A stretch of DNA of 64,000 nt from Flavobacterium sp. (GTDB lineage: Bacteria; Bacteroidota; Bacteroidia; Flavobacteriales; Flavobacteriaceae): positions 21,959 to 85,958 of the forward strand of contig NZ_JANXTI010000022.1 in the NCBI RefSeq assembly GCF_025352425.1, given 5' to 3'. The position numbers were made by a program, and so were the translations under genes. The notes under the pieces were generated by a model. It saw only the letters and a program-made list of their open reading frames with translations. It was not told the origin of the DNA and did no database searches. Numbering within the stretch: position 1 is the stretch's first letter; every line of letters begins with the position of its first letter. Positions 1 to 64,000 of this stretch are shown here, one piece after another.

Positions 1-128
1 AATTAATTTTGGGTGTTGGAATTAGTGAAATATTTACATTTTAAAATAGAGATTTTTACTAAATGGGGTACGGCTTCGTAAATTCTCCGTTATTTTAGTG
101 TAAAGTTATTTATTGTATCGGAAAGTAA

Positions 129-2102
129 CTATTGAATTATTACTTTCCTAGTCACAACTTTAGAATCAGAAGTTATTTTTGCCAAATAAATTCCCGAAAC
201 TAAATCGGTGTGTAACGTAATTTCTCCATTAAAATTTTGCTCAAAAACTTTTTGCCCTAGCGCAGAAAACACTTCAATTTTTGCATCAGTTGTGATTCCA
301 AAAATGCTAATGTTATCTTTTGCCGGATTTGGATATAGAACAACTTTCGCAGCATCAAAATGAGTAGTTGATAAAGATGCAAACCAGGTCTGCCCAAAGT
401 TCGCGCCAAAAACATAATCCGCTAAGTCAGGATAATCAATAAACGGATTTCTATTCATTTGCCACGTATAGATATAGTTGTTTCTGTTCAATTCAAAATC
501 ATCTTTTGGGTCAGAATGATTCCATGCTAACAACGTCATTAAATCCCCTATTTGCCCAATAATATTTTCATTCGGATTTCCATTTACAACGTTCAATCCG
601 TTGTATCGAACTGCCATATAAAAACAGGCACGAGCTACATCACCCTTCCAACTGCTGGTTGGTGTAGCTGTTGGCCCATTATAATCAACACCATAATTTC
701 TGTTATTTCGGGAAGAATTTTCCTGGCCGTCAACAGCTCTTAAATGATGCGCATCAGATAGTCCTGCACCAATATCATCGGGCCCGGTCGAAGACCAAAC
801 ATTGATTCCGTCAGGAGGCGCATTATATAAATCGCCATAATTCCCTCTTGACTGACAATAGATGTGTTCCCTATTCCATTTCCCAATAATACTGCTGCCG
901 GTTTGATAATCAATTTTAGAACGAGGCTGTTCTGTATAAATTAACCAAACTTGATTACTATTCAAAGGATTCTGATCTGCTGTTTTTAATATGTTTATAA
1001 TGTCGCCATAAGTATGCGCACGAACTACAGCCGGATTGGCAATAATATCCTGAAGAGCCTGCTTTAAAGCATTACCTGATTTTCCTTCTAAAGAGGCATA
1101 GTAACCCGCAGGTGCAGTACTTGAAATATTTCCGTAGGTAGGATTTGCCGGAGTACCAAAAGGTAATGTGAAAAAGTTGACATCATTAACCCTGATTATA
1201 CTATTATTATTGAGCACAATGTAATTAGATGGTACAGTTCCGATGCTCACTTTCATTTCTTCATCACCATCATTTGTGCCATCATTCAAAATTTGAATTA
1301 CCGTTGAAGCTGTTGCTGCTCCGGATGGAATAGTAATGTTTAGATTTCCTGTAAAATCAGATGAATTAAACGAACCATTGCTTAGTGTTATCGAGAAATT
1401 TAAATTAGAAGTTACAGCAACATCGGTCGTAAAGGTAAGCGTTATACTTTGCCCTTCTGAAATAGGGCTAATAGGGTTAGAAGTCGTTGTGATGCCGTTG
1501 TAAATAATTCCGGAACCATCATTGTTGGCTCTTGGAGTTGGTGCTTTTACTTCATAGGTTCCATCCGTTTTTCTTTGAATGGATTGTGTGGATGCTAATC
1601 CGTTGGCATTTTCATTATAACTAGTAGTTTCGCCCAAGGCAGTCATTAAAGCCGTTGCCGAAGTTGTCCCACTATTGCTGTACACTAAAGCATCAATCAA
1701 ATTTGAAGAAGTTCCGGCCGTATTGGTTGGAAAATCAGCCGCATCTCCCAAATAAATTGCTACGCCATCAGGACCATTTTGAATAGTAGCCTGCGGTATA
1801 GCATAGGATGCTGCCGGATTCACTAATGGATTTCCTAAAAGAATATTTCCATTACCATCAGTAACTAAACCATCTAAATCAACAGCATAATAACTAAGAT
1901 TTGTCAATCCCGAAGCGCTTCCATTAAAGAAAACCAATACGTAACCATCTAATGCAAAAAAGGGTGATGCCGATTTTAATTCTATAAATTCTTTGGTATC
2001 CGTAGATGGCGTATCAGGATCGATTTCATTAATAACAATTTGGGCATTACTTACTGAAAAAACAGCAAGCGCCATAAGGAGCAGTAATTTTTTAAACATC
2101 AT
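129..2102 (-). CDS. Secreted endonuclease I family nuclease with N-terminal lamin-tail-like domain and T9SS C-terminal sorting domain
   Basis: Motifs NREHIYCQSRGNYGD...DDIGAGLSDAHHLRAVDG typical of endonuclease I; C-term YPNPAKDNISIFG...GIYLAKITSDSKVVTRKVIIQ is a T9SS type A sorting domain. Start placed at MMFKKLLLLMALAVFSVSNAQ (signal peptide); the ORF-track start at 2171 would include a -7 promoter box at 2120-2127. Confidence 0.88.
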   Translation of the reverse strand: MMFKKLLLLMALAVFSVSNAQIVINEIDPDTPSTDTKEFIELKSASPFFALDGYVLVFFNGSASGLTNLSYYAVDLDGLVTDGNGNILLGNPLVNPAASYAIPQATIQNGPDGVAIYLGDAADFPTNTAGTSSNLIDALVYSNSGTTSATALMTALGETTSYNENANGLASTQSIQRKTDGTYEVKAPTPRANNDGSGIIYNGITTTSNPISPISEGQSITLTFTTDVAVTSNLNFSITLSNGSFNSSDFTGNLNITIPSGAATASTVIQILNDGTNDGDEEMKVSIGTVPSNYIVLNNNSIIRVNDVNFFTLPFGTPANPTYGNISSTAPAGYYASLEGKSGNALKQALQDIIANPAVVRAHTYGDIINILKTADQNPLNSNQVWLIYTEQPRSKIDYQTGSSIIGKWNREHIYCQSRGNYGDLYNAPPDGINVWSSTGPDDIGAGLSDAHHLRAVDGQENSSRNNRNYGVDYNGPTATPTSSWKGDVARACFYMAVRYNGLNVVNGNPNENIIGQIGDLMTLLAWNHSDPKDDFELNRNNYIYTWQMNRNPFIDYPDLADYVFGANFGQTWFASLSTTHFDAAKVVLYPNPAKDNISIFGITTDAKIEVFSALGQKVFEQNFNGEITLHTDLVSGIYLAKITSDSKVVTRKVIIQ

Positions 2103-2298
2103 TCTTAAATTGTGGTTCGCAAATATATCTATTAGAAAAAGCAAAACATAATTCCACCTTTTAATTAACAATAAAAAGGCGCCAAACCTGTTTACTAAGA
2201 AAAAATCTTTAAATATTTGTAGCTATAAACTTGGTGTAAAAATTAAACCGTGCATTTTCAATTCAATTACACTATTTTTACAAAATCAATCTTTAGTA

Positions 2299-3090
2299 GT
2301 GTTAGAACTTTTAGGTTATATCGGGGCTTTATTTATTGGAATAGTATTAGGAATTACCGGCGGTGGCGGTTCGATACTAACGGTTCCCATATTGGTTTTT
2401 ATTCTAAATTATAATCCGATAATCGCTACTGCTTATTCATTATTTATCGTTGGAACAACGTCTGGATTTGGTACCATCCAGAATTTAAAAAAAGGACTTG
2501 TCGTTCCAAAAACGGCGATACAATTTGCTATTCCTTCGGTGATTGGCGTTTACTTAACCCGTAAATTTATTGTGCCAAGAATACCGGAAACAATATTTTA
2601 TTTTGGTTCTATCCAATTATCAAAAGCCACTTTTCTGATGTTGATTTTTGCCATCGTTATGTTTATGGCTGCCTATTCGATGCTGAAAACAAAACAAGAA
2701 AGTGACGTTGTCGATTTTAAAACCAAATCTTTGTCAGTTGTTATTATCCAGCTGTTCTTTGTGGGGATTTTAATTGGATTGATTGGTGCCGGCGGTGGTT
2801 TTTTAATTATTCCTGCTTTGTTGAAATTTGCCAAATTACCAATGAAAAAAGCCATTGGCACTTCGTTGTTGATTATTACTATTAACTCGCTGATTGGCTT
2901 TACAGGTGATGTTCAAAATATGGAAATCGATTGGGCATTCCTCATTTCGTTTACCACTTTTTCTGTGATTGGAATTTTTATTGGTCTTTATATTCAACAT
3001 TATATTAATGACAAACACTTGAAAAAAATATTTGGCTTTTTTGTTTTAATAATGTCATTCTTGATTCTTTTCAAGGAGCTTCTATCATAA
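2299..3090 (+). CDS. Sulfite exporter TauE/SafE family (TSUP) membrane protein
   Basis: Two repeats with GxxGxGGGxxxxP signature (GITGGGGSILTVP, GLIGAGGGFLIIP), hydrophobic. Confidence 0.88.
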   Translation: MLELLGYIGALFIGIVLGITGGGGSILTVPILVFILNYNPIIATAYSLFIVGTTSGFGTIQNLKKGLVVPKTAIQFAIPSVIGVYLTRKFIVPRIPETIFYFGSIQLSKATFLMLIFAIVMFMAAYSMLKTKQESDVVDFKTKSLSVVIIQLFFVGILIGLIGAGGGFLIIPALLKFAKLPMKKAIGTSLLIITINSLIGFTGDVQNMEIDWAFLISFTTFSVIGIFIGLYIQHYINDKHLKKIFGFFVLIMSFLILFKELLS

Positions 3091-3182
3091 ATATGCTAAA
3101 TTCATCACTTATCTTTGTAGTTATTATTTAATTTTGCAACCCGAGACCTTTGGGTCGAAGTGTACGAAAAAAATTTTTGGTT

Positions 3183-4595
3183 ATGAAAATCGAACAAATA
3201 TATACCGGATGCATTGCTCAAGCCGCTTATTATCTTGAAAGCAATGGCGAAGCAGCAATCTTTGATCCACTGCGTGAAGTGCAACCTTATCTTGACAGAG
3301 CCAAAAAGGATAATGCCAAAATTAAATACATCTTTGAAACTCATTTTCATGCCGATTTTGTCTCCGGACATCTAGACTTGGCAGATAAAAGCGGTGGAGA
3401 AATTGTGTACGGTCCAACGGCTAATCCGGAATTTAAAGCCATAATCGCTACCGATAACCAAGAGTTTAAAGTTGGCAATTATACTGTTAAAGCATTGCAC
3501 ACACCGGGACATACTCTAGAAAGTACTTGTTATTTACTAATTGATGAAAACGGAAAGCAACACGGAATCATTTCTGGCGACACCTTGTTTATTGGTGACG
3601 TTGGCCGACCTGATTTGGCTCAGGCCATGACAGATGATTTAACTCAGGAAAAGTTGGCAGGCTATCTTTTTGATTCATTACGAAATAAAATCATGCCTTT
3701 ATCTGATGATTTGATGGTTTATCCCAGTCATGGTGCAGGAAGCGCCTGCGGAAAAAACATGAGCAAAGAAACCACGGATACTTTGGGCAACCAGAAAAGA
3801 ACAAATTATGCATTGCGGACTGATATGACCAAAGAAGAATTTACCAAAGAATTACTTGATGGTTTGGGGCTTCCGCCAGCGTACTTCCCTCAAAACGTTA
3901 TGATGAATATCAAAGGATATGACAGTTTGGACAGTATTATTCTTAAGAGCAATATTGGACTTTCGCCAAGAGAATTTGAAGCGGTTGCCAATCAGGGCGA
4001 TGTTATAGTTTTGGATGTAAGACATGAAGATGACTTTGTAAAAGCGCATATTCCGAATTCGATATTTATTGGTATTCAGGGAAATTTTGCGCCATGGGTT
4101 GGTTCAATGTTGCGTGATATTAACCAAAAACTATTGTTAGTTATTCCTCAAGGAAGAGAAGAAGAAACGATTACAAGATTATCGCGTGTTGGTTTTGACC
4201 ATGTCCTGGGATTTCTGAAAGATGGCATCGATGCATGGAAAAAAGCCGATTTTGAAACGGATAGCATTCATTCTATTTCACCCGAAAAATTTGCCATCGA
4301 ATTAAATTCAAAAAGTATAGTAGTTGACGCCAGAAAACCAAGCGAATATGAAGCCGAACATGTGGAGAAAGCCTTGAATATTCCTTTAGATACAATCAAT
4401 GAAAACTTTCAAAGTGTTCCGAAGGGAAATGATTTCTTTTTGCATTGTGCAGGCGGCTACCGTTCTGTTGTTATGGCATCTATCCTAAAATCGAGAGGAA
4501 TCCATAATCTTATCAATATTGAAAAAGGAATGAGTGGTATTAAACAAACAAGCGTGAGTTGTACAAAATTTGATTGCCCATCAACAAAAAAATAA
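3183..4595 (+). CDS. MBL-fold hydrolase fused to two rhodanese domains (persulfide dioxygenase-like)
   Basis: MKIEQIYTGCIAQAAYYLES...FETHFHADFVSGH...HTPGHTLES...GDTLFIGDVGRPDL; C-terminal rhodanese with HCAGGYRS. Start moved to the ATG at 3183. Confidence 0.88.
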   Translation: MKIEQIYTGCIAQAAYYLESNGEAAIFDPLREVQPYLDRAKKDNAKIKYIFETHFHADFVSGHLDLADKSGGEIVYGPTANPEFKAIIATDNQEFKVGNYTVKALHTPGHTLESTCYLLIDENGKQHGIISGDTLFIGDVGRPDLAQAMTDDLTQEKLAGYLFDSLRNKIMPLSDDLMVYPSHGAGSACGKNMSKETTDTLGNQKRTNYALRTDMTKEEFTKELLDGLGLPPAYFPQNVMMNIKGYDSLDSIILKSNIGLSPREFEAVANQGDVIVLDVRHEDDFVKAHIPNSIFIGIQGNFAPWVGSMLRDINQKLLLVIPQGREEETITRLSRVGFDHVLGFLKDGIDAWKKADFETDSIHSISPEKFAIELNSKSIVVDARKPSEYEAEHVEKALNIPLDTINENFQSVPKGNDFFLHCAGGYRSVVMASILKSRGIHNLINIEKGMSGIKQTSVSCTKFDCPSTKK

Positions 4596-4675
4596 ATCAA
4601 AAAAAAGTTAATTAACTAATTATTCAAAAGGCAAATTAGATACATTTGCATTCGTTAAAAATTTAAAACAAAAAA

Positions 4676-5404
4676 ATGAAAAAAATACTTCTTTTAGTAG
4701 CTGTTGCCGTAGTTCTGTTTTCATGCAAGAAATTAGGTGAAGGCGAATATGAAATTACTGGAACTGTGAAAGGAATGAAAACCGGATTAGTTTTCTTAGA
4801 AAAACAAGGTCAAATGGGTATGGGTCCACAAGCCATCGATACGGTAAAAATCGTTGATGGAAAATTTGAAATCAAAGGAAAAACGGCAGAACCGGAAATT
4901 CATTTTCTTCAAATTGATAAAGTAAACGGTAAAATTCCTTTTATTCTTGAAGGGGGTGAGATTGCAATTACCGTTGATAAAGACAGTGTATTCAAATCGA
5001 AATTAGCAGGTACTTACAGTAATGAAGAGTTTACGAAATTCAATGATGAATCTACTAAAATTCAAAAAAATCTGCAAAAAAGTGTGATGGCTTTTCAGAT
5101 GAAAAACATGGCTGTGATGAATGAGGCGCAGAAAAACAATGATACGGTGACAATGAACAACCTGAGAAACGAATATGATTTAGTTCAAAAGCCAATAACA
5201 GATTACACTTTTGGTTATCCAAAAACGCATCCAAAATCATTTATCAGTGTTTTGATTATTCAAATGATGTCTAACAATCCTAAGTATACAAAAGATATCG
5301 ATGGGCTTTATAATTCAATTGATGAATCATTGAAAAAGACAAAACCTGGAAAAGCAATTAAGCTAAACATAGACAGTTTAAAAAAAAAGCCAGCGGTAAA
5401 GTAA
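4676..5404 (+). CDS. N-terminal half of TlpA-family thioredoxin lipoprotein (DUF4369-like), ending at an A9 tract
   Basis: Lipoprotein signal (MKKILLLVAVAVVLFSCKK); DUF4369-like domain. Zero frame ends shortly after tta aaa aaa aag (5378-5389). Confidence 0.85.
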   Translation: MKKILLLVAVAVVLFSCKKLGEGEYEITGTVKGMKTGLVFLEKQGQMGMGPQAIDTVKIVDGKFEIKGKTAEPEIHFLQIDKVNGKIPFILEGGEIAITVDKDSVFKSKLAGTYSNEEFTKFNDESTKIQKNLQKSVMAFQMKNMAVMNEAQKNNDTVTMNNLRNEYDLVQKPITDYTFGYPKTHPKSFISVLIIQMMSNNPKYTKDIDGLYNSIDESLKKTKPGKAIKLNIDSLKKKPAVK

Positions 5405-5823
5405 TTAGTGTTGGTCAACCAGCACCTGACTTCAAAGCACCTACTCCGGAAGGAAAATTAGGTTCTTTAAAAGAAAGCTTGGGGAAAGCAACTTTAATTG
5501 ATTTTTGGGCATCATGGTGTGCCCCTTGCAGACAAGAAAATCCAAATGTTGTAGCGCTTTACAATGATTTTCACGGTAAAGGATTGAATATTATTAGTGT
5601 TTCTCTGGATGAAGATGCTGCAAAATGGAAAGACGCTATTGCTAAAGACAAGCTAATCTGGACACAGGTTTCTAATTTGAAAGAGATGCAGGATCCCATT
5701 GCTTTGCAATATGGAGTCACTCAAATCCCTACAACTTTTTTGTTGGATGCCTCCGGAAAAGTTGTTGCTGTAGATTTAAGAGGTGATAATTTGAAAGTAA
5801 AAATAAAAGAACTCTTAAGGTAA
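5389..5823 (+). CDS. C-terminal thioredoxin/TlpA half, in the -1 frame relative to 4676..5404
   Basis: Reading on from the A tract in the -1 frame gives ASGKVISVGQPAPDFKAPTPEGKLGSLKESLGKATLIDFWASWCAPCRQENP..., continuous with the upstream domain. Confidence 0.8.
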   Translation, partial: ASGKVISVGQPAPDFKAPTPEGKLGSLKESLGKATLIDFWASWCAPCRQENPNVVALYNDFHGKGLNIISVSLDEDAAKWKDAIAKDKLIWTQVSNLKEMQDPIALQYGVTQIPTTFLLDASGKVVAVDLRGDNLKVKIKELLR

Positions 5824-5849
5824 AATAATACTGAAACAGTACCATATAG

Positions 5850-5876
5850 AAAAAATCTCCCGAAGGAGATTTTTTT
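5850..5876 (+). terminator. Rho-independent terminator
   Basis: aaaaaatctcc-cgaa-ggagatttttt. Confidence 0.85.
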
Positions 5877-5953
5877 ATTTTACTTATAACCAAAACGTTG
5901 GGAAAAGCCAGTTAAATTCGCTGTTTTTTATTTGCGAAGCTGAAAAGTGTTTT

Positions 5954-5961
5954 TATATTTG
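5954..5961 (+). promoter_or_regulatory. Bacteroidota-type -7 box TATATTTG for tRNA-Tyr
   Basis: TAnnTTTG match 19 nt before the tRNA 5' end. Confidence 0.65.
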
Positions 5962-5979
5962 CAACCGAAACAAGCAAAT

Positions 5980-6060
5980 GGGGAGATACTCAAGCGGCCA
6001 ACGAGGGCAGACTGTAAATCTGCTGTGAGAACTTCGCAGGTTCGAATCCTGCTCTCCCCA
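5980..6060 (+). tRNA. tRNA-Tyr (anticodon GTA at 6014-6016)
   Basis: Acceptor arms GGGGAGA/TCTCCCC, T-arm GCAGGTTCGAATCCTGC, long variable arm, anticodon loop ctGTAaa. CCA is not encoded. Confidence 0.96.
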
Positions 6061-6082
6061 CGAATAAATAGAACAAGAAAGG

Positions 6083-6114
6083 AAAACGCCAAGCTAACTT
6101 GAGCGTTTTTTTGT
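6083..6114 (+). terminator. Terminator after tRNA-Tyr
   Basis: aaaacgccaagctaacttgagcgttttttt; imperfect stem with T run. Confidence 0.6.
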
Positions 6115-6157
6115 TTGAATAAAACCGTCTTGAGTCGTAACTGCTTGGTATGACTAG

Positions 6158-6359
6158 TTCGGTCGACGTCATATTAGCTTCGGTCAATGTCAAATTGGTT
6201 TCGGTCGATGTCATATTAGCTTCGGTCGATGTCATACTACCTTCGGTCGACGTCATATTAGCTTCGGTCGATGTCAAATTGGTTTCGGTCGACGTCAAAT
6301 TAACTTCGGTCGACGTCAAATTAGCTTCGGTTGACGTGATATTGGTTTCGGTTGATTAC
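6158..6359. repeat. Tandem repeat, 21-bp unit, 9 full copies plus a partial copy
   Basis: Units ttcggtcgacgtcatattagc / ttcggtcgatgtcaaattggt etc., in perfect 21-bp register from 6158 to 6346, partial unit 6347-6359. Confidence 0.97.
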
Positions 6360-6467
6360 TTTTTTTCTAATGTTTAATTCACTGGGTAATGTTAATTAAC
6401 TGTATAAAGTCTCCCTCGCGGAAGGCAAAAGAAAATTGTTTTGAGTTTTAGCCGGAAAATATCGAAC

Positions 6468-6502
6468 AAAAAAACTCTTCAAGAAAATTGAAGAGTTTTT
6501 TT
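6468..6502. terminator. Bidirectional terminator
   Basis: aaaaaaactcttcaa-gaaaa-ttgaagagttttttt, 15-bp perfect stem. Confidence 0.85.
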
Positions 6503-6524
6503 GTTTAGTAGCATGCCGAACTTT

Positions 6525-7217
6525 TTATTCCAACGCAAAAGTTACGCTTACATTCGTATTTATTTCTAATTCGCCAACAGCTAACGTTTCTCTTGGCGCT
6601 CCGGCGTCTTCAGCCATCGCCATCATATTTCCTTTATACATTGGTTGTGGAGTATAACTTTGCGAGTTGTCAGTAATTAGCAATGCTTTTCCAACTTTCT
6701 GACCCAAAACGGAAACATAATCCTGTGCTTTTTGTTTGGCATTCAAAATGGCTTTTTTTCGGGCGTCTCTTTCGTACTCATCCATTTTAGACGATTTGAA
6801 TTCAACTCCACTGATAGAGTTTACTCCTGCATCATTCAAGCCCATCATTACATGATCATATTTTGATAAATCCTTAAGTGTGATACTTAATGTCTGACTG
6901 GCCTGAAAATTATATTTCTTTTTTTCGTAATCATAGCTTTTATACAAGCTAACATTGTTTGTTTTATAATCGGTAGCAGGAATACCGCTTTTCTTTAAAA
7001 ACTTAATCACTTTATCCACTACTTCATCATTCAGTGTTTTTACTTCCTTGGCGTCCTTACCCGAATTTTGAAAACCAACTGTTACCACTGCTTGATCCGG
7101 CACTATTTTTACTTTTCCTTCTCCGGTAACCGAAATTTGTGGCACTTGGTTTCTTTGTTCTTGTGCTTGTAATGCTATAGCGAAAAAGGTTGCTATAATT
7201 AAAAATGATTTCTTCAT
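6525..7217 (-). CDS. SIMPL domain (DUF541) periplasmic protein
   Basis: Signal peptide; VPQISVTGEGKVKIVPDQAVVTVGFQNSGKDAKEV. Confidence 0.88.
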   Translation of the reverse strand: MKKSFLIIATFFAIALQAQEQRNQVPQISVTGEGKVKIVPDQAVVTVGFQNSGKDAKEVKTLNDEVVDKVIKFLKKSGIPATDYKTNNVSLYKSYDYEKKKYNFQASQTLSITLKDLSKYDHVMMGLNDAGVNSISGVEFKSSKMDEYERDARKKAILNAKQKAQDYVSVLGQKVGKALLITDNSQSYTPQPMYKGNMMAMAEDAGAPRETLAVGELEINTNVSVTFALE

Positions 7218-7267
7218 AATACTTATTTTTATTGGTTGTTGTTCCTGCTTTTCAAAAGTTGTGCCAA

Positions 7268-7909
7268 TTATAATTTTCCCATTTTGGCCATTATAAAAAG
7301 GATGATAATTGGGATTGCTAAAAGAATAACCATGAAAGTGCTTTGTTCAAAAAGCATCGGGTCTTTTAACAAGGTGATAGCATAACCGCCAATGGCTCCA
7401 CCAAAATGCGCTGTGTGTCCAATATTATCTCTTTTTGATTTCATTCCATAAATAGAATACAATAAATACCCAATTCCGAATATATATGCAGGCATTGGTA
7501 TAACTCCAAAAATGCCAATCGTCATGTCGGGATATAATAAAATTGCGGAATATATAATTCCGGTCACCGCACCCGAAGCACCCACCGCCCGATAATTATA
7601 TTCATTACCATGAAAAACCATTGTGAGCAAACTACCAAAAATCAAACTTCCCGCATAGATTAACAGAAAACTGAGATTCCCTAGGGTTTCCGTTACTACT
7701 GGGGCAAACGAATACAAAGCAATCATATTGAACAACAAGTGCACAGCATCCGCATGCAGAAAAGCAGAAGAAACCATTCTTATTTGTTCACCGGCACGAA
7801 TGCTTCCCACATGAAATTGATACTTTCTAAAAAAAGATTCATCGTTGAATCCTTTCATGCTTATGAGCACATTAGTCGCTATTATGGATAATAAAAAAAT
7901 GTTGACCAT
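7268..7909 (-). CDS. Rhomboid family intramembrane serine protease
   Basis: HADAVHLLFNMIALYSFAPVVE..., GASGAVTG catalytic Ser motif, HTAHFGGAIGG catalytic His. Start uncertain (7909 or 7963). Confidence 0.9.
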   Translation of the reverse strand: MVNIFLLSIIATNVLISMKGFNDESFFRKYQFHVGSIRAGEQIRMVSSAFLHADAVHLLFNMIALYSFAPVVTETLGNLSFLLIYAGSLIFGSLLTMVFHGNEYNYRAVGASGAVTGIIYSAILLYPDMTIGIFGVIPMPAYIFGIGYLLYSIYGMKSKRDNIGHTAHFGGAIGGYAITLLKDPMLFEQSTFMVILLAIPIIILFIMAKMGKL

Positions 7910-7983
7910 TTGAAATATTTTCAGTAAAAATAATACTTCTTTAGCAATTGATAAATAGAACACGTTAAAATCACTTTAAACTT

Positions 7984-7991
7984 TATATTTG
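7984..7991 (+). promoter_or_regulatory. -7 box TATATTTG
   Basis: TAnnTTTG 17 nt upstream of the 8008 start. Confidence 0.55.
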
Positions 7992-8007
7992 CATAAAATT
8001 AGAGTGC

Positions 8008-8889
8008 ATGCAATTACTTCTTTTCATTATTGTTTACCCAATTATTTGGCTGATTTCTATTCTTCCATTCCGATTGCTTTATATTTTTTCTGATTGTGTT
8101 TGCTTTTTGGTGTATACTATTTTTGGTTACCGAAAAAAAGTGGTTCGGGAAAACATTGCTATGGCTTTGCCTAATTTATCTCAAAAAGAACGGTTAAACA
8201 TCGAGAAAAAATTTTATCATCACTTGTGTGATATGTTTCTCGAAATGATAAAAACAATGTCTATTTCCCAAAAGGAAATGGAAAAAAGATTTGTTTTCAC
8301 CAATTTAGATCTCTATTTGGATTTAGAGAAAAAAGGGAAAAGCATTGCTTTGCTCTGCGCCCATTATGCTTCATACGAATGGGCAGTTTCAATGAATTAC
8401 CATATAACGTTTACAGGTTATGGGGTGTATAAAAAAATAAGCAATAAGTATTTTGACAGATTGATAAAAAAGATTCGCGGCAGGTTTAAAGCACCTTTGA
8501 TTACTACAAGAGAGACAATTCCAACAATAGACCGAAACAACAGGACAAATAATTTGGCTGTTTATGGTTTAGCAAGTGATCAATCGCCACAGGCAAGTAA
8601 GGCTTTTCATTGGGCACCTTTCATGGGAATAGAAACGCCCGTTCATACGGGAGCCGAAATGCTTGCCAAACGTTTTGACATGAACGTCATTTTTTTAAGA
8701 AACAAGAAAATAAAGCGTGGTTACTATGAAGCTACCTTCGAACTTATGGCTGATAATCCTAAAGAAGTTCCAAATTATGAAATCTCAGAAGATTTTTTGA
8801 GAAGAGTGGAAAAGCAAATTCATGAAGCTCCTGAATTTTATTTATGGACACACAAACGGTGGAAACACAAAAAACCGGCTAAAACTTAA
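8008..8889 (+). CDS. Lysophospholipid/lipid A acyltransferase (LpxL/HtrB family)
   Basis: LLCAHYASYEWAVSMN, DQSP motif, late-acyltransferase fold. Confidence 0.85.
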   Translation: MQLLLFIIVYPIIWLISILPFRLLYIFSDCVCFLVYTIFGYRKKVVRENIAMALPNLSQKERLNIEKKFYHHLCDMFLEMIKTMSISQKEMEKRFVFTNLDLYLDLEKKGKSIALLCAHYASYEWAVSMNYHITFTGYGVYKKISNKYFDRLIKKIRGRFKAPLITTRETIPTIDRNNRTNNLAVYGLASDQSPQASKAFHWAPFMGIETPVHTGAEMLAKRFDMNVIFLRNKKIKRGYYEATFELMADNPKEVPNYEISEDFLRRVEKQIHEAPEFYLWTHKRWKHKKPAKT

Positions 8890-10372
8890 ACCATCCTTTT
8901 ACCATTTCTTCTTCCTGATGCTTGGCATTTTTATGTGCAAATTCGTTTGTTTTGAAATTGTATTCGTAATCCGCAGCCCATTCCTTATGGTTTTCTGACA
9001 ACGCTTTAATACTTTCACAAACCATTTGAATTTCCTCTGTAGTTGTTGTTGGATGAATAGACATTCGGATCCACCCTGGTTTTTTAATTAGATCTCCGGA
9101 AGCAATTTGGCAAACCAAATCATGCGACGTTTCCTGATCAACATGCAACAAATAATGCCCATAAGTTCCCGCACAACTGCATCCGCCCCGAGTTTGGATT
9201 CCGAATTTATCGTTCAATAATTTAACTCCAAGATTAAAATGCAAGTCATCGATATAGAAAGAAATTACGCCTAACCTTTCCTGATGCTGATTGGCCAAAA
9301 TATGAATATTGTCAATGTTATTCAATTCCGAAAAAACATATCCAACGATTTCATGTTCTCTATCAAGGATATTTTTCACACCCATTTGCTCTTTTAATTG
9401 AATGGCCAAAGCCGTTTTTATTACCTGAAGAAATCCTGGAGTTCCGCCATCTTCCCTATCCTCAATATTGTCAATATATTTGTGATCGCCCCAAGGATTT
9501 GTCCAACTCACAGTGCCGCCACCGGGACAATCGGGTACATTATTATGATATAAATTTTTATTGAAAATCAAAACTCCCGAAGTACCTGGCCCGCCTAGAA
9601 ACTTATGTGGTGAAAAGAAAATAGCATCTAAATAACTTTCGTCATCCGGATGCATATCAATGTCCACATAGGGTCCGGAACAGGCAAAATCTACAAAGCA
9701 AACGCCATTATTTTGATGCATAATTTTGGCTACTTCATGATACGGCGTTCTGATTCCGGTAACATTGGAACAAGAAGTAATTGAGGCAATTTTAAAACTC
9801 CGGTCTTTGTATTTTTGAAGTGATTCCTTAAATTCTTCAAGACAAAATAATCCTTCTTCGTTTGCTGGCAGAATAACTACATCGGCAATTGTTTCTAACC
9901 ACGAAGTTTGATTAGAATGATGCTCCATGTGGGAAATAAACACAACCGGTTTTAATTCGTTTGGAATAGCTATAAATTCTTTAAGATTTTCTGGTATTTT
10001 TAGTCCAAGGATACGTTGAAATTTATTTACAACTCCCGTCATTCCTGTTCCCGTATTAATTAAAACATCATTCTCATTAGCGTTCACATGACGTTTTATG
10101 ATGTGCTTTGCTTGGTGATATGCCAACGTCATGGTTGTTCCGGAAACGGTTGTTTCAGTATGTGTATTGGCCACAAAAGGGCCAAAATCATTCATTAGTT
10201 TTTCCTCAATCGGACGGTATAATCTTCCGCTGGCAGTCCAATCTGTATAAACAATTTTCTTTTTTCCGAAAGGTGTTTCAAACTCCTGATCAATTCCAAT
10301 AATATTCTGGCGAAATTGCTGAAAATAGTGTTCTAATTTTGTGCTGTTTTCCGTGGTAATCATCTCTAACAA
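8879..10372 (-). CDS. Aminotransferase class V-fold PLP enzyme (cysteine desulfurase/selenocysteine lyase-like)
   Basis: SHMEHHSNQTSWLE, FFSPHKFLGGPGTSGVLIF, GIQTRGGCSCAGTYGHYLL. Confidence 0.85.
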   Translation of the reverse strand: MLEMITTENSTKLEHYFQQFRQNIIGIDQEFETPFGKKKIVYTDWTASGRLYRPIEEKLMNDFGPFVANTHTETTVSGTTMTLAYHQAKHIIKRHVNANENDVLINTGTGMTGVVNKFQRILGLKIPENLKEFIAIPNELKPVVFISHMEHHSNQTSWLETIADVVILPANEEGLFCLEEFKESLQKYKDRSFKIASITSCSNVTGIRTPYHEVAKIMHQNNGVCFVDFACSGPYVDIDMHPDDESYLDAIFFSPHKFLGGPGTSGVLIFNKNLYHNNVPDCPGGGTVSWTNPWGDHKYIDNIEDREDGGTPGFLQVIKTALAIQLKEQMGVKNILDREHEIVGYVFSELNNIDNIHILANQHQERLGVISFYIDDLHFNLGVKLLNDKFGIQTRGGCSCAGTYGHYLLHVDQETSHDLVCQIASGDLIKKPGWIRMSIHPTTTTEEIQMVCESIKALSENHKEWAADYEYNFKTNEFAHKNAKHQEEEMVKGWFKF

Positions 10373-10495
10373 TTTGATTTCAAAGATACATTATTTTTAA
10401 TTTGGTGATAGTTATTGATCTTTATTACTAAATTCACAACTGTGTTACATTATTAGAAAATTACATCCAAAATTAAAATTGCATAAAAAATTACG

Positions 10496-10523
10496 AAAAT
10501 CCCCTCTAGTGGGGATTTTTTTT
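10496..10523. terminator. Terminator hairpin, copy 1
   Basis: aaaatcccctctagtggggatttttttt; same hairpin as at 13434-13462. Confidence 0.8.
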
Positions 10524-10571
10524 ATAAATTAAATTCCGAATTTTGATTGAACTAACCTTAAATAAAACATT

Positions 10572-11021
10572 ATGAAAATCTATGATTCATTTGGAACGTT
10601 TGATTCCACAAAACTGGAGTTCGATTTAGCAGTTCAACTCACAAATATCGATACTGATATTTATGAAATAAAAGCATATTATGATATTTGTAATACGAGC
10701 CGTTATGCTCTTCTTGCAATTCTTCAAACAAAAGACGGAAATGATAAGGATTTAAGCAGTTCTCTGGCAAATTGTGCCTGCATGGTAACTGAAATGAAAT
10801 TCTTAGATTTAAACCGAAGCTATGTAAATGAAAATGATAAAGACATTTTTAAAGTGAGCAAAGAGGATGTAATTAATGTTGTTGTCCATCACGGAATTGG
10901 GTTTAACCCTACCACAAATCCTGACGATGATTTGTACATCAAAAACTACAAGGCACAAACATATGTCTATTATCCGGATGGAGCTAAGCCAGGGAGAGGC
11001 GGAAGAGGTATACTAAGATAA
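10572..11021 (+). CDS. Hypothetical protein, first gene of a sensor kinase/regulator cluster
   Basis: 149-aa ORF, 8 nt upstream of the kinase gene; no family recognised. Confidence 0.7.
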   Translation: MKIYDSFGTFDSTKLEFDLAVQLTNIDTDIYEIKAYYDICNTSRYALLAILQTKDGNDKDLSSSLANCACMVTEMKFLDLNRSYVNENDKDIFKVSKEDVINVVVHHGIGFNPTTNPDDDLYIKNYKAQTYVYYPDGAKPGRGGRGILR

Positions 11022-11029
11022 GAAAATCA

Positions 11030-12799
11030 ATGGAGAAATTTTTGAAGTTAAATACCATAATCAAGACAGTGATACTACTTTTTATCACTGTCTTTGCTTT
11101 GGCTCAGGATAAAAATTTAAAAAGCTTTGAAGCTAATTTCGAAAGTTTAGACTTTAAAGAAAGAATAACTCATTTACAAAAAATAAAACACAATCAATTG
11201 TCAAATAATGATAAAGCATTATTCTATTATTTATATGGTCAGACCTATTATGCAAACAGTAATGGCGCTCTAGGATTATCCTATTTTATGAAAGCCAATG
11301 ACATTTATAAAGCGCAAAAAAATTACGACAAAGTCATCGATATAAATCTAATAATAGTCGAAATAAAGAGACTAATCAATTATAAGTATAATGATTATAA
11401 ATATCTGATTGATGAAGCTGTTGACTATGCAATTAAAAGAAATAACATTCCTCTATTGTGTAAAACCTACAAAGAAATTGGTAATAATTTATTTGAATCA
11501 AATCCATCAAAAGCAATAGACTATTATCAAAAAGCAATCCTTGAAAATAAAAAAGTAAAGGATTCCTTCTTTGAGGCTGATGTTAGATCGAACATTGGTT
11601 TAGTATATATCGAAAAATTTCATAATTATAAATTAGCCCGAAAATATAATTCTTTAGCTTTGGATTATTATCAAAAGCATAAATTGAATTTCAGTATTGC
11701 CTGTACTTACGTAAATCAGGCGGATGTATTTTTAAATGAGAAGAAATATGATTCCGCTATGGCCTTGTATCAAAAAGCGGATGCTTTAAATATAAAAGAT
11801 AACAATACGAATACCCGAATCATTTTATATGGTCTTATGGCTGACTTATATAAAGAGATGAAGAATTACAAAAAAGCCTTAGAATATACTGATAAACTAA
11901 AAGTGTATCAGAGCATAGTTGATGAAAATCAACAAGTAAAAGCGATAAGGGATATTGATGCTAAATACCAAAGCAAAGAACACAAAGACGAAATAGCCTG
12001 GCAAAAAAGTCTTATGAAAAAAGGCGGAGCCGTAATTGTTTTTTTGGTAGTACTTATAATTCTAATTTTTTTAGGTTACAAAAACCTCAACAAAAAGAAA
12101 AAAATTGTAGAGCAGGAAAAATTAATCGAAATCCAAAAACTTGAAAATGTTCTTCAGGAACACGAGCTTCACGAAATAGACAAATTACTCGAAGGTCAAG
12201 AAAAAGAGCGAATTAAAATTGCAAACGATTTGCATGATAATCTGGGAAGTATGTTAGCCACGCTCAAATTAAATTTTCAGAACCTGAAAAAACAAGAACT
12301 ATACCTAGATGATCCTGATAATTTATTTAACAAAACAGACGAATTAATTGATGAAGCCTATCAAAAAGTACGCACCATTGCCCATACAAAAAACGCCGGC
12401 GTAATTGCTAATCAAGGGCTGCTGCCAGCCGTTAATAACATTGCGAAAAAAATGAGTATACCGGGGAAACTCATTGTTGATGTTATTCCGTTTGGACTTG
12501 ATGAACGTTTAGAAAATACGCTCGAAGTAACTATTTTCAGAATGATTCAAGAAATACTTACCAATGCTATAAAACACGCAAACGCTACTGAAATTTCCAT
12601 ACATCTTACCCAACATGATGATAGCTTAAACATTATAGTAGAAGACAATGGCACTGGATTTAACCCGAAAAATATCGATAAAAAAGAAGGTATGGGATTA
12701 ACTAATATTGAAAAGAAAACGGAACAAATGGGAGGCATTTTTACTATTGATAGTACTGAAAAAAGAGGCACTTCTATTTTAATTGACATACCCTTATGA
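11030..12799 (+). CDS. TPR-containing NarL-type sensor histidine kinase (HisKA_3/HATPase)
   Basis: TPR helices, one TM, EKERIKIANDLHDNLGSMLATLKL, NAIKHANATEISI, DNGTGF. Confidence 0.92.
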   Translation: MEKFLKLNTIIKTVILLFITVFALAQDKNLKSFEANFESLDFKERITHLQKIKHNQLSNNDKALFYYLYGQTYYANSNGALGLSYFMKANDIYKAQKNYDKVIDINLIIVEIKRLINYKYNDYKYLIDEAVDYAIKRNNIPLLCKTYKEIGNNLFESNPSKAIDYYQKAILENKKVKDSFFEADVRSNIGLVYIEKFHNYKLARKYNSLALDYYQKHKLNFSIACTYVNQADVFLNEKKYDSAMALYQKADALNIKDNNTNTRIILYGLMADLYKEMKNYKKALEYTDKLKVYQSIVDENQQVKAIRDIDAKYQSKEHKDEIAWQKSLMKKGGAVIVFLVVLIILIFLGYKNLNKKKKIVEQEKLIEIQKLENVLQEHELHEIDKLLEGQEKERIKIANDLHDNLGSMLATLKLNFQNLKKQELYLDDPDNLFNKTDELIDEAYQKVRTIAHTKNAGVIANQGLLPAVNNIAKKMSIPGKLIVDVIPFGLDERLENTLEVTIFRMIQEILTNAIKHANATEISIHLTQHDDSLNIIVEDNGTGFNPKNIDKKEGMGLTNIEKKTEQMGGIFTIDSTEKRGTSILIDIPL

Positions 12800-13407
12800 T
12801 AACACTAGCAATTGCCGAAGACCATCAGGCATTGATTGATGGGATGAAGTTATTTTTTAAAAACGAAGCTGACATCATGGTTGTAGGCGAATCCAATGAT
12901 GGTGAAGAGCTGATTGAATTGGTAAAAAATAAAAGACCAAGTGTAGTCATTACTGATATACGGATGCCAAAATGCGACGGTATCATGGCCACCCGAATCA
13001 TCAAAAGTCAATACCCAGAAACAAAAGTTATCGCTTTTAGTATGTTTGACCAAGATGAAGCGATGGAGCAGATGAAAGCGGCAGGAGCATCGGGTTATAT
13101 TATGAAAAATTCCTCATTGCAAACCGTGCTTGAAGCAATTAGAACAGTTGCCCGAAACGAAACCTTTTTTGATGATGCAATTACGGCCAAAGATGGTCAT
13201 ACCAAAAAAACCATTATCTTAAGTTCACGGGAAAAAGAAATTCTCCGATTGGTTGGGGAAGGTAAATCTTCCCAAGATATAGCTGACACATTAAGCATAG
13301 GAAAATCAACTGTTGACACGCATCGTAAAAACATAATAAAGAAGTTTAACATTACAGGGAAAAACGACTTTTTGCGATTTGCCGTAGAAAGAAAATATGA
13401 TTTTTAG
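12796..13407 (+). CDS. NarL/LuxR-family response regulator
   Basis: REC domain (VVITDIRMPKCDG), LuxR HTH (LSSREKEILRLVGEGKSSQDIADTLSIGKSTVDTHRKNI); 4-nt ATGA overlap with the kinase. Confidence 0.94.
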   Translation: MITLAIAEDHQALIDGMKLFFKNEADIMVVGESNDGEELIELVKNKRPSVVITDIRMPKCDGIMATRIIKSQYPETKVIAFSMFDQDEAMEQMKAAGASGYIMKNSSLQTVLEAIRTVARNETFFDDAITAKDGHTKKTIILSSREKEILRLVGEGKSSQDIADTLSIGKSTVDTHRKNIIKKFNITGKNDFLRFAVERKYDF

Positions 13408-13433
13408 TTAGAAAAAACTTACCTAAAATAATG

Positions 13434-13462
13434 AAAAAATCCCCTCTAGTGGGGATTTTTTT
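13434..13462. terminator. Terminator hairpin, copy 2
   Basis: aaaaaatcccctctagtggggattttttt. Confidence 0.8.
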
Positions 13463-13533
13463 GTGCTTTCCATTTACGAACTTTGAACTGTTATTATATC
13501 ATAATTATAATAAAGTGGGTTAAGTTAGAAAAT

Positions 13534-13588
13534 CCTGCCCGAAATAATTTCATAGTGGTATTTGATATTTAAATAGGGCAGGTTTTTT
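13534..13588 (+). terminator. Long-loop inverted repeat followed by T run
   Basis: cctgccc (13534-13540) ... gggcagg (13576-13582) then tttttt. Confidence 0.45.
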
Positions 13589-13845
13589 AAATTATTAAGT
13601 TAAAAGAATGGTAAATTATTAGTATAAAACTTCCAAAAATAAACCTCACCATTGATGAACAAAACGTGATAATCAGATCGCGAAAAACAGCATTAATTAT
13701 TATTAAAGTTCTTTTAGTATGGTGTGTAATTATTATTGGATGGGAACTTTATATACTGATAAAATTATAAAACACAAGACCATTTAAGTAATTACAAGAA
13801 GGCTTGCAGAAAAAACAATAAGCAGACACTAAAACCACAATAATC

Positions 13846-14073
13846 ATGAAATGGAACAAAGTAGAAAACAACTGTAAAGCTTTATATGAATACCAACTCA
13901 TTAATGGAAGCAAACCAACGGAACGAAAAATTCTGATAAAGGTAATAGCCGACGAGTTTCCCGAATTACCACGTATGCGAATAGCATATGCAGTTGACAG
14001 ATGCATCAACTCTGTAGCTGCTCCCATGAGCCCGACTACCTTTTTGACTTTTGTGCAAAGTTATTTGAAATAG
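13846..14073 (+). CDS. Small hypothetical protein
   Basis: 75-aa ORF MKWNKVENNCKALYEYQLINGSKPTERKILIKVIADEF...; plausible composition, no family recognised. Confidence 0.6.
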   Translation: MKWNKVENNCKALYEYQLINGSKPTERKILIKVIADEFPELPRMRIAYAVDRCINSVAAPMSPTTFLTFVQSYLK

Positions 14074-14175
14074 ATTTTTGATATGTTAGCGATTAAACTC
14101 GCGCCTCTATAACTTACAACTATTTGGAACACAAAAACACAATGATCTACTCGCATTTTCTAATTCGTAATTAAT

Positions 14176-14183
14176 TATATTTG
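14176..14183 (+). promoter_or_regulatory. -7 box TATATTTG for pepT
   Basis: TAnnTTTG 17 nt upstream of ATG. Confidence 0.55.
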
Positions 14184-14199
14184 CTAAAAATATAATCAA

Positions 14200-15510
14200 A
14201 TGCAACATATTATCGACCGCTTTGTAAGCTATGTAACTATCGATACCGAATCAGATCCAAATTCTGATACAACACCAAGCACAAAAAAACAATTTGACCT
14301 GGCCAACAAACTGGCAAAAGAATTAAAAACCATTGGTCTGAAAGAAGTTACTATTGACAAACATGGCTATATCATGGCAACCCTGCCTTCAAATGTTGAC
14401 CATGAAGTTCCAACGGTTGGATTCATTTCTCACTTCGATACTTCTCCTGATTTTTCAGGAAAAGATATAAAACCACAGGTTATTCCCAACTATGATGGTG
14501 GAGATATTGTGTTGAATAAAGAGCAAAATATAATTTTGTCTCCTAATTATTTTAAAGATTTAATGCTATACAAAGGACAAACCTTAATCACCACCAACGG
14601 TTTAACGCTTCTTGGTGCCGATGACAAAGCAGGCATCACCGAGATTATAACCGCAATGGAATATTTGGTAAACAATCCACAAATTAAGCACGGGAAAATC
14701 CGCGTGGGTTTCACACCCGATGAAGAAATTGGTCGTGGTGCCGATTTATTTGACGTGAAAAAGTTTGGGGCTGATTGGGCTTACACTATGGATGGCAGCC
14801 AGATTGGCGAATTAGAATATGAAAACTTCAATGCAGCCGGGGTAAAAATTATCTTTAAAGGAAAAAGCGTTCATCCAGGCTATGCCAAAGGAAAAATGAT
14901 TAACTCCATGCTTATTGCCAATGAATTTATTAATGAATTGCCAAAGCATGAAACACCACAGGAAACCAAAGGTTACGAAGGTTTCTTCCACGTAACGCAA
15001 TTATCAGGTAGTATTGAAGAAACCAAACTGGAGCTGATCATTCGGGACCATGACATGAAAAAATTCACAAAACGTAAAGAATTGGTTCATGACATCACTA
15101 AAAAATTCAACAAGAAATTCGCAAAACAATTTGGTGAAGATATTGTAATCACTTCCATCAAAGATCAATATTACAATATGAAGGAAAAAGTTGAACCGGT
15201 AATGTTTATTGTTGATTTAGCAGAAAAAGCCATGAAATCATTAGACATCAAACCGCTAATAAAACCTATTCGTGGCGGAACTGATGGTTGCCGATTGTCT
15301 TATATGGGTTTGCCGTGTCCGAATATCTTTGCGGGTGGACACAACTTCCACGGGAAATATGAATATGTTCCGGTAGAAAGCATGCAGAAAGCGATTGATG
15401 TAATTGTAAAAATAGCCGAGCTTACTGCTACCACTGATTTTTCTAAAAAGACACAAGGCAAAGCTGAACAAAGCGGAGCTAAAGAGAAAAAAGGAAAAAA
15501 GAAGAAATAG
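14200..15510 (+). CDS. pepT: Peptidase T
   Basis: VSYVTIDTESDPNSDTTPST, GADDKAGITEI, TPDEEIGRGA, GGTDGCRLSYMGLPCPNIFAGG. Confidence 0.93.
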   Translation: MQHIIDRFVSYVTIDTESDPNSDTTPSTKKQFDLANKLAKELKTIGLKEVTIDKHGYIMATLPSNVDHEVPTVGFISHFDTSPDFSGKDIKPQVIPNYDGGDIVLNKEQNIILSPNYFKDLMLYKGQTLITTNGLTLLGADDKAGITEIITAMEYLVNNPQIKHGKIRVGFTPDEEIGRGADLFDVKKFGADWAYTMDGSQIGELEYENFNAAGVKIIFKGKSVHPGYAKGKMINSMLIANEFINELPKHETPQETKGYEGFFHVTQLSGSIEETKLELIIRDHDMKKFTKRKELVHDITKKFNKKFAKQFGEDIVITSIKDQYYNMKEKVEPVMFIVDLAEKAMKSLDIKPLIKPIRGGTDGCRLSYMGLPCPNIFAGGHNFHGKYEYVPVESMQKAIDVIVKIAELTATTDFSKKTQGKAEQSGAKEKKGKKKK

Positions 15511-15526
15511 TGATTAGTAATTAGTC

Positions 15527-16105
15527 ATGGAAGAAAAAAAAGCTTGGGATAAAGTCAATCAATGGGGCGAAGAACTTGCCCTCTTGCGAGAAATTATACA
15601 GAAAACCGAGTTGGTCGAAACCAATAAATGGGGAGGAGAAATATATACCATCAATAACAAAAATGTCTTGGGAATTGGTGGTTTTAAAAACTATTTTACC
15701 ATTTGGTTTTGGAACGGCGTTTTTCTGAAAGATGAAGCCAAAGTTCTTGTCAATGCCAATGAAGGTGTGACAAAAGGTTTGCGCCAATGGAGATTTATTT
15801 CTGCGGCTGATGTCAATGAGAAATTGGTTATACATTATATAAACGAAGCAATTACAAACGAAAAAGCAGGCCTTTCGATAAAGCCAGAAAAGAAAGAAGC
15901 AATGCAATGTGATTTCTTTGAAAGCGAGTTGAAAAAAGACAGCAAACTGAATGTTGCATTTGAACAGTTTAGTGCTTATAAGCAAAAGGAATTCTGGGAA
16001 TATATGGCAACAGCCAAACAAGAAAAAACCAAAATCAGCCGATTAGAGAAAATACGTCCAATGATAATCGATGGCATAGGACTAAACGACAAGTATCGAA
16101 AGTAA
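15527..16105 (+). CDS. YdeI/OmpD-associated family (DUF1801-like) protein
   Basis: Typical YdeI/DUF1801 sequence with the C-terminal LEKIRPMIIDGIGLNDKYRK. Confidence 0.8.
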   Translation: MEEKKAWDKVNQWGEELALLREIIQKTELVETNKWGGEIYTINNKNVLGIGGFKNYFTIWFWNGVFLKDEAKVLVNANEGVTKGLRQWRFISAADVNEKLVIHYINEAITNEKAGLSIKPEKKEAMQCDFFESELKKDSKLNVAFEQFSAYKQKEFWEYMATAKQEKTKISRLEKIRPMIIDGIGLNDKYRK

Positions 16106-16126
16106 TTCGTAATTCGTAATTCTAAT

Positions 16127-16159
16127 AAAAAAATCCTCTCGTTTGAGAGGATTTTTTTT
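16127..16159. terminator. Bidirectional terminator
   Basis: aaaaaaatcctctc-gttt-gagaggatttttttt. Confidence 0.85.
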
Positions 16160-16161
16160 GT

Positions 16162-16437
16162 TTAAGCTTTCTTATTCAACGCTGCTGTCAATTCTAACGA
16201 AATAGCAGAACGCTCAATTTTAAGTTTTCCCGACATGGTTTCAATTACTGCTGAAGCATCTGTGAGCTCGGCAATTTTTCCGTGGAAACCACTTTTGGTA
16301 ATAATTTTATCGCCCACTTTTAAAGCTGACTCGAATTCTTTTTCCTGCTTTATTTTCTTTTGTTGTGGTCTGATCATAAAGAAATAGATAACCACAAACA
16401 TTAGTAAAAACGGCAAAAACTGACTTATTTGTCCCAT
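16162..16437 (-). CDS. yajC: Preprotein translocase subunit YajC
   Basis: PFLLMFVVIYFFMIRPQQKKIKQEKEF...VGDKIITKSGFHGKI. Confidence 0.93.
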   Translation of the reverse strand: MGQISQFLPFLLMFVVIYFFMIRPQQKKIKQEKEFESALKVGDKIITKSGFHGKIAELTDASAVIETMSGKLKIERSAISLELTAALNKKA

Positions 16438-16447
16438 AATAATAAAT

Positions 16448-17392
16448 TTAATTTTGAATTAATCCTCTTCCTGTTTTTTGAATTTTATTTTCGTTTTGAA
16501 ATTCTTTGACCAAATTGTCTAAAATTCCATTGATAAAAATACTGCTTTTTGGTGTTGAGTATTCTTTGGCAATTTCCAAATATTCGTTAATAGTAACCTT
16601 TACAGGAATTGAAGGGAATTTCAAAAATTCACAGATAGCCATTTTTAAAATGATGGTATCAATTTCTGCAATTCTATCTGCATCCCAATTTGGCGTTTTG
16701 TCGATGTATTCTTTGGCCAGTTCGATTTCATTAAGCACCGTTTTTCTGAACAACGAGCTCACAAATTCTTGGTCTTCCTGGTCTTTATACAATTTTGGAA
16801 CTCTAAAATCGTCTGCCTCTGAAATTTGCTTTAATTGCTTTAGAATTTGAGTATTCACAAGCGGAATATCATCAACCCAAGTTAGCTTATTATCTTCGAG
16901 ATATTCGTATAACTTTTCATTTGGAGCAATCAATTCTGTAAACATATCAACCACAAACTCTTTATCTTCTTCGAAAGAACTTTTTTTCGTGCTCATGTAA
17001 TTCTGATACAACGAACTTTGTTTGATTTCGTTAAGTAAAATCAAAATATAATCGTCGTTCATCGACCAATTGGTAATTTTTCTTTTTTCTAAAGCAATGC
17101 TCAACGAGTTGTTTTCTTCCAATAGTAGAAGAATCGCATTATTGACAAATTTTTTGTTGGGATTTTTTTCTTCTGGTGTAACTAAATGTTTTTTGCTTGA
17201 AGCGTCTAAAAAAACAACTTCCTTTTTTCTGATTTCAATAAGTGAAGACATCATAATTAGATACAAATCCTGAATACTATCAATACTGTGAAGCAAAAAC
17301 TTCTCTTCCTTTTCAATATCATCAGAACTTTTTTGATGCAATGCATAAATGGATTGCATTACTTTTACACGGATATGTCTTCTGTTTAACAC
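16448..17392 (-). CDS. nusB: Transcription antitermination factor NusB
   Basis: MLNRRHIRVKVMQSIYALHQ...; C-terminal NusB motif VKVTINEYLEIAKEYSTPKSSIFINGILD. Confidence 0.92.
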   Translation of the reverse strand: MLNRRHIRVKVMQSIYALHQKSSDDIEKEEKFLLHSIDSIQDLYLIMMSSLIEIRKKEVVFLDASSKKHLVTPEEKNPNKKFVNNAILLLLEENNSLSIALEKRKITNWSMNDDYILILLNEIKQSSLYQNYMSTKKSSFEEDKEFVVDMFTELIAPNEKLYEYLEDNKLTWVDDIPLVNTQILKQLKQISEADDFRVPKLYKDQEDQEFVSSLFRKTVLNEIELAKEYIDKTPNWDADRIAEIDTIILKMAICEFLKFPSIPVKVTINEYLEIAKEYSTPKSSIFINGILDNLVKEFQNENKIQKTGRGLIQN

Positions 17393-17415
17393 CTGATAAG
17401 AACTTTAAAAATTAA

Positions 17416-17442
17416 CAAAGCGAAAGAAAATCTTTCGCTTTG
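17416..17442 (-). terminator. Terminator-like hairpin
   Basis: caaagcgaaaga-aaa-tctttcgctttg, 12-bp perfect stem. Confidence 0.65.
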
Positions 17443-17474
17443 CAAAAATAGTAATATTTTATTCTGAAACGGCT

Positions 17475-18581
17475 TTATTTAGTAGCGTTTTCTTTTTTTC
17501 TTTGGTCAATTCGATTTTCAGCAATTTGCATCGCAGCTTGTTGTGTTGTTAAATTATTTTTATCGGCAAAACTGAAGATTTCAAGCGTAGTATTATAAAT
17601 ATTTTCCGTTTTTCTGATTGCTTCACCATCTGTATACTTATACAATTCACCGTAAACATTTATTATTCCACCAGCATTTATCAAGAAATCCGGCGCATAA
17701 GTAATACCTCTTTCTCTTAAAATGGGTCCGTGAATTGCTTCCACCGCTAATTGGTTGTTGGCCGCACCGGCAATTACTTTAGCTTTAATTTTATAAACTG
17801 TATCATCATTGATTGTTGCACCTAAAGCACAAGGGGAATAAATATCAACATCCGCGCTGTACACATCGGCTCCCGTGAAAATTTTGGCTCCATATTTTGC
17901 TGCCATATTTTCCATTTTGTCCTGATGAATATCCGATACATAAACGATAGCTCCTTCATTTGTCAAATGGCTGATTAATGTTTCCCCAACATGACCATTT
18001 CCTTGTACTAAAACTTTTTTTCCGGCTAAACTATCTGAACCATACTGATGCTTGGCTGCCGCTTTCATTCCCATATAAACGCCATAAGCTGTTACTGGAG
18101 AAGGGTTACCTGAACCTCCTTTTTCTATAGAAATTCCGGTAACAAACTTAGTTACATCATGAATTCTATCCATATCTTCGGTGGTAGTTCCAACATCTTC
18201 AGCCGTGATGTATTTTCCGCTGAGCGAATTTACAAACTGACCAAAACGAGTGATTAATTCCGGAGTTTTATCTGTTTTTGAATCGCCAATAATTACGGCT
18301 TTTCCACCACCCAGATTCAAACCTGTTATTGCAGATTTATAAGTCATTCCACGTGAAAGACGTAAAACATCATTCAAAGCTTCCCATTCGTTCGCGTATT
18401 TCCACATTCTGGTACCGCCAAGTGCCGGTCCCATTACAGTATTGTGTATTCCAATAATTGCTTTTAATCCTGTATCTTTGTCATTACAAAAAACAATTTG
18501 TTCATGATTATCAAAGGATAACTGACCAAAAACTGGATCCGTTTTTTTGAGTTCTGCCGGTGTAGTAGTTTCTGATGTCAT
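17475..18581 (-). CDS. Glu/Leu/Phe/Val dehydrogenase (leucine dehydrogenase-like)
   Basis: LGGTRMWKY...SRGMTYKSAITGLNLGGGKAVI..., VQGNGHVGETL. Confidence 0.9.
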   Translation of the reverse strand: MTSETTTPAELKKTDPVFGQLSFDNHEQIVFCNDKDTGLKAIIGIHNTVMGPALGGTRMWKYANEWEALNDVLRLSRGMTYKSAITGLNLGGGKAVIIGDSKTDKTPELITRFGQFVNSLSGKYITAEDVGTTTEDMDRIHDVTKFVTGISIEKGGSGNPSPVTAYGVYMGMKAAAKHQYGSDSLAGKKVLVQGNGHVGETLISHLTNEGAIVYVSDIHQDKMENMAAKYGAKIFTGADVYSADVDIYSPCALGATINDDTVYKIKAKVIAGAANNQLAVEAIHGPILRERGITYAPDFLINAGGIINVYGELYKYTDGEAIRKTENIYNTTLEIFSFADKNNLTTQQAAMQIAENRIDQRKKENATK

Positions 18582-18768
18582 TTGTGAATTTATTAGGCTT
18601 TTTTAAAAAGTCAGTACAAAATTAAAATTTTATTCAATTAATTTCACTTCAATTAAATATAATTGTTGATTTATTAATAAAATCCCTTAAAATCAAGAAT
18701 ATAATAATTGAATTATCGTTTACAATTTAACAATAAACGCCTAATTAATCCATTTCCATTAATTTTAA

Positions 18769-20526
18769 ATGAAAGAACTTCAGTATTTAAACAAATATTT
18801 TGTCAAATATAAATTTCGGTTTTTATTAGGAATTGCTATTACGATTGTTGCGCAAATTTTTATGCTCTTTACGCCTAAACTAATCAGCAAATCTTTTAAA
18901 GCCATAGAAGATTTTCATAAAAACAATTTGAGTAATGAAGTAGTTAAAACTGAATTAATCCACAATGTTTATTGGATTATTGGCACCACTTTGATTGCCG
19001 GTGTATTAACGTTCCTAATGCGGCAAACTCTTATCGTAATGTCGCGTCATGTCGAATTTGATCTGAAGAATGAAGTCTTCCAACATTATGAAGTTCTTGA
19101 CCAGAATTTTTATAAACGCAACCGAACAGGCGATTTGATGAACCGCATAAGTGAAGACGTCGGAAAAGTCAGAATGTATGTTGGACCGGCCGTGATGTAC
19201 ACCATCAATACCTTTATAAGGTTTACAGTAGTCATTATATATATGTATAATGTTTCACCGCGTCTGACATTATATACTATTCTGCCGTTGCCAATTCTTG
19301 CTTTTATAATTTTTAAATTGAGTCAGGAAATCAATAAGCGTAGTACAATTTTCCAGCAATATTTATCAAAGGTATCTAGTTTTACCCAGGAAATATTTTC
19401 TGGAATTCGGGTGGTAAAAGCCTATGCTTTAGAAAATCAATACCAAAATAATTTAGATGATTTAGCCAAAGAAAGCAAATCCAAAAGCATGAGTTTGGCT
19501 GGTGTACAATCACTTTTTGGACCTTTAATGTTAGCTTTGATTGGTGTAAGTAACCTAACGGTGATTTATTTTGGCGGAATGATGTACATTGATGGAACCA
19601 TAAAAAGCATTGGAACCATTGCCGAATTTATTTTGTATGTCAATATGCTGACTTGGCCGGTAGCTTCTATTGGCTGGGTTTCTTCGATGATTCAGGAAGC
19701 TGAAGCTTCACAAAAAAGGATTAATGAGTTCCTTAAAATTGAACCAGAAATCAAAAACAAAATCCCTGAAAAAACAAACATACAAGGTAGTATCGAATTC
19801 CAAAATGTAAGTTTCATCTATGAAGATACTGAAATCAAAGCACTGCAAAACATCTCTTTTACCGTGAAAAAAGGAGAAACCCTGGCGATTTTAGGGAAAA
19901 CAGGTTCAGGAAAATCGAGCATTTTATCATTGATTACCCGAATGTATGATATCAAAGAAGGAACAATTACCATCGATGGCAAAAAGATTGACGAAGTTAA
20001 TTTATATGATTTGCGAAACAGCATTGGCATTGTGCCGCAGGATGCATTTCTTTTCTCGGATACTATAAAAAACAACATCAAATTTGGAAAAGAAAATGCC
20101 ACAGATGACGAAGTAATAAATGCCTCCAAAAAAGCAGTAGTTCATGACAATATCGTGAATTTCGGCAAGCAATACGAAACCATTTTAGGAGAAAGAGGCA
20201 TCACACTTTCAGGCGGTCAAAAGCAGCGGGTTTCTATTGCACGGGCAATTATCAAGAACCCTGGAATTTTATTGTTTGACGATTGTCTTTCAGCAGTTGA
20301 TACCGAAACGGAAGAACAGATCTTGAATAATTTACTTGAAATTTCAAAAGACAAAACCACAATCATTGTCAGTCACAGGGTGTCTTCTGCTAAAAATGCA
20401 GATAAAATAATCATTCTCGACGAGGGGCAAATCATTCAAGAAGGCACTCATAATCAATTAGTAAACCAAGGCGGTTATTATGCCGAATTGTACGCTAAAC
20501 AACTTTCGGAAAAAGAATTAAATTAA
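18769..20526 (+). CDS. ABC exporter (permease/ATPase fusion)
   Basis: TM domain plus Walker A GKTGSGKSS, signature LSGGQKQR, Walker B ILLFDDCLSAVD. Confidence 0.94.
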   Translation: MKELQYLNKYFVKYKFRFLLGIAITIVAQIFMLFTPKLISKSFKAIEDFHKNNLSNEVVKTELIHNVYWIIGTTLIAGVLTFLMRQTLIVMSRHVEFDLKNEVFQHYEVLDQNFYKRNRTGDLMNRISEDVGKVRMYVGPAVMYTINTFIRFTVVIIYMYNVSPRLTLYTILPLPILAFIIFKLSQEINKRSTIFQQYLSKVSSFTQEIFSGIRVVKAYALENQYQNNLDDLAKESKSKSMSLAGVQSLFGPLMLALIGVSNLTVIYFGGMMYIDGTIKSIGTIAEFILYVNMLTWPVASIGWVSSMIQEAEASQKRINEFLKIEPEIKNKIPEKTNIQGSIEFQNVSFIYEDTEIKALQNISFTVKKGETLAILGKTGSGKSSILSLITRMYDIKEGTITIDGKKIDEVNLYDLRNSIGIVPQDAFLFSDTIKNNIKFGKENATDDEVINASKKAVVHDNIVNFGKQYETILGERGITLSGGQKQRVSIARAIIKNPGILLFDDCLSAVDTETEEQILNNLLEISKDKTTIIVSHRVSSAKNADKIIILDEGQIIQEGTHNQLVNQGGYYAELYAKQLSEKELN

Positions 20527-20596
20527 TTGTTGTTTTGTAACAAAAAAATTACCATTTTTGAACTGTTTACAAACACTATTAATTGACTGAAAGAAT

Positions 20597-20980
20597 ATGA
20601 GAGAAAACGACATGTTAGAAAAAGATGAGATTTTTTCTAAAGTTTTAAGAGCCGGAAGAAGAACTTATTTCTTCGATGTGAGAGCAACAAAGGCTGACGA
20701 TTACTACATAACCATTACCGAAAGTAAAAAATTCACTGAAGAAGATGGTTCTTTTCACTTCAAAAAACACAAAATTTATTTATACAAGGAAGATTTCGCT
20801 GCCTTTTCTGAAATTTTAGAAGAAATGACTGCTTATGTTTTGAACAATAAAGGCGAAGAAGTAATCTCTGAAAGACACCAAAAAGATTTTAAAAGAGAAT
20901 ACCAACAAGAAACGGAAACCTCAGAAGAGAAACCAGCTTCGGAAAAAAGTTTCACCGATATTGATTTTGACGATATCTAA
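20597..20980 (+). CDS. DUF3276 / PUR-alpha-like family protein
   Basis: FSKVLRAGRRTYFFDVRATKADDYYITITESKK. Confidence 0.88.
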   Translation: MRENDMLEKDEIFSKVLRAGRRTYFFDVRATKADDYYITITESKKFTEEDGSFHFKKHKIYLYKEDFAAFSEILEEMTAYVLNNKGEEVISERHQKDFKREYQQETETSEEKPASEKSFTDIDFDDI

Positions 20981-21004
20981 AAAAAGTAACCAGTAATAAG
21001 TGAT

Positions 21005-21036
21005 AAGTCCAAAGCTATTTAGTTTTGGACTTTTTT
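21005..21036 (+). terminator. Terminator
   Basis: aagtccaaa...tttggacttttttt. Confidence 0.7.
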
Positions 21037-21039
21037 CTT

Positions 21040-21390
21040 TTATCCAATCCGCAAACCATTCTTTACTTTTAAATCTGAACTAAGCAAAACAATATCATCT
21101 TCGTTTACTGATCCTAAGACTAAGCATTCACTCATGAAATTTCCAATTTGTTTCTTTGGAAAATTGACAACTGCAACAATTTGCTTTCCAACTAAAGCTT
21201 CTTTGCCATAACGTTTTGTGATTTGTGCCGATGATTTTTTAATCCCAATCTCGGTTCCAAAATCAATCGTCAATTGATAGGCTGATTTCCTGGCTTCGGG
21301 AAAATCATTGACTTCGATAATTGTTCCGATTCGCATTTCTACTTTTTCAAATTCGCTCCATTGCAGCAATTGATTCGTATTGTTTTCCAT
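21040..21390 (-). CDS. csaA: CsaA-like tRNA-binding domain protein
   Basis: WSEFEKVEMRIGTIIEVNDFPEARKSAYQLTIDFG...; start set at MENNTNQLLQ, since the longer ORF-track N-terminus looks non-coding. Confidence 0.86.
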   Translation of the reverse strand: MENNTNQLLQWSEFEKVEMRIGTIIEVNDFPEARKSAYQLTIDFGTEIGIKKSSAQITKRYGKEALVGKQIVAVVNFPKKQIGNFMSECLVLGSVNEDDIVLLSSDLKVKNGLRIG

Positions 21391-21493
21391 AGTTTTAAAT
21401 GGTTTCTTTACTAAAACATAATCCAAAAGTTGAATATATTTTATACTTTTAAGAATTGTATGCAATGTATAAAAATCCTCTAAAAGTAACGTT

Positions 21494-22720
21494 ATGAAAA
21501 TTGCCTTGTTTACCAATGAATTTCCTCCGAATATTTATGGTGGTGCGGGTGTGCATATTGATTTTCTAAGTCAGGAATTAGCTAAATTGGGGCAAGTAGA
21601 AGTACGTTGTTTTGGAACCCAACAAGAACACGATGCATCGATGAATGTTTTGGAAATTCAATCTTCGCTTACTAAACCTGAAGATGACAAAAACCCACAC
21701 ATCAGGATGTTTCATAATCTGAGCCGCAATGTGGAAATGTCGCAACATACTTTAGATGCTGATGTTATTCATTGCCACACTTGGTACACGCATTTAGCCG
21801 GAATATTTTCGAGGGAATTGTTGCAATCGCCATTGATATTAACGACACATAGTTTAGAAACCCACCGTCCATGGAAAGTGGAACAATTGGGCAACGGTTA
21901 TTTTCTTTCGCGTTGGATTGAAAACCATGCCTATAATACTGCTGACGGAATAATAGCTGTAAGCCAACAAATGAAAACAGATGTTATAGAAGCCTACGGA
22001 GTTTCACCCGAAAAAGTAACCGTAATCCATAACGGTATTGATCCCGATTTTTACCAACCTACTTTTGACAATGATTTGCTTTCAGCATATAATATAAATC
22101 CTGATATTCCTTTTGTACTTTTTGTGGGGCGCATTACGCGTCAAAAAGGAATCTCACAATTGATTTCTGCGGCCAAATATTTCAATCCAGATTGCCAGAT
22201 TGTGCTTTGTGCAGGTGCACCGGATACGCCTGAAATTGCACAAGAAACTGAAGAACTTATTGCCAATTTAAAAGCGAATCGGGATGGTGTGATTCTGATT
22301 TCGGAGATGCTGCCTCGTGAAAAAATAAAAGTGCTTTATAGTCATGCCAGGGTTTTTGCCTGCCCTTCCTTGTATGAGCCATTCGGAATAATCAATCTCG
22401 AAGCCATGTCGTGCGAAACTCCGGTCGTTGGAAGCGCAGTTGGTGGCATTCCGGAAATTATAGCTGAAGGCGAAACAGGCTATTTAATTCCACTTGAAAG
22501 TATTTCAAGAACCGATTTCAATCCGAAACATCCGGAAGCTTTTCAAAAGAATTTTGCTGCCAAAATCAATCAATTATTGGATGATGAAAATTTGGCCAAC
22601 CAAATGGGAAAAGCAGGAAGGAAAAGTGTTCTGGAAAAATTCAGCTGGGAATCGATCGCCAAAACAACCTTTAACTATTATGAACAGGTAATCGCAACAT
22701 TCGAAAAAGAAAAAGCCTAA
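21494..22720 (+). CDS. glgA: Glycogen synthase-like GT family glycosyltransferase
   Basis: MKIALFTNEFPPNIYGGAGVHIDFL..., HTWYTHLAG, VGRITRQKGI, PSLYEPFGIINLEAMSCETPVVGSAVGGIPEI. Confidence 0.88.
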   Translation: MKIALFTNEFPPNIYGGAGVHIDFLSQELAKLGQVEVRCFGTQQEHDASMNVLEIQSSLTKPEDDKNPHIRMFHNLSRNVEMSQHTLDADVIHCHTWYTHLAGIFSRELLQSPLILTTHSLETHRPWKVEQLGNGYFLSRWIENHAYNTADGIIAVSQQMKTDVIEAYGVSPEKVTVIHNGIDPDFYQPTFDNDLLSAYNINPDIPFVLFVGRITRQKGISQLISAAKYFNPDCQIVLCAGAPDTPEIAQETEELIANLKANRDGVILISEMLPREKIKVLYSHARVFACPSLYEPFGIINLEAMSCETPVVGSAVGGIPEIIAEGETGYLIPLESISRTDFNPKHPEAFQKNFAAKINQLLDDENLANQMGKAGRKSVLEKFSWESIAKTTFNYYEQVIATFEKEKA

Positions 22721-22737
22721 AGTAACAATGAGGATGA

Positions 22738-22761
22738 GATTGCTTCGTTCCTCGCAATGAC
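22738..22761. repeat. Fragment of a bacterial dispersed repeat (gattgcttcgttcctcgcaatgac type)
   Basis: gattgcttcgttcctcgcaatgac, with complementary ends attgc/gcaat. Confidence 0.6.
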
Positions 22762-22768
22762 ATAAGAA

Positions 22769-24043
22769 ATGATAAATAAAAGTACATTAGCCATAATTTT
22801 AGGCGGCGGGCAAGGTTCCAGATTAGCACCACTAACCCAAACGCGTTCCAAACCCGCCGTTCCGATTGCAGGGAAATACCGTTTGGTAGATATTCCTATT
22901 TCCAATTGTATCAATTCTGATATCAAAAGGATGTTTGTACTGACGCAATTCAATTCGGCTTCACTAAATCAACATATTAAAAACACCTACCATTTTAGTC
23001 ATTTCAGTACTGCTTTTGTAGATATCCTTGCGGCCGAACAAACGCCTGATAATATTACCTGGTTTCAGGGAACAGCTGATGCAGTGCGCCAATGTATGCA
23101 TCATTTTATGAACCATGATTTTGATTATGCGTTAATATTATCGGGCGATCAATTGTATCAGATGGATTTTAACGCGATGATAAAAGCGCATCATGATGCA
23201 GGGGCGAATATCACAATCGCAACCTTACCGGTAACCGCCAAAGAAGCACCGGAATTTGGCATCCTAAAAACAGATTCTGAGAATTATATCACTTCATTTA
23301 TCGAAAAACCAAATGCGGGTTTACTACCGGAATGGACATCTGAAGTCAGCGAAGAATCTGCATCTGAAGGAAAACATTATTTGGCCTCCATGGGGATTTA
23401 CATTTTCAATAAGAACTTGTTGGTAGACTTGATGAGAAATCCTGACACTAAGGATTTTGGTAAAGAAATTATTCCGCAAGCCATTGGAAATCAGAAAATA
23501 TTAAGCTATCAATATGAAGGGTATTGGACAGACATCGGAAATATTGATTCCTTTTTTGAAGCGAATTTGGGTTTAACCGATGATATTCCGAAATTTAATC
23601 TTTTTGATAATTCGAGTAAAATTTATACCCGCGCCCGGGTTTTGCCACCGTCAAAAATTTCGGGTGCTTCCACGATTGACAAATCCGTTATAGCTGAAGG
23701 TTGCATTCTAAACGGAGCCACGATTGAACATTCGGTTATTGGTATCAGAAGCCGTATCGGATATGGCTCAACGGTTATTAATTCGTATCTTATGGGAAAT
23801 GATTATTATCAAAATCTGGAAGAAATCAGAACCAATTCTTTACATGGCATCATCAATATTGGGATTGGCGAAAGATGTTTTATAAACAACACTATTGTAG
23901 ATAAAGATTGCCGGATAGGAAATGATGTTCGACTCAATGGCGGAAAACATTTAGAGGATAAGGAAACAGATTTATATACCATAAAAGACGGAATTATTGT
24001 AGTCAGGAAAGGTGCCATTCTTCCAGATGGATTTACAGTATAA
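22769..24043 (+). CDS. glgC: Glucose-1-phosphate adenylyltransferase
   Basis: LGGGQGSRLAPLTQTRSKPAVPIAGKYRLVDIPISNCINS. Confidence 0.95.
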   Translation: MINKSTLAIILGGGQGSRLAPLTQTRSKPAVPIAGKYRLVDIPISNCINSDIKRMFVLTQFNSASLNQHIKNTYHFSHFSTAFVDILAAEQTPDNITWFQGTADAVRQCMHHFMNHDFDYALILSGDQLYQMDFNAMIKAHHDAGANITIATLPVTAKEAPEFGILKTDSENYITSFIEKPNAGLLPEWTSEVSEESASEGKHYLASMGIYIFNKNLLVDLMRNPDTKDFGKEIIPQAIGNQKILSYQYEGYWTDIGNIDSFFEANLGLTDDIPKFNLFDNSSKIYTRARVLPPSKISGASTIDKSVIAEGCILNGATIEHSVIGIRSRIGYGSTVINSYLMGNDYYQNLEEIRTNSLHGIINIGIGERCFINNTIVDKDCRIGNDVRLNGGKHLEDKETDLYTIKDGIIVVRKGAILPDGFTV

Positions 24044-24045
24044 AT

Positions 24046-24072
24046 AAAAAACACTCTAAATGAGTGTTTTTT
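24046..24072. terminator. Terminator
   Basis: aaaaaacactc-taaat-gagtgtttttt. Confidence 0.8.
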
Positions 24073-24077
24073 ATTTA

Positions 24078-24401
24078 TTAATTCATAGTTAGATAATTGT
24101 ATATTTTTTGCCCCTGCATATCATCCAGATGCGCTTTCTTCTGCATACGTGCCACGATGGGCTTCCACTCTTCAGTAGAGAAGTCCTTTGAATCATATAA
24201 TTTATGGCATTTGGCACAATTGTTTTCGTATAAATTCTGTCCTTCGGCTAATTCGGGAGTCATTACTGTTGCTATTTTAACTGCTGTTGTTGTCGCAGCT
24301 GGTTCGCTTTTTTTAACTTCTGTAGTGGGGACACTTGATTTAGAAGCGCACGAATAAATTATTACAGCAAAAACGGCTAAGGCGATTACATTATATTTCA
24401 T
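24078..24401 (-). CDS. Small c-type cytochrome lipoprotein
   Basis: Lipobox-like YSCAS; heme motif CAKCHKLY. Confidence 0.8.
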   Translation of the reverse strand: MKYNVIALAVFAVIIYSCASKSSVPTTEVKKSEPAATTTAVKIATVMTPELAEGQNLYENNCAKCHKLYDSKDFSTEEWKPIVARMQKKAHLDDMQGQKIYNYLTMN

Positions 24402-24423
24402 GGTTTTTGTTTTGGGTAAATAT

Positions 24424-24455
24424 AAAAAAATCCCAATAGATTTTTATTGGGATTT
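24424..24455. terminator. Hairpin with A/T flanks between the cytochrome and PPIase genes
   Basis: aaatcccaataga-tttt-tattgggattt. Confidence 0.65.
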
Positions 24456-24481
24456 CAATATTTAATCAAATTTTGAATGTT

Positions 24482-25414
24482 TTACTTAACATCCATCAAT
24501 TCAACATCAAACACTAAAGTAGCATCAGGTGGAATTACACCGCCCGCACCACTTGGTCCATATCCCAAATAAGATGGAATAACAAAACGAGCTTTGTCTC
24601 CAACTTTTAAAAGAGCAATTCCTTCATCCCATCCTTCAATAACCTGACCTTGACCCAATCTGAATTCAATTGGTTTTTTTCTTGGATAAGAGGAATCAAA
24701 TACTTTTCCGTTTTCTAAAGAACCTTCGTAATGAACAGAAACGGTTTTACCACTTTCAGCTTGTTTTCCAGAACCTGTTTGAATCATTTTATAACGCAGA
24801 CCGCTTTCTGTTTTATCAAAACCGGCAGCTAATTTTTCCATTGACGCTTCAGCAATTTTTTTGGCTTCTTCGATTTTTTTCTGACGGGAACCTTCAAAAG
24901 TACGGAAGGCTTCGATAGCATTCCATTTTTGCGCCTCTTCTCCAACTCTGATGATTTCTATACTTTCTATCAAATCGCCTTGAGCCACAGCATCAACAAC
25001 ATCCTGTCCTTCAACAACGTTTCCAAAAACCGTGTGCTTTCCATCTAACCAATTTGTTGGAACATGCGTAATAAAAAATTGAGAACCATTACTTCCCGGA
25101 CCCGAATTTGCCATAGACAAAACCCCTGGTTTATCGTGTTTTAAGGTTGGATGAAACTCATCGTCAAAGTTATAACCAGGACCACCGGTTCCAATTCCTT
25201 GTGGGCACCCACCCTGAACCATGAAATCCGGAATTACCCGGTGAAATTTTAACCCATCGTAATATGGTTTTCCCATTGGCTTTGCTGAATTTTCCAATTG
25301 TCCTTCGGCTAATCCAACAAAATTCCCTACTGTTCCTGGTGTCAAATCGTGTGTTAGTTTTACTAAAATCGAACCTTTAGTTGTGTTGAATTTAGCGTAT
25401 ATTCCATTTTCCAT
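24482..25414 (-). CDS. Dual immunophilin: N-terminal cyclophilin-type plus C-terminal FKBP-type peptidyl-prolyl isomerase
   Basis: Cyclophilin: [93 protein letters not shown]. Confidence 0.94.
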
Positions 25415-25460
25415 AGTTTATATTTTTAAAAATGCTGTGCAAAGGTACTATATAAAATTG

Positions 25461-25468
25461 TAATTTTG
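25461..25468 (+). promoter_or_regulatory. -7 box TAATTTTG
   Basis: TAnnTTTG upstream of the 25490 start. Confidence 0.5.
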
Positions 25469-25489
25469 GATACCAAATAAAACGAAAAC

Positions 25490-25939
25490 ATGAGTTCCAT
25501 TTACAACAAAACCGACAACGAAATTATTATTTCAAGAATCAATAAGCTTTCTCCCGACAGCCCAGCACAATGGGGTAAAATGACTGTAGACCAGATGCTT
25601 TCTCATTGCCAGGCACCCATAGATTTTGCTATGGGAAATACTCCGATGAAAGCCAATTTTCTAATGCGTCTTATTGGGAAAATGATAAAAAATAAGGTTT
25701 TAGGCGGCACCGAATTCAAGAAAAACAGCCCAACAGCTCCAAGCTTTATCAGAACCGAAGTATATGACTTTGAGCAAACCAAAAATGAACTTATCCAAAA
25801 AATTTCTATTTTTTCGGATAAGGGAAAAGATGCTATCAAAACTACTAATCATCCGTTCTTTGGCGAACTGACTTATGACGAATGGAGCAAAATGCATACT
25901 ATGCATCTTAATCATCATTTGAAGCAGTTTGGAGTGTAG
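25490..25939 (+). CDS. DUF1569 family protein
   Basis: SPAQWGKMTVDQMLSHCQAPIDFAMG...HPFFGELTYDEWSKMHTMHLNHHLKQFG. Confidence 0.87.
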   Translation: MSSIYNKTDNEIIISRINKLSPDSPAQWGKMTVDQMLSHCQAPIDFAMGNTPMKANFLMRLIGKMIKNKVLGGTEFKKNSPTAPSFIRTEVYDFEQTKNELIQKISIFSDKGKDAIKTTNHPFFGELTYDEWSKMHTMHLNHHLKQFGV

Positions 25940-26015
25940 CCCGGATTGGAACGGCATCCTTTTGTCTCGTTCTTTAACGAGACAAAAGATATAGTGGAAA
26001 GCTGGAAACAGCTCC
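25937..26015. repeat. Compact structured intergenic element: 13-bp hairpin plus GAAA-capped hairpin
   Basis: tagcccggattggaacggcatccttttgtctcgttctttaacgagacaaaagatatagtggaaagctggaaacagctcc; stem 25959-25971/25976-25988 perfect; agctg-gaaa-cagct at 26000-26013. Confidence 0.75.
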
Positions 26016-26027
26016 TAAAAATTATTT

Positions 26028-26035
26028 TATATTTG
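26028..26035 (+). promoter_or_regulatory. -7 box TATATTTG immediately 5' of trmD
   Basis: TAnnTTTG 4 nt before the ATG at 26040. Confidence 0.6.
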
Positions 26036-26039
26036 TGCC

Positions 26040-26717
26040 ATGCGAATAGACATTATCACCATTTTACCGGAATTATTAAGGAGTCCTTTTGAAGCATCAA
26101 TAATGAAGCGTGCTATAGAAAAAGGGTTGGTTGAAGTCCATTTCCATAACTTGAGGGATTACACAACAAATAAACAAAAAAGCGTGGATGATTATCCTTT
26201 TGGCGGTGGCGCCGGAATGGTAATGATGGTCCAGCCGATTGATGCTTGTATCACATATCTGAAAAGCGAGCGAGAGTACGATGAAGTAATTTATATGTCA
26301 CCTGATGGAGAAACCCTGAATCAAAAAATGGCAAACACGGCATCAATGTATGAAAACATTATCATCCTTTGTGGTCATTATAAAGGCGTTGACCAACGCG
26401 TTCGTGATCATTTTATTACGAAAGAAATTTCTATTGGAGATTATGTTTTGAGTGGTGGCGAAATTGGCGCTATTGTTTTTTGTGATGCAATAATCCGCTT
26501 GATTCCCGGAGTTTTATCAGACGAAACCTCTGCACTCACAGATAGCTTTCAGGATAACTTATTGTCGGGTCCAATTTATACACGTCCTGCAGATTATAAA
26601 GGTTGGAAAGTTCCCGAAGTGTTAACCAGTGGTCATTTTGCCAAAATTGACAAATGGCGGGAAGATATGGCATTTGAGCATACTAAAAATCGTCGTCCTG
26701 ATTTGCTTGAGGAATAG
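26040..26717 (+). CDS. trmD: tRNA (guanine-N1)-methyltransferase
   Basis: [62 protein letters not shown]. Confidence 0.97.
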
Positions 26718-26845
26718 AAAAAAGAGCAAAGAAGAAAGAAGAAAGATATTTTTTGTAAAAATCACACACTTAACTAACTGATTTCTTATCTCTTGCCTCT
26801 TGCTTCTTTTTTCCAAAATAGGTTTGCAACTTTAGATATTTTACT

Positions 26846-26853
26846 TATATTTG
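26846..26853 (+). promoter_or_regulatory. -7 box TATATTTG of rplS, with -33 TTTG at 26823-26826
   Basis: TTTG-N19-TATATTTG. Confidence 0.75.
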
Positions 26854-26857
26854 CCCC

Positions 26858-26925
26858 CACATTTGACCAACCTCTGGCGAAAACCGTGAATGTTGCTTAG
26901 ATTCTAAAACCATAATATAAACAAG
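26858..26925 (+). promoter_or_regulatory. rplS 5' leader, possible ribosomal-protein autoregulatory leader
   Basis: ~68-nt leader with possible pairing acatt(26870 region)...aatgt and internal GC-rich segment ctctggcgaaaaccg; not folded computationally. Confidence 0.35.
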
Positions 26926-27276
26926 ATGGCAAATTTAGTAGATTTCGTTAATAACGAATTATCAACAAAAAAAGATTTCCCTGCATTCGGAGCTGGTGAT
27001 ACAATCACCGTTTACTACGAAATTAAAGAGGGTGAAAAAACTAGAACTCAGTTTTTCAAAGGAGTTGTAATCCAAAGAAAAGGTGCAGGAATGACTGAAA
27101 CTTTTACAATCCGTAAAATGTCTGGAGCAGTTGGTGTAGAGCGTATCTTTCCAGTGAACATGCCGGCTTTACAAAAAGTAGAAGTTAACCAAAGAGGTAA
27201 AGTTAGAAGAGCGCGTATCTACTACTTTAGAGAACTTACCGGTAAAAAAGCGAAAATCAAAGAAAGAAGAAGATAA
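26926..27276 (+). CDS. rplS: 50S ribosomal protein L19
   Basis: FPAFGAGDTITVYYEIKEGEKTRTQFFKGVVIQRKGAGMTETFTIRKMS. Confidence 0.97.
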   Translation: MANLVDFVNNELSTKKDFPAFGAGDTITVYYEIKEGEKTRTQFFKGVVIQRKGAGMTETFTIRKMSGAVGVERIFPVNMPALQKVEVNQRGKVRRARIYYFRELTGKKAKIKERRR

Positions 27277-27295
27277 TTCTAAACTTTCTATCCAT

Positions 27296-27328
27296 AAAAA
27301 AAGTCTCGATTTTATCGGGGCTTTTTTT
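27296..27328 (+). terminator. Terminator after rplS
   Basis: aagtctcgat-ttt-atcggggcttttttt. Confidence 0.75.
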
Positions 27329-27446
27329 ATTCGGTCAATTTAAATCTGTTATTTTATCAAATCAGTATTTTTTTTAATTTAAAATGACAATTTCATAATT
27401 CAATCGATTTCACCTTTGTTAGCAACCGAATTTCTAGCATATTAAT

Positions 27447-27454
27447 TATATTTG
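27447..27454 (+). promoter_or_regulatory. -7 box TATATTTG of icd
   Basis: TAnnTTTG, giving a leader of roughly 75-80 nt. Confidence 0.6.
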
Positions 27455-27478
27455 CTATCGCATTTGATATTAAGAGGA

Positions 27479-27497
27479 GAATGTCCAGTGGACATTC
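27479..27497 (+). promoter_or_regulatory. Perfect inverted repeat in the icd leader
   Basis: gaatgtcc-agt-ggacattc. Confidence 0.7.
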
Positions 27498-27536
27498 GGT
27501 ATTTGATTCAATCATAACAAAAAACCTAATCACAAT

Positions 27537-28760
27537 ATGGCAAAAATTAAAGTAGCCAATCCAGTAGTAGAATTGGATGGCGATGAAATGACACGAATTA
27601 TTTGGAGCTTTATTAAAGAACAGCTCATCCTCCCTTATTTAGATTTAGATATAAAATACTACGATTTGGGCATTGAAAGTAGAGAAGCTACGAAAGACCA
27701 AATCACAATCGACTCGGCCGAAGCCATTAAAAAATATAACGTAGGTATCAAATGCGCCACGATTACGCCAGACGAAGAAAGGGTAAAGGAATTCAACCTT
27801 TCTGAAATGTGGAAATCACCCAATGGAACCATCCGTAACATCGTTGGCGGAACCGTTTTCCGTGAGCCGATTATCATGAAAAATGTTCCTCGTTATGTTC
27901 AGGGCTGGACAAAACCAATTGTTATTGGCCGTCATGCTTTTGGTGACCAATATAAAGCTACCGATAAAGTTATCAAAGGAAAAGGAACATTAACTATGTC
28001 TTTTACCAACGAAGCCGGAGAAACTACCAGTTGGAATGTTTACGACTTTAAAGGTGATGGTGTGGCTTTGTCAATGTATAACACAGACGAAAGCATTTAT
28101 GGATTTGCTCATTCTTCTTTTCAAATGGCGTTGACAAAAAAATGGCCATTATACCTTTCTACAAAAAACACTATCCTAAAAGCATACGACGGAAGATTTA
28201 AAGATATTTTCGAAGAAGTATTTCAACAACATTACAAAGCACAGTTTGACGCAATCGGAATCACATACGAACACCGTTTAATTGACGACATGGTTGCTTC
28301 GGCAATGAAATGGAGCGGCGGATTTGTTTGGGCATGCAAAAACTATGATGGCGATGTTCAGTCAGATACTGTAGCACAAGGATTTGGTTCTTTAGGATTG
28401 ATGACCTCAGTTTTGGTTACTCCGGATGGTAAAACTGTCGAAGCCGAAGCCGCACACGGAACGGTAACACGTCATTACAGAATGCACCAACAAGGAAAAG
28501 CAACTTCTACCAATCCAATTGCATCAATTTTTGCCTGGACACGTGGTTTGGAGCACAGAGGAAAATTAGACGGAAATCAGGCTTTGATTGACTTCTGTTT
28601 GAAACTGGAGCAAGTTTGTGTGGAAACTGTAGAAAGCGGAAAAATGACTAAAGATTTAGCTATGCTGGTAAAACCGGAAGGTTTAACTGAAGCAGATTAT
28701 TTGACTACAGAAGGTTTCCTTGCCGCAATTAAAGAAAACTTAGATATCAAATTGGGATAA
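27537..28760 (+). CDS. icd: NADP-dependent isocitrate dehydrogenase (eukaryotic-like homodimeric type)
   Basis: [57 protein letters not shown]. Confidence 0.96.
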
Positions 28761-28796
28761 ATCAACTGAAATAAGTTGAAAGACGACTACCAAAAA

Positions 28797-28842
28797 AAGC
28801 TGGACGGTTAGAAATCTTTACAGATTTTTAACCGTCCAACTT
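28797..28842 (+). terminator. Strong long-stem terminator after icd
   Basis: tggacggttagaaatc-tttaca-gatttttaaccgtcca (16 bp, one G-T), extended by aaaagc/acttttt-side pairing. Confidence 0.8.
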
Positions 28843-28862
28843 TTGCAGTACAAATAGGCTTC

Positions 28863-29276
28863 CTATTTCTCTTTGATTTTCAACTTGCCTGTTTTGGTTT
28901 TTTTTACCTTATACGTTTTTTGTGGTTCCCCTTTGTAGTCTTTAGCATATTTGACTCTAAGGTTGTCATAATCAGCAAACGGTTCATTCTCGTCAGTAAG
29001 TACAACTTTATAGCCACTATAAAGATCATAATCTTTATAAGTTGCTGGTAATGTAGTGGTTCTCATCCATTTACCATCCTGTTGATAGACATACTCACCT
29101 TTTCTGACGTCGTAATAGGTTTCGGTAGCCGGAAGGTAATAATAGGTTGCATTATCTTGGCCAGCTACTCCCCAATCCGGAGGTGTTATCTTTCCTGTTG
29201 TAGGGTTAACCTGCGCCTGCGCCTGGTTGAAAGCAATGAATGTTACTGCAGTCAACAAAAATTTTACTAGTCTCAT
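28863..29276 (-). CDS. Hypothetical secreted protein
   Basis: Signal peptide MRLVKFLLTAVTFIAFNQAQAQ; ORF 137 aa. Confidence 0.75.
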   Translation of the reverse strand: MRLVKFLLTAVTFIAFNQAQAQVNPTTGKITPPDWGVAGQDNATYYYLPATETYYDVRKGEYVYQQDGKWMRTTTLPATYKDYDLYSGYKVVLTDENEPFADYDNLRVKYAKDYKGEPQKTYKVKKTKTGKLKIKEK

Positions 29277-29403
29277 AGTGTTGTGTTTAAATTAATTTTG
29301 TGTTTATTCGTGGTACCAATTTAGAGGTATATTTAACTACACTGTTACACGATTTATATTTCCGGATTATACAATTCGCATGTTTTAAAAACGGGTTCAA
29401 AAA

Positions 29404-29430
29404 CAAACCCCTTCAGCATTGAAAGGGTTA
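29404..29430 (-). terminator. Hairpin 3' of 29453..29989
   Basis: aaccccttcagcattgaaagggtt. Confidence 0.5.
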
Positions 29431-29452
29431 TTTTGAAAGTGAATTCGATTTC

Positions 29453-29989
29453 TTATCTGTATATGTCTTGTCCTCTGTTCGTTTTCCAGTTCTCAGCAAG
29501 ATAATTCGCGTCTTCATCATTTTTAGGATGAACACCCATGACAACATGCCCGTTTTTTACTCCGGATTCATACACTTTAGCTCGGTCTTCAGGGATTCCT
29601 GAGCCAACAAGCGCTCCGATAAGCCCTCCGGTTATACCACCAGCACCAGCTCCTGCCAACCCTGCAGCAATTGGACCTGCTATAACTAAACCTAAGCCGG
29701 GGATAACTAAACTTGTTCCAATGGCTGCAATCACCCCGGCAATGGCGCCAACGGTTCCGCCAATCGCCGAACCTGTACCTGCAGATTCTGCCGCTTTAGT
29801 GCCTAAATCAGAATGATCATCCTCATCAGAGTAATGCTTTTTTCTAGTTTCATCCGACATTACCAAATTGACATCGTCTTTTGTGTACCCACGCTCGTGA
29901 AACGCATCATATGCTCTCTCCGTACTTTCTCGGTCGGCAAACATCCCTGTTAACATAGGACGTTTCCCAGAATTTTGATTATTTTCCAT
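29453..29989 (-). CDS. General-stress-like protein with glycine-zipper hydrophobic core
   Basis: RPMLTGMFADRESTERAYDAFHERGYTKDDVNLVMSDET; Gly/Ala-rich GGTVGAIAGVIAAIG...GPIAAGLAGAGAGG. Confidence 0.8.
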   Translation of the reverse strand: MENNQNSGKRPMLTGMFADRESTERAYDAFHERGYTKDDVNLVMSDETRKKHYSDEDDHSDLGTKAAESAGTGSAIGGTVGAIAGVIAAIGTSLVIPGLGLVIAGPIAAGLAGAGAGGITGGLIGALVGSGIPEDRAKVYESGVKNGHVVMGVHPKNDEDANYLAENWKTNRGQDIYR

Positions 29990-30213
29990 GATTTATAAGA
30001 TTTTGATGTGAAATTAATTTTTCACGAACGTAAAGTTGACAATTTGAAAAGTCAATATTGTACGTAATTAAGCAGGAAGGTTACATAATTTACAGGTAAG
30101 AGTTTTAGCTGTACCTGAAACAAAATGCTCCCTGTAAAAGATACACAAGTACAATTTCGAGAATATTGATGTTAAATCTTATTGCCACCAAAGGATATTC
30201 CATATATTTGGGT

Positions 30214-30741
30214 ATGAAAAAAGAAATTATAGAAATTAAAAGACTAGAAAATTTACATAAATATGAGATTCTTGATACTCCACCAGACGGCTATTTTGAT
30301 GATATCACATCATTGGCAACCAAAATATTTAAAGTCCCAATTGCACTAATTACTCTTGTTGATACTGATAGGATTTGGTTTAAGTCTTCTTTTGGACTTG
30401 ATGCAGAAGAAATACCAAGAAGTCCTGGTTTGTGCAGTTCTGCAATTATGTCTGAAGACATTTACATTATCGAAGACGCAAGAAAAGATCCGCGTGCACT
30501 TTCTAATCCATTAGTTGCCGGTGTAATGGGACTACAATTTTACGCTGCTGCTCCATTAAAATCTTCTGAAGGCTATAATTTGGGCACGTTATGTTTAATT
30601 GATAAGGAACCCAGACATTTAGATCCTCGCGAATCATCAATGCTTATGCAGCTCTCAAGAATTGTAATGAGCCAATTTGAGTTAAAACTTCAAGCAAGGC
30701 TGACGGTAAAAGAGGTACTAAAGAATACTTCTAATAATTAA
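30214..30741 (+). CDS. GAF domain protein
   Basis: RLENLHKYEILDTPPDGYFDDITSLATKIFKVPIALITLVDTDRIWFKSSFGLD; start set at the ATG at 30214. Confidence 0.88.
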   Translation: MKKEIIEIKRLENLHKYEILDTPPDGYFDDITSLATKIFKVPIALITLVDTDRIWFKSSFGLDAEEIPRSPGLCSSAIMSEDIYIIEDARKDPRALSNPLVAGVMGLQFYAAAPLKSSEGYNLGTLCLIDKEPRHLDPRESSMLMQLSRIVMSQFELKLQARLTVKEVLKNTSNN

Positions 30742-30771
30742 GAACTGATGCTAATAATAAATTAATTATCA

Positions 30772-30921
30772 TTGACTATTTTTCGAATCGGAAGTTGGCA
30801 AGTCTGCGTAGGAATTATTAAGGGAATTGCAACTTATTTTAACGAAACTCACGCAATTCGAATTATTCCTATGACAAATCCTGATAAGGAAAGAGTTCAG
30901 ATAAGGATTGAATTTGATTAA
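30772..30921 (+). CDS. Possible 49-aa small protein (TTG start) or gene fragment
   Basis: TTG-initiated frame: MTIFRIGSWQVCVGIIKGIATYFNETHAIRIIPMTNPDKERVQIRIEFD*; absent from the ORF track. Confidence 0.3.
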   Translation: MTIFRIGSWQVCVGIIKGIATYFNETHAIRIIPMTNPDKERVQIRIEFD

Positions 30922-31255
30922 TGACGGATAATAACTTTTCGAATGGCGAAGTTTAATGACTATGTTTTTCCGTAGTAAATGAGAAACCCTTTCAGTAACG
31001 AGAGGTTTTTTTATGCTTATTTTCACTCAAAGTAAAAATTATTGGTTTCTCGATTTCGAAAAGTACTTAAAAAAGTCATCTGAGTAAAAAAGCGCGGTTT
31101 TTTTAGTGTTGCGCCTTCCAGTATCGTTTCGCACCTTGCTTTTTTTTACTGAATTTGGACTATTTTTTTCTATATTAGCCCACTAAAATTAATTAATCCG
31201 GAGCGATGTTCTGTTTTATAATGGATTCAAACTAGTTAGCAGAAATGACTATTAA

Positions 31256-32365
31256 ATGGCAACAACAAATAGATTAAGAGAAATAGATTTTTTAAGAGGA
31301 ATAGCTATAATTCTGGTCTTACTAAGGCACAAATATCTTTTTCAGTTTACAACTACTATGGGATGGATAGGAGTGGATTTGTTTTTTACATTAAGTGGCT
31401 TTTTAGTTTCCGGACTCTTATTCAAGGAATTTTTAAAATTTGGAGATATACAACCAAAAAGATTTTTGATACGGCGAGGGTTTAAAATATATCCTATTTA
31501 TTACCTGTTTTATATTCTATATCTGATTCCAATCTTATTGTATAGTAAATTCAAAATTGTCCCTTTTTTGTCAGATATGGTATTTATGCAGAATTATGTT
31601 TGTGGCTGGGGGTATGCCTATGGTGCGAGCTGGTCGTTAGCTATTGAAGAACATTTTTACTTTGGGTTAGCAATCTTTCTATGGCTTGGGATTAAATACA
31701 ATTTTATCATATTGAAAGCAGACACCAAAGCCGGTAAGAAAGCCATTTCTTTTCAAAAACTGATAATTTCCATTTTGATTCTTTGTTTATTACTACGCCT
31801 AATTAGTAATACAATATTTCCTGCACAACTTACAAGAAATTTCACAATGACACACTTAAGGATCGATTCGTTGATTGCGGGTGTTTACGTTTCCTACCTT
31901 TTCTACTTTAAAAGACAACAACTAACCGAAATTTTTGCCAGATATAAATACGTATTTATTTCAATTGCTTTTTTAGGGTTAGTATGGACACCATTTATAG
32001 AACCTCTTCCTTCCTTTTTTGTAAAAACAATAGGTTTTACTTTCCTTTACATTTCATTCGGAATAACATTGATTTATTTTATACTTAATACTGGCATAAA
32101 CAAACGTTTGGACAGTTTATTTAGCGCACCTATTGTGAATGTTGTCAGCAAGATTGGTTATTGTTCTTACTCAATTTACATAATACATTCTTTAATTAAT
32201 GACTACACTAAGAAAATGTATGTTGCTTACAACCTTCCCTACAACAACTATTTTGATTTCTTTGCAACATCAGCAATATCCATATCTTTAGGAATGTTAA
32301 TGACCTACATAATAGAGGACTATTTCTTAAGAATTAGAAATAACTATGTTCCCACCAGAATCTAA
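31256..32365 (+). CDS. Acyltransferase family 3 (membrane O-acyltransferase)
   Basis: RLREIDFLRGIAIILVLLRHKYLF...GWIGVDLFFTLSGFLVSGLLFKE. Confidence 0.92.
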   Translation: MATTNRLREIDFLRGIAIILVLLRHKYLFQFTTTMGWIGVDLFFTLSGFLVSGLLFKEFLKFGDIQPKRFLIRRGFKIYPIYYLFYILYLIPILLYSKFKIVPFLSDMVFMQNYVCGWGYAYGASWSLAIEEHFYFGLAIFLWLGIKYNFIILKADTKAGKKAISFQKLIISILILCLLLRLISNTIFPAQLTRNFTMTHLRIDSLIAGVYVSYLFYFKRQQLTEIFARYKYVFISIAFLGLVWTPFIEPLPSFFVKTIGFTFLYISFGITLIYFILNTGINKRLDSLFSAPIVNVVSKIGYCSYSIYIIHSLINDYTKKMYVAYNLPYNNYFDFFATSAISISLGMLMTYIIEDYFLRIRNNYVPTRI

Positions 32366-32406
32366 AGAAATAAAGACAATAACAAAATAAAACTGTCAGG
32401 TGGAAA

Positions 32407-34278
32407 TTAAAGCTTAAAAATAAAACTCTCACTCGGTTTCACGCTCAACTGTATCGTCCCTTTACCATCAGTTACTTTTAATTGTGCCGTGCTTCCGTAG
32501 AGTTGGTCTTTTACATTATACAATCCGTCCTTTATATTCCATGTTTTAATGACATCTTCCGGTACTTTCAACTCAAAATCGCTCGTCGTTACCCAGGAAA
32601 AATTCACTACGATAATCAACTTTTCTTTAGCTGTCCAGCGCACATAAGAATACATTCCGGGACCATAACGTTTCGTTTCATTCCGATTAATCGTTTGTAT
32701 CTCCTTGAATTTGCCCATTAATCCATCGCTTTTTATCGTGAAGTTGAGTAAACGTTTGTAAAAATCGCGTAAGTCTGCCTCGCTTTTTGATAATTTTCCT
32801 CCGTCAAATTTGCCCCCGTTCATCCAGCGTTGGTGGTGAGGAACTCCAACATAATCAAAAATCGAAGTGCGTGAATGTGTTCCAAAACCGGCATTTTCTT
32901 TTCCGTCCTCACCTACTTCCTGTCCGAAATAAATCATCGTTGGCGAAGAGCTAATCGTAGCCGAAACCACCATCATTGGCATTCCTTTTTCCGGAGTTCC
33001 TGCAAATTCAGGGCTTGCCAATCGCTGCTCATCATGGTTGTCTAAAAAGTGCAACATGTGATGTTCAATATCGGACATTCCCTCCTGAATCTCCGAAAGC
33101 CGTTCCGGCGTCGCATTGCCCTGAATAATGGCTTTTAAATGATCATAGCTTTCCACTTTGTCATACAGATAATCCATTTTTCCAAGGTTAATATAGTTTC
33201 TATATTCCTTAGGATTATAAACCTCAGCCAATAAAAAAGCTTTTGGATTCTTCATCTTAATCGCGGAATTCATATAGCTCCAAAACTCATAAGGCACCAT
33301 TTCGGCCATATCATAACGAAAACCGTCCACGCCTTTTGCTGTCCAGTACAAAGCAATATCTCGAAATTTCTTCCAGGAACTCGGCACGTCTTTATCCTTC
33401 CAAAATTCATAATGTGCTTTGCAGTCTTTTTTGTCAAAGCCTTCAGGAAGCTCAGGGAAATCCTTTGAACCATCAGGTTTGATGCCATAATTTACTTTTA
33501 CCGTCTCGTACCAATCGTTAATATCGGGTTTTGACTGGCGCGAACCGTTGCCTGTCCATTTTGCGGGAAACTCATTAAATTTACCATCAATCAGCGTATT
33601 ACTTTCTCCGTTTAAAGGTTTGTATTTATCGGAAGTTGGCACTTCAAATGCTTTGCCCGGAATGTAATAAAAATTATTGTTTCGGTCATACTCCACTGAA
33701 GTATTATCATCGGCACCAAAATCGCGCACGCCTTTGGGGTTGCTCACGCTATGATAATTACGTGCGATGTGATTCGGTACAATATCTATGATTACTTTCA
33801 GTTTATTTTTGTGCGTTCGGGCAATCAGTGCTTCAAACTCTTCTAGTCTCTTTGCAGGATTAACAGCAAGATCCGGATTTACATTATAATAATCCTTTAC
33901 AGCATATGGAGAACCCGCGCGGCCTTTTACTACATCGGGATCATCATTGGAAATACCGTATTTGGTGTAATCCCTAATCACATCATGATGCGGAACACCA
34001 GTATACCAAATATAGGTTACGCCCAGTTTCTTGATTTCCTGCAATGCTTTATCGGTAAAATCATTGAACTTTCCGACGCCATTTTCTTCAATCGTTCCCC
34101 AAGGCTTGTTCGTAGTATTTTTGTTTCCGAATAAGCGGGTAAAAACCTGATACACTACATCTTTTTTTGGCGTGGTAATAACTTTGGGTTTGGCACTCAT
34201 GGTGGTTTTCTTTTGAGCAATCATTGTATTAGCGATAACACAACTAATCACTACAGCAAATGTTAAACTTGTTTTCAT
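32407..34278 (-). CDS. GH13 alpha-amylase family glycosidase, probably secreted
   Basis: KVIIDIVPNHIARNY, DGFRYDMAEMVP, LLAEVYNP, FLDNHDEQR; start set at MKTSLTFAVVISCVIANTMIAQ. Confidence 0.92.
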   Translation of the reverse strand: MKTSLTFAVVISCVIANTMIAQKKTTMSAKPKVITTPKKDVVYQVFTRLFGNKNTTNKPWGTIEENGVGKFNDFTDKALQEIKKLGVTYIWYTGVPHHDVIRDYTKYGISNDDPDVVKGRAGSPYAVKDYYNVNPDLAVNPAKRLEEFEALIARTHKNKLKVIIDIVPNHIARNYHSVSNPKGVRDFGADDNTSVEYDRNNNFYYIPGKAFEVPTSDKYKPLNGESNTLIDGKFNEFPAKWTGNGSRQSKPDINDWYETVKVNYGIKPDGSKDFPELPEGFDKKDCKAHYEFWKDKDVPSSWKKFRDIALYWTAKGVDGFRYDMAEMVPYEFWSYMNSAIKMKNPKAFLLAEVYNPKEYRNYINLGKMDYLYDKVESYDHLKAIIQGNATPERLSEIQEGMSDIEHHMLHFLDNHDEQRLASPEFAGTPEKGMPMMVVSATISSSPTMIYFGQEVGEDGKENAGFGTHSRTSIFDYVGVPHHQRWMNGGKFDGGKLSKSEADLRDFYKRLLNFTIKSDGLMGKFKEIQTINRNETKRYGPGMYSYVRWTAKEKLIIVVNFSWVTTSDFELKVPEDVIKTWNIKDGLYNVKDQLYGSTAQLKVTDGKGTIQLSVKPSESFIFKL

Positions 34279-34453
34279 ACTATAGTTCAGACTTATAATC
34301 TGGTTCAATAAGTCATAGTCACAAATATAAGTAAATAGCGTAATTATATTGGTGGAAACATGCCGCTTTTTTAGAATAATAAGTTAAAGCATTGGAATAA
34401 TAATCAAAACATTGGGAATAAAAAATGATTGATTTTATAGTCAAAACTTAGGT

Positions 34454-34461
34454 TATATTTG
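34454..34461 (+). promoter_or_regulatory. -7 box TATATTTG
   Basis: TAnnTTTG upstream of the 34486 kinase gene. Confidence 0.55.
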
Positions 34462-34485
34462 TTTTGAAATTTAATTATCACCATC

Positions 34486-36420
34486 TTGAAAACCATTCTG
34501 AAAATAGCTGTCTTCTTGTTTTGTATAGTGCATTCCACAAAAACTTATTCCCAAAATAAGGCTACAGACAGCTTAAAGAGAGTAATTCGCGTTACCAAAA
34601 TTGACACGGCGAAAGTAAATATTTATAATCATCTGGCCTTTGAATTCAAGGAAAGCGCCATTGATTCCTCTTTTTATTATGCAAAAAAAGCGGAAGGTTT
34701 AGCGCAAAAAATTCAATACAAAGATGGCCTTGCCGCTGCCGCTATAAATCAGGGAAATGTCAATATTATTTTAGGGAATTATTCACCCGCAAAAAAAGCA
34801 TTTACTAAAGCCCAACTTATTTATCAAAAACTAATTGATGAAGGTTCAGGAAATAAAAGTTATAAAAACGGATTGGCAAGGAGTTATGCTAGTTTAGGTG
34901 TAATTTTTTCACAGGAAAGCAATTATTACGCAGCTTTGGAGAATTATGAGAAAGCCTTAAAAATCTATCAGGAAATTGATCAAAAAAACAGCGTTTCAAA
35001 AGTTTGCAATAATATCGGGGTTGTTTATAAATCGCAAGGGAATAAGGATAAAGCTTTGGAATATTTTAAAAAAGCCTTAAAAATCCAAGCGCAGACAGGA
35101 GAGCAAACCGTTCCTGTCACACTGACCAATATCGGTGTGATTTATTTTGAACAAAACAAATCGGCGGCGGCTTTCCAATACTACAAAAAGGCAGAAGCAC
35201 ATTTTAAAACTGTACATAATGTTCGTGGTTATGCCTTACTCAACAACTACTTGGGTGATTATTACAAAAAGCAAAAGGACAGCAGTAAGGCGGCAAACTA
35301 TTACAATCATGCATTGGAAATGTATGAATCGTTGCAGAATAAGTTTGGTGCTTCACTGGCGTTATATAATTTGGGGCAGCTGTATGCCGAACAAAAGAAG
35401 TATGATCAAGCGATGGCGTATGCTTCCAAATCACTGGCGTATGCCAAAGAAATTGGGGTGCTGGACCAAACCTTCCATTCTGAAAAGCTAATAAGCGATT
35501 TGTACAGTGAACTCAACCAGGCTGTGCAGTCATTGGAACATTACAAAAATTACATCGTTGCCCGCGACAGCATTACCAATGAGGAAAACAATAAAAAGTT
35601 TGTTCAGGTTGAAATGGATTATCAATACAAAAAGAGGGAAGCGCTTTTGGTGGAACAGGCAAAACGACAAACACAATTTACCATCTTTACTGTATTGGGT
35701 GCTATATTATTGATTGGCTTAATCTTTCTTTTTTATAACCGCCAACAGGTAAAACGCCGCTTGACACTGCAGAAGGAAGTCGCCGAGTATGAGCAAAAGG
35801 CATTGCATTTACAAATGAATCCGCATTTTGTTTTCAATTGCCTGGGTTCTATTTCGAGTTTTATTGTACAAAACGGAACGGATTCGGCATTGAAGTATTT
35901 GTCCAAATTTTCCAAACTAATGCGGTTAACATTGGAATATTCCAAAGGTTCGTTGATTCCAATTGACAAAGAAATTGAGAGCCTGCAGAATTATTTAGAG
36001 CTGGAACAACTTCGTTTTCATAACAAATTTGACTTTTCGATTCAATCGAGTGAAAAAGTTGAATTCAATATGGGAATTCCTCCGTTGTTGATTCAGCCCT
36101 TTGTTGAGAATGCTATCTTGCACGGTTTGGTTCCAAAAGAAAGCAAAGGTAAGATAGAAGTTGTTTTTGATATACATAACGGACAATTGGTCTGCACGAT
36201 TACCGATAACGGCATTGGGCTTTCCAAATCAAAACAAATGAAGGAAAACTCTATGCAGGCTCACAAATCCATGGCATTGGAAATTACCAAAAAGCGTTTG
36301 GAAATCATGGAGGCTACCATTTCCAAATCAGCACAAATAGAAATTAAGGAACTAACAACCAATAACGAAATCAACGGTACTCAAGTAAAATTGCTATTGC
36401 CTATACAATATATTTCATAA
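34486..36420 (+). CDS. TPR-containing LytS-type sensor histidine kinase
   Basis: TPR repeats; LHLQMNPHFVFNCLGSISSFIVQN, PPLLIQPFVENAILHGL. TTG start. Confidence 0.92.
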   Translation: MKTILKIAVFLFCIVHSTKTYSQNKATDSLKRVIRVTKIDTAKVNIYNHLAFEFKESAIDSSFYYAKKAEGLAQKIQYKDGLAAAAINQGNVNIILGNYSPAKKAFTKAQLIYQKLIDEGSGNKSYKNGLARSYASLGVIFSQESNYYAALENYEKALKIYQEIDQKNSVSKVCNNIGVVYKSQGNKDKALEYFKKALKIQAQTGEQTVPVTLTNIGVIYFEQNKSAAAFQYYKKAEAHFKTVHNVRGYALLNNYLGDYYKKQKDSSKAANYYNHALEMYESLQNKFGASLALYNLGQLYAEQKKYDQAMAYASKSLAYAKEIGVLDQTFHSEKLISDLYSELNQAVQSLEHYKNYIVARDSITNEENNKKFVQVEMDYQYKKREALLVEQAKRQTQFTIFTVLGAILLIGLIFLFYNRQQVKRRLTLQKEVAEYEQKALHLQMNPHFVFNCLGSISSFIVQNGTDSALKYLSKFSKLMRLTLEYSKGSLIPIDKEIESLQNYLELEQLRFHNKFDFSIQSSEKVEFNMGIPPLLIQPFVENAILHGLVPKESKGKIEVVFDIHNGQLVCTITDNGIGLSKSKQMKENSMQAHKSMALEITKKRLEIMEATISKSAQIEIKELTTNNEINGTQVKLLLPIQYIS

Positions 36421-36423
36421 GCT

Positions 36424-37185
36424 ATGATAACAGCCATTTTAATAGACGACGACAAGCACCTTCGCAAAGGGTTAAAAGCCCTTTTGGAGCGCTATACCGA
36501 TGATATTGCCATTATTGGTGAAGCCGAAAGTGTAAAAACCGGAATTGTTACCATTGAGAAATTGAAACCGCAGGTTATCTTTCTCGACATTCATCTGTCG
36601 GATGGAACCGGTTTTGATATTTTGGAGCGGATTGCCCTGAATAACAATAAGGCCAATGCACATATAGTTTTCATTACTGCCCACGAGCAGTATGCCGTAA
36701 AAGCGTTTAAATTTTCAGCTTTGGATTTTATCCTCAAGCCTGTCGATCCTGAAGAACTACAACACACCATTAACAAAATCAAACAAGTGGCAAGCAAGTC
36801 AAACTCCTTTGAGCACATCGATTTGCTTTTGGAAAACATCCGAAAGAAAGTAGATAATTTTAAGCGGATTGCACTGTCAACGAGTGATGGTATTCATCTT
36901 TTTGAAGTATCGGATATTATCCGATGTGAAGCGAAAGTAAATTATACGGAGTTTTTTATCAAAAACCACAAACCCGTACTTATATCGAGAACGCTAAAGG
37001 AATATGAAGAACTGCTGACGGAGCATGGATTTGAAAGAGTGCATCAGTCGCATTTGATTAATCTTTCCTATTTGAAATCTTATATAAAATCGGATGGAGG
37101 TTATGTGATTATGGCCGACAATACCAACATTCCTATTGCGCAGAGCAAAAAAGAAAAATTGCAGGAACTGATTAAAGCACTTTAA
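36424..37185 (+). CDS. LytTR-family response regulator
   Basis: REC (VIFLDIHLSDGTGFDIL) plus LytTR (IIRCEAKVNYTEFFI...FERVHQSHLINLSYLKSY). Confidence 0.94.
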   Translation: MITAILIDDDKHLRKGLKALLERYTDDIAIIGEAESVKTGIVTIEKLKPQVIFLDIHLSDGTGFDILERIALNNNKANAHIVFITAHEQYAVKAFKFSALDFILKPVDPEELQHTINKIKQVASKSNSFEHIDLLLENIRKKVDNFKRIALSTSDGIHLFEVSDIIRCEAKVNYTEFFIKNHKPVLISRTLKEYEELLTEHGFERVHQSHLINLSYLKSYIKSDGGYVIMADNTNIPIAQSKKEKLQELIKAL

Positions 37186-37202
37186 AACTGAAAAAAACAA
37201 TT

Positions 37203-40175
37203 ATGAAATCAAACAATATAAAATCCCTAACCATGAAAAATATTCTAATTGTAATGTTACTGTATACAGGCATTATGAGTGCGCAGATTGTAAATATTCC
37301 CGATGCTAATTTTAAGAACCGGTTAATTTATCTTGGCATTGACACGAATGCCGACGGGCAAATTCAGGTTTCGGAAGCATTGGCTGCTACCTCAGTGTTA
37401 AATATAAGTGGTTCCTCCATTTCGGATTTAACCGGTTTTGAAGCTTTTTCAAATGTTACTATTCTGAAATGTCCAAACAACCAATTAACCGCCATAAACT
37501 TAAGCAACCTCCCCAATTTAAAATCAATAGATGCAGGTTTTAATACAAGTCTGAATGCTATAAACTTAAATAATGTTAGTTTGGACACACTCAAAGTTTA
37601 CAATAATGATATGCCAAGTTTGGACTTGAACAGCCTAACGTCGCTGAAGCATTTAGATTGTTCTTATAATCATATTACCAGTCTGAATTTGACTAGCATG
37701 ACCAATCTGAAATTTTTAAACTGTGACCACAATTGGTTGACCGGAGGAATAGCTGTAGCTACTTTGACTAATCTGGAAGATTTGAACTGCAGCAGCAACC
37801 AAATGTCCTCACTTAACGTCGCTCCGTTAACCAATTTGAAAAAGTTAGTTTGTAGTTATAATATTATATCCAATGTAGATGTGAGCAACCTTACCAATCT
37901 GGAATATTTAGATTGGAGTAATAACCAAAATGCTAACTTTCTTTTTGCGAACGTACCAAGTCTAAAAACACTTATATGTGCAGGTAACACAATTACTAGT
38001 TTAAATATTAGCTCAGTACCCAGTCTCCAATATTTAGATTGTAGCTCAAATCATTTGACCTCTATCAATGTTGGTGGATTAACAAACCTTCAAAGCCTAT
38101 TTACTGCTATAAACGAACTTACAAACATTGATGTTACGGGCTTAACTAGCTTGCAAACTTTAAATGTATTTGGAAACTTATTGCCTAGTCTAACGGTTAG
38201 TGGCTTAAACAATCTTATTACTCTTGAAGCTTCTTCTAATCAATTAAGCACTTTAATGCTTACAGGTTTAGTAAGTTTGAATTCCTTATCATTAGGTTAT
38301 AATCAATTGCCATCTATAAATGTAAGCGAAATGACACAACTTCAAACTTTATATTGTAATCACAATCAACTTAGTTCTCTAGATACTAGTGGATTGACTC
38401 AGCTTCAGTATTTATATTGTTATAATAATTTATTAACGAACTTGGTACTAACGAGCAATACCTCTTTGAGATGGTTGGATTTTAACTTTAATCAACTGAC
38501 TTCAGTTGACTTTACTGGATTAACGTCTTTAGAAAATGTATTTTGCGGCCACAATCAATTGATTTCCCTTGATTTTTCTGGGAACCCTTCATTTAATGCA
38601 TTGGGTTGTGGTTATAATAATTTGCTCTCTATAAACATTAAAAATGGCTTCCCTCAACTCCTAACCAACGTCTATTATTGGGATGAGAATCCGAATTTGG
38701 CTTTTGTTTGTGCCGATGAAGGAGAACTGGCTCAAGCACAACAAATTTTAGTTCAAAGTACTAATGTCAATAATGGTAACGTAGTTTTAAACTCGTATTG
38801 CTCTTTTGTACCCGGTGGTAACTACAACACGATTACTGGAGTGATTACTTTTGATCATGATAATAATGGTTGTGACGCCAACGATCCAACTCAGCCCAAC
38901 ATTAGAATGAATATTAATGAAGGTACTACCCAAGGAGCTACTTTTACAGGTACTACAGGGAATTATAAATTTTATACCCAGGCAGGCAATTTCACTATCA
39001 CACCTGAGATTGAAAACCCGGCATGGTTTACTTTCAGCCCTGATACTGCAACAATTCCTTTTGCAGATAACAACAATAATACGGTAACACAAAATTTCTG
39101 TCTCACTCCGAACGGTTCTCATTCTGATGTTGAAATGGTTATTCAGCCGTTAACAACCGCCCGCCCCGGATTTAATGCTGTCTATAAATTAGTTTACAAA
39201 AACAAAGGAAACACAACCGCTGATGTGTATCTAAATTTTAATTTTGACGACGCGATATTAGATTTAGTTTCCTCTTCGGCGGTGCCAACGTTGACTACGA
39301 GTGGGCATATTTTGTGGACCATCTTGAACCTGCAGCCCTTTCAAAGCGGAAGTGTGTTAGTAACTTTACATCTAAACGCACCAACCGATACGCCTCCTGT
39401 AAATATTGGAGATATATTGACTTTCACTTCATTTATTGATATTACTACAGATGAAAATTGGGACGATAATGCATTTACGCTACATCAAACCGTAGTGGGC
39501 TCTTTTGACCCGAATGCAATTATCTGTTTAGAAGGTGACACACTTCCTGTAACAGAAATTGGCAAATTCCTTCACTATGGGATAACTTTTGAAAATACCG
39601 GGAATTATGCTGCGGAAAATGTAGTGGTAAAAGATGTCATTGACACCACCAAATATGACATCAATTCGTTACAGGTTTTAGGAACCTCATACCCATCGTA
39701 TATAAAAATAACCGGGAATATTGTTGAATTTGTTTTCGAAAATATTAATCTTGCCGCTGCAAGCGGAGGACCTCCGGTAGGCGGACATGGCGATGTTTTA
39801 TTTAAAATAAAATCAAAAGACGACCTGGTAAACGGTGATTATGTAAGCAAATCCGCGAAGATCTATTTCGATTATAATGCGCCTATCACTACTAATGACG
39901 CCCTGACAACCTTCGCTACGCTGAATAATCCGATTCACGAATTTGATAATAGTGTGAGGGTTTATCCCAATCCGGCACATACAATAATCAACATCAGTTG
40001 CAATTTTACTATTCAGTCGGTAGCCTTATATGATATTCAGGGAAGATTATTAGAAACTGATTTAGCCAATAATAATCAAGTTTCCTTCGATATTTCAGAC
40101 AAATCAAACGGTGTATATTTCATCAAAATTACTTCTGATAAAGGAAGTAAAGTAGAAAAAATAGTGAAGGAGTAA
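37203..40175 (+). CDS. Secreted leucine-rich-repeat protein with T9SS sorting domain
   Basis: Many LxxLxCSxNxLxxLxxxxLxxL repeats, conserved-repeat/DUF11-like region, C-term VYPNPAHTIINISC...NGVYFIKITSDKGSKVEKIVKE. Confidence 0.92.
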   Translation: MKSNNIKSLTMKNILIVMLLYTGIMSAQIVNIPDANFKNRLIYLGIDTNADGQIQVSEALAATSVLNISGSSISDLTGFEAFSNVTILKCPNNQLTAINLSNLPNLKSIDAGFNTSLNAINLNNVSLDTLKVYNNDMPSLDLNSLTSLKHLDCSYNHITSLNLTSMTNLKFLNCDHNWLTGGIAVATLTNLEDLNCSSNQMSSLNVAPLTNLKKLVCSYNIISNVDVSNLTNLEYLDWSNNQNANFLFANVPSLKTLICAGNTITSLNISSVPSLQYLDCSSNHLTSINVGGLTNLQSLFTAINELTNIDVTGLTSLQTLNVFGNLLPSLTVSGLNNLITLEASSNQLSTLMLTGLVSLNSLSLGYNQLPSINVSEMTQLQTLYCNHNQLSSLDTSGLTQLQYLYCYNNLLTNLVLTSNTSLRWLDFNFNQLTSVDFTGLTSLENVFCGHNQLISLDFSGNPSFNALGCGYNNLLSINIKNGFPQLLTNVYYWDENPNLAFVCADEGELAQAQQILVQSTNVNNGNVVLNSYCSFVPGGNYNTITGVITFDHDNNGCDANDPTQPNIRMNINEGTTQGATFTGTTGNYKFYTQAGNFTITPEIENPAWFTFSPDTATIPFADNNNNTVTQNFCLTPNGSHSDVEMVIQPLTTARPGFNAVYKLVYKNKGNTTADVYLNFNFDDAILDLVSSSAVPTLTTSGHILWTILNLQPFQSGSVLVTLHLNAPTDTPPVNIGDILTFTSFIDITTDENWDDNAFTLHQTVVGSFDPNAIICLEGDTLPVTEIGKFLHYGITFENTGNYAAENVVVKDVIDTTKYDINSLQVLGTSYPSYIKITGNIVEFVFENINLAAASGGPPVGGHGDVLFKIKSKDDLVNGDYVSKSAKIYFDYNAPITTNDALTTFATLNNPIHEFDNSVRVYPNPAHTIINISCNFTIQSVALYDIQGRLLETDLANNNQVSFDISDKSNGVYFIKITSDKGSKVEKIVKE

Positions 40176-40195
40176 AAAGTAAAAGTTAATTAAGT

Positions 40196-40230
40196 GAAAA
40201 GCGTAAATCTGAAAATGGTTTGCGCTTTTC
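40196..40230 (+). terminator. Terminator-like hairpin
   Basis: gaaaagcgtaaatc...ggtttgcgcttttc. Confidence 0.65.
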
Positions 40231-40303
40231 CATTTGATAAATAATTCTTAATAACCGCTTTCGTTGGCCCTAATTTCATAAATTTGGCCTAAATATATTT
40301 TCA

Positions 40304-41977
40304 TTGAAAAAGTTACTTTTTTACATCGGATTATTGCTCTTTTCATTAACCACTATAAATGCGCAAAAATCTTCCAAAATAGTTGTTGAACATGCAGATC
40401 ATTTTGATGTAGATGAAGCGCAGTTTCCAGATGCAGCTTTGCTTCAGGGAAACGTTAGGGTAAATCACGAAGGTGTGATTTTTACTTGCAACAAGGCCTA
40501 TTTTTTCCAAAAGGAAAACTACCTCAAAGCTTTCGGAGAAGTTCAGATGGTACAAGGCGATACCCTTTTTCTAAACAGCAAATACGCCGAATATAATGGT
40601 GAAGTCAAAAAGGCCTATGCGACCGGAAATGTAGTGATGCGTTCACCCGAATCGACATTGGTTACCGATACCATAAACTTTGACAGAAATACTCAGGAAG
40701 CATTTTACAACTCAAACGGAACCATTACAAACAAAGAAAACACGCTGAAAAGTAAATCAGGAAAATATTTTGCTAACGAAAAGAGGTTTAAGTTTGTCAC
40801 GGCTGTCACGATTACCAATCCCAAATATGTTATCAAGTCCAATCATTTGGATTATTATACCAACTCGGGTCACTCCTATTTATTTGGCCCGTCAACCATA
40901 ACGAGTAAAGAAAATTTTATTTATACCGAAAAAGGATTTTATGATACTAAGAAGAACTTTGCCTATTTCCTTCGAAAGTCGTACATCAAATACAAAGACC
41001 GAAGGATTGAAGGCGACAGTTTGTATTACGACAGAAACCGGGAATATGCTTCGGCAACCAATAATGTAAAGATTACGGATTCTATAAATAAAGGTGTTAT
41101 CAAAGGTCATTATGCCGAAATTTATCGGAATCTTAAAACGGAACGGGATTCAATGATGATTACCAAAAGAGCGGTTGCCATTTCGTTGGTAGAAAACGAT
41201 TCGATGTACATTCACGGAAAGAAAATGTTGATTACAGGAAAAACCGGTGAACGAATTATTCGCGCTTTCAATAACGTTCGTTTTTACAAAACGGATATGA
41301 GCGGCAAATGTGATTCGATACATTCAGACCAAAAGAACGCTTTAACGAAACTCATTGGCAGACCCGTACTTTGGAATTATGACAATCAGATGACCGGAGA
41401 TGTCATGCATCTTATTGGCAATAACAGAACCGAAAAACTGGATTCGCTCAAAGTACTCAACAACGCTTTTCTAGTATCGAAAGATACGATTGGAATAGGA
41501 TACAATCAGGTGAAAGGACAAAACCTTTACGGAAAATTCAAGGAAAACAAACTTAGCGAGGTTGATATTATTAAAAATACCGAAGTCATTTATTACCTGC
41601 GTAATGACCAGCATGAACTTATTGGTATTAACAAAAGCGTGGGCAGCAAAATCAATTTGATTTTAGACAAAAACACTATTGAAACCATAACCATATTTGA
41701 CAATCCTGACGGAGATATCTTTCCAGAGAAAGAATTGCCCGAAAATGCCAGAAAACTTCGTGGTTTTGTTTGGCGCGCCGATGAACGGATAAAATCTAAA
41801 GACGACATTTTTCCTCCCGAAGAAAATGAACTTGATGCTAAGATTCAGACTGAACTTAAAGCCGAAATGGATAAAGAAAATGTTCCGCTGAAGCCAAGTA
41901 AAGAAACTTTGGATTACGATAAGAAGAACCTGAAGCCGAAGACTGAACGGAGCGAAGCTAAACCAATGGTGAAATAA
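40304..41977 (+). CDS. OstA/LptA-like protein
   Basis: KIVVEHADHFDVDEAQFPDAALLQGNVRVNHEGVIFTCNKAYFF; repeated OstA motifs. TTG start. Confidence 0.88.
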   Translation: MKKLLFYIGLLLFSLTTINAQKSSKIVVEHADHFDVDEAQFPDAALLQGNVRVNHEGVIFTCNKAYFFQKENYLKAFGEVQMVQGDTLFLNSKYAEYNGEVKKAYATGNVVMRSPESTLVTDTINFDRNTQEAFYNSNGTITNKENTLKSKSGKYFANEKRFKFVTAVTITNPKYVIKSNHLDYYTNSGHSYLFGPSTITSKENFIYTEKGFYDTKKNFAYFLRKSYIKYKDRRIEGDSLYYDRNREYASATNNVKITDSINKGVIKGHYAEIYRNLKTERDSMMITKRAVAISLVENDSMYIHGKKMLITGKTGERIIRAFNNVRFYKTDMSGKCDSIHSDQKNALTKLIGRPVLWNYDNQMTGDVMHLIGNNRTEKLDSLKVLNNAFLVSKDTIGIGYNQVKGQNLYGKFKENKLSEVDIIKNTEVIYYLRNDQHELIGINKSVGSKINLILDKNTIETITIFDNPDGDIFPEKELPENARKLRGFVWRADERIKSKDDIFPPEENELDAKIQTELKAEMDKENVPLKPSKETLDYDKKNLKPKTERSEAKPMVK

Positions 41978-42222
41978 TGGTTACGCAACTATGTCCAAAA
42001 TGTAAACAAGATGCTTTCACCTGGTATGTTAGCGAAGTATTGCCCAATATAACGGTTTGGAGTTGCAATGCCTGCCCGCTGCAAATATTTGAGAATGAAA
42101 ATGATGAAGAAGTTTGTGAAAATTGTAATGAAAAAACGAAGACCTTTTTACAAAGTCAGGAAGAACAATTTAACTGGTGTTCCAATTGCAATGCAGTTAC
42201 AAATTACCAACTAAACGAATAA
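41977..42222 (+). CDS. Small zinc-ribbon-like protein
   Basis: Four CxxC pairs (CPKC, CNAC, CENC, CSNC); start overlaps the ostA-like stop by 1 nt. Confidence 0.75.
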   Translation: MVTQLCPKCKQDAFTWYVSEVLPNITVWSCNACPLQIFENENDEEVCENCNEKTKTFLQSQEEQFNWCSNCNAVTNYQLNE

Positions 42223-42235
42223 TCAACAACATAAG

Positions 42236-43438
42236 TTGAAGGAAGATTTTTTAAAATACCAAGCGCAAACTTCGCCATATCCTTTGGGCATGGAAATTTC
42301 ACATGCTGTAGGCTCTTATATATACGATACTAATAACAAAAAATACTTAGATTTTGTAGCTGGGGTTTCGGCGACAAGTTTAGGACATCAGCATCCAAAG
42401 GTAAATCAGGCTATCAAAGACCAATTGGATAAATATTCTCACGTGATGGTATATGGCGAATATGCGCAACATCCTGCTGTTGCCTATTGCAAATTATTGG
42501 TGGCCAATTTACCTCCGAGTTTAAACAAAGTTTATTTAGTGAATTCCGGAACAGAAGCCTGCGAAGGCGCATTAAAACTGGTTCGTCGTGTTACCGGAAG
42601 AAGCCAATTAATATCATGTCATAATGCGTATCATGGTAATACGATGGGTTCGATGAGCGTGATGGGATTTGAAGAACGCAAACAAATCTTCCGGCCATTA
42701 ATTCCCGATGTTGATTTTATCACATTCAATAATGAAGACGACATTCAAAAAATAACAACCAAAACCGCCGGAATCATTATCGAAACTATTCAAGGCGGTG
42801 CGGGTTTTATTGAACCTCAAAATGATTTCTTGGCCAAAGTTAAAAAACGTTGCGAAGAAGTTGGTGCCTTACTGATTCTGGATGAAATCCAACCAGGATT
42901 CGGACGAACCGGAAAACTCTTCGGTTTTGAAAACTATAATGTTGTTCCCGACGTAATTATAATAGGAAAAGGAATGGCGGGCGGAATGCCTGTTGGCGGT
43001 TTTGTTGGTAACTCAAAACACATGGACTTATTAAGCCATGATCCGAAGCTGGGACATATTACCACTTTTGGCGGTCATCCTGTCATTGCGGCAGCATGTT
43101 TAGCAACTTTGGAAGAAATCCTGGCAAAGGATTACGTGAAAGAATCGATTGCAAAAGAAAAACTATTCCGGGAACTTTTGGTACATCCTTTAATAGTGGA
43201 AATCAGAGGTCGCGGATTAATGCTGGCAGCAATCACAGAAGATGCGGGTATTACAAATAAGGTAATCTTCAAATGTCAGGAAAAAGGGTTACTATTATTC
43301 TGGTTGCTTTTTGAAGGTTGCGCTGTCAGAATTACCCCTCCATTAACTATTTCCGAAGAGGAAATTAGAGAAGGCTGTGGCATCATTATTGAAGCTATGG
43401 ATGAGATAATGAATGAGATACCTATAATTGTTAATTAA
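42236..43438 (+). CDS. Class III aminotransferase (acetylornithine/aspartate aminotransferase family)
   Basis: FVAGVSATSLGHQHP, VNSGTEACEGALKLVRR, ILDEIQPGFGRTGKLFGFE, IIGKGMAGGMPVGGF. Confidence 0.92.
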   Translation: MKEDFLKYQAQTSPYPLGMEISHAVGSYIYDTNNKKYLDFVAGVSATSLGHQHPKVNQAIKDQLDKYSHVMVYGEYAQHPAVAYCKLLVANLPPSLNKVYLVNSGTEACEGALKLVRRVTGRSQLISCHNAYHGNTMGSMSVMGFEERKQIFRPLIPDVDFITFNNEDDIQKITTKTAGIIIETIQGGAGFIEPQNDFLAKVKKRCEEVGALLILDEIQPGFGRTGKLFGFENYNVVPDVIIIGKGMAGGMPVGGFVGNSKHMDLLSHDPKLGHITTFGGHPVIAAACLATLEEILAKDYVKESIAKEKLFRELLVHPLIVEIRGRGLMLAAITEDAGITNKVIFKCQEKGLLLFWLLFEGCAVRITPPLTISEEEIREGCGIIIEAMDEIMNEIPIIVN

Positions 43439-43522
43439 ATTGTTTACAACAATAATCAGCATTCATTAAAAAAAGCTCCCCATTTATCTAATTTTATTAA
43501 GGATAATTTTAAACCTACTGTT

Positions 43523-44923
43523 ATGCACCTAGATCACGACGAAGAAGATTACAACTTATCCCTGTCGAAATTTGAATCGATGTTGAAAACCAACAAAGTG
43601 TTATTTTTCGACTCAGAGGAATTCGAGGAAATCATTCTGCATTACCTCGATATGGGAAAAGCCACTCTGGCGAAGAAAGCCTTAAAATTAGGATTGGAAC
43701 AACACCCAAAATCTACTGGCTTAAAACTTGTTCAGGTAGAAATGTTGGTTTACGATGACAAACTCGATCAAGCAGAAAAATTGCTCAACGAATTATACGC
43801 TATCGAACCAACAAACGAAGAAATCTTTATCCAAAAAGCGAATATTTATTCCAAAAGAGACGACCACGAAAAAGCGGTGGAGTTTTTAAAAACTGCCTTG
43901 AAATTTACCGAAGACTATGCCGACGTTTATAACCTTATTGGCATGGAATATCTTTTTTTAGATAATTTGGAATTGGCAAAAGAAAACTTCATCAAATGTC
44001 TGGAAGAAGATTTTGAAGATCAATCTGCCTTGTATAACGTAGTGTATTGCTTTGAATTTTTGGATCAAAACCTGGAAGCAATTGAATATCTTAAAACATA
44101 TATTGACAGAAATCCATATAGTGAAATTGCCTGGCATCAATCAGGAAGACTGTATTATGGTGTAAAAGACTATGACAATGCAGTGCGTTCATTTGAATTT
44201 GCTACATATGTAGATGAGGAATTTGTTGGTGCTTACATGGAAAAAGGCAAGGCATTAGAGCGACTGAAACGCTATGACGACGCTATTGAAAGCTATAACA
44301 AAACTATCGAGTTAGATGATCCCACATCATACGCCTTGTTGCGAATTGGAAAATGTTATGAAAAACTGGGAAACAAGGTACAGGCACTAAAATATTTCAA
44401 CAAAACCGTACACGAAGATCCATTGTTAGATAAAGGCTGGATTGCAATTACTGATTTTTATGTTCGCCAAAAAAATTATCAAAAAGCATTGTATTTTGTA
44501 AACAAAGCGTTGGCTATTGACGACCAAAATCGTCTGTATTGGAAACGTTATGCTACTATTAATAAAGCAATGGATCATTTTGAAGAAGCCGAATTTGGCT
44601 ATCGAAAAGCTATTGAATTTGGCGACTACCAGTTAGATACATGGTTGTTTTGGGTTGACATTATGCAGATAATGGGCGAATATAACAACGCTATCCTGAC
44701 TCTAATCCAAGCTGCAGAATACTTTCCGGATGACTATGAAATTGAATACCGCATGGCAGGTTTTCATATGCTTTTGAACGAAGAGGAAAAAGGAAACTAT
44801 CATTTAAGCAATGGTTTGCGTCTCAATTTTAAACACAACACTATTATAAAAGAATTGTTCCCAACAGTTTGGGATAGAGAACCTGTTCAGGAATATATCG
44901 CTAAACACAAAAAACCGGAATAA
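43523..44923 (+). CDS. TPR-repeat protein
   Basis: Many TPR motifs through the ORF. Confidence 0.9.
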   Translation: MHLDHDEEDYNLSLSKFESMLKTNKVLFFDSEEFEEIILHYLDMGKATLAKKALKLGLEQHPKSTGLKLVQVEMLVYDDKLDQAEKLLNELYAIEPTNEEIFIQKANIYSKRDDHEKAVEFLKTALKFTEDYADVYNLIGMEYLFLDNLELAKENFIKCLEEDFEDQSALYNVVYCFEFLDQNLEAIEYLKTYIDRNPYSEIAWHQSGRLYYGVKDYDNAVRSFEFATYVDEEFVGAYMEKGKALERLKRYDDAIESYNKTIELDDPTSYALLRIGKCYEKLGNKVQALKYFNKTVHEDPLLDKGWIAITDFYVRQKNYQKALYFVNKALAIDDQNRLYWKRYATINKAMDHFEEAEFGYRKAIEFGDYQLDTWLFWVDIMQIMGEYNNAILTLIQAAEYFPDDYEIEYRMAGFHMLLNEEEKGNYHLSNGLRLNFKHNTIIKELFPTVWDREPVQEYIAKHKKPE

Positions 44924-45664
44924 ATGTCGCGAAGACAATTTGGCTTACTTGGTAAAAACATAAGCTATTCCTTTTCAAAGAAGTACTTCATTGATAAATT
45001 TGCTTTAGGAAATTTAGCCGATTGCTCTTATGAGAATTTCGATGTTAATATCATTAAAGAATTTCCACCTCTTATTGCAAATAACCCAGATTTAAAAGGT
45101 TTAAATGTTACCATTCCATATAAAGAAAGTGTAATTCCTTATTTGCATAAACTTTCCAAAACCGCAGCTCAAATTGGCGCTGTGAATGTTATTCGTGTTA
45201 CAAAAAAAGGGAATTTGAAAGGGTACAATTCCGACTATTTTGGTTTTATGAAATCTCTGGAACCATTATTACAACCTCATCATACAAAAGCTTTAATTCT
45301 GGGAACCGGTGGCGCCGCCAAAGCTGTCTCCTTTGCATTGAACCAACTCGGAATTCTTTACACTTTTGTTAGTCGTGAAGAAAAAGAAGGCATGATTGAT
45401 TATGACCGAATAAACGCTACGACTTTTGACAATTACCAAATCATTATCAATTGTACGCCTGTTGGAACTAGTCCAAATACCAAAGAATTTCCTCCCATTC
45501 CTTATAATTTTTTTACCGAAAAGCATATTGCATTTGATTTGATATATAATCCTGAAGAAACACAGTTTTTGAAAAAAGCTAAAAAGAAAGGTGCAGTTAC
45601 TAAAAACGGATACGAAATGTTGGTCCTTCAGGCGGAGAAAGCCTGGAAGATTTGGAATAAATAA
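44924..45664 (+). CDS. aroE: Shikimate dehydrogenase
   Basis: FGLLGKNISYSFSKKYF, GLNVTIPYKESVIPYL, LGTGGAAKAVSFAL, NGYEMLVLQAEKAWKIW. Confidence 0.93.
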   Translation: MSRRQFGLLGKNISYSFSKKYFIDKFALGNLADCSYENFDVNIIKEFPPLIANNPDLKGLNVTIPYKESVIPYLHKLSKTAAQIGAVNVIRVTKKGNLKGYNSDYFGFMKSLEPLLQPHHTKALILGTGGAAKAVSFALNQLGILYTFVSREEKEGMIDYDRINATTFDNYQIIINCTPVGTSPNTKEFPPIPYNFFTEKHIAFDLIYNPEETQFLKKAKKKGAVTKNGYEMLVLQAEKAWKIWNK

Positions 45665-45679
45665 TCAAACTATTGAATT

Positions 45680-45865
45680 ATGAAATCAAACAGAAGAAGA
45701 ATTGTTTTGGCAGTATTACTTATACTTTCAATTGGGAATTTCAGCCGGATTCACGGAAATGAAAATATCCGGACTATCCAGTTTTTATCCATTTTTGTTA
45801 TCGGAATGCTATTCGGATTATTGGTTAAAGAAATTGCGGAAGGTATTCGTAATAAAGAAAAATAA
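45680..45865 (+). CDS. Small membrane hypothetical protein
   Basis: 61-aa ORF with two hydrophobic helices, between aroE and rlmH. Confidence 0.6.
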   Translation: MKSNRRRIVLAVLLILSIGNFSRIHGNENIRTIQFLSIFVIGMLFGLLVKEIAEGIRNKEK

Positions 45866-45871
45866 AGGTTT

Positions 45872-46345
45872 ATGAATATAAAACTTTTAGCAATTGGCAA
45901 AACCGACAACAAAGCGTTGCAATCATTACTTGATGATTACGCAAAACGGCTGTCGTTCTATGTAAAGTTTGATTTAGAAATTATCCCGGATATTAAAAAT
46001 GTTAAAAATCTTTCTGAATCCCAGCAGAAGGAAAAGGAAGGGGAACTGATTTTGTCCAAACTTACACCAACCGATCAATTGATTTTATTAGATGAAAATG
46101 GAATAACTTTTTCCAGCGTTGGTTTTTCAGATTATTTGCAGAAGAAAATGAATTCCGGAGTAAAAACTTTGGTATTTGTAATTGGCGGCCCATATGGTTT
46201 TAACGCTGAAATCTATCAAAAAGCACAAGGAAAAATTTCGCTGTCACTGATGACATTTTCGCATCAGATGGTGCGGGTATTTTTTATAGAACAGTTGTAT
46301 CGTGGATTTACAATTTTATCAAACGAACCATATCATCATCAATAA
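45872..46345 (+). CDS. rlmH: 23S rRNA (pseudouridine1915-N3)-methyltransferase
   Basis: MNIKLLAIGKTDNKALQSLLDDYAKRL...FVIGGPYGF...MTFSHQMVRVFFIEQLYRGFTILSNEPYHH. Confidence 0.96.
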   Translation: MNIKLLAIGKTDNKALQSLLDDYAKRLSFYVKFDLEIIPDIKNVKNLSESQQKEKEGELILSKLTPTDQLILLDENGITFSSVGFSDYLQKKMNSGVKTLVFVIGGPYGFNAEIYQKAQGKISLSLMTFSHQMVRVFFIEQLYRGFTILSNEPYHHQ

Positions 46346-46977
46346 ATGTATTCGCTGTTTGTATTTATGACAATCCCTTTCTGATTAATGTGCAAGTTTT
46401 TTATAAAAAATTGATACTCAATATATTTTTCAAATGACATTCCTTTATCATAAGCAAAGACAATGACTGAAGCGGCTACAGATTTTTTATTCAAAAAGGT
46501 CAGCAGCTCATTTTTTGAAAAAACTTCATCCTTAAAATGCACCAAATCATTTCGGTCTAAGTAAAAATATACGACATTAAAATCGGGTTTTTCAAGTTTG
46601 TATTTAACTTTCGTAAAAGGCAAAAAAGCTATGGCTTTCTTAATCGTGTCGGTATAACTAAAATAATTTTCCGAAGCTTCTTTTTTATCCTGTAGCCTTT
46701 TGATTTCCATAATAACTTTCCGCAATGACAAACGTCTGTCAATATTGAAAACCCGATTGCCGGAACTCAATAAATTACTTTGGTTAACTTCGATTAGAGT
46801 ATCTTTTTCTTCGGTCTTAAAAAAGAAATAAACGGAAGACTGATTTTTCACATCTGCTGTGATTGTCTCGTTTGCATGCGGCAATAATACCTTCTTATTT
46901 TGACAGGACACAAGCACCAAGGAACTGGCCAAACAAAACAAAACAAACGCTAATCCCAAAACAACGATTTTTTTCAT
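46339..46977 (-). CDS. Hypothetical lipoprotein-like protein
   Basis: MKKIVVLGLAFVLFCLASSLVLVSCQNKK; 3' end overlaps rlmH by 7 nt. Confidence 0.75.
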   Translation of the reverse strand: MKKIVVLGLAFVLFCLASSLVLVSCQNKKVLLPHANETITADVKNQSSVYFFFKTEEKDTLIEVNQSNLLSSGNRVFNIDRRLSLRKVIMEIKRLQDKKEASENYFSYTDTIKKAIAFLPFTKVKYKLEKPDFNVVYFYLDRNDLVHFKDEVFSKNELLTFLNKKSVAASVIVFAYDKGMSFEKYIEYQFFIKNLHINQKGIVINTNSEYIY

Positions 46978-47792
46978 AATTGCGCTACTAATTTTATAGC
47001 TTCCATTGCTTCTTTCACATCATGTACTCTAAGGATATTAGCTCCTTTCTGCAACGCAATAGCATTCAGAACCGTTGTGCCATTTAGCGCAAAATCCGCT
47101 GAAGTTTCTAAGGTTTTATATATCATTGATTTGCGTGAAACACCAACTAGTATTGGCAGTTCAAGCATTTGAAACAATTCTAAATTATTCATCACTTCAA
47201 AATTTTGATCTTTTGTTTTGGCAAAACCAAAACCCGGATCTATAAGCAAATCGTTGATTCCGAGACTTCGCGCCAATGCGATTTTCTTAGAAAAATAGAA
47301 TAGCATTTCTTTAACGATGGTTTCATATATTGCCAAATTCTGCATCGTTTGCGGATTTCCTTTCATGTGCATCATAACATATGGAACCTGCAGTTCGGCG
47401 ACGGTTTGCATCATTGTCGAATCCAAACTTCCTGCCGAAATATCGTTGATGATACAGGCGCCATTTTCAATTCCCGCCTTAGCTATTTTGGCACGAAAAG
47501 TATCAACAGAAATCAAGGTTTCAGGAAATTTTTTTAAAACTAGTTGTATTACCGGAACTAACCGCCGAATTTCATCATCTTCCGAAACAAATTCAGCACT
47601 TGGTTTGCTCGAATAGGCACCAATATCTATAAAAGTTGCGCCTTCTAAAAGCATTTTTTCAACTTGGGAAAGTAGGCTTTTTTCATCTGAATATTTGCCA
47701 CCATCGAAAAACGAATTTGGTGTAACATTGAGTATTCCCATCACTTTGGGAGGCGCTAAATCGATTAGTTTTCCGAGGCAATTAATGGTCAT
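46974..47792 (-). CDS. folP: Dihydropteroate synthase
   Basis: VMGILNVTPNSFFDGGKY, FIDIGAYSSKP, IINDISAG, DPGFGFAKT. Confidence 0.95.
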   Translation of the reverse strand: MTINCLGKLIDLAPPKVMGILNVTPNSFFDGGKYSDEKSLLSQVEKMLLEGATFIDIGAYSSKPSAEFVSEDDEIRRLVPVIQLVLKKFPETLISVDTFRAKIAKAGIENGACIINDISAGSLDSTMMQTVAELQVPYVMMHMKGNPQTMQNLAIYETIVKEMLFYFSKKIALARSLGINDLLIDPGFGFAKTKDQNFEVMNNLELFQMLELPILVGVSRKSMIYKTLETSADFALNGTTVLNAIALQKGANILRVHDVKEAMEAIKLVAQL

Positions 47793-47883
47793 TGGTTTTT
47801 TAAGATAGTTATAAGATTTAGTACTTTGTACTTCAATCTTTATTCTTTACTTTTGGTGAAATTTGATACAAAGATACATTGAA

Positions 47884-48426
47884 ATGAGTAAAACCTCTCA
47901 AGAATATGATAAGGTTATCGCAATTTGCCGACAGCTTTACGCCAACAAAATGACAGATTATGGAAGCGCATGGAGAATCTTGAGATTACCATCATTAACC
48001 GACCAGATATTCATCAAAGCCCAACGCATCAGAAGTTTGCAACAAAACGACATTCGCAAGATTGACGAAGACGAAACCGGCGAATTCATTGGGATTATTA
48101 ATTATTCAATCATAGCATTGATTCAACTTGATTTAGGCGTGGTAGATCAACCCGATTTAGATTCGGCTAAAGCTATTCAGTTATACGATGAAAAAATTGC
48201 AGCTACAAAATCACTAATGGAAGACAAAAACCATGATTATGGTGAAGCTTGGCGCGAAATGCGTGTGAGTTCGTTGACCGATTTGATTCTGCAAAAGTTA
48301 CTTCGCGTAAAGCAAATAGAAGACAATAAAGGAAAAACGTTGGTTTCTGAAGGTATTGATGCTAATTATCAGGACATGATAAATTACTCCGTTTTTGCTT
48401 TGATTTTAATGAAATTTGGACAATAA
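47884..48426 (+). CDS. DUF1599 protein with internally duplicated domain
   Basis: Two repeats: KMTDYGSAWRILRLPSLTDQIFIKAQRIRSL... and KNHDYGEAWREMRVSSLTDLILQKLLRVKQI.... Start set at MSKTSQEYD. Confidence 0.87.
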   Translation: MSKTSQEYDKVIAICRQLYANKMTDYGSAWRILRLPSLTDQIFIKAQRIRSLQQNDIRKIDEDETGEFIGIINYSIIALIQLDLGVVDQPDLDSAKAIQLYDEKIAATKSLMEDKNHDYGEAWREMRVSSLTDLILQKLLRVKQIEDNKGKTLVSEGIDANYQDMINYSVFALILMKFGQ

Positions 48427-48461
48427 CCCTGCGGCGGCAATCAGGGTGACAAAAGTATACT

Positions 48462-49559
48462 ATGAAAACATCAAAAAATTATATTGCCTGGACGCTGAGA
48501 ATTGTTGTAGCATTTCTTTTTATTGTTTCTGCTTTGGCAAAATTGTCTAAAGGGCATTTATTGGATTCACCTTATTTTGCGATTTCAACTTTTGAAGTTA
48601 AGCAATTGTATCCAATGGGCTTTTCTGAAAGCTTTGCTCCTTATTTTTCCCGAACACTTATCGGTATTGAATTAGCATTGGGACTATTATTGCTGCAGAA
48701 AAACTATTTAAGAAAGTTTCTTATTCCGGTTACCATCTTGCTATTATTGGTATTTATTGGTCATTTGAGTTATGTGACTTTTTTAAGTGGTGGAAATAGC
48801 GGAAACTGTGGTTGTTTCGGAGAACTTTTACCAATGACACCCATTCAGGCTATTATCAAAAATATAGTAGCTGCCGGACTCTTGGCTTATCTGTTTGTTT
48901 TGTTACCTAAAGAAGCTAAAGAGGGAAATTTTTGGGTTTTAACCACTATTCTTTTTGCCTCCATTTTAGCTATCTTTATGTTGGCTCCAATACACCCACC
49001 GGCAAGTAGCTTTGAGCTAGCAACACCGGAAGAAACAATCAATGATACCATTCAGGCGGCAACAATTGACACTTCAGTAATATTAATTTCAAAAGATACT
49101 ATAAAGAAAGTTGAGGACATAAAAACCGTTGTAAAAGAAATCAATGAACCTGCAAAGCACAAATCAGGTTATACTCAATATTTTTCTAAAATTGATACCG
49201 GTAGAAAAACACTTTGTTTTTTTGTGCCAGGCTGTGACCATTGTCGTGTTGCGGCAAAAGAATTGACAGAATTGCGTCAAAAAGATAAAAACTTTCCCGA
49301 AATTTCTATTATCTTTATGAACGAAGAAGCTGATTTAATTCCGGACTTTTTTAAATTTGCCGGTGCTGAATACCCATACAAAATAATCGAGGTTATTCCT
49401 TTTTGGAAAGTTTTAGGTTCTGGAAAAGACACACCCGGTGTAAAATATTTATGGAACGGAAATGAATATAAATATTATTATGGCATAACTGATAATAAAT
49501 TTGACCCGGTTGACTATCAAAAATTGATTAACAAACCATTTTCCGAATTAAAAAAATAA
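48462..49559 (+). CDS. DoxX/MauE-like membrane domain fused to thioredoxin-like domain (BT_3928-like)
   Basis: TM helices with NCGCFGELLPMTPIQAIIKN; C-term TLCFFVPGCDHCRVAAKEL. Confidence 0.85.
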   Translation: MKTSKNYIAWTLRIVVAFLFIVSALAKLSKGHLLDSPYFAISTFEVKQLYPMGFSESFAPYFSRTLIGIELALGLLLLQKNYLRKFLIPVTILLLLVFIGHLSYVTFLSGGNSGNCGCFGELLPMTPIQAIIKNIVAAGLLAYLFVLLPKEAKEGNFWVLTTILFASILAIFMLAPIHPPASSFELATPEETINDTIQAATIDTSVILISKDTIKKVEDIKTVVKEINEPAKHKSGYTQYFSKIDTGRKTLCFFVPGCDHCRVAAKELTELRQKDKNFPEISIIFMNEEADLIPDFFKFAGAEYPYKIIEVIPFWKVLGSGKDTPGVKYLWNGNEYKYYYGITDNKFDPVDYQKLINKPFSELKK

Positions 49560-49603
49560 TTTGTTTTGTATCTTTTTACTATTTTTAATATAAATTTTAG
49601 ATT

Positions 49604-49912
49604 ATGCTTAAATATATAATGTCAACAAGATTACGTCAACGAGTATTTATGGGTATTGCCGGTTGTTTTGTTGTATTTATTTTGGGTTATTATGTTTTGG
49701 AGTACATCTCTACAATGGAAGATCCGCCATTAGGAAATACTGTTTATATACTAATCGGAAGTGCGCTCGTATTTTCTTCAGTAATTGGTGTTCTTATGAT
49801 TATAAAATATCTTTATGATTATAAAAAGCAACAAGAAAGACGCGATCGTCGAAGAAAAAAACATAAGTTATTTTATCTGAAAGATCAAAAAAAAGAAACC
49901 GATTCCGATTAA
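49604..49912 (+). CDS. Small membrane hypothetical protein
   Basis: 102 aa, two TM segments, basic C-terminus. Confidence 0.7.
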   Translation: MLKYIMSTRLRQRVFMGIAGCFVVFILGYYVLEYISTMEDPPLGNTVYILIGSALVFSSVIGVLMIIKYLYDYKKQQERRDRRRKKHKLFYLKDQKKETDSD

Positions 49913-49942
49913 TTCGTTCGTCCCCAATTCAATAAAGAAACT

Positions 49943-50440
49943 ATGAAAAAAATAATCCTCTGCATATTGGCAATAGTTGTTGCGTATGCATTTTCAACCG
50001 TTCACAATGATACATTTTCAAAAAAAGCATTATCCAAAAAATTAATTACTCCGGAAAACACTGAAATTTCATTTAAGAAAATTTTAAAAAAACATAGCGG
50101 AAAAGTTACCGTGATTGAAGTTTGGGCTTCATGGTGTGGAGATTGTGTCAAAGCTATGCCAAATGTAAAAGAAATGCAGACAAACCATCCAAATGTTGAC
50201 TATGTGTTCATTTCCATGGATAAGGCTTTTGATAAATGGCAGGCCGGAATTGAAAAACACGAATTAAAAGGTGACCATTATTGGGCAACTGACGGAATGA
50301 AAGGTGCATTTGGAAAATCGATAAATTTAGATTGGATTCCGAGATACATCATTCTTGATAAAAAGGGGAAAATAGTTATTTATCGTGCTATTGAAACCGA
50401 TTTCGCTAAAATTGACGAGCAATTAAAAAAACTAGAATAA
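49943..50440 (+). CDS. TlpA-like thioredoxin
   Basis: WASWCGDCVKAMPNVKEMQ. Confidence 0.87.
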   Translation: MKKIILCILAIVVAYAFSTVHNDTFSKKALSKKLITPENTEISFKKILKKHSGKVTVIEVWASWCGDCVKAMPNVKEMQTNHPNVDYVFISMDKAFDKWQAGIEKHELKGDHYWATDGMKGAFGKSINLDWIPRYIILDKKGKIVIYRAIETDFAKIDEQLKKLE

Positions 50441-51192
50441 TGAGACAACAAATCGTTGCGGGTAATTGGAAAATGCACAAAAATGCAGAAGAAACAGAAG
50501 ATTTATTAAACGAATTAATCGACAAATTACCTCATGATGTTGAAGTACAGATTATTGTGGCGCCCACATTTATTAACCTTGCCTCAGCAGTTGATCATTT
50601 AGAATTTACCAATATCGCTGTTGCCGCCCAAAATATGAGTCAGTTTGAAAGTGGCGCTTATACTGGCGAAATTTCGGCAGACATGCTTAAAAGTATTGGA
50701 GTCAATATTGTCATCATCGGTCATTCTGAACGACGTGCTTTTTTTCATGAAACTGATTTTATTTTGGCTGACAAAGTAACAACAGCTTTAAAACATAATA
50801 TGACGGTAATTTTTTGTTTTGGAGAAGAATTAAAAGACCGGCAGAATAACCAACACTTCAATGTGGTGGAAAACCAATTGCGTGATGGTTTATTTCATAT
50901 TAAGGATAAAGATTGGGAACAGATTATCTTAGCTTATGAACCCGTTTGGGCTATTGGAACTGGTGAAACTGCTTCACCTGAACAAGTACAGGAAATGCAC
51001 CGATTTATAAGGGAAACTGTTAGGCAGCGTTTTGGAAGCAATGTTGCCGAAGATGTTTCCATTCTTTATGGCGGCAGTGTAAAACCGGATAATGCGAAAG
51101 AAATTTTCTCGAAACCAGATGTTGACGGCGGATTGATTGGAGGCGCAGCATTAAAAGCGATCGACTTTGCGTCAATTGTTAATTCGATATAA
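50440..51192 (+). CDS. tpiA: Triosephosphate isomerase
   Basis: MRQQIVAGNWKMHKN, GHSERR, AYEPVWAIGTGETAS, LYGGSVKPDNA. Confidence 0.97.
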   Translation: MRQQIVAGNWKMHKNAEETEDLLNELIDKLPHDVEVQIIVAPTFINLASAVDHLEFTNIAVAAQNMSQFESGAYTGEISADMLKSIGVNIVIIGHSERRAFFHETDFILADKVTTALKHNMTVIFCFGEELKDRQNNQHFNVVENQLRDGLFHIKDKDWEQIILAYEPVWAIGTGETASPEQVQEMHRFIRETVRQRFGSNVAEDVSILYGGSVKPDNAKEIFSKPDVDGGLIGGAALKAIDFASIVNSI

Positions 51193-51340
51193 GAAAAGTA
51201 ATGTTATTGTGAAAAATCTTTTAATTAATTTGAAAGGTTTTTTTTATAATTTATGTTCATATACTGCATTTTAACGATTTTTTTTGCATTTAATCAAACT
51301 TTACTTTTATTTTTACAATCTAATTTAAAGTCAAAATTAA

Positions 51341-51811
51341 ATGAAAACAAGATTCGCCCTATATCTTGTGCTTTTATTCTCAATGAGTACCTACGCACAA
51401 ATTGATTCTCAGAAACGGTTTCAATCCGAATCGAGAAAATACTATACTTGGAACACGGAGTTCGAAAAATATGAATTGAAAGAGACAGAATATGAAAACT
51501 CTGTTATTGATATTCGTGAAATGGGCTCAAAAACTAATGGCTATATTGTCATTAGTATGATTGACAATGGTCAGGTGCGACTGCATCATGGCTCTATCGT
51601 TGAGTTCTCACAAACGAGTGAAGTAGAAGGAACATGGTTATTACGTTCCAAATTTATGAAGGCAAAACTAGTTTATAATCCAAAAGAAAATACCATCACC
51701 TATCTTTATGATGCTGAGGGAAAACGCTACAGTAAGTTAATGATCTTTAGTGTAACTCCAGACGAAATTCCAAATGCCAGTTTAAAAACAGTTGCCAAAA
51801 CTGACGATTAA
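51341..51811 (+). CDS. Hypothetical secreted protein
   Basis: Signal peptide MKTRFALYLVLLFSMSTYAQ. Confidence 0.75.
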   Translation: MKTRFALYLVLLFSMSTYAQIDSQKRFQSESRKYYTWNTEFEKYELKETEYENSVIDIREMGSKTNGYIVISMIDNGQVRLHHGSIVEFSQTSEVEGTWLLRSKFMKAKLVYNPKENTITYLYDAEGKRYSKLMIFSVTPDEIPNASLKTVAKTDD

Positions 51812-51852
51812 TTTTTTTGCCTAAATGACTTTTATGTAAAGTTAGCGATTGT

Positions 51853-51860
51853 TACCTTTG
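51853..51860 (+). promoter_or_regulatory. -7 box TACCTTTG of prmA
   Basis: TAnnTTTG 13 nt upstream of ATG. Confidence 0.5.
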
Positions 51861-51873
51861 CAAAAAACAAACA

Positions 51874-52707
51874 ATGTCCAATATTTATTTAGGGTATCAT
51901 TTTTCGGTTGTACCAAAAGAACTTGGCTCTGAAATTTTAATTGCAGAGTTGGGAGAAAAGCCTTTTGAAAGTTTTATTGAAACTGAACAAGGTTTTAGCG
52001 CATATATTCAAAAAAACCTTTGTAATAAAGACATACTAGATGATATTTATTTGCTACATTCTCCTGAGTTCACTATTTCCTACACAATCGAAGAAATTGA
52101 CCAGGTCAATTGGAACGAAGAATGGGAAAAAAACTTTGAAGCCATCGATGTAGATGGAAAATGTCACGTACGCGCACCTTTTCATCCAAAAACAAATGCT
52201 GAATTCGATATTATTATTGAGCCTAAAATGAGTTTCGGAACGGGTCATCACGAAACTACACACATGATGATTCAGCATCTTTTAGAAATTGATGTTACAA
52301 ATATGAAAACGTTAGATATGGGGTGCGGAACAGCTATTTTAGCTATTCTTGCCGAAATGAAAGGCGCAAAACCTATTGATGCAATTGATATTGACAATTG
52401 GTGTTATTTGAATTCCGTCGAAAATGCCGAACGCAATAATTGTCATGAAATATCCGTTTATGAAGGCAACGCTTCTTTGCTTAAAGGAAGAAATTACGAT
52501 TTGATTATTGCCAATATCAATCGCAACATTTTGCTAGACGATATGCAGGTATACGTTGATTGTTTAAACAAAAACGGTATCCTTTTGTTAAGCGGATTTT
52601 ACAATGATGACATACCATTTATTAACGAATCATGTACCGAAAAAGGGTTGGCTTTTGTTAAAAAAATTGAAAAAAATAAATGGGTTTCTTTGAAATATGT
52701 AAATTAA
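51874..52707 (+). CDS. prmA: Ribosomal protein L11 methyltransferase
   Basis: MSFGTGHHETTHMM, LDMGCGTAILAI, DLIIANINRNILL. Confidence 0.94.
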   Translation: MSNIYLGYHFSVVPKELGSEILIAELGEKPFESFIETEQGFSAYIQKNLCNKDILDDIYLLHSPEFTISYTIEEIDQVNWNEEWEKNFEAIDVDGKCHVRAPFHPKTNAEFDIIIEPKMSFGTGHHETTHMMIQHLLEIDVTNMKTLDMGCGTAILAILAEMKGAKPIDAIDIDNWCYLNSVENAERNNCHEISVYEGNASLLKGRNYDLIIANINRNILLDDMQVYVDCLNKNGILLLSGFYNDDIPFINESCTEKGLAFVKKIEKNKWVSLKYVN

Positions 52708-52744
52708 TTGCAACTATTTTCAGAGCAGGCAAAAGAGAACAAAA

Positions 52745-53020
52745 ATGAGTACTATTGAAAAAGTTCAAGAAGACGTTTTAGTCGAAGAACAAATTGGAAT
52801 TAACAACGAAATCGTATTATATAACGATGACGTCAACACTTTTGACCATGTGATTGACACATTGATCCATGTTTGTAATCATACATCGGAACAAGCAGAA
52901 CAATGCGCAATTTTAGTTCACTATAAAGGTAAATGTACCGTAAAAACAGGTTCTTTGGATGAATTAAAACCTCAGTGTATCCAACTTTTGGATGCAGGCT
53001 TGAGCGCAGAAATTATTTAA
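52745..53020 (+). CDS. clpS: ATP-dependent Clp protease adaptor ClpS
   Basis: IVLYNDDVNTFDHVIDTLIHVCNHTSEQAEQCAILVHYKGKCTVKTG. Confidence 0.95.
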   Translation: MSTIEKVQEDVLVEEQIGINNEIVLYNDDVNTFDHVIDTLIHVCNHTSEQAEQCAILVHYKGKCTVKTGSLDELKPQCIQLLDAGLSAEII

Positions 53021-53438
53021 ATTTCCAGTCAAACTCATCCTTGTCGTTTATAATCGCACCAATTTCAATCCGAATTATATCATCATATTCTGATTGAAGA
53101 ATTAGCCAATTGCTTTCATTGAAGTGATTTTCAGTCGTGTCAAATTCTTCTTTTGTCCATGATTTAAAAGGCAGTTCCGTTTTTATCGTTTCTATATTTC
53201 TTCCAACAACTTTTTTATCCAAAATGGTGGCTTCCGCATGTGAACAAATAATATACCCCAAACGAAAACCTTCATCTTTATAAAAGGTTAGACTCAATTT
53301 TTGTTCGTTGTACAAACAAATAACATTATCATCCTCATCGCTGTATTGTTTGCTGGGCTTACCGTACAGCAGCTCAACATCTTTTTGTTTCATTCCAAAA
53401 AGCAATTTGTCGACACCATTTTTTAAGTTAATAGTCAT
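53013..53438 (-). CDS. Hypothetical protein
   Basis: 141-aa ORF, 3' overlap with clpS by 8 nt. Confidence 0.72.
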   Translation of the reverse strand: MTINLKNGVDKLLFGMKQKDVELLYGKPSKQYSDEDDNVICLYNEQKLSLTFYKDEGFRLGYIICSHAEATILDKKVVGRNIETIKTELPFKSWTKEEFDTTENHFNESNWLILQSEYDDIIRIEIGAIINDKDEFDWKFK

Positions 53439-53545
53439 AATTTTTTTATAATAAAAATTCGTAAATATTTAAATTAATAAGAAAAAAAGCATAAATTAGT
53501 AATGACTTATTTTGCAAAGTTAAATTATAATTAATAATTTATTTT

Positions 53546-53782
53546 ATGAAATCAAATCAAATACAAACATTAACAGTCGCACTGAGTGTAATTGTGTTTA
53601 GTATTTCACTGACGCAATATGTAGTTACCATTGATTATGATATAGTTGATCCTGTTAGATCATGGCAATATTTAACCGTCGGTAGTGTTGCCCTATTTGG
53701 CGGAGGGATATTAGAATGGTTTATTTGGCTGGCAAATCCTTTGTATATAATTTCAATTAGTTTGTTTATTAAAAAATTATAA
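53546..53782 (+). CDS. Small membrane hypothetical protein
   Basis: 78 aa, two TM segments. Confidence 0.6.
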   Translation: MKSNQIQTLTVALSVIVFSISLTQYVVTIDYDIVDPVRSWQYLTVGSVALFGGGILEWFIWLANPLYIISISLFIKKL

Positions 53783-53944
53783 GCTATCGATGATTACGGC
53801 TTTTCTAGAATTAAACAATTTCATTCCAACTAACAGTTACGCTAAATCATACAAATTATTCTAAAATTTGTATAACGCTTAATTTTAAAAAAAGAGGCAA
53901 TTTAGCTAGGCAGTAATGAAGTTGCAATTAATAGCTAACTAACA

Positions 53945-54538
53945 ATGTGGTGGCAGTATTTATTAGTTTTTGCAGGAGCTTTTGTATTTGACGTAGTTCC
54001 CATTCCGTTTCCTCCTGCGTTTTCAGTTATGATTCCTCTGCAAATAATGTATAACCTTAATCCTTGGGCAGTAACGGTAGTGGGTGTCGCAGGTTCTATT
54101 TTAGGAAGATACGTGCTTACATTATATATTCCCTTGTTGTCTGATAAAATCTTCAAACCAAAAAAGAATAAGGAAGTTCAGTTTCTAGGCAAAAAATTAA
54201 CTGAAAAAGGTTGGAAAAGCCAGGCTATTATTCTGGGATATTCGTTATTGCCGTTGCCCACGACTCCATTGTTTTTAGCAGGAGGAATGGCACGGATAAA
54301 ACCAATCCAAATCATTCCTGCATTCTTTATTGGCAAATTCATAAGTGATGCCGTTGCGGTTCATCTTGGGAAATTTGCTTCTGAAAATGTTGGTGATACA
54401 ATGAATCAACTTTTATCATGGAAGTCAATTACCGGTTTAGTACTCAGTTTATTGTTTATTTGCGCACTATTATTTATCGACTGGTTTTTGCTCCTGGAAA
54501 AAAAACAATTTAAATTAAACTTTAGGATTCTGAAATAA
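53945..54538 (+). CDS. Membrane protein, VTT/YqaA-like
   Basis: Hydrophobic helices with GSILGRYVLTLYIPLL and FIGKFISDAV; family guess only. Confidence 0.65.
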   Translation: MWWQYLLVFAGAFVFDVVPIPFPPAFSVMIPLQIMYNLNPWAVTVVGVAGSILGRYVLTLYIPLLSDKIFKPKKNKEVQFLGKKLTEKGWKSQAIILGYSLLPLPTTPLFLAGGMARIKPIQIIPAFFIGKFISDAVAVHLGKFASENVGDTMNQLLSWKSITGLVLSLLFICALLFIDWFLLLEKKQFKLNFRILK

Positions 54539-54542
54539 GTAT

Positions 54543-55742
54543 CTAATATTCAAACTTTCCAAACTCACTTTCTATAGTGAGTTTTTTAGTCCTGTTCTGA
54601 TGCAAATCAGAGCTTATGGCTTCAACCCTTCCGACAATTTGGGCATCAACACCAAAAGATTTAGAGATTTCTATAAGATCATTGGCAATTCCAGTAGGAA
54701 CATATAATTCCATTCTGTGGCCACAATTAAAAACCTGATACATTTCCTTCCAATCTGTTTTGGATTGCACCTGGATGAGTTTGAATAATGGTGGCACAGG
54801 AAATAAATTATCTTTTATCACATGGACATTGTCCACAAAATGTAGCACCTTTGTTTGCGCTCCACCCGAACAGTGAACCATTCCGTGAATGTCTTTTGGA
54901 GTATATTTGCGTAAGATGGTTTTGATAATTGGTGCATAAGTCCGCGTTGGTGACAACACTAATTTTCCGGCATCAATTGGAGAATTCTTCACTTGATCAG
55001 TCAGTTTTGTATTTCCGGAATACACTAAATCATTTGGCACAGAACTGTCAAAACTTTCAGGATATTTATCGGCAAGATATTTGGCAAAAACATCATGTCG
55101 TGCCGATGTCAGTCCGTTGCTTCCCATTCCGCCGTTATAGGTTCTCTCATATTTGGCCTGACCGAAAGAAGCCAATCCAACAATCACATCACCAGCTTTT
55201 ATATTGGCATTGTCAATCACATCGCTCCGTTTCATTCTTGCGGTAACGGTGGAGTCGACAATTATTGTTCGAACTAAATCGCCAACATCGGCGGTTTCAC
55301 CACCGGTGGAATGAATCGTTACACCAAAGGTTTTCAGTTCGGCAATCAATTCTTCGGTTCCGTTGATAATGGCAGAAATAACTTCCGCGGGAATCAGGTT
55401 TTTGTTTCTTCCAATTGTAGAAGATAGCAGGATATTATCAGTGGCACCAACACAAAGCAAATCGTCAATATTCATAATCAACGCATCCTGCGCAATGCCT
55501 TTCCAAACGGAAATATCCCCAGTTTCTTTCCAATATAAGTAGGCCAAAGACGATTTTGTTCCGGCACCATCAGCGTGCATTATCAAGCAATAATCTTCAT
55601 CATTGGTGAGATAATCGGGAACAATTTTACAAAATGCTTTTGGAAATAATCCTTTGTCGATATTTTTAATAGCGTTGTGAACATCTTCTTTTGAAGCCGA
55701 AACTCCACGAAGATTGTAACGTTGACTGTTATCGGAACTCAT
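54543..55742 (-). CDS. AIR synthase (PurM)-related protein
   Basis: ADGAGTKSSLAYLYW, NIDDLLCVGATDNILLSSTIGRN, HSTGGETADVGDLVRT. Start set at MSSDNSQRYNLRG; the longer N-term is a translated repeat. Confidence 0.88.
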   Translation of the reverse strand: MSSDNSQRYNLRGVSASKEDVHNAIKNIDKGLFPKAFCKIVPDYLTNDEDYCLIMHADGAGTKSSLAYLYWKETGDISVWKGIAQDALIMNIDDLLCVGATDNILLSSTIGRNKNLIPAEVISAIINGTEELIAELKTFGVTIHSTGGETADVGDLVRTIIVDSTVTARMKRSDVIDNANIKAGDVIVGLASFGQAKYERTYNGGMGSNGLTSARHDVFAKYLADKYPESFDSSVPNDLVYSGNTKLTDQVKNSPIDAGKLVLSPTRTYAPIIKTILRKYTPKDIHGMVHCSGGAQTKVLHFVDNVHVIKDNLFPVPPLFKLIQVQSKTDWKEMYQVFNCGHRMELYVPTGIANDLIEISKSFGVDAQIVGRVEAISSDLHQNRTKKLTIESEFGKFEY

Positions 55743-55751
55743 GTGTAGTAG

Positions 55752-55784
55752 TTGGTTGCCCTTCGACAGGCTTAGGGTAAAGTT
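55752..55784. repeat. Fragment of a common dispersed repeat (cccttcgacaggctta-ggg type)
   Basis: gcccttcgacaggcttagggtaaagt; translated in the ORF track as the artefactual TLSLSKGNQ. Confidence 0.5.
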
Positions 55785-55877
55785 GTGTCGCAAAGATAGT
55801 AATAAGAATTAGGACACGAACAAAATTAATTCCAATTAATTTTGAGAATTGGCGAAGCAATTACGAATTTTGGATAA

Positions 55878-56648
55878 TTATTTCTCAACAATCAGTATCT
55901 CTACACGTCTATTTTCATTTTCTTCCTGCTCATTTTTTTCAGGAATGGGATGAATTGGTCTTGTAGTTCCATATCCCTTGAAAGTCATTCGCTTTCTGTC
56001 AATTTTGCTTCGTAGCAAATAATTATAAATGGCTCGGGCACGTGCTGTGGAAACATCGTTTTTATCTCCAAAAGTCTGGCAACAAATGTGCCCCTGTATT
56101 TCGATTTTCAGTTTTGGATTTTCTTCCATCGCGCAGCGCAAATCAATTAGTGTTGGTTGTGACTTGGGAACAATTCGTGCCGAATTATTAAAGAAATAAA
56201 TGTTGGGTAACGTAATTAGTTCGCCAACTTTAGAGCTTTTTATTTTTTTTGTAAGTTCACTTTCAACGGGTAAAAGCAAAGGTTCATTGTAGAAAACAGT
56301 TACCTTTCTATTCTCAGCCTGAACTCTGGACTGTTTGAAATCTTTACCAAAAGCTATTTTTTCTAGATCTTTATTGAATTTCAATCCGCTTTTGTCCAAT
56401 AAAATCTGGACATTTTCAATACGCCTTAATGCTAATTTTTTATTGTAATCCTTAGTGTCAATGCTATCGCAATAACCCAATAATTTAGTGATTTCAATGT
56501 TTTTGTTATTGGCAATCCATTCATTAATTTCTAAAATTGAAGTTGGATTAGGAAAGTCTTTATTAAAATCGAAAAAGACTTCCACTTGCTTTTGTCCAAA
56601 TGATTTAAGGGAAACCAGAAAAAACAATATGATAATTTTTAATTTCAT
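55878..56648 (-). CDS. OmpA-family protein with two OmpA-like domains (paralog 1 of 3)
   Basis: Signal peptide; N-terminal VFFDFNKDFPNP...; C-terminal LKIEIQGHICCQTFGDKNDVSTARARAIYNYL...FKGYGTTRPIHPIPEKNEQEENENRRVEILI. Confidence 0.9.
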   Translation of the reverse strand: MKLKIIILFFLVSLKSFGQKQVEVFFDFNKDFPNPTSILEINEWIANNKNIEITKLLGYCDSIDTKDYNKKLALRRIENVQILLDKSGLKFNKDLEKIAFGKDFKQSRVQAENRKVTVFYNEPLLLPVESELTKKIKSSKVGELITLPNIYFFNNSARIVPKSQPTLIDLRCAMEENPKLKIEIQGHICCQTFGDKNDVSTARARAIYNYLLRSKIDRKRMTFKGYGTTRPIHPIPEKNEQEENENRRVEILIVEK

Positions 56649-57547
56649 TATTTATTTACAATTAAAATTTCTACTCTGCGATTGGCCGCCCGTTCTTTTT
56701 CATTCTTTTCGGGCAAACGATAAACTGGATCGTTGCTACCGTAGCCTCTAAATGCCAATCTACTTACTTCTACTCCGTATTTTGTCAAATATTTTAAAAT
56801 AACCAAGGCTCTCCTATAGGATAATTTGGTGTCATTCGGATTTTGATTGCAGCAAATATGCCCTTGTATTTCAATCGTTAAGTTTGGATTATTCATCATA
56901 ATATCGAGTAATTCATCTAAAAGTGGCAGCGATTGATCCATTACTCTTTCTGAATTATAATAAAAGTTGATATTATTTATTCTGACCAAATCTCCTTTTT
57001 TGGCTTTATGAAATTTTGTTTCCAATGTTGCCCTTTCTTCTTCGACAAGAACATCAATATCAGCTTTCAATAGGTCCTCTTCTACTTTCTCTTTTGCTAT
57101 TACTTCTTTAACTTGCCTTCTCCCAAAAGGACCATCAGGTAGTGTTGCAACATTTTTTACATCAACAGTTTTAGTAACATTAAGATTATAAAAAACTTCT
57201 ACTTTCCTGTTCTCGCTTTGATTTTTGGAGGATTTAAAGTCTTTGCCAAATGATTTCAAGACTACTTTATCAGCAATTTTTATGTTGTTATTTTTAAAAA
57301 TTGCTACCATTGCATTAACTCTTCTCATGGCTAAATCTTTATTGTACTTACTGTCGTCAATACTATCGCAATAGCCTAGAACTTTAGTAATTTCGGTCAT
57401 TTTATTATCTAAAATCCATTGATTTATTTTAATTTGTGATGCTTTATTGGGAACATCTTTATTAAAGTCAAAATAAACATCAAGTTTATTTTGGCTGAAC
57501 CCATATAACGAAAATAGTAAAATACAAAGTATGTAATTTTTTCGCAT
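56648..57547 (-). CDS. OmpA-family protein with two OmpA-like domains (paralog 2 of 3)
   Basis: VYFDFNKDVPNKAS...; LTIEIQGHICCNQNPNDTKLSYRRALVILKYL. Confidence 0.9.
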   Translation of the reverse strand: MRKNYILCILLFSLYGFSQNKLDVYFDFNKDVPNKASQIKINQWILDNKMTEITKVLGYCDSIDDSKYNKDLAMRRVNAMVAIFKNNNIKIADKVVLKSFGKDFKSSKNQSENRKVEVFYNLNVTKTVDVKNVATLPDGPFGRRQVKEVIAKEKVEEDLLKADIDVLVEEERATLETKFHKAKKGDLVRINNINFYYNSERVMDQSLPLLDELLDIMMNNPNLTIEIQGHICCNQNPNDTKLSYRRALVILKYLTKYGVEVSRLAFRGYGSNDPVYRLPEKNEKERAANRRVEILIVNK

Positions 57548-57548
57548 A

Positions 57549-58466
57549 CTAATTTTCTACAATTAAAATTTCAACCCTGCGGTTGGCAGCACGTTCCTGT
57601 TCATCTTTTTCGGGTAATGGATAAATGGGTTGTGTGCTTCCAAAACCTTTATACGACAATCTGTCTTTGAGAATATCATGTTTGACCAAAAAGTTAAAAA
57701 TGGCTTTGGCCCGCTGTGTTGATAAATCAGTTCTGTCAACAGGCATGCAGCATAAGTGCCCCTGAATTTCAATTTTTAAACTTGGATTTTTTTCAAGCAC
57801 TAAAAGCAACTCATACAATTTTCCGCGAGATTCATTAACTACCGCAAAAGTGTTAATTATAAAATTGAGGTTTTGGATTTGGAGTTTTTCGCCCGTTTTT
57901 GCTTCACCAACTTTCTTCATAAAAGCGGTGTCGAGTTTGAACTCTGATTTGGTTCCGTTTGGATTTTCAAAAACTAACTTTTCTGGATATACAATTTCAG
58001 GTTTAGCTACGCTCAGTTCGGCTGTGCCTCGGGTTGGGAGCTTTTCGACAATCTCGTTTTTAATTCCCAGGATTTCGTCTTCGCGAGCCAAATCCTTTTC
58101 CAGGATATAATAGATAATTACCCGCCTATTTTCCTCTTTATTCTTAGATTGCGCAAAGCTTTCGCCAAAGCTTCTGGTCTTAAAATCTTCTCTGATTTTG
58201 ATTTGATTTTTGACAGCATTAAAAATAAATTTTACTCGTTTTTGAGCTAAAGTATCATTAAAACCATTGGTTCCATCCGCATCGGTAAAACCATGAATGG
58301 CGACAATTTTATTATTTTTATTTTCAGAAATCCAAGTGTTTAGTTTTGTATTTTCCAGGTTGTTTAATTCAAACTTATTACTGTCAAAATAGACTGTAAT
58401 TTGCTCCTGAGCATAAAATGAGGTTGTAAAAAGAAGTGAAAAAAGAAAAACAAAAATAGGTTTCAT
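57549..58466 (-). CDS. OmpA-family protein with two OmpA-like domains (paralog 3 of 3)
   Basis: VYFDSNKFELNNLENTKLNTWI...; LKIEIQGHLCCMPVDRTDLSTQRAKAIFNFL. Confidence 0.9.
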   Translation of the reverse strand: MKPIFVFLFSLLFTTSFYAQEQITVYFDSNKFELNNLENTKLNTWISENKNNKIVAIHGFTDADGTNGFNDTLAQKRVKFIFNAVKNQIKIREDFKTRSFGESFAQSKNKEENRRVIIYYILEKDLAREDEILGIKNEIVEKLPTRGTAELSVAKPEIVYPEKLVFENPNGTKSEFKLDTAFMKKVGEAKTGEKLQIQNLNFIINTFAVVNESRGKLYELLLVLEKNPSLKIEIQGHLCCMPVDRTDLSTQRAKAIFNFLVKHDILKDRLSYKGFGSTQPIYPLPEKDEQERAANRRVEILIVEN

Positions 58467-58551
58467 AAGTTGTTTTTAATACTAACGTAAGTTATATAAA
58501 AATAGTATATATAGTTTGTATAAAATAATTATTTTACAATCAAAAATTTGT

Positions 58552-58559
58552 TATTTTTG
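58552..58559 (+). promoter_or_regulatory. -7 box TATTTTTG of the 58579 pseudogene
   Basis: TAnnTTTG 20 nt upstream of ATG. Confidence 0.45.
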
Positions 58560-58578
58560 TAAATAAAAACTTTAGCAA

Positions 58579-58835
58579 ATGAAACACTTACTACTATTCT
58601 GTTTTCTAATTGCCACTATTTCAGTAAGTTCACAATCGGTGATACAATCAGTAAATCGGGAAGTTTGATGCTTTATAACTATCGGAGGTTTCACTGGCGT
58701 TTACTTAATTACGGAACGCCAATATCTTTTCCGGGTGCAACATCAACCCAAAAAAATTTCAGAGTTAACTTAGTGATTAGCTTAATGGTTCCGGTACTTA
58801 TTCAATTACACAACTTCCTTAATTTGTCTTTATAA
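58579..58835 (+). pseudogene. Decayed small secreted protein gene, multiple frameshifts
   Basis: MKHLLLFCFLIATISVSSQSVIQSVNREV* (signal peptide then early stop). A 1-nt correction at 58662 region restores VNSGSLM; further fragments (TIGGFTGVYLI, LNGSGTYSITQLP) appear in other frames. Confidence 0.55.
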
Positions 58836-58841
58836 AAAATT

Positions 58842-58869
58842 AAAACCTGCTCAATGAGCGGGTTTTTTT
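58842..58869 (+). terminator. Terminator
   Basis: aaaacctgctcaatgagcgggttttttt. Confidence 0.75.
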
Positions 58870-58887
58870 ATCAATAGTAACTGCTTA

Positions 58888-59247
58888 TTAGGTCTTTAAT
58901 TTCATCAATAAATCCAACTGGATTTTCATAATCTTATTTTCTTCTTCAAGGTTGGCAATTCTTTTTTCGTTAGCTGTCTTAAAGGCAAGTTTTTCTTGGG
59001 CATCTCTATCTGTTTTTGAAAATTCTGAAGGGAGATCATTAGCAATATCCTGAAAGATATTGTATTTCATAGCATAACACAAATCAATCAAAATACCAGT
59101 CTGAATGCTCTCGTTTCTTATGTATTTATACATAGAACTTCCCGGTCTGCCTATAGCGTTTTCTATTTCTGAATTAGTAAACTTTAATTGAGACAACAAT
59201 TGTTCAATCAACTTTCCGGTATTTATATTATGCTTGCTTTTTATCAT
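58888..59247 (-). CDS. Small HTH protein with C-terminal coiled coil
   Basis: HTH-like FTNSEIENAIGRPGSSMYKYIRNESIQTGILIDLCYAMKYNIFQDIA; C-term heptads EKRIANLEEENKIMKIQLDLLMKLKT. Confidence 0.78.
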   Translation of the reverse strand: MIKSKHNINTGKLIEQLLSQLKFTNSEIENAIGRPGSSMYKYIRNESIQTGILIDLCYAMKYNIFQDIANDLPSEFSKTDRDAQEKLAFKTANEKRIANLEEENKIMKIQLDLLMKLKT

Positions 59248-59284
59248 CTTTCTAAACGTAATTTATTTCATCAAAACTATTAAT

Positions 59285-59490
59285 AGTTTTACTTAAATGC
59301 AAATTTATTTACCTAAAATGCAAAAAAATTAAACTTTAAGATAAAATAATTTAGATTAAAGTATTATTAATTTAACTTTTATTCTAATTAATTTTCTTAT
59401 TAAGTAAATTAATTTAACTTTTAAGATAACTATATTACCTTTTAAGCTATTTAATTTAATTTTAAGTTAAATTAATTCTACCTTAATGCC
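59285..59490. repeat. AT-rich phased array of ~10 degenerate TTWACTTTTAAG-like motifs at ~21-bp spacing
   Basis: Motif anchors at 59291, 59311, 59333, 59354, 59375, 59395, 59417, 59437, 59459, 59480 (steps 20,22,21,21,20,22,20,22,21). Confidence 0.65.
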
Positions 59491-59529
59491 AGTTATTTTT
59501 AAATAAAAGCCATTGTTTAGTTTATACAA

Positions 59530-59560
59530 TAAAAAACCCGCTCATTTAGCGGGTTTTTTT
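59530..59560. terminator. Bidirectional terminator
   Basis: aaaaaacccgct-catt-tagcgggtttttt. Confidence 0.85.
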
Positions 59561-59585
59561 TATTTGAGGAACTACTAAATTATAA

Positions 59586-61775
59586 CTAACGTGTAAATAA
59601 TAATTCTCTGTATTTTGTCAATGTCCAAATTTCATCATCAACCACAAGTTCTAATTTATCGGCGTGTTCCCTTATAACATCAAAATATGGTTTTACTTTA
59701 TCACAATACATTTCTGCCATTTTTTGAGCATCTGTTAAAGCATTTGCTTTTTTACGTGCTTCAGTCATTGCGTCAACATTGGTATTAATTCCTTCGATGT
59801 GAGCTGAAATTTCCTTGATGATTGAAATTTGTTCTTTGGCGACTTTCTCAAAGTCTTTTCCGAAGATATCTTTCAAACCACGTACGTTTTCAATCAGCGT
59901 ATTTTGATACCGAATTGCTGTTGGAATAACATGGTTACGGGCAATATCCCCAAGAACTCTTCCTTCAATCTGGATTTTCTTTGTGTATTCTTCCAATTCA
60001 ATTTCGTAACGCGCTTCCACTTCAACATGATTCATTACATTCAAATCCTTAAATAAATCCAATGCCTTTTTAGAAACTTTAGCTTTCAAAGCTGTTGGCG
60101 TTGTTTTATGATTGCTCAAACCACGTTTCTTCGCTTCTTTTTCCCAAGCTTCACTATAACCATCTCCTTCAAAAAGAATATTTTTTGTTTCCTTAATATA
60201 TTCTCTTAATACATTGAAAATAGCTTCGTCTTTCTTTAAATCTTTTTTCTCGATTAAAGCATCGACTTCTTTTTTGAAATCTTTTAATTGTTTGGCCACT
60301 ATAGAATTTAAAGTTGTCATCGCATTAGCGCAGTTCGCAGAAGAACCTACAGCTCGGAACTCAAATTTGTTTCCGGTGAAAGCAAATGGGGATGTTCTGT
60401 TTCTATCGGTATTATCCAAAATTACTTCAGGTATTTTTCCAACCACATTCAATTTTAAATCGGTTTTTTCTTCGGGAGATAATTTCCCTTTGGTTACGCC
60501 TTCCAATTCCGCTAAAACTTTTGTCAATTGTTGTCCGATAAAAACCGAAATGATTGCCGGTGGCGCTTCATTTGCCCCTAATCTATGGTCATTACTTGCA
60601 GTTGCAATAGCAGCACGAAGTAACTCTTCATATTCAGATACCGCTTTTATTGTATTGATAAAAAACGATAAAAATTGCAAATTGCTCATTGGCGTTTTTC
60701 CCGGAGACAATAAATTTACTCCGGTATCAGTTGCCATCGACCAGTTGTTATGTTTTCCTGAACCGTTTACTCCCTGAAAAGGTTTTTCGTGGAAAAGCAC
60801 TTTAAAATCATGGCGCTCACCAACTTTTGACATTACATCCATCAACAATGAATTATGGTCAACCGCTAAATTGGTTTCTTCAAAAATTGGAGCCAACTCA
60901 AACTGGTTTGGTGCTACTTCATTATGACGTGTTTTAACCGGAATTCCGAGCAACATACATTCTTCCTCAAGTTCGCGCATATAATTCAAGGCACGAGATG
61001 GAATTGACCCAAAATAATGATCATCTAATTGTTGCCCTTTTGCCGAAGTGTGACCTAGCAAAGTTCTTCCAGTCATAACAATATCTGGTCTAGAGTTTGC
61101 CAACGAAGCATCCACTAAAAAATATTCTTGCTCCCAGCCTAAAGTGGCCGTTACTTTTTTTACATTTTTATCAAAATATTTACAAACATCAACTGCAGCT
61201 TCATCAACCGCATTTAAAGCGCGTAAAAGTGGGGTTTTATAATCTAAAGCTTCACCTGTATAGGAGATAAAAACTGTAGGAATACATAAGGTTGTTCCAA
61301 AAATAAATGCTGGAGAAGTTGGATCCCAAGCGGTATAACCACGGGCTTCGAATGTATTTCTAATTCCACCATTTGGAAAAGACGAAGCATCCGGCTCTTG
61401 TTGCACTAATTGTCCACCACCAAATTTCTCAACGGGGTCTGAACCATCATAAGATGTTTCAAAAAAAGCATCATGCTTTTCAGCAGTAGATCCAGTCAAG
61501 GGTTGAAACCAGTGTGTATAATGCGTTACGCCTTTTGATAAAGCCCATTCTTTCATTCCCATTGCTATATAATCCGCAAGCTTTCTGTCAATTTTAGTTC
61601 CGTGCTGTACAGCGTCTTTTACCCCTTTGTGTGCATCCGCAGTTAAAAACTGCTTCATTGCTTTATCATTAAAAACATTTGAACCAAAAAGGTCTGATTT
61701 TCTTCCGGACTCTTCAAATTTTACTGGTTTTCTGCCTGATGCATCTTTTAATGCTTGGAAACGTAACGTTGACAT
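59586..61775 (-). CDS. glnN: Type III glutamine synthetase
   Basis: HYTHWFQPLTGSTAEKHDAF, FGGGQLVQQEPDASSFPNGGIRNTFEARGYTAWDPTSPAF, GSGKHNNWSM, NDHRLGANEAPPAIIS. Confidence 0.96.
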   Translation of the reverse strand: MSTLRFQALKDASGRKPVKFEESGRKSDLFGSNVFNDKAMKQFLTADAHKGVKDAVQHGTKIDRKLADYIAMGMKEWALSKGVTHYTHWFQPLTGSTAEKHDAFFETSYDGSDPVEKFGGGQLVQQEPDASSFPNGGIRNTFEARGYTAWDPTSPAFIFGTTLCIPTVFISYTGEALDYKTPLLRALNAVDEAAVDVCKYFDKNVKKVTATLGWEQEYFLVDASLANSRPDIVMTGRTLLGHTSAKGQQLDDHYFGSIPSRALNYMRELEEECMLLGIPVKTRHNEVAPNQFELAPIFEETNLAVDHNSLLMDVMSKVGERHDFKVLFHEKPFQGVNGSGKHNNWSMATDTGVNLLSPGKTPMSNLQFLSFFINTIKAVSEYEELLRAAIATASNDHRLGANEAPPAIISVFIGQQLTKVLAELEGVTKGKLSPEEKTDLKLNVVGKIPEVILDNTDRNRTSPFAFTGNKFEFRAVGSSANCANAMTTLNSIVAKQLKDFKKEVDALIEKKDLKKDEAIFNVLREYIKETKNILFEGDGYSEAWEKEAKKRGLSNHKTTPTALKAKVSKKALDLFKDLNVMNHVEVEARYEIELEEYTKKIQIEGRVLGDIARNHVIPTAIRYQNTLIENVRGLKDIFGKDFEKVAKEQISIIKEISAHIEGINTNVDAMTEARKKANALTDAQKMAEMYCDKVKPYFDVIREHADKLELVVDDEIWTLTKYRELLFTR

Positions 61776-61793
61776 GAATTTAAATTTTGATGT

Positions 61794-61803
61794 TATACCC
61801 TAT
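61794..61803. promoter_or_regulatory. Operator-like half-site TATACCCTAT
   Basis: Identical to the left arm of the palindrome at 61847-61871, 53 bp away. Confidence 0.55.
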
Positions 61804-61814
61804 TAATTTGAATG

Positions 61815-61822
61815 CAAATATA
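61815..61822 (-). promoter_or_regulatory. Putative -7 box (TATATTTG on the minus strand) of glnN
   Basis: Plus-strand caaatata at 61815-61822. Confidence 0.55.
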
Positions 61823-61846
61823 ATAATATTTTAATATAAAAATATC

Positions 61847-61871
61847 TATACCCTATTTTTTATAGGGTATA
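61847..61871. promoter_or_regulatory. Perfect inverted repeat TATACCCTAT-N5-ATAGGGTATA
   Basis: 10-bp arms, 5-nt spacer (ttttt), in the glnN/terC-like divergent intergenic region. Confidence 0.75.
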
Positions 61872-61937
61872 AATAAAAAATATAGATGTTTTAATTATAA
61901 AATAGTTAAAGTAGTGATAGCTAACTTTTCAATCCAC

Positions 61938-61945
61938 TATATTTG
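61938..61945 (+). promoter_or_regulatory. -7 box TATATTTG of the TerC-family gene
   Basis: TAnnTTTG 19 nt upstream of the ATG at 61965. Confidence 0.55.
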
Positions 61946-61964
61946 TAGCATAAAATCATATATT

Positions 61965-62906
61965 ATGATCGTTTGGATATCATTCTTAGCCATTATTTTT
62001 ATTTTCCTTGCCGTAGATTTGGGTGTTTTTAATAAAACGCCACATGTCATCAGTTCAAAAGAGGCTTCAATTTGGACTGGAGTTTGGGTCACCCTTTCCT
62101 TTGCATTTTCAGGAATAGTAAATTTGTTATACAGCAACGAATGTATTGCTAACCCAACAGGAATTAAACCTTCTGAAGCGACAATAAAATACATAACCGG
62201 TTACCTTATTGAATTGTCTTTAAGTATTGATAATATTTTCATAATAGCTGTAATCTTTGCTTCTTTTAAAATATCTCAGAAATACCAACATCGTGTTTTG
62301 TTTTGGGGAATATTAGGCGCAATTATTTTTAGAGGATTAATGATTTTCTTTGGCGTAGTATTAATCAATAAGTTCAGTTGGATGACATATTTGTTTGGTG
62401 CATTTTTACTTTTTACAGCCTTTAAAATGCTATTCAAAAATGAAAATGACGACTTTAATCCGAAAGAATCTTTTGTATATAGAATCATTGGTAAATTCAT
62501 TCCAATTACAACCCATACAGAGAAGGAACATTTCTTTACAAAAATTAACAACGTAAACCATGCTACGCCACTTTTTGTTGCGTTGATTGTTATTGAAGTT
62601 ATGGACATGCTTTTTGCTCTGGATAGTGTTCCTGCAATTTTGGCCATAACCTCTGACCCATTTATAGTTTTTAGTTCGAATATTTTTGCAATTCTGGGTT
62701 TACGTTCGATGTATTTCTTTTTGGCAAATATGTTGGAAAAATTCAGTCATCTGGAATATAGCTTGATTGCTATTTTAACTTTTGTAGGTATTAAAATGCT
62801 ACTAGTGGAACATTACAAATTCCCTGAATGGATGTCATTAAGCTTTATTGCTCTTTCATTATTAGTTGGTATTATAGTTTCAATAAAAAAAAGTGATACG
62901 AAATAA
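61965..62906 (+). CDS. TerC family integral membrane protein
   Basis: LAVDLGVFNKTPHVISSKEASIWTGVWVTLSFAFSG, ELSLSIDNIFIIAVIF, EVMDMLFALDSVPAILAITSDPFIVFSSNIFAILGLRSMYF. Confidence 0.94.
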   Translation: MIVWISFLAIIFIFLAVDLGVFNKTPHVISSKEASIWTGVWVTLSFAFSGIVNLLYSNECIANPTGIKPSEATIKYITGYLIELSLSIDNIFIIAVIFASFKISQKYQHRVLFWGILGAIIFRGLMIFFGVVLINKFSWMTYLFGAFLLFTAFKMLFKNENDDFNPKESFVYRIIGKFIPITTHTEKEHFFTKINNVNHATPLFVALIVIEVMDMLFALDSVPAILAITSDPFIVFSSNIFAILGLRSMYFFLANMLEKFSHLEYSLIAILTFVGIKMLLVEHYKFPEWMSLSFIALSLLVGIIVSIKKSDTK

Positions 62907-62931
62907 ATACAGTGACTTACTTTTTATCAAT

Positions 62932-62963
62932 AAAAAAACCTCTTCGAGATGAAGAGGTTTTTT
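62932..62963. terminator. Bidirectional terminator
   Basis: aaaaaaacctcttc-gagat-gaagaggtttttt. Confidence 0.85.
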
Positions 62964-62983
62964 ATTAATTAAACTATTTAAAG

Positions 62984-63997
62984 TTATCTTTTAATTACTC
63001 GAAGAGTTTTAACTTCAGAACCCTGTGTAACTATTACATTGTAAACACCGGAAGGATAACGATTCCCAACTTTTAATGCTGGTACATCTTCTAAATTCAC
63101 CTCCTGTTTTTCAAGTAATTTCCCCATCATATCATAAATAGAAACTCCTACTTTATCAACACTTGGCGTTGTTATTTCCAAGTTGAAGCTGTCAGTGTAT
63201 GGATTTGGATGTAGTACTACTTGCATTTTTGGAGTAGTCTTATCTGCTTCCGCTGTGCAATTTGTTGCTGTAGTAGCCCTGGTTCCTCCTAAAGGACATC
63301 CTGTATTATTAAACGTATCCAATTGAGAACCCAATGTTCCTGGCGCTGTTCCTCCAATTTCATAAGCTTGGTTAACTGCATCAATAACTGACTGCGCATC
63401 ATCTCCATAACCTGCGTAATTAACATCATTACCACAAGCATTTAACAGTGCAGCAACTCCTTGGCGAGCTAAATTATAAATACCACCGCCACCTAAATTT
63501 AGAGCTTCTAATAGAGTCAGATTAGCTAACCTTGCCGGTGCATTTGTAAACACATCGCCAAATCTATCGCAAGTTCTGTACGCCGAACACCATCTGTCTG
63601 TATGATTTTTCCAGTATCCTAAAGTACATCCTTCTAAACCTTGAGAAGGCACATAGAATCCTGCATCAATAGTCAAATTATTATTTATAGTCACCGTAAC
63701 TAACGTTCGGGTACTTTCACATGAATTCAATGTTTGTGACACATAGTAGTTACCTGTTGATAAAGCTGTGGTTAATGTTAAAGCACTACCGCCAGAGGTA
63801 ACCGTAAACCATTGCAAAGCAGTTCCTGTTGCAACTAAATTAGCCACGGTGCCTGAATTACAAAATACCTGATTTGATGCCGTTGGTGCAACTGTTACAT
63901 TTACAGTTACTGCAACAGTAGTTCTCGCACTCTCAATGGAATTTACCGTTTGTGATACATAATAATTACCTGTAGATAAAGCTGTAGTCGATGTCAA
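62984..63997 (-). CDS. C-terminal part of a large T9SS cargo protein (5' end beyond window)
   Basis: Ig-like repeats ([19 protein letters not shown]), [10 protein letters not shown] domain, C-term [14 protein letters not shown]...[19 protein letters not shown]; open to the window edge. Confidence 0.9.
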
Positions 63998-64000
63998 AGC

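Follow-up and report, generated by a model that had tools for sequence, protein, structure and literature searches.

The window analysed here is a 64,000-nucleotide stretch of a Flavobacterium genome, in which a compact segment lies between a DUF1569 gene (PF07606; 25490-25939, + strand) and trmD (PF01746; 26040-26717, + strand). A preliminary description of this DNA, which had recognized both neighbours correctly, saw in the segment either a REP/MITE-like element or an undescribed structured RNA, and the question raised by the locus is what this element is. The segment is not undescribed, as it is a copy of the known family Flavo-1 (RF01705), which it matches over the full length of the model (25934-26012, + strand; model positions 1-76 of 76) with 71 bits in cmscan, the gathering cut-off being 42, and an E-value of 1.3e-13. 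As far as the available passages of the respective papers go, this family was described computationally in PMC2864571, is typed in Rfam as 'Gene; sRNA' and ranks among the most abundant sRNA families (PMC9029176), and in the transcriptome of F. psychrophilum its matches lie in sense or antisense to transcribed regions without distinction, many of them being untranscribed (PMC9723704). The same passages of the three papers give no function for it. Another Rfam match in the window, to the L19-Flavobacteria ribosomal protein leader (RF03130, 43.5 bits), is located at 26868-26895 (+ strand), preceding an open reading frame at 26926-27276.

The element consists of a base helix, which holds conserved unpaired bases, and of an apical hairpin supported by it (the tip). 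The 5' strand of the base (TAGCCC-G-GAT-T-GGAAC, 25937-25952, + strand) is a constant block in 104 elements, with two covarying paired positions, N7 (25943) and N11 (25947). The 3' strand is GTGGAAAGCTGGA (25994-26006, + strand), in which the A at 25999 (N11') is the partner of the T at 25947, and the T at 26003 (N7') forms a G.T wobble with the G at 25943, replaced by an A-T pair in the orthologous locus L212. The replaceable tip (25959-25988, + strand) is the perfect 13-bp hairpin already reported for this segment, with arms at 25959-25971 and 25976-25988 and a loop at 25972-25975. The conserved 3' end GCTCCTAA (26011-26018, + strand) is common to the short form of the own genome and to a longer form found in the related genomes G576 and G584 (L125-L184), which carries an extra 3' stretch, ATTACTGATAAAGCCC...CCATTCGCTCCTAA, ahead of this end and extends beyond the Rfam model. 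Compared with dinucleotide shuffles, an 85-nt stretch of the window copy reaches a z-score of -4.2 when folded as RNA and of -6.0 when folded as DNA, and none of 200 shuffles folded as well.

The DUF1569 reading frame ends on the TAG of the element itself (25937-25939), which is why the segment starts with a stop codon. This arrangement is found in only two copies of the own genome and is lineage-specific at the window locus, as the orthologue L212 has a TAA 15 nt further upstream; the TAG of the window copy was apparently turned into the DUF1569 stop via the loss of about 15 nt. Targeting of stop codons was considered and dropped on these grounds. A search for phage or plasmid carriage with the window copy gave no match.

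A whole-genome search with the model revealed 68 matches of 51-130 nt in the 2.72 Mb of the own genome, 53 of them above the cut-off, and the genome has about 60 copies, nearly all of them between genes. Further matches are present in G576 (36), G584 (32) and G460 (41), and at least one in 98 of the 151 sampled genomes of the family and in 58 of the 396 of the phylum, most genomes compared being draft assemblies, with G487 and G460 as single contigs. The preliminary description was right in this respect, as Flavo-1 is a dispersed intergenic element of flavobacteria, in which the blocks are fixed and the arms of the hairpin vary. Comparison of the own-genome copies defined a shared base, 5' NTAGCCC[N7]GAT[N11]GNA... 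with ...GNA[N11']AGC[N7']GGA 3', and an apical part that differs among them. Watson-Crick pairing of N7 holds for 52 of the 55 copies, with all four pairs represented (shuffle mean 25, maximum 36 in 20,000), and that of N11 for all 55, with three pairs represented (shuffle mean 19.7, maximum 35). Uniqueness to this locus and stems that do not covary had been named beforehand as observations that would speak against such an element; the 68 matches dispose of the former, and the covariation of N7 and N11 in the own genome of the latter.

The same comparison settles the two 3' pairings that had been proposed as a possible switch. The sequence of the GNRA hairpin (agctg-gaaa-cagct, 26000-26013) is indeed there, as is the alternative CCGG/CTGG pairing of 25941-25944 with 26002-26005. 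A switch with two mutually exclusive helices would be expected to conserve both, but the full 5-bp local hairpin can form in only 8 of 60 copies, whereas the variable position of the long-range helix is paired in 52 of 55. The long-range helix is thus the conserved structure and the local hairpin a rarity, and the idea of a switch is therefore unsupported.

The tips behave as modules. Those of the own genome comprise plain T-arm/A-arm hairpins, two very short kinds, and dispersed palindromes such as ATTGCGAGG, CGCTCAGGG and CCTGACAGG. When tip classes are set by simple motifs, base class is independent of tip class in this genome (permutation of mutual information, p = 0.79 and 0.50), and identical tips are found on different bases inside the single genome G460. 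A second base type, GCGT..GGGATTGCAGTGG...AAAGCCCGACCC, bears the same kinds of tip in own-genome copies 39, 41, 43, 46 and 48 (for example, G000:C73:73186-73265) and probably represents a sister family of Flavo-1. Two similar stretches of contigs C63 and C64 of G000 (L050, 200-520, and L039, 280-580) bear Flavo-1 copies, with an inserted segment distinguishing their tips.

Comparison of close relatives shows that an element is mostly retained at an orthologous locus, with a tip subject to replacement, inversion or compensatory substitution. The genomes G576 and G584 share 96.9% identity over the trmD locus, and most of their elements occupy the same loci. At seven of these (L125/L167, L128/L176, L134/L163, L139/L172, L144/L165, L148/L164 and L153/L159) the tip is a different palindrome between flanks that are 92-99% identical, and two further replaced tips (L158 and L180) were revealed when G576 was searched with the flanks of elements seemingly private to G584; the tip is kept in 11-13 pairs. 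Four elements that seemed to be exclusive to G584 also have an element at the same locus in G576. The limits of the replaced tract vary by locus, from the apical hairpin alone down to GAT/AGC, and the replaced elements retain their exact junctions and outer base. The replacing tips are often modules present elsewhere in these genomes. The loop is inverted in L143/L168 and within L125/L167, and at two loci (L140/L156 and L138/L155) the two genomes carry the element in opposite orientations. No clean empty site was found in this pair, since the lone candidate, in G584 opposite L137, holds another hairpin; the reverse search, with elements private to G576, located flanks in G584 for few loci. Opposite L179 (locus L195), G576 shows a larger rearrangement between the sister species with its breakpoint inside a Flavo-1 tip.

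A second, independent pair is formed by G128 and G487, a single contig, the flanks of the G128 elements having been used to locate the loci in seven relatives. Here the tips are replaced at L270, L273, L275 and L279, the elements at L269 and L277 are unchanged, the tip of L278 is kept, and L282/L327 shows a compensatory change; L268 has similar arms with an altered base, and L272 and L280 are disrupted. At the locus L275/L322/L350, three species carry three different tips between near-identical flanks. More distant relatives lack some of the G128 elements, several of them L277 and L278. Taking both pairs of relatives, the apical hairpin is wholly replaced at about 40% of comparable loci, with flanks that are about 90-99% identical. 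The trmD locus itself offers a similar picture, as the orthologue L212 (arms GTTTCGTT/AACGAAAC, versus GTCTCGTT/AACGAGAC in the window) differs by a compensatory change from C-G to T-A, and L213 has another palindrome as tip on the same base. There is no element at this locus in L209, L217, L230, L231, L234 and L237.

With gene calls that were simple picks of open reading frames, the median distance of the copies to stop codons is 38 and 24 nt, and to start codons 79.5 and 77 nt. Between genes in tandem, the annotated strand is antisense in 49 cases and sense in 13 when three genomes are pooled, which are not 62 independent events because G576 and G584 share ancestry; the own genome alone gives 27:11 (p = 0.014). 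No replication-strand bias was obvious from the match list of the single-contig genome G460, for an assumed position of the origin. Counted over 107 tips, the pairs are 1202 Watson-Crick, 24 G.T and 3 A.C (p = 5e-5), in a sample that may be slightly biased by the Rfam model, which is more tolerant of G.U than of A.C; for the base helix, the 10 to 4 ratio of G.T to A.C is not a significant difference. Since the mispairs of the tips are more often G.T than A.C, foldability is maintained on the annotated strand, and this excess is compatible with RNA and with single-stranded DNA alike. DNA would be favoured because G.T pairs are few (about 2% of tip pairs) and the annotated strand is presumably untranscribed in most tandem pairs.

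According to these data, Flavo-1 is probably, although with some reserve, a REP-like DNA repeat that rarely moves but exchanges its tips among copies, presumably through palindrome-provoked recombination or template switching. That Flavo-1 is instead a structured non-coding RNA, either a trans-acting sRNA or a cis element, with the hairpin conserved for use in the transcript, agrees with the strong covariation of the stems, the preponderance of G.T over A.C on the annotated strand and the Rfam type. It seems rather unlikely, as an RNA of this kind would have to exist dozens of times in each genome, in every kind of gene context and mostly antisense to tandem neighbours, to tolerate the wholesale exchange of its tip regardless of sequence, and to make little use of G.T pairs; the available passages of PMC9723704 add that it has no consistent strand or transcription in F. 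psychrophilum. Stationary bases with exchangeable tips are a better fit to a DNA repeat than to an RNA gene. A role as transcription terminator or as stabiliser of mRNA 3' ends, which the short distances to stop codons might recommend, is very unlikely. The hairpin is followed by a U-run on neither strand, the arms being followed by A-runs on both, for which reason an intrinsic terminator was dropped, and, judged by G.T versus A.C mispairs, the transcribed strand of tandem pairs is in most cases the poorer folder.

If the repeat is DNA, its tips could differ between relatives because a non-autonomous element of the REP/RAYT or MITE kind is actively transposing, one copy being lost and another inserted. 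Its dispersed, intergenic occurrence, the TAG foot adjoining an imperfect hairpin and its variable presence among more distant species, including the loci mentioned above that are devoid of it (L209, L217 and L230 for the window copy, L277 and L278 in several relatives of G128), would suit such an element. Nevertheless, we regard active transposition as not very probable, given that the element is kept at most of the loci tested in the close pair G576/G584, among them the four that seemed private to G584, that replaced elements preserve exact junctions and outer base, that the GTAG tag is missing in nearly all copies and that the one Y1 transposase gene detected sits among palindromes of the ATCCCTAACGGGAT type with no Flavo-1 nearby. 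Changes by local events alone, that is, template switching within the element and point changes, would account for the loop inversions (L143/L168 and L125/L167) and for the compensatory changes (the window copy versus L212, and L282/L327). They are improbable as the whole explanation, because many new tips are modules that recur on different bases at loci unrelated to one another, including the dispersed palindromes listed above, whose repeated local origin is unlikely.

Exchange between copies in a mostly stationary DNA repeat could proceed as follows. Flavo-1 would act, if at all, through its single-strand fold; the hairpin may stall replication or undergo cleavage, and repair or template switching would then copy in the tip of a putative donor, either another Flavo-1 element or some other palindrome, with the short constant blocks serving as homology. 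Switching inside one element would homogenise the arms and flip the loop, in line with what the available parts of the literature report on template switching, which homogenises the arms of inverted repeats and inverts their spacers (PMC8604942), and creates and maintains hairpins (PMC8794818). The length of the shared blocks (about 10-25 nt), which is short for RecA recombination, counts against exchange. For the cell, Flavo-1 may matter little, for instance as a roadblock or a buffer at gene 3' ends. A dedicated tip-exchange enzyme is possible, but a system of genome-wide hairpin cassettes, in which such an enzyme recognizes the unpaired bases conserved in the base helix and swaps tips on the folded single strand, seems improbable.

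Within open-licence PubMed Central text, the passages of PMC2864571, PMC9723704 and PMC9029176 are silent on replaced tips, shared modules and biased orientation, and the combination of mostly stationary bases with exchangeable tips is a behaviour that this text does not describe for a family that is itself known. Should Flavo-1 indeed be a DNA repeat of this kind, bacterial sRNAs have been overcounted, and covariation, which normally serves as evidence for a structured RNA, can persist through exchange at the DNA level. The family would also offer a natural system for watching exchange between dispersed hairpins across species.

Among known systems, the closest is RF01705 as described in the available part of PMC2864571, with the same sequence, structure and taxonomic range, and the window copy represents it in full length; the difference is that Rfam files the family as an sRNA gene and it is read here as a DNA repeat. 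Of the earlier alternatives, the evidence leans to REP-like DNA, but without the GTAG tag and the cognate RAYT gene. REP repeats and REPINs (PMC3733652, PMC3116915) are likewise small, imperfectly palindromic and intergenic, exist in many copies, lie near gene 3' ends and include subfamilies that carry complementary stem changes. Flavo-1 is not a canonical GTAG REP, as its copies in the own genome carry NTAG, with N being mostly T or C (the window copy has the rare GTAG), and they lack a CGTC tag, exceed the 20-40 bp of the GTAG superfamily, and have a two-part architecture with an exchangeable tip and no cognate transposase found. A link to RAYTs was dropped, since no RAYT gene flanked by Flavo-1 was found and the genome's one detected Y1_Tnp gene, a 155-codon open frame (L067, 6000-7400; G000:C89), is surrounded by different repeated palindromes, ATCCCTAACGGGAT and TCCCTTTAGGGAT, perhaps its own REP family. 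A MITE would have terminal inverted repeats with a target-site duplication and would leave clean empty sites; the ends observed here are short and TTTAG-like, and the one candidate empty site, in G584 opposite L137, is not a clean one. A likeness to integron attC sites, which also have a variable terminal hairpin, was rejected, as Flavo-1 occurs as dispersed single copies without the conserved attC core. Finally, the hairpins formed by template switching at quasipalindromes, as far as PMC8794818 and PMC8604942 are available, resemble Flavo-1 in the homogenisation of arms and the inversion of spacers; those events stay between the arms of one inverted repeat, whereas Flavo-1 tips are also swapped for modules from elsewhere.
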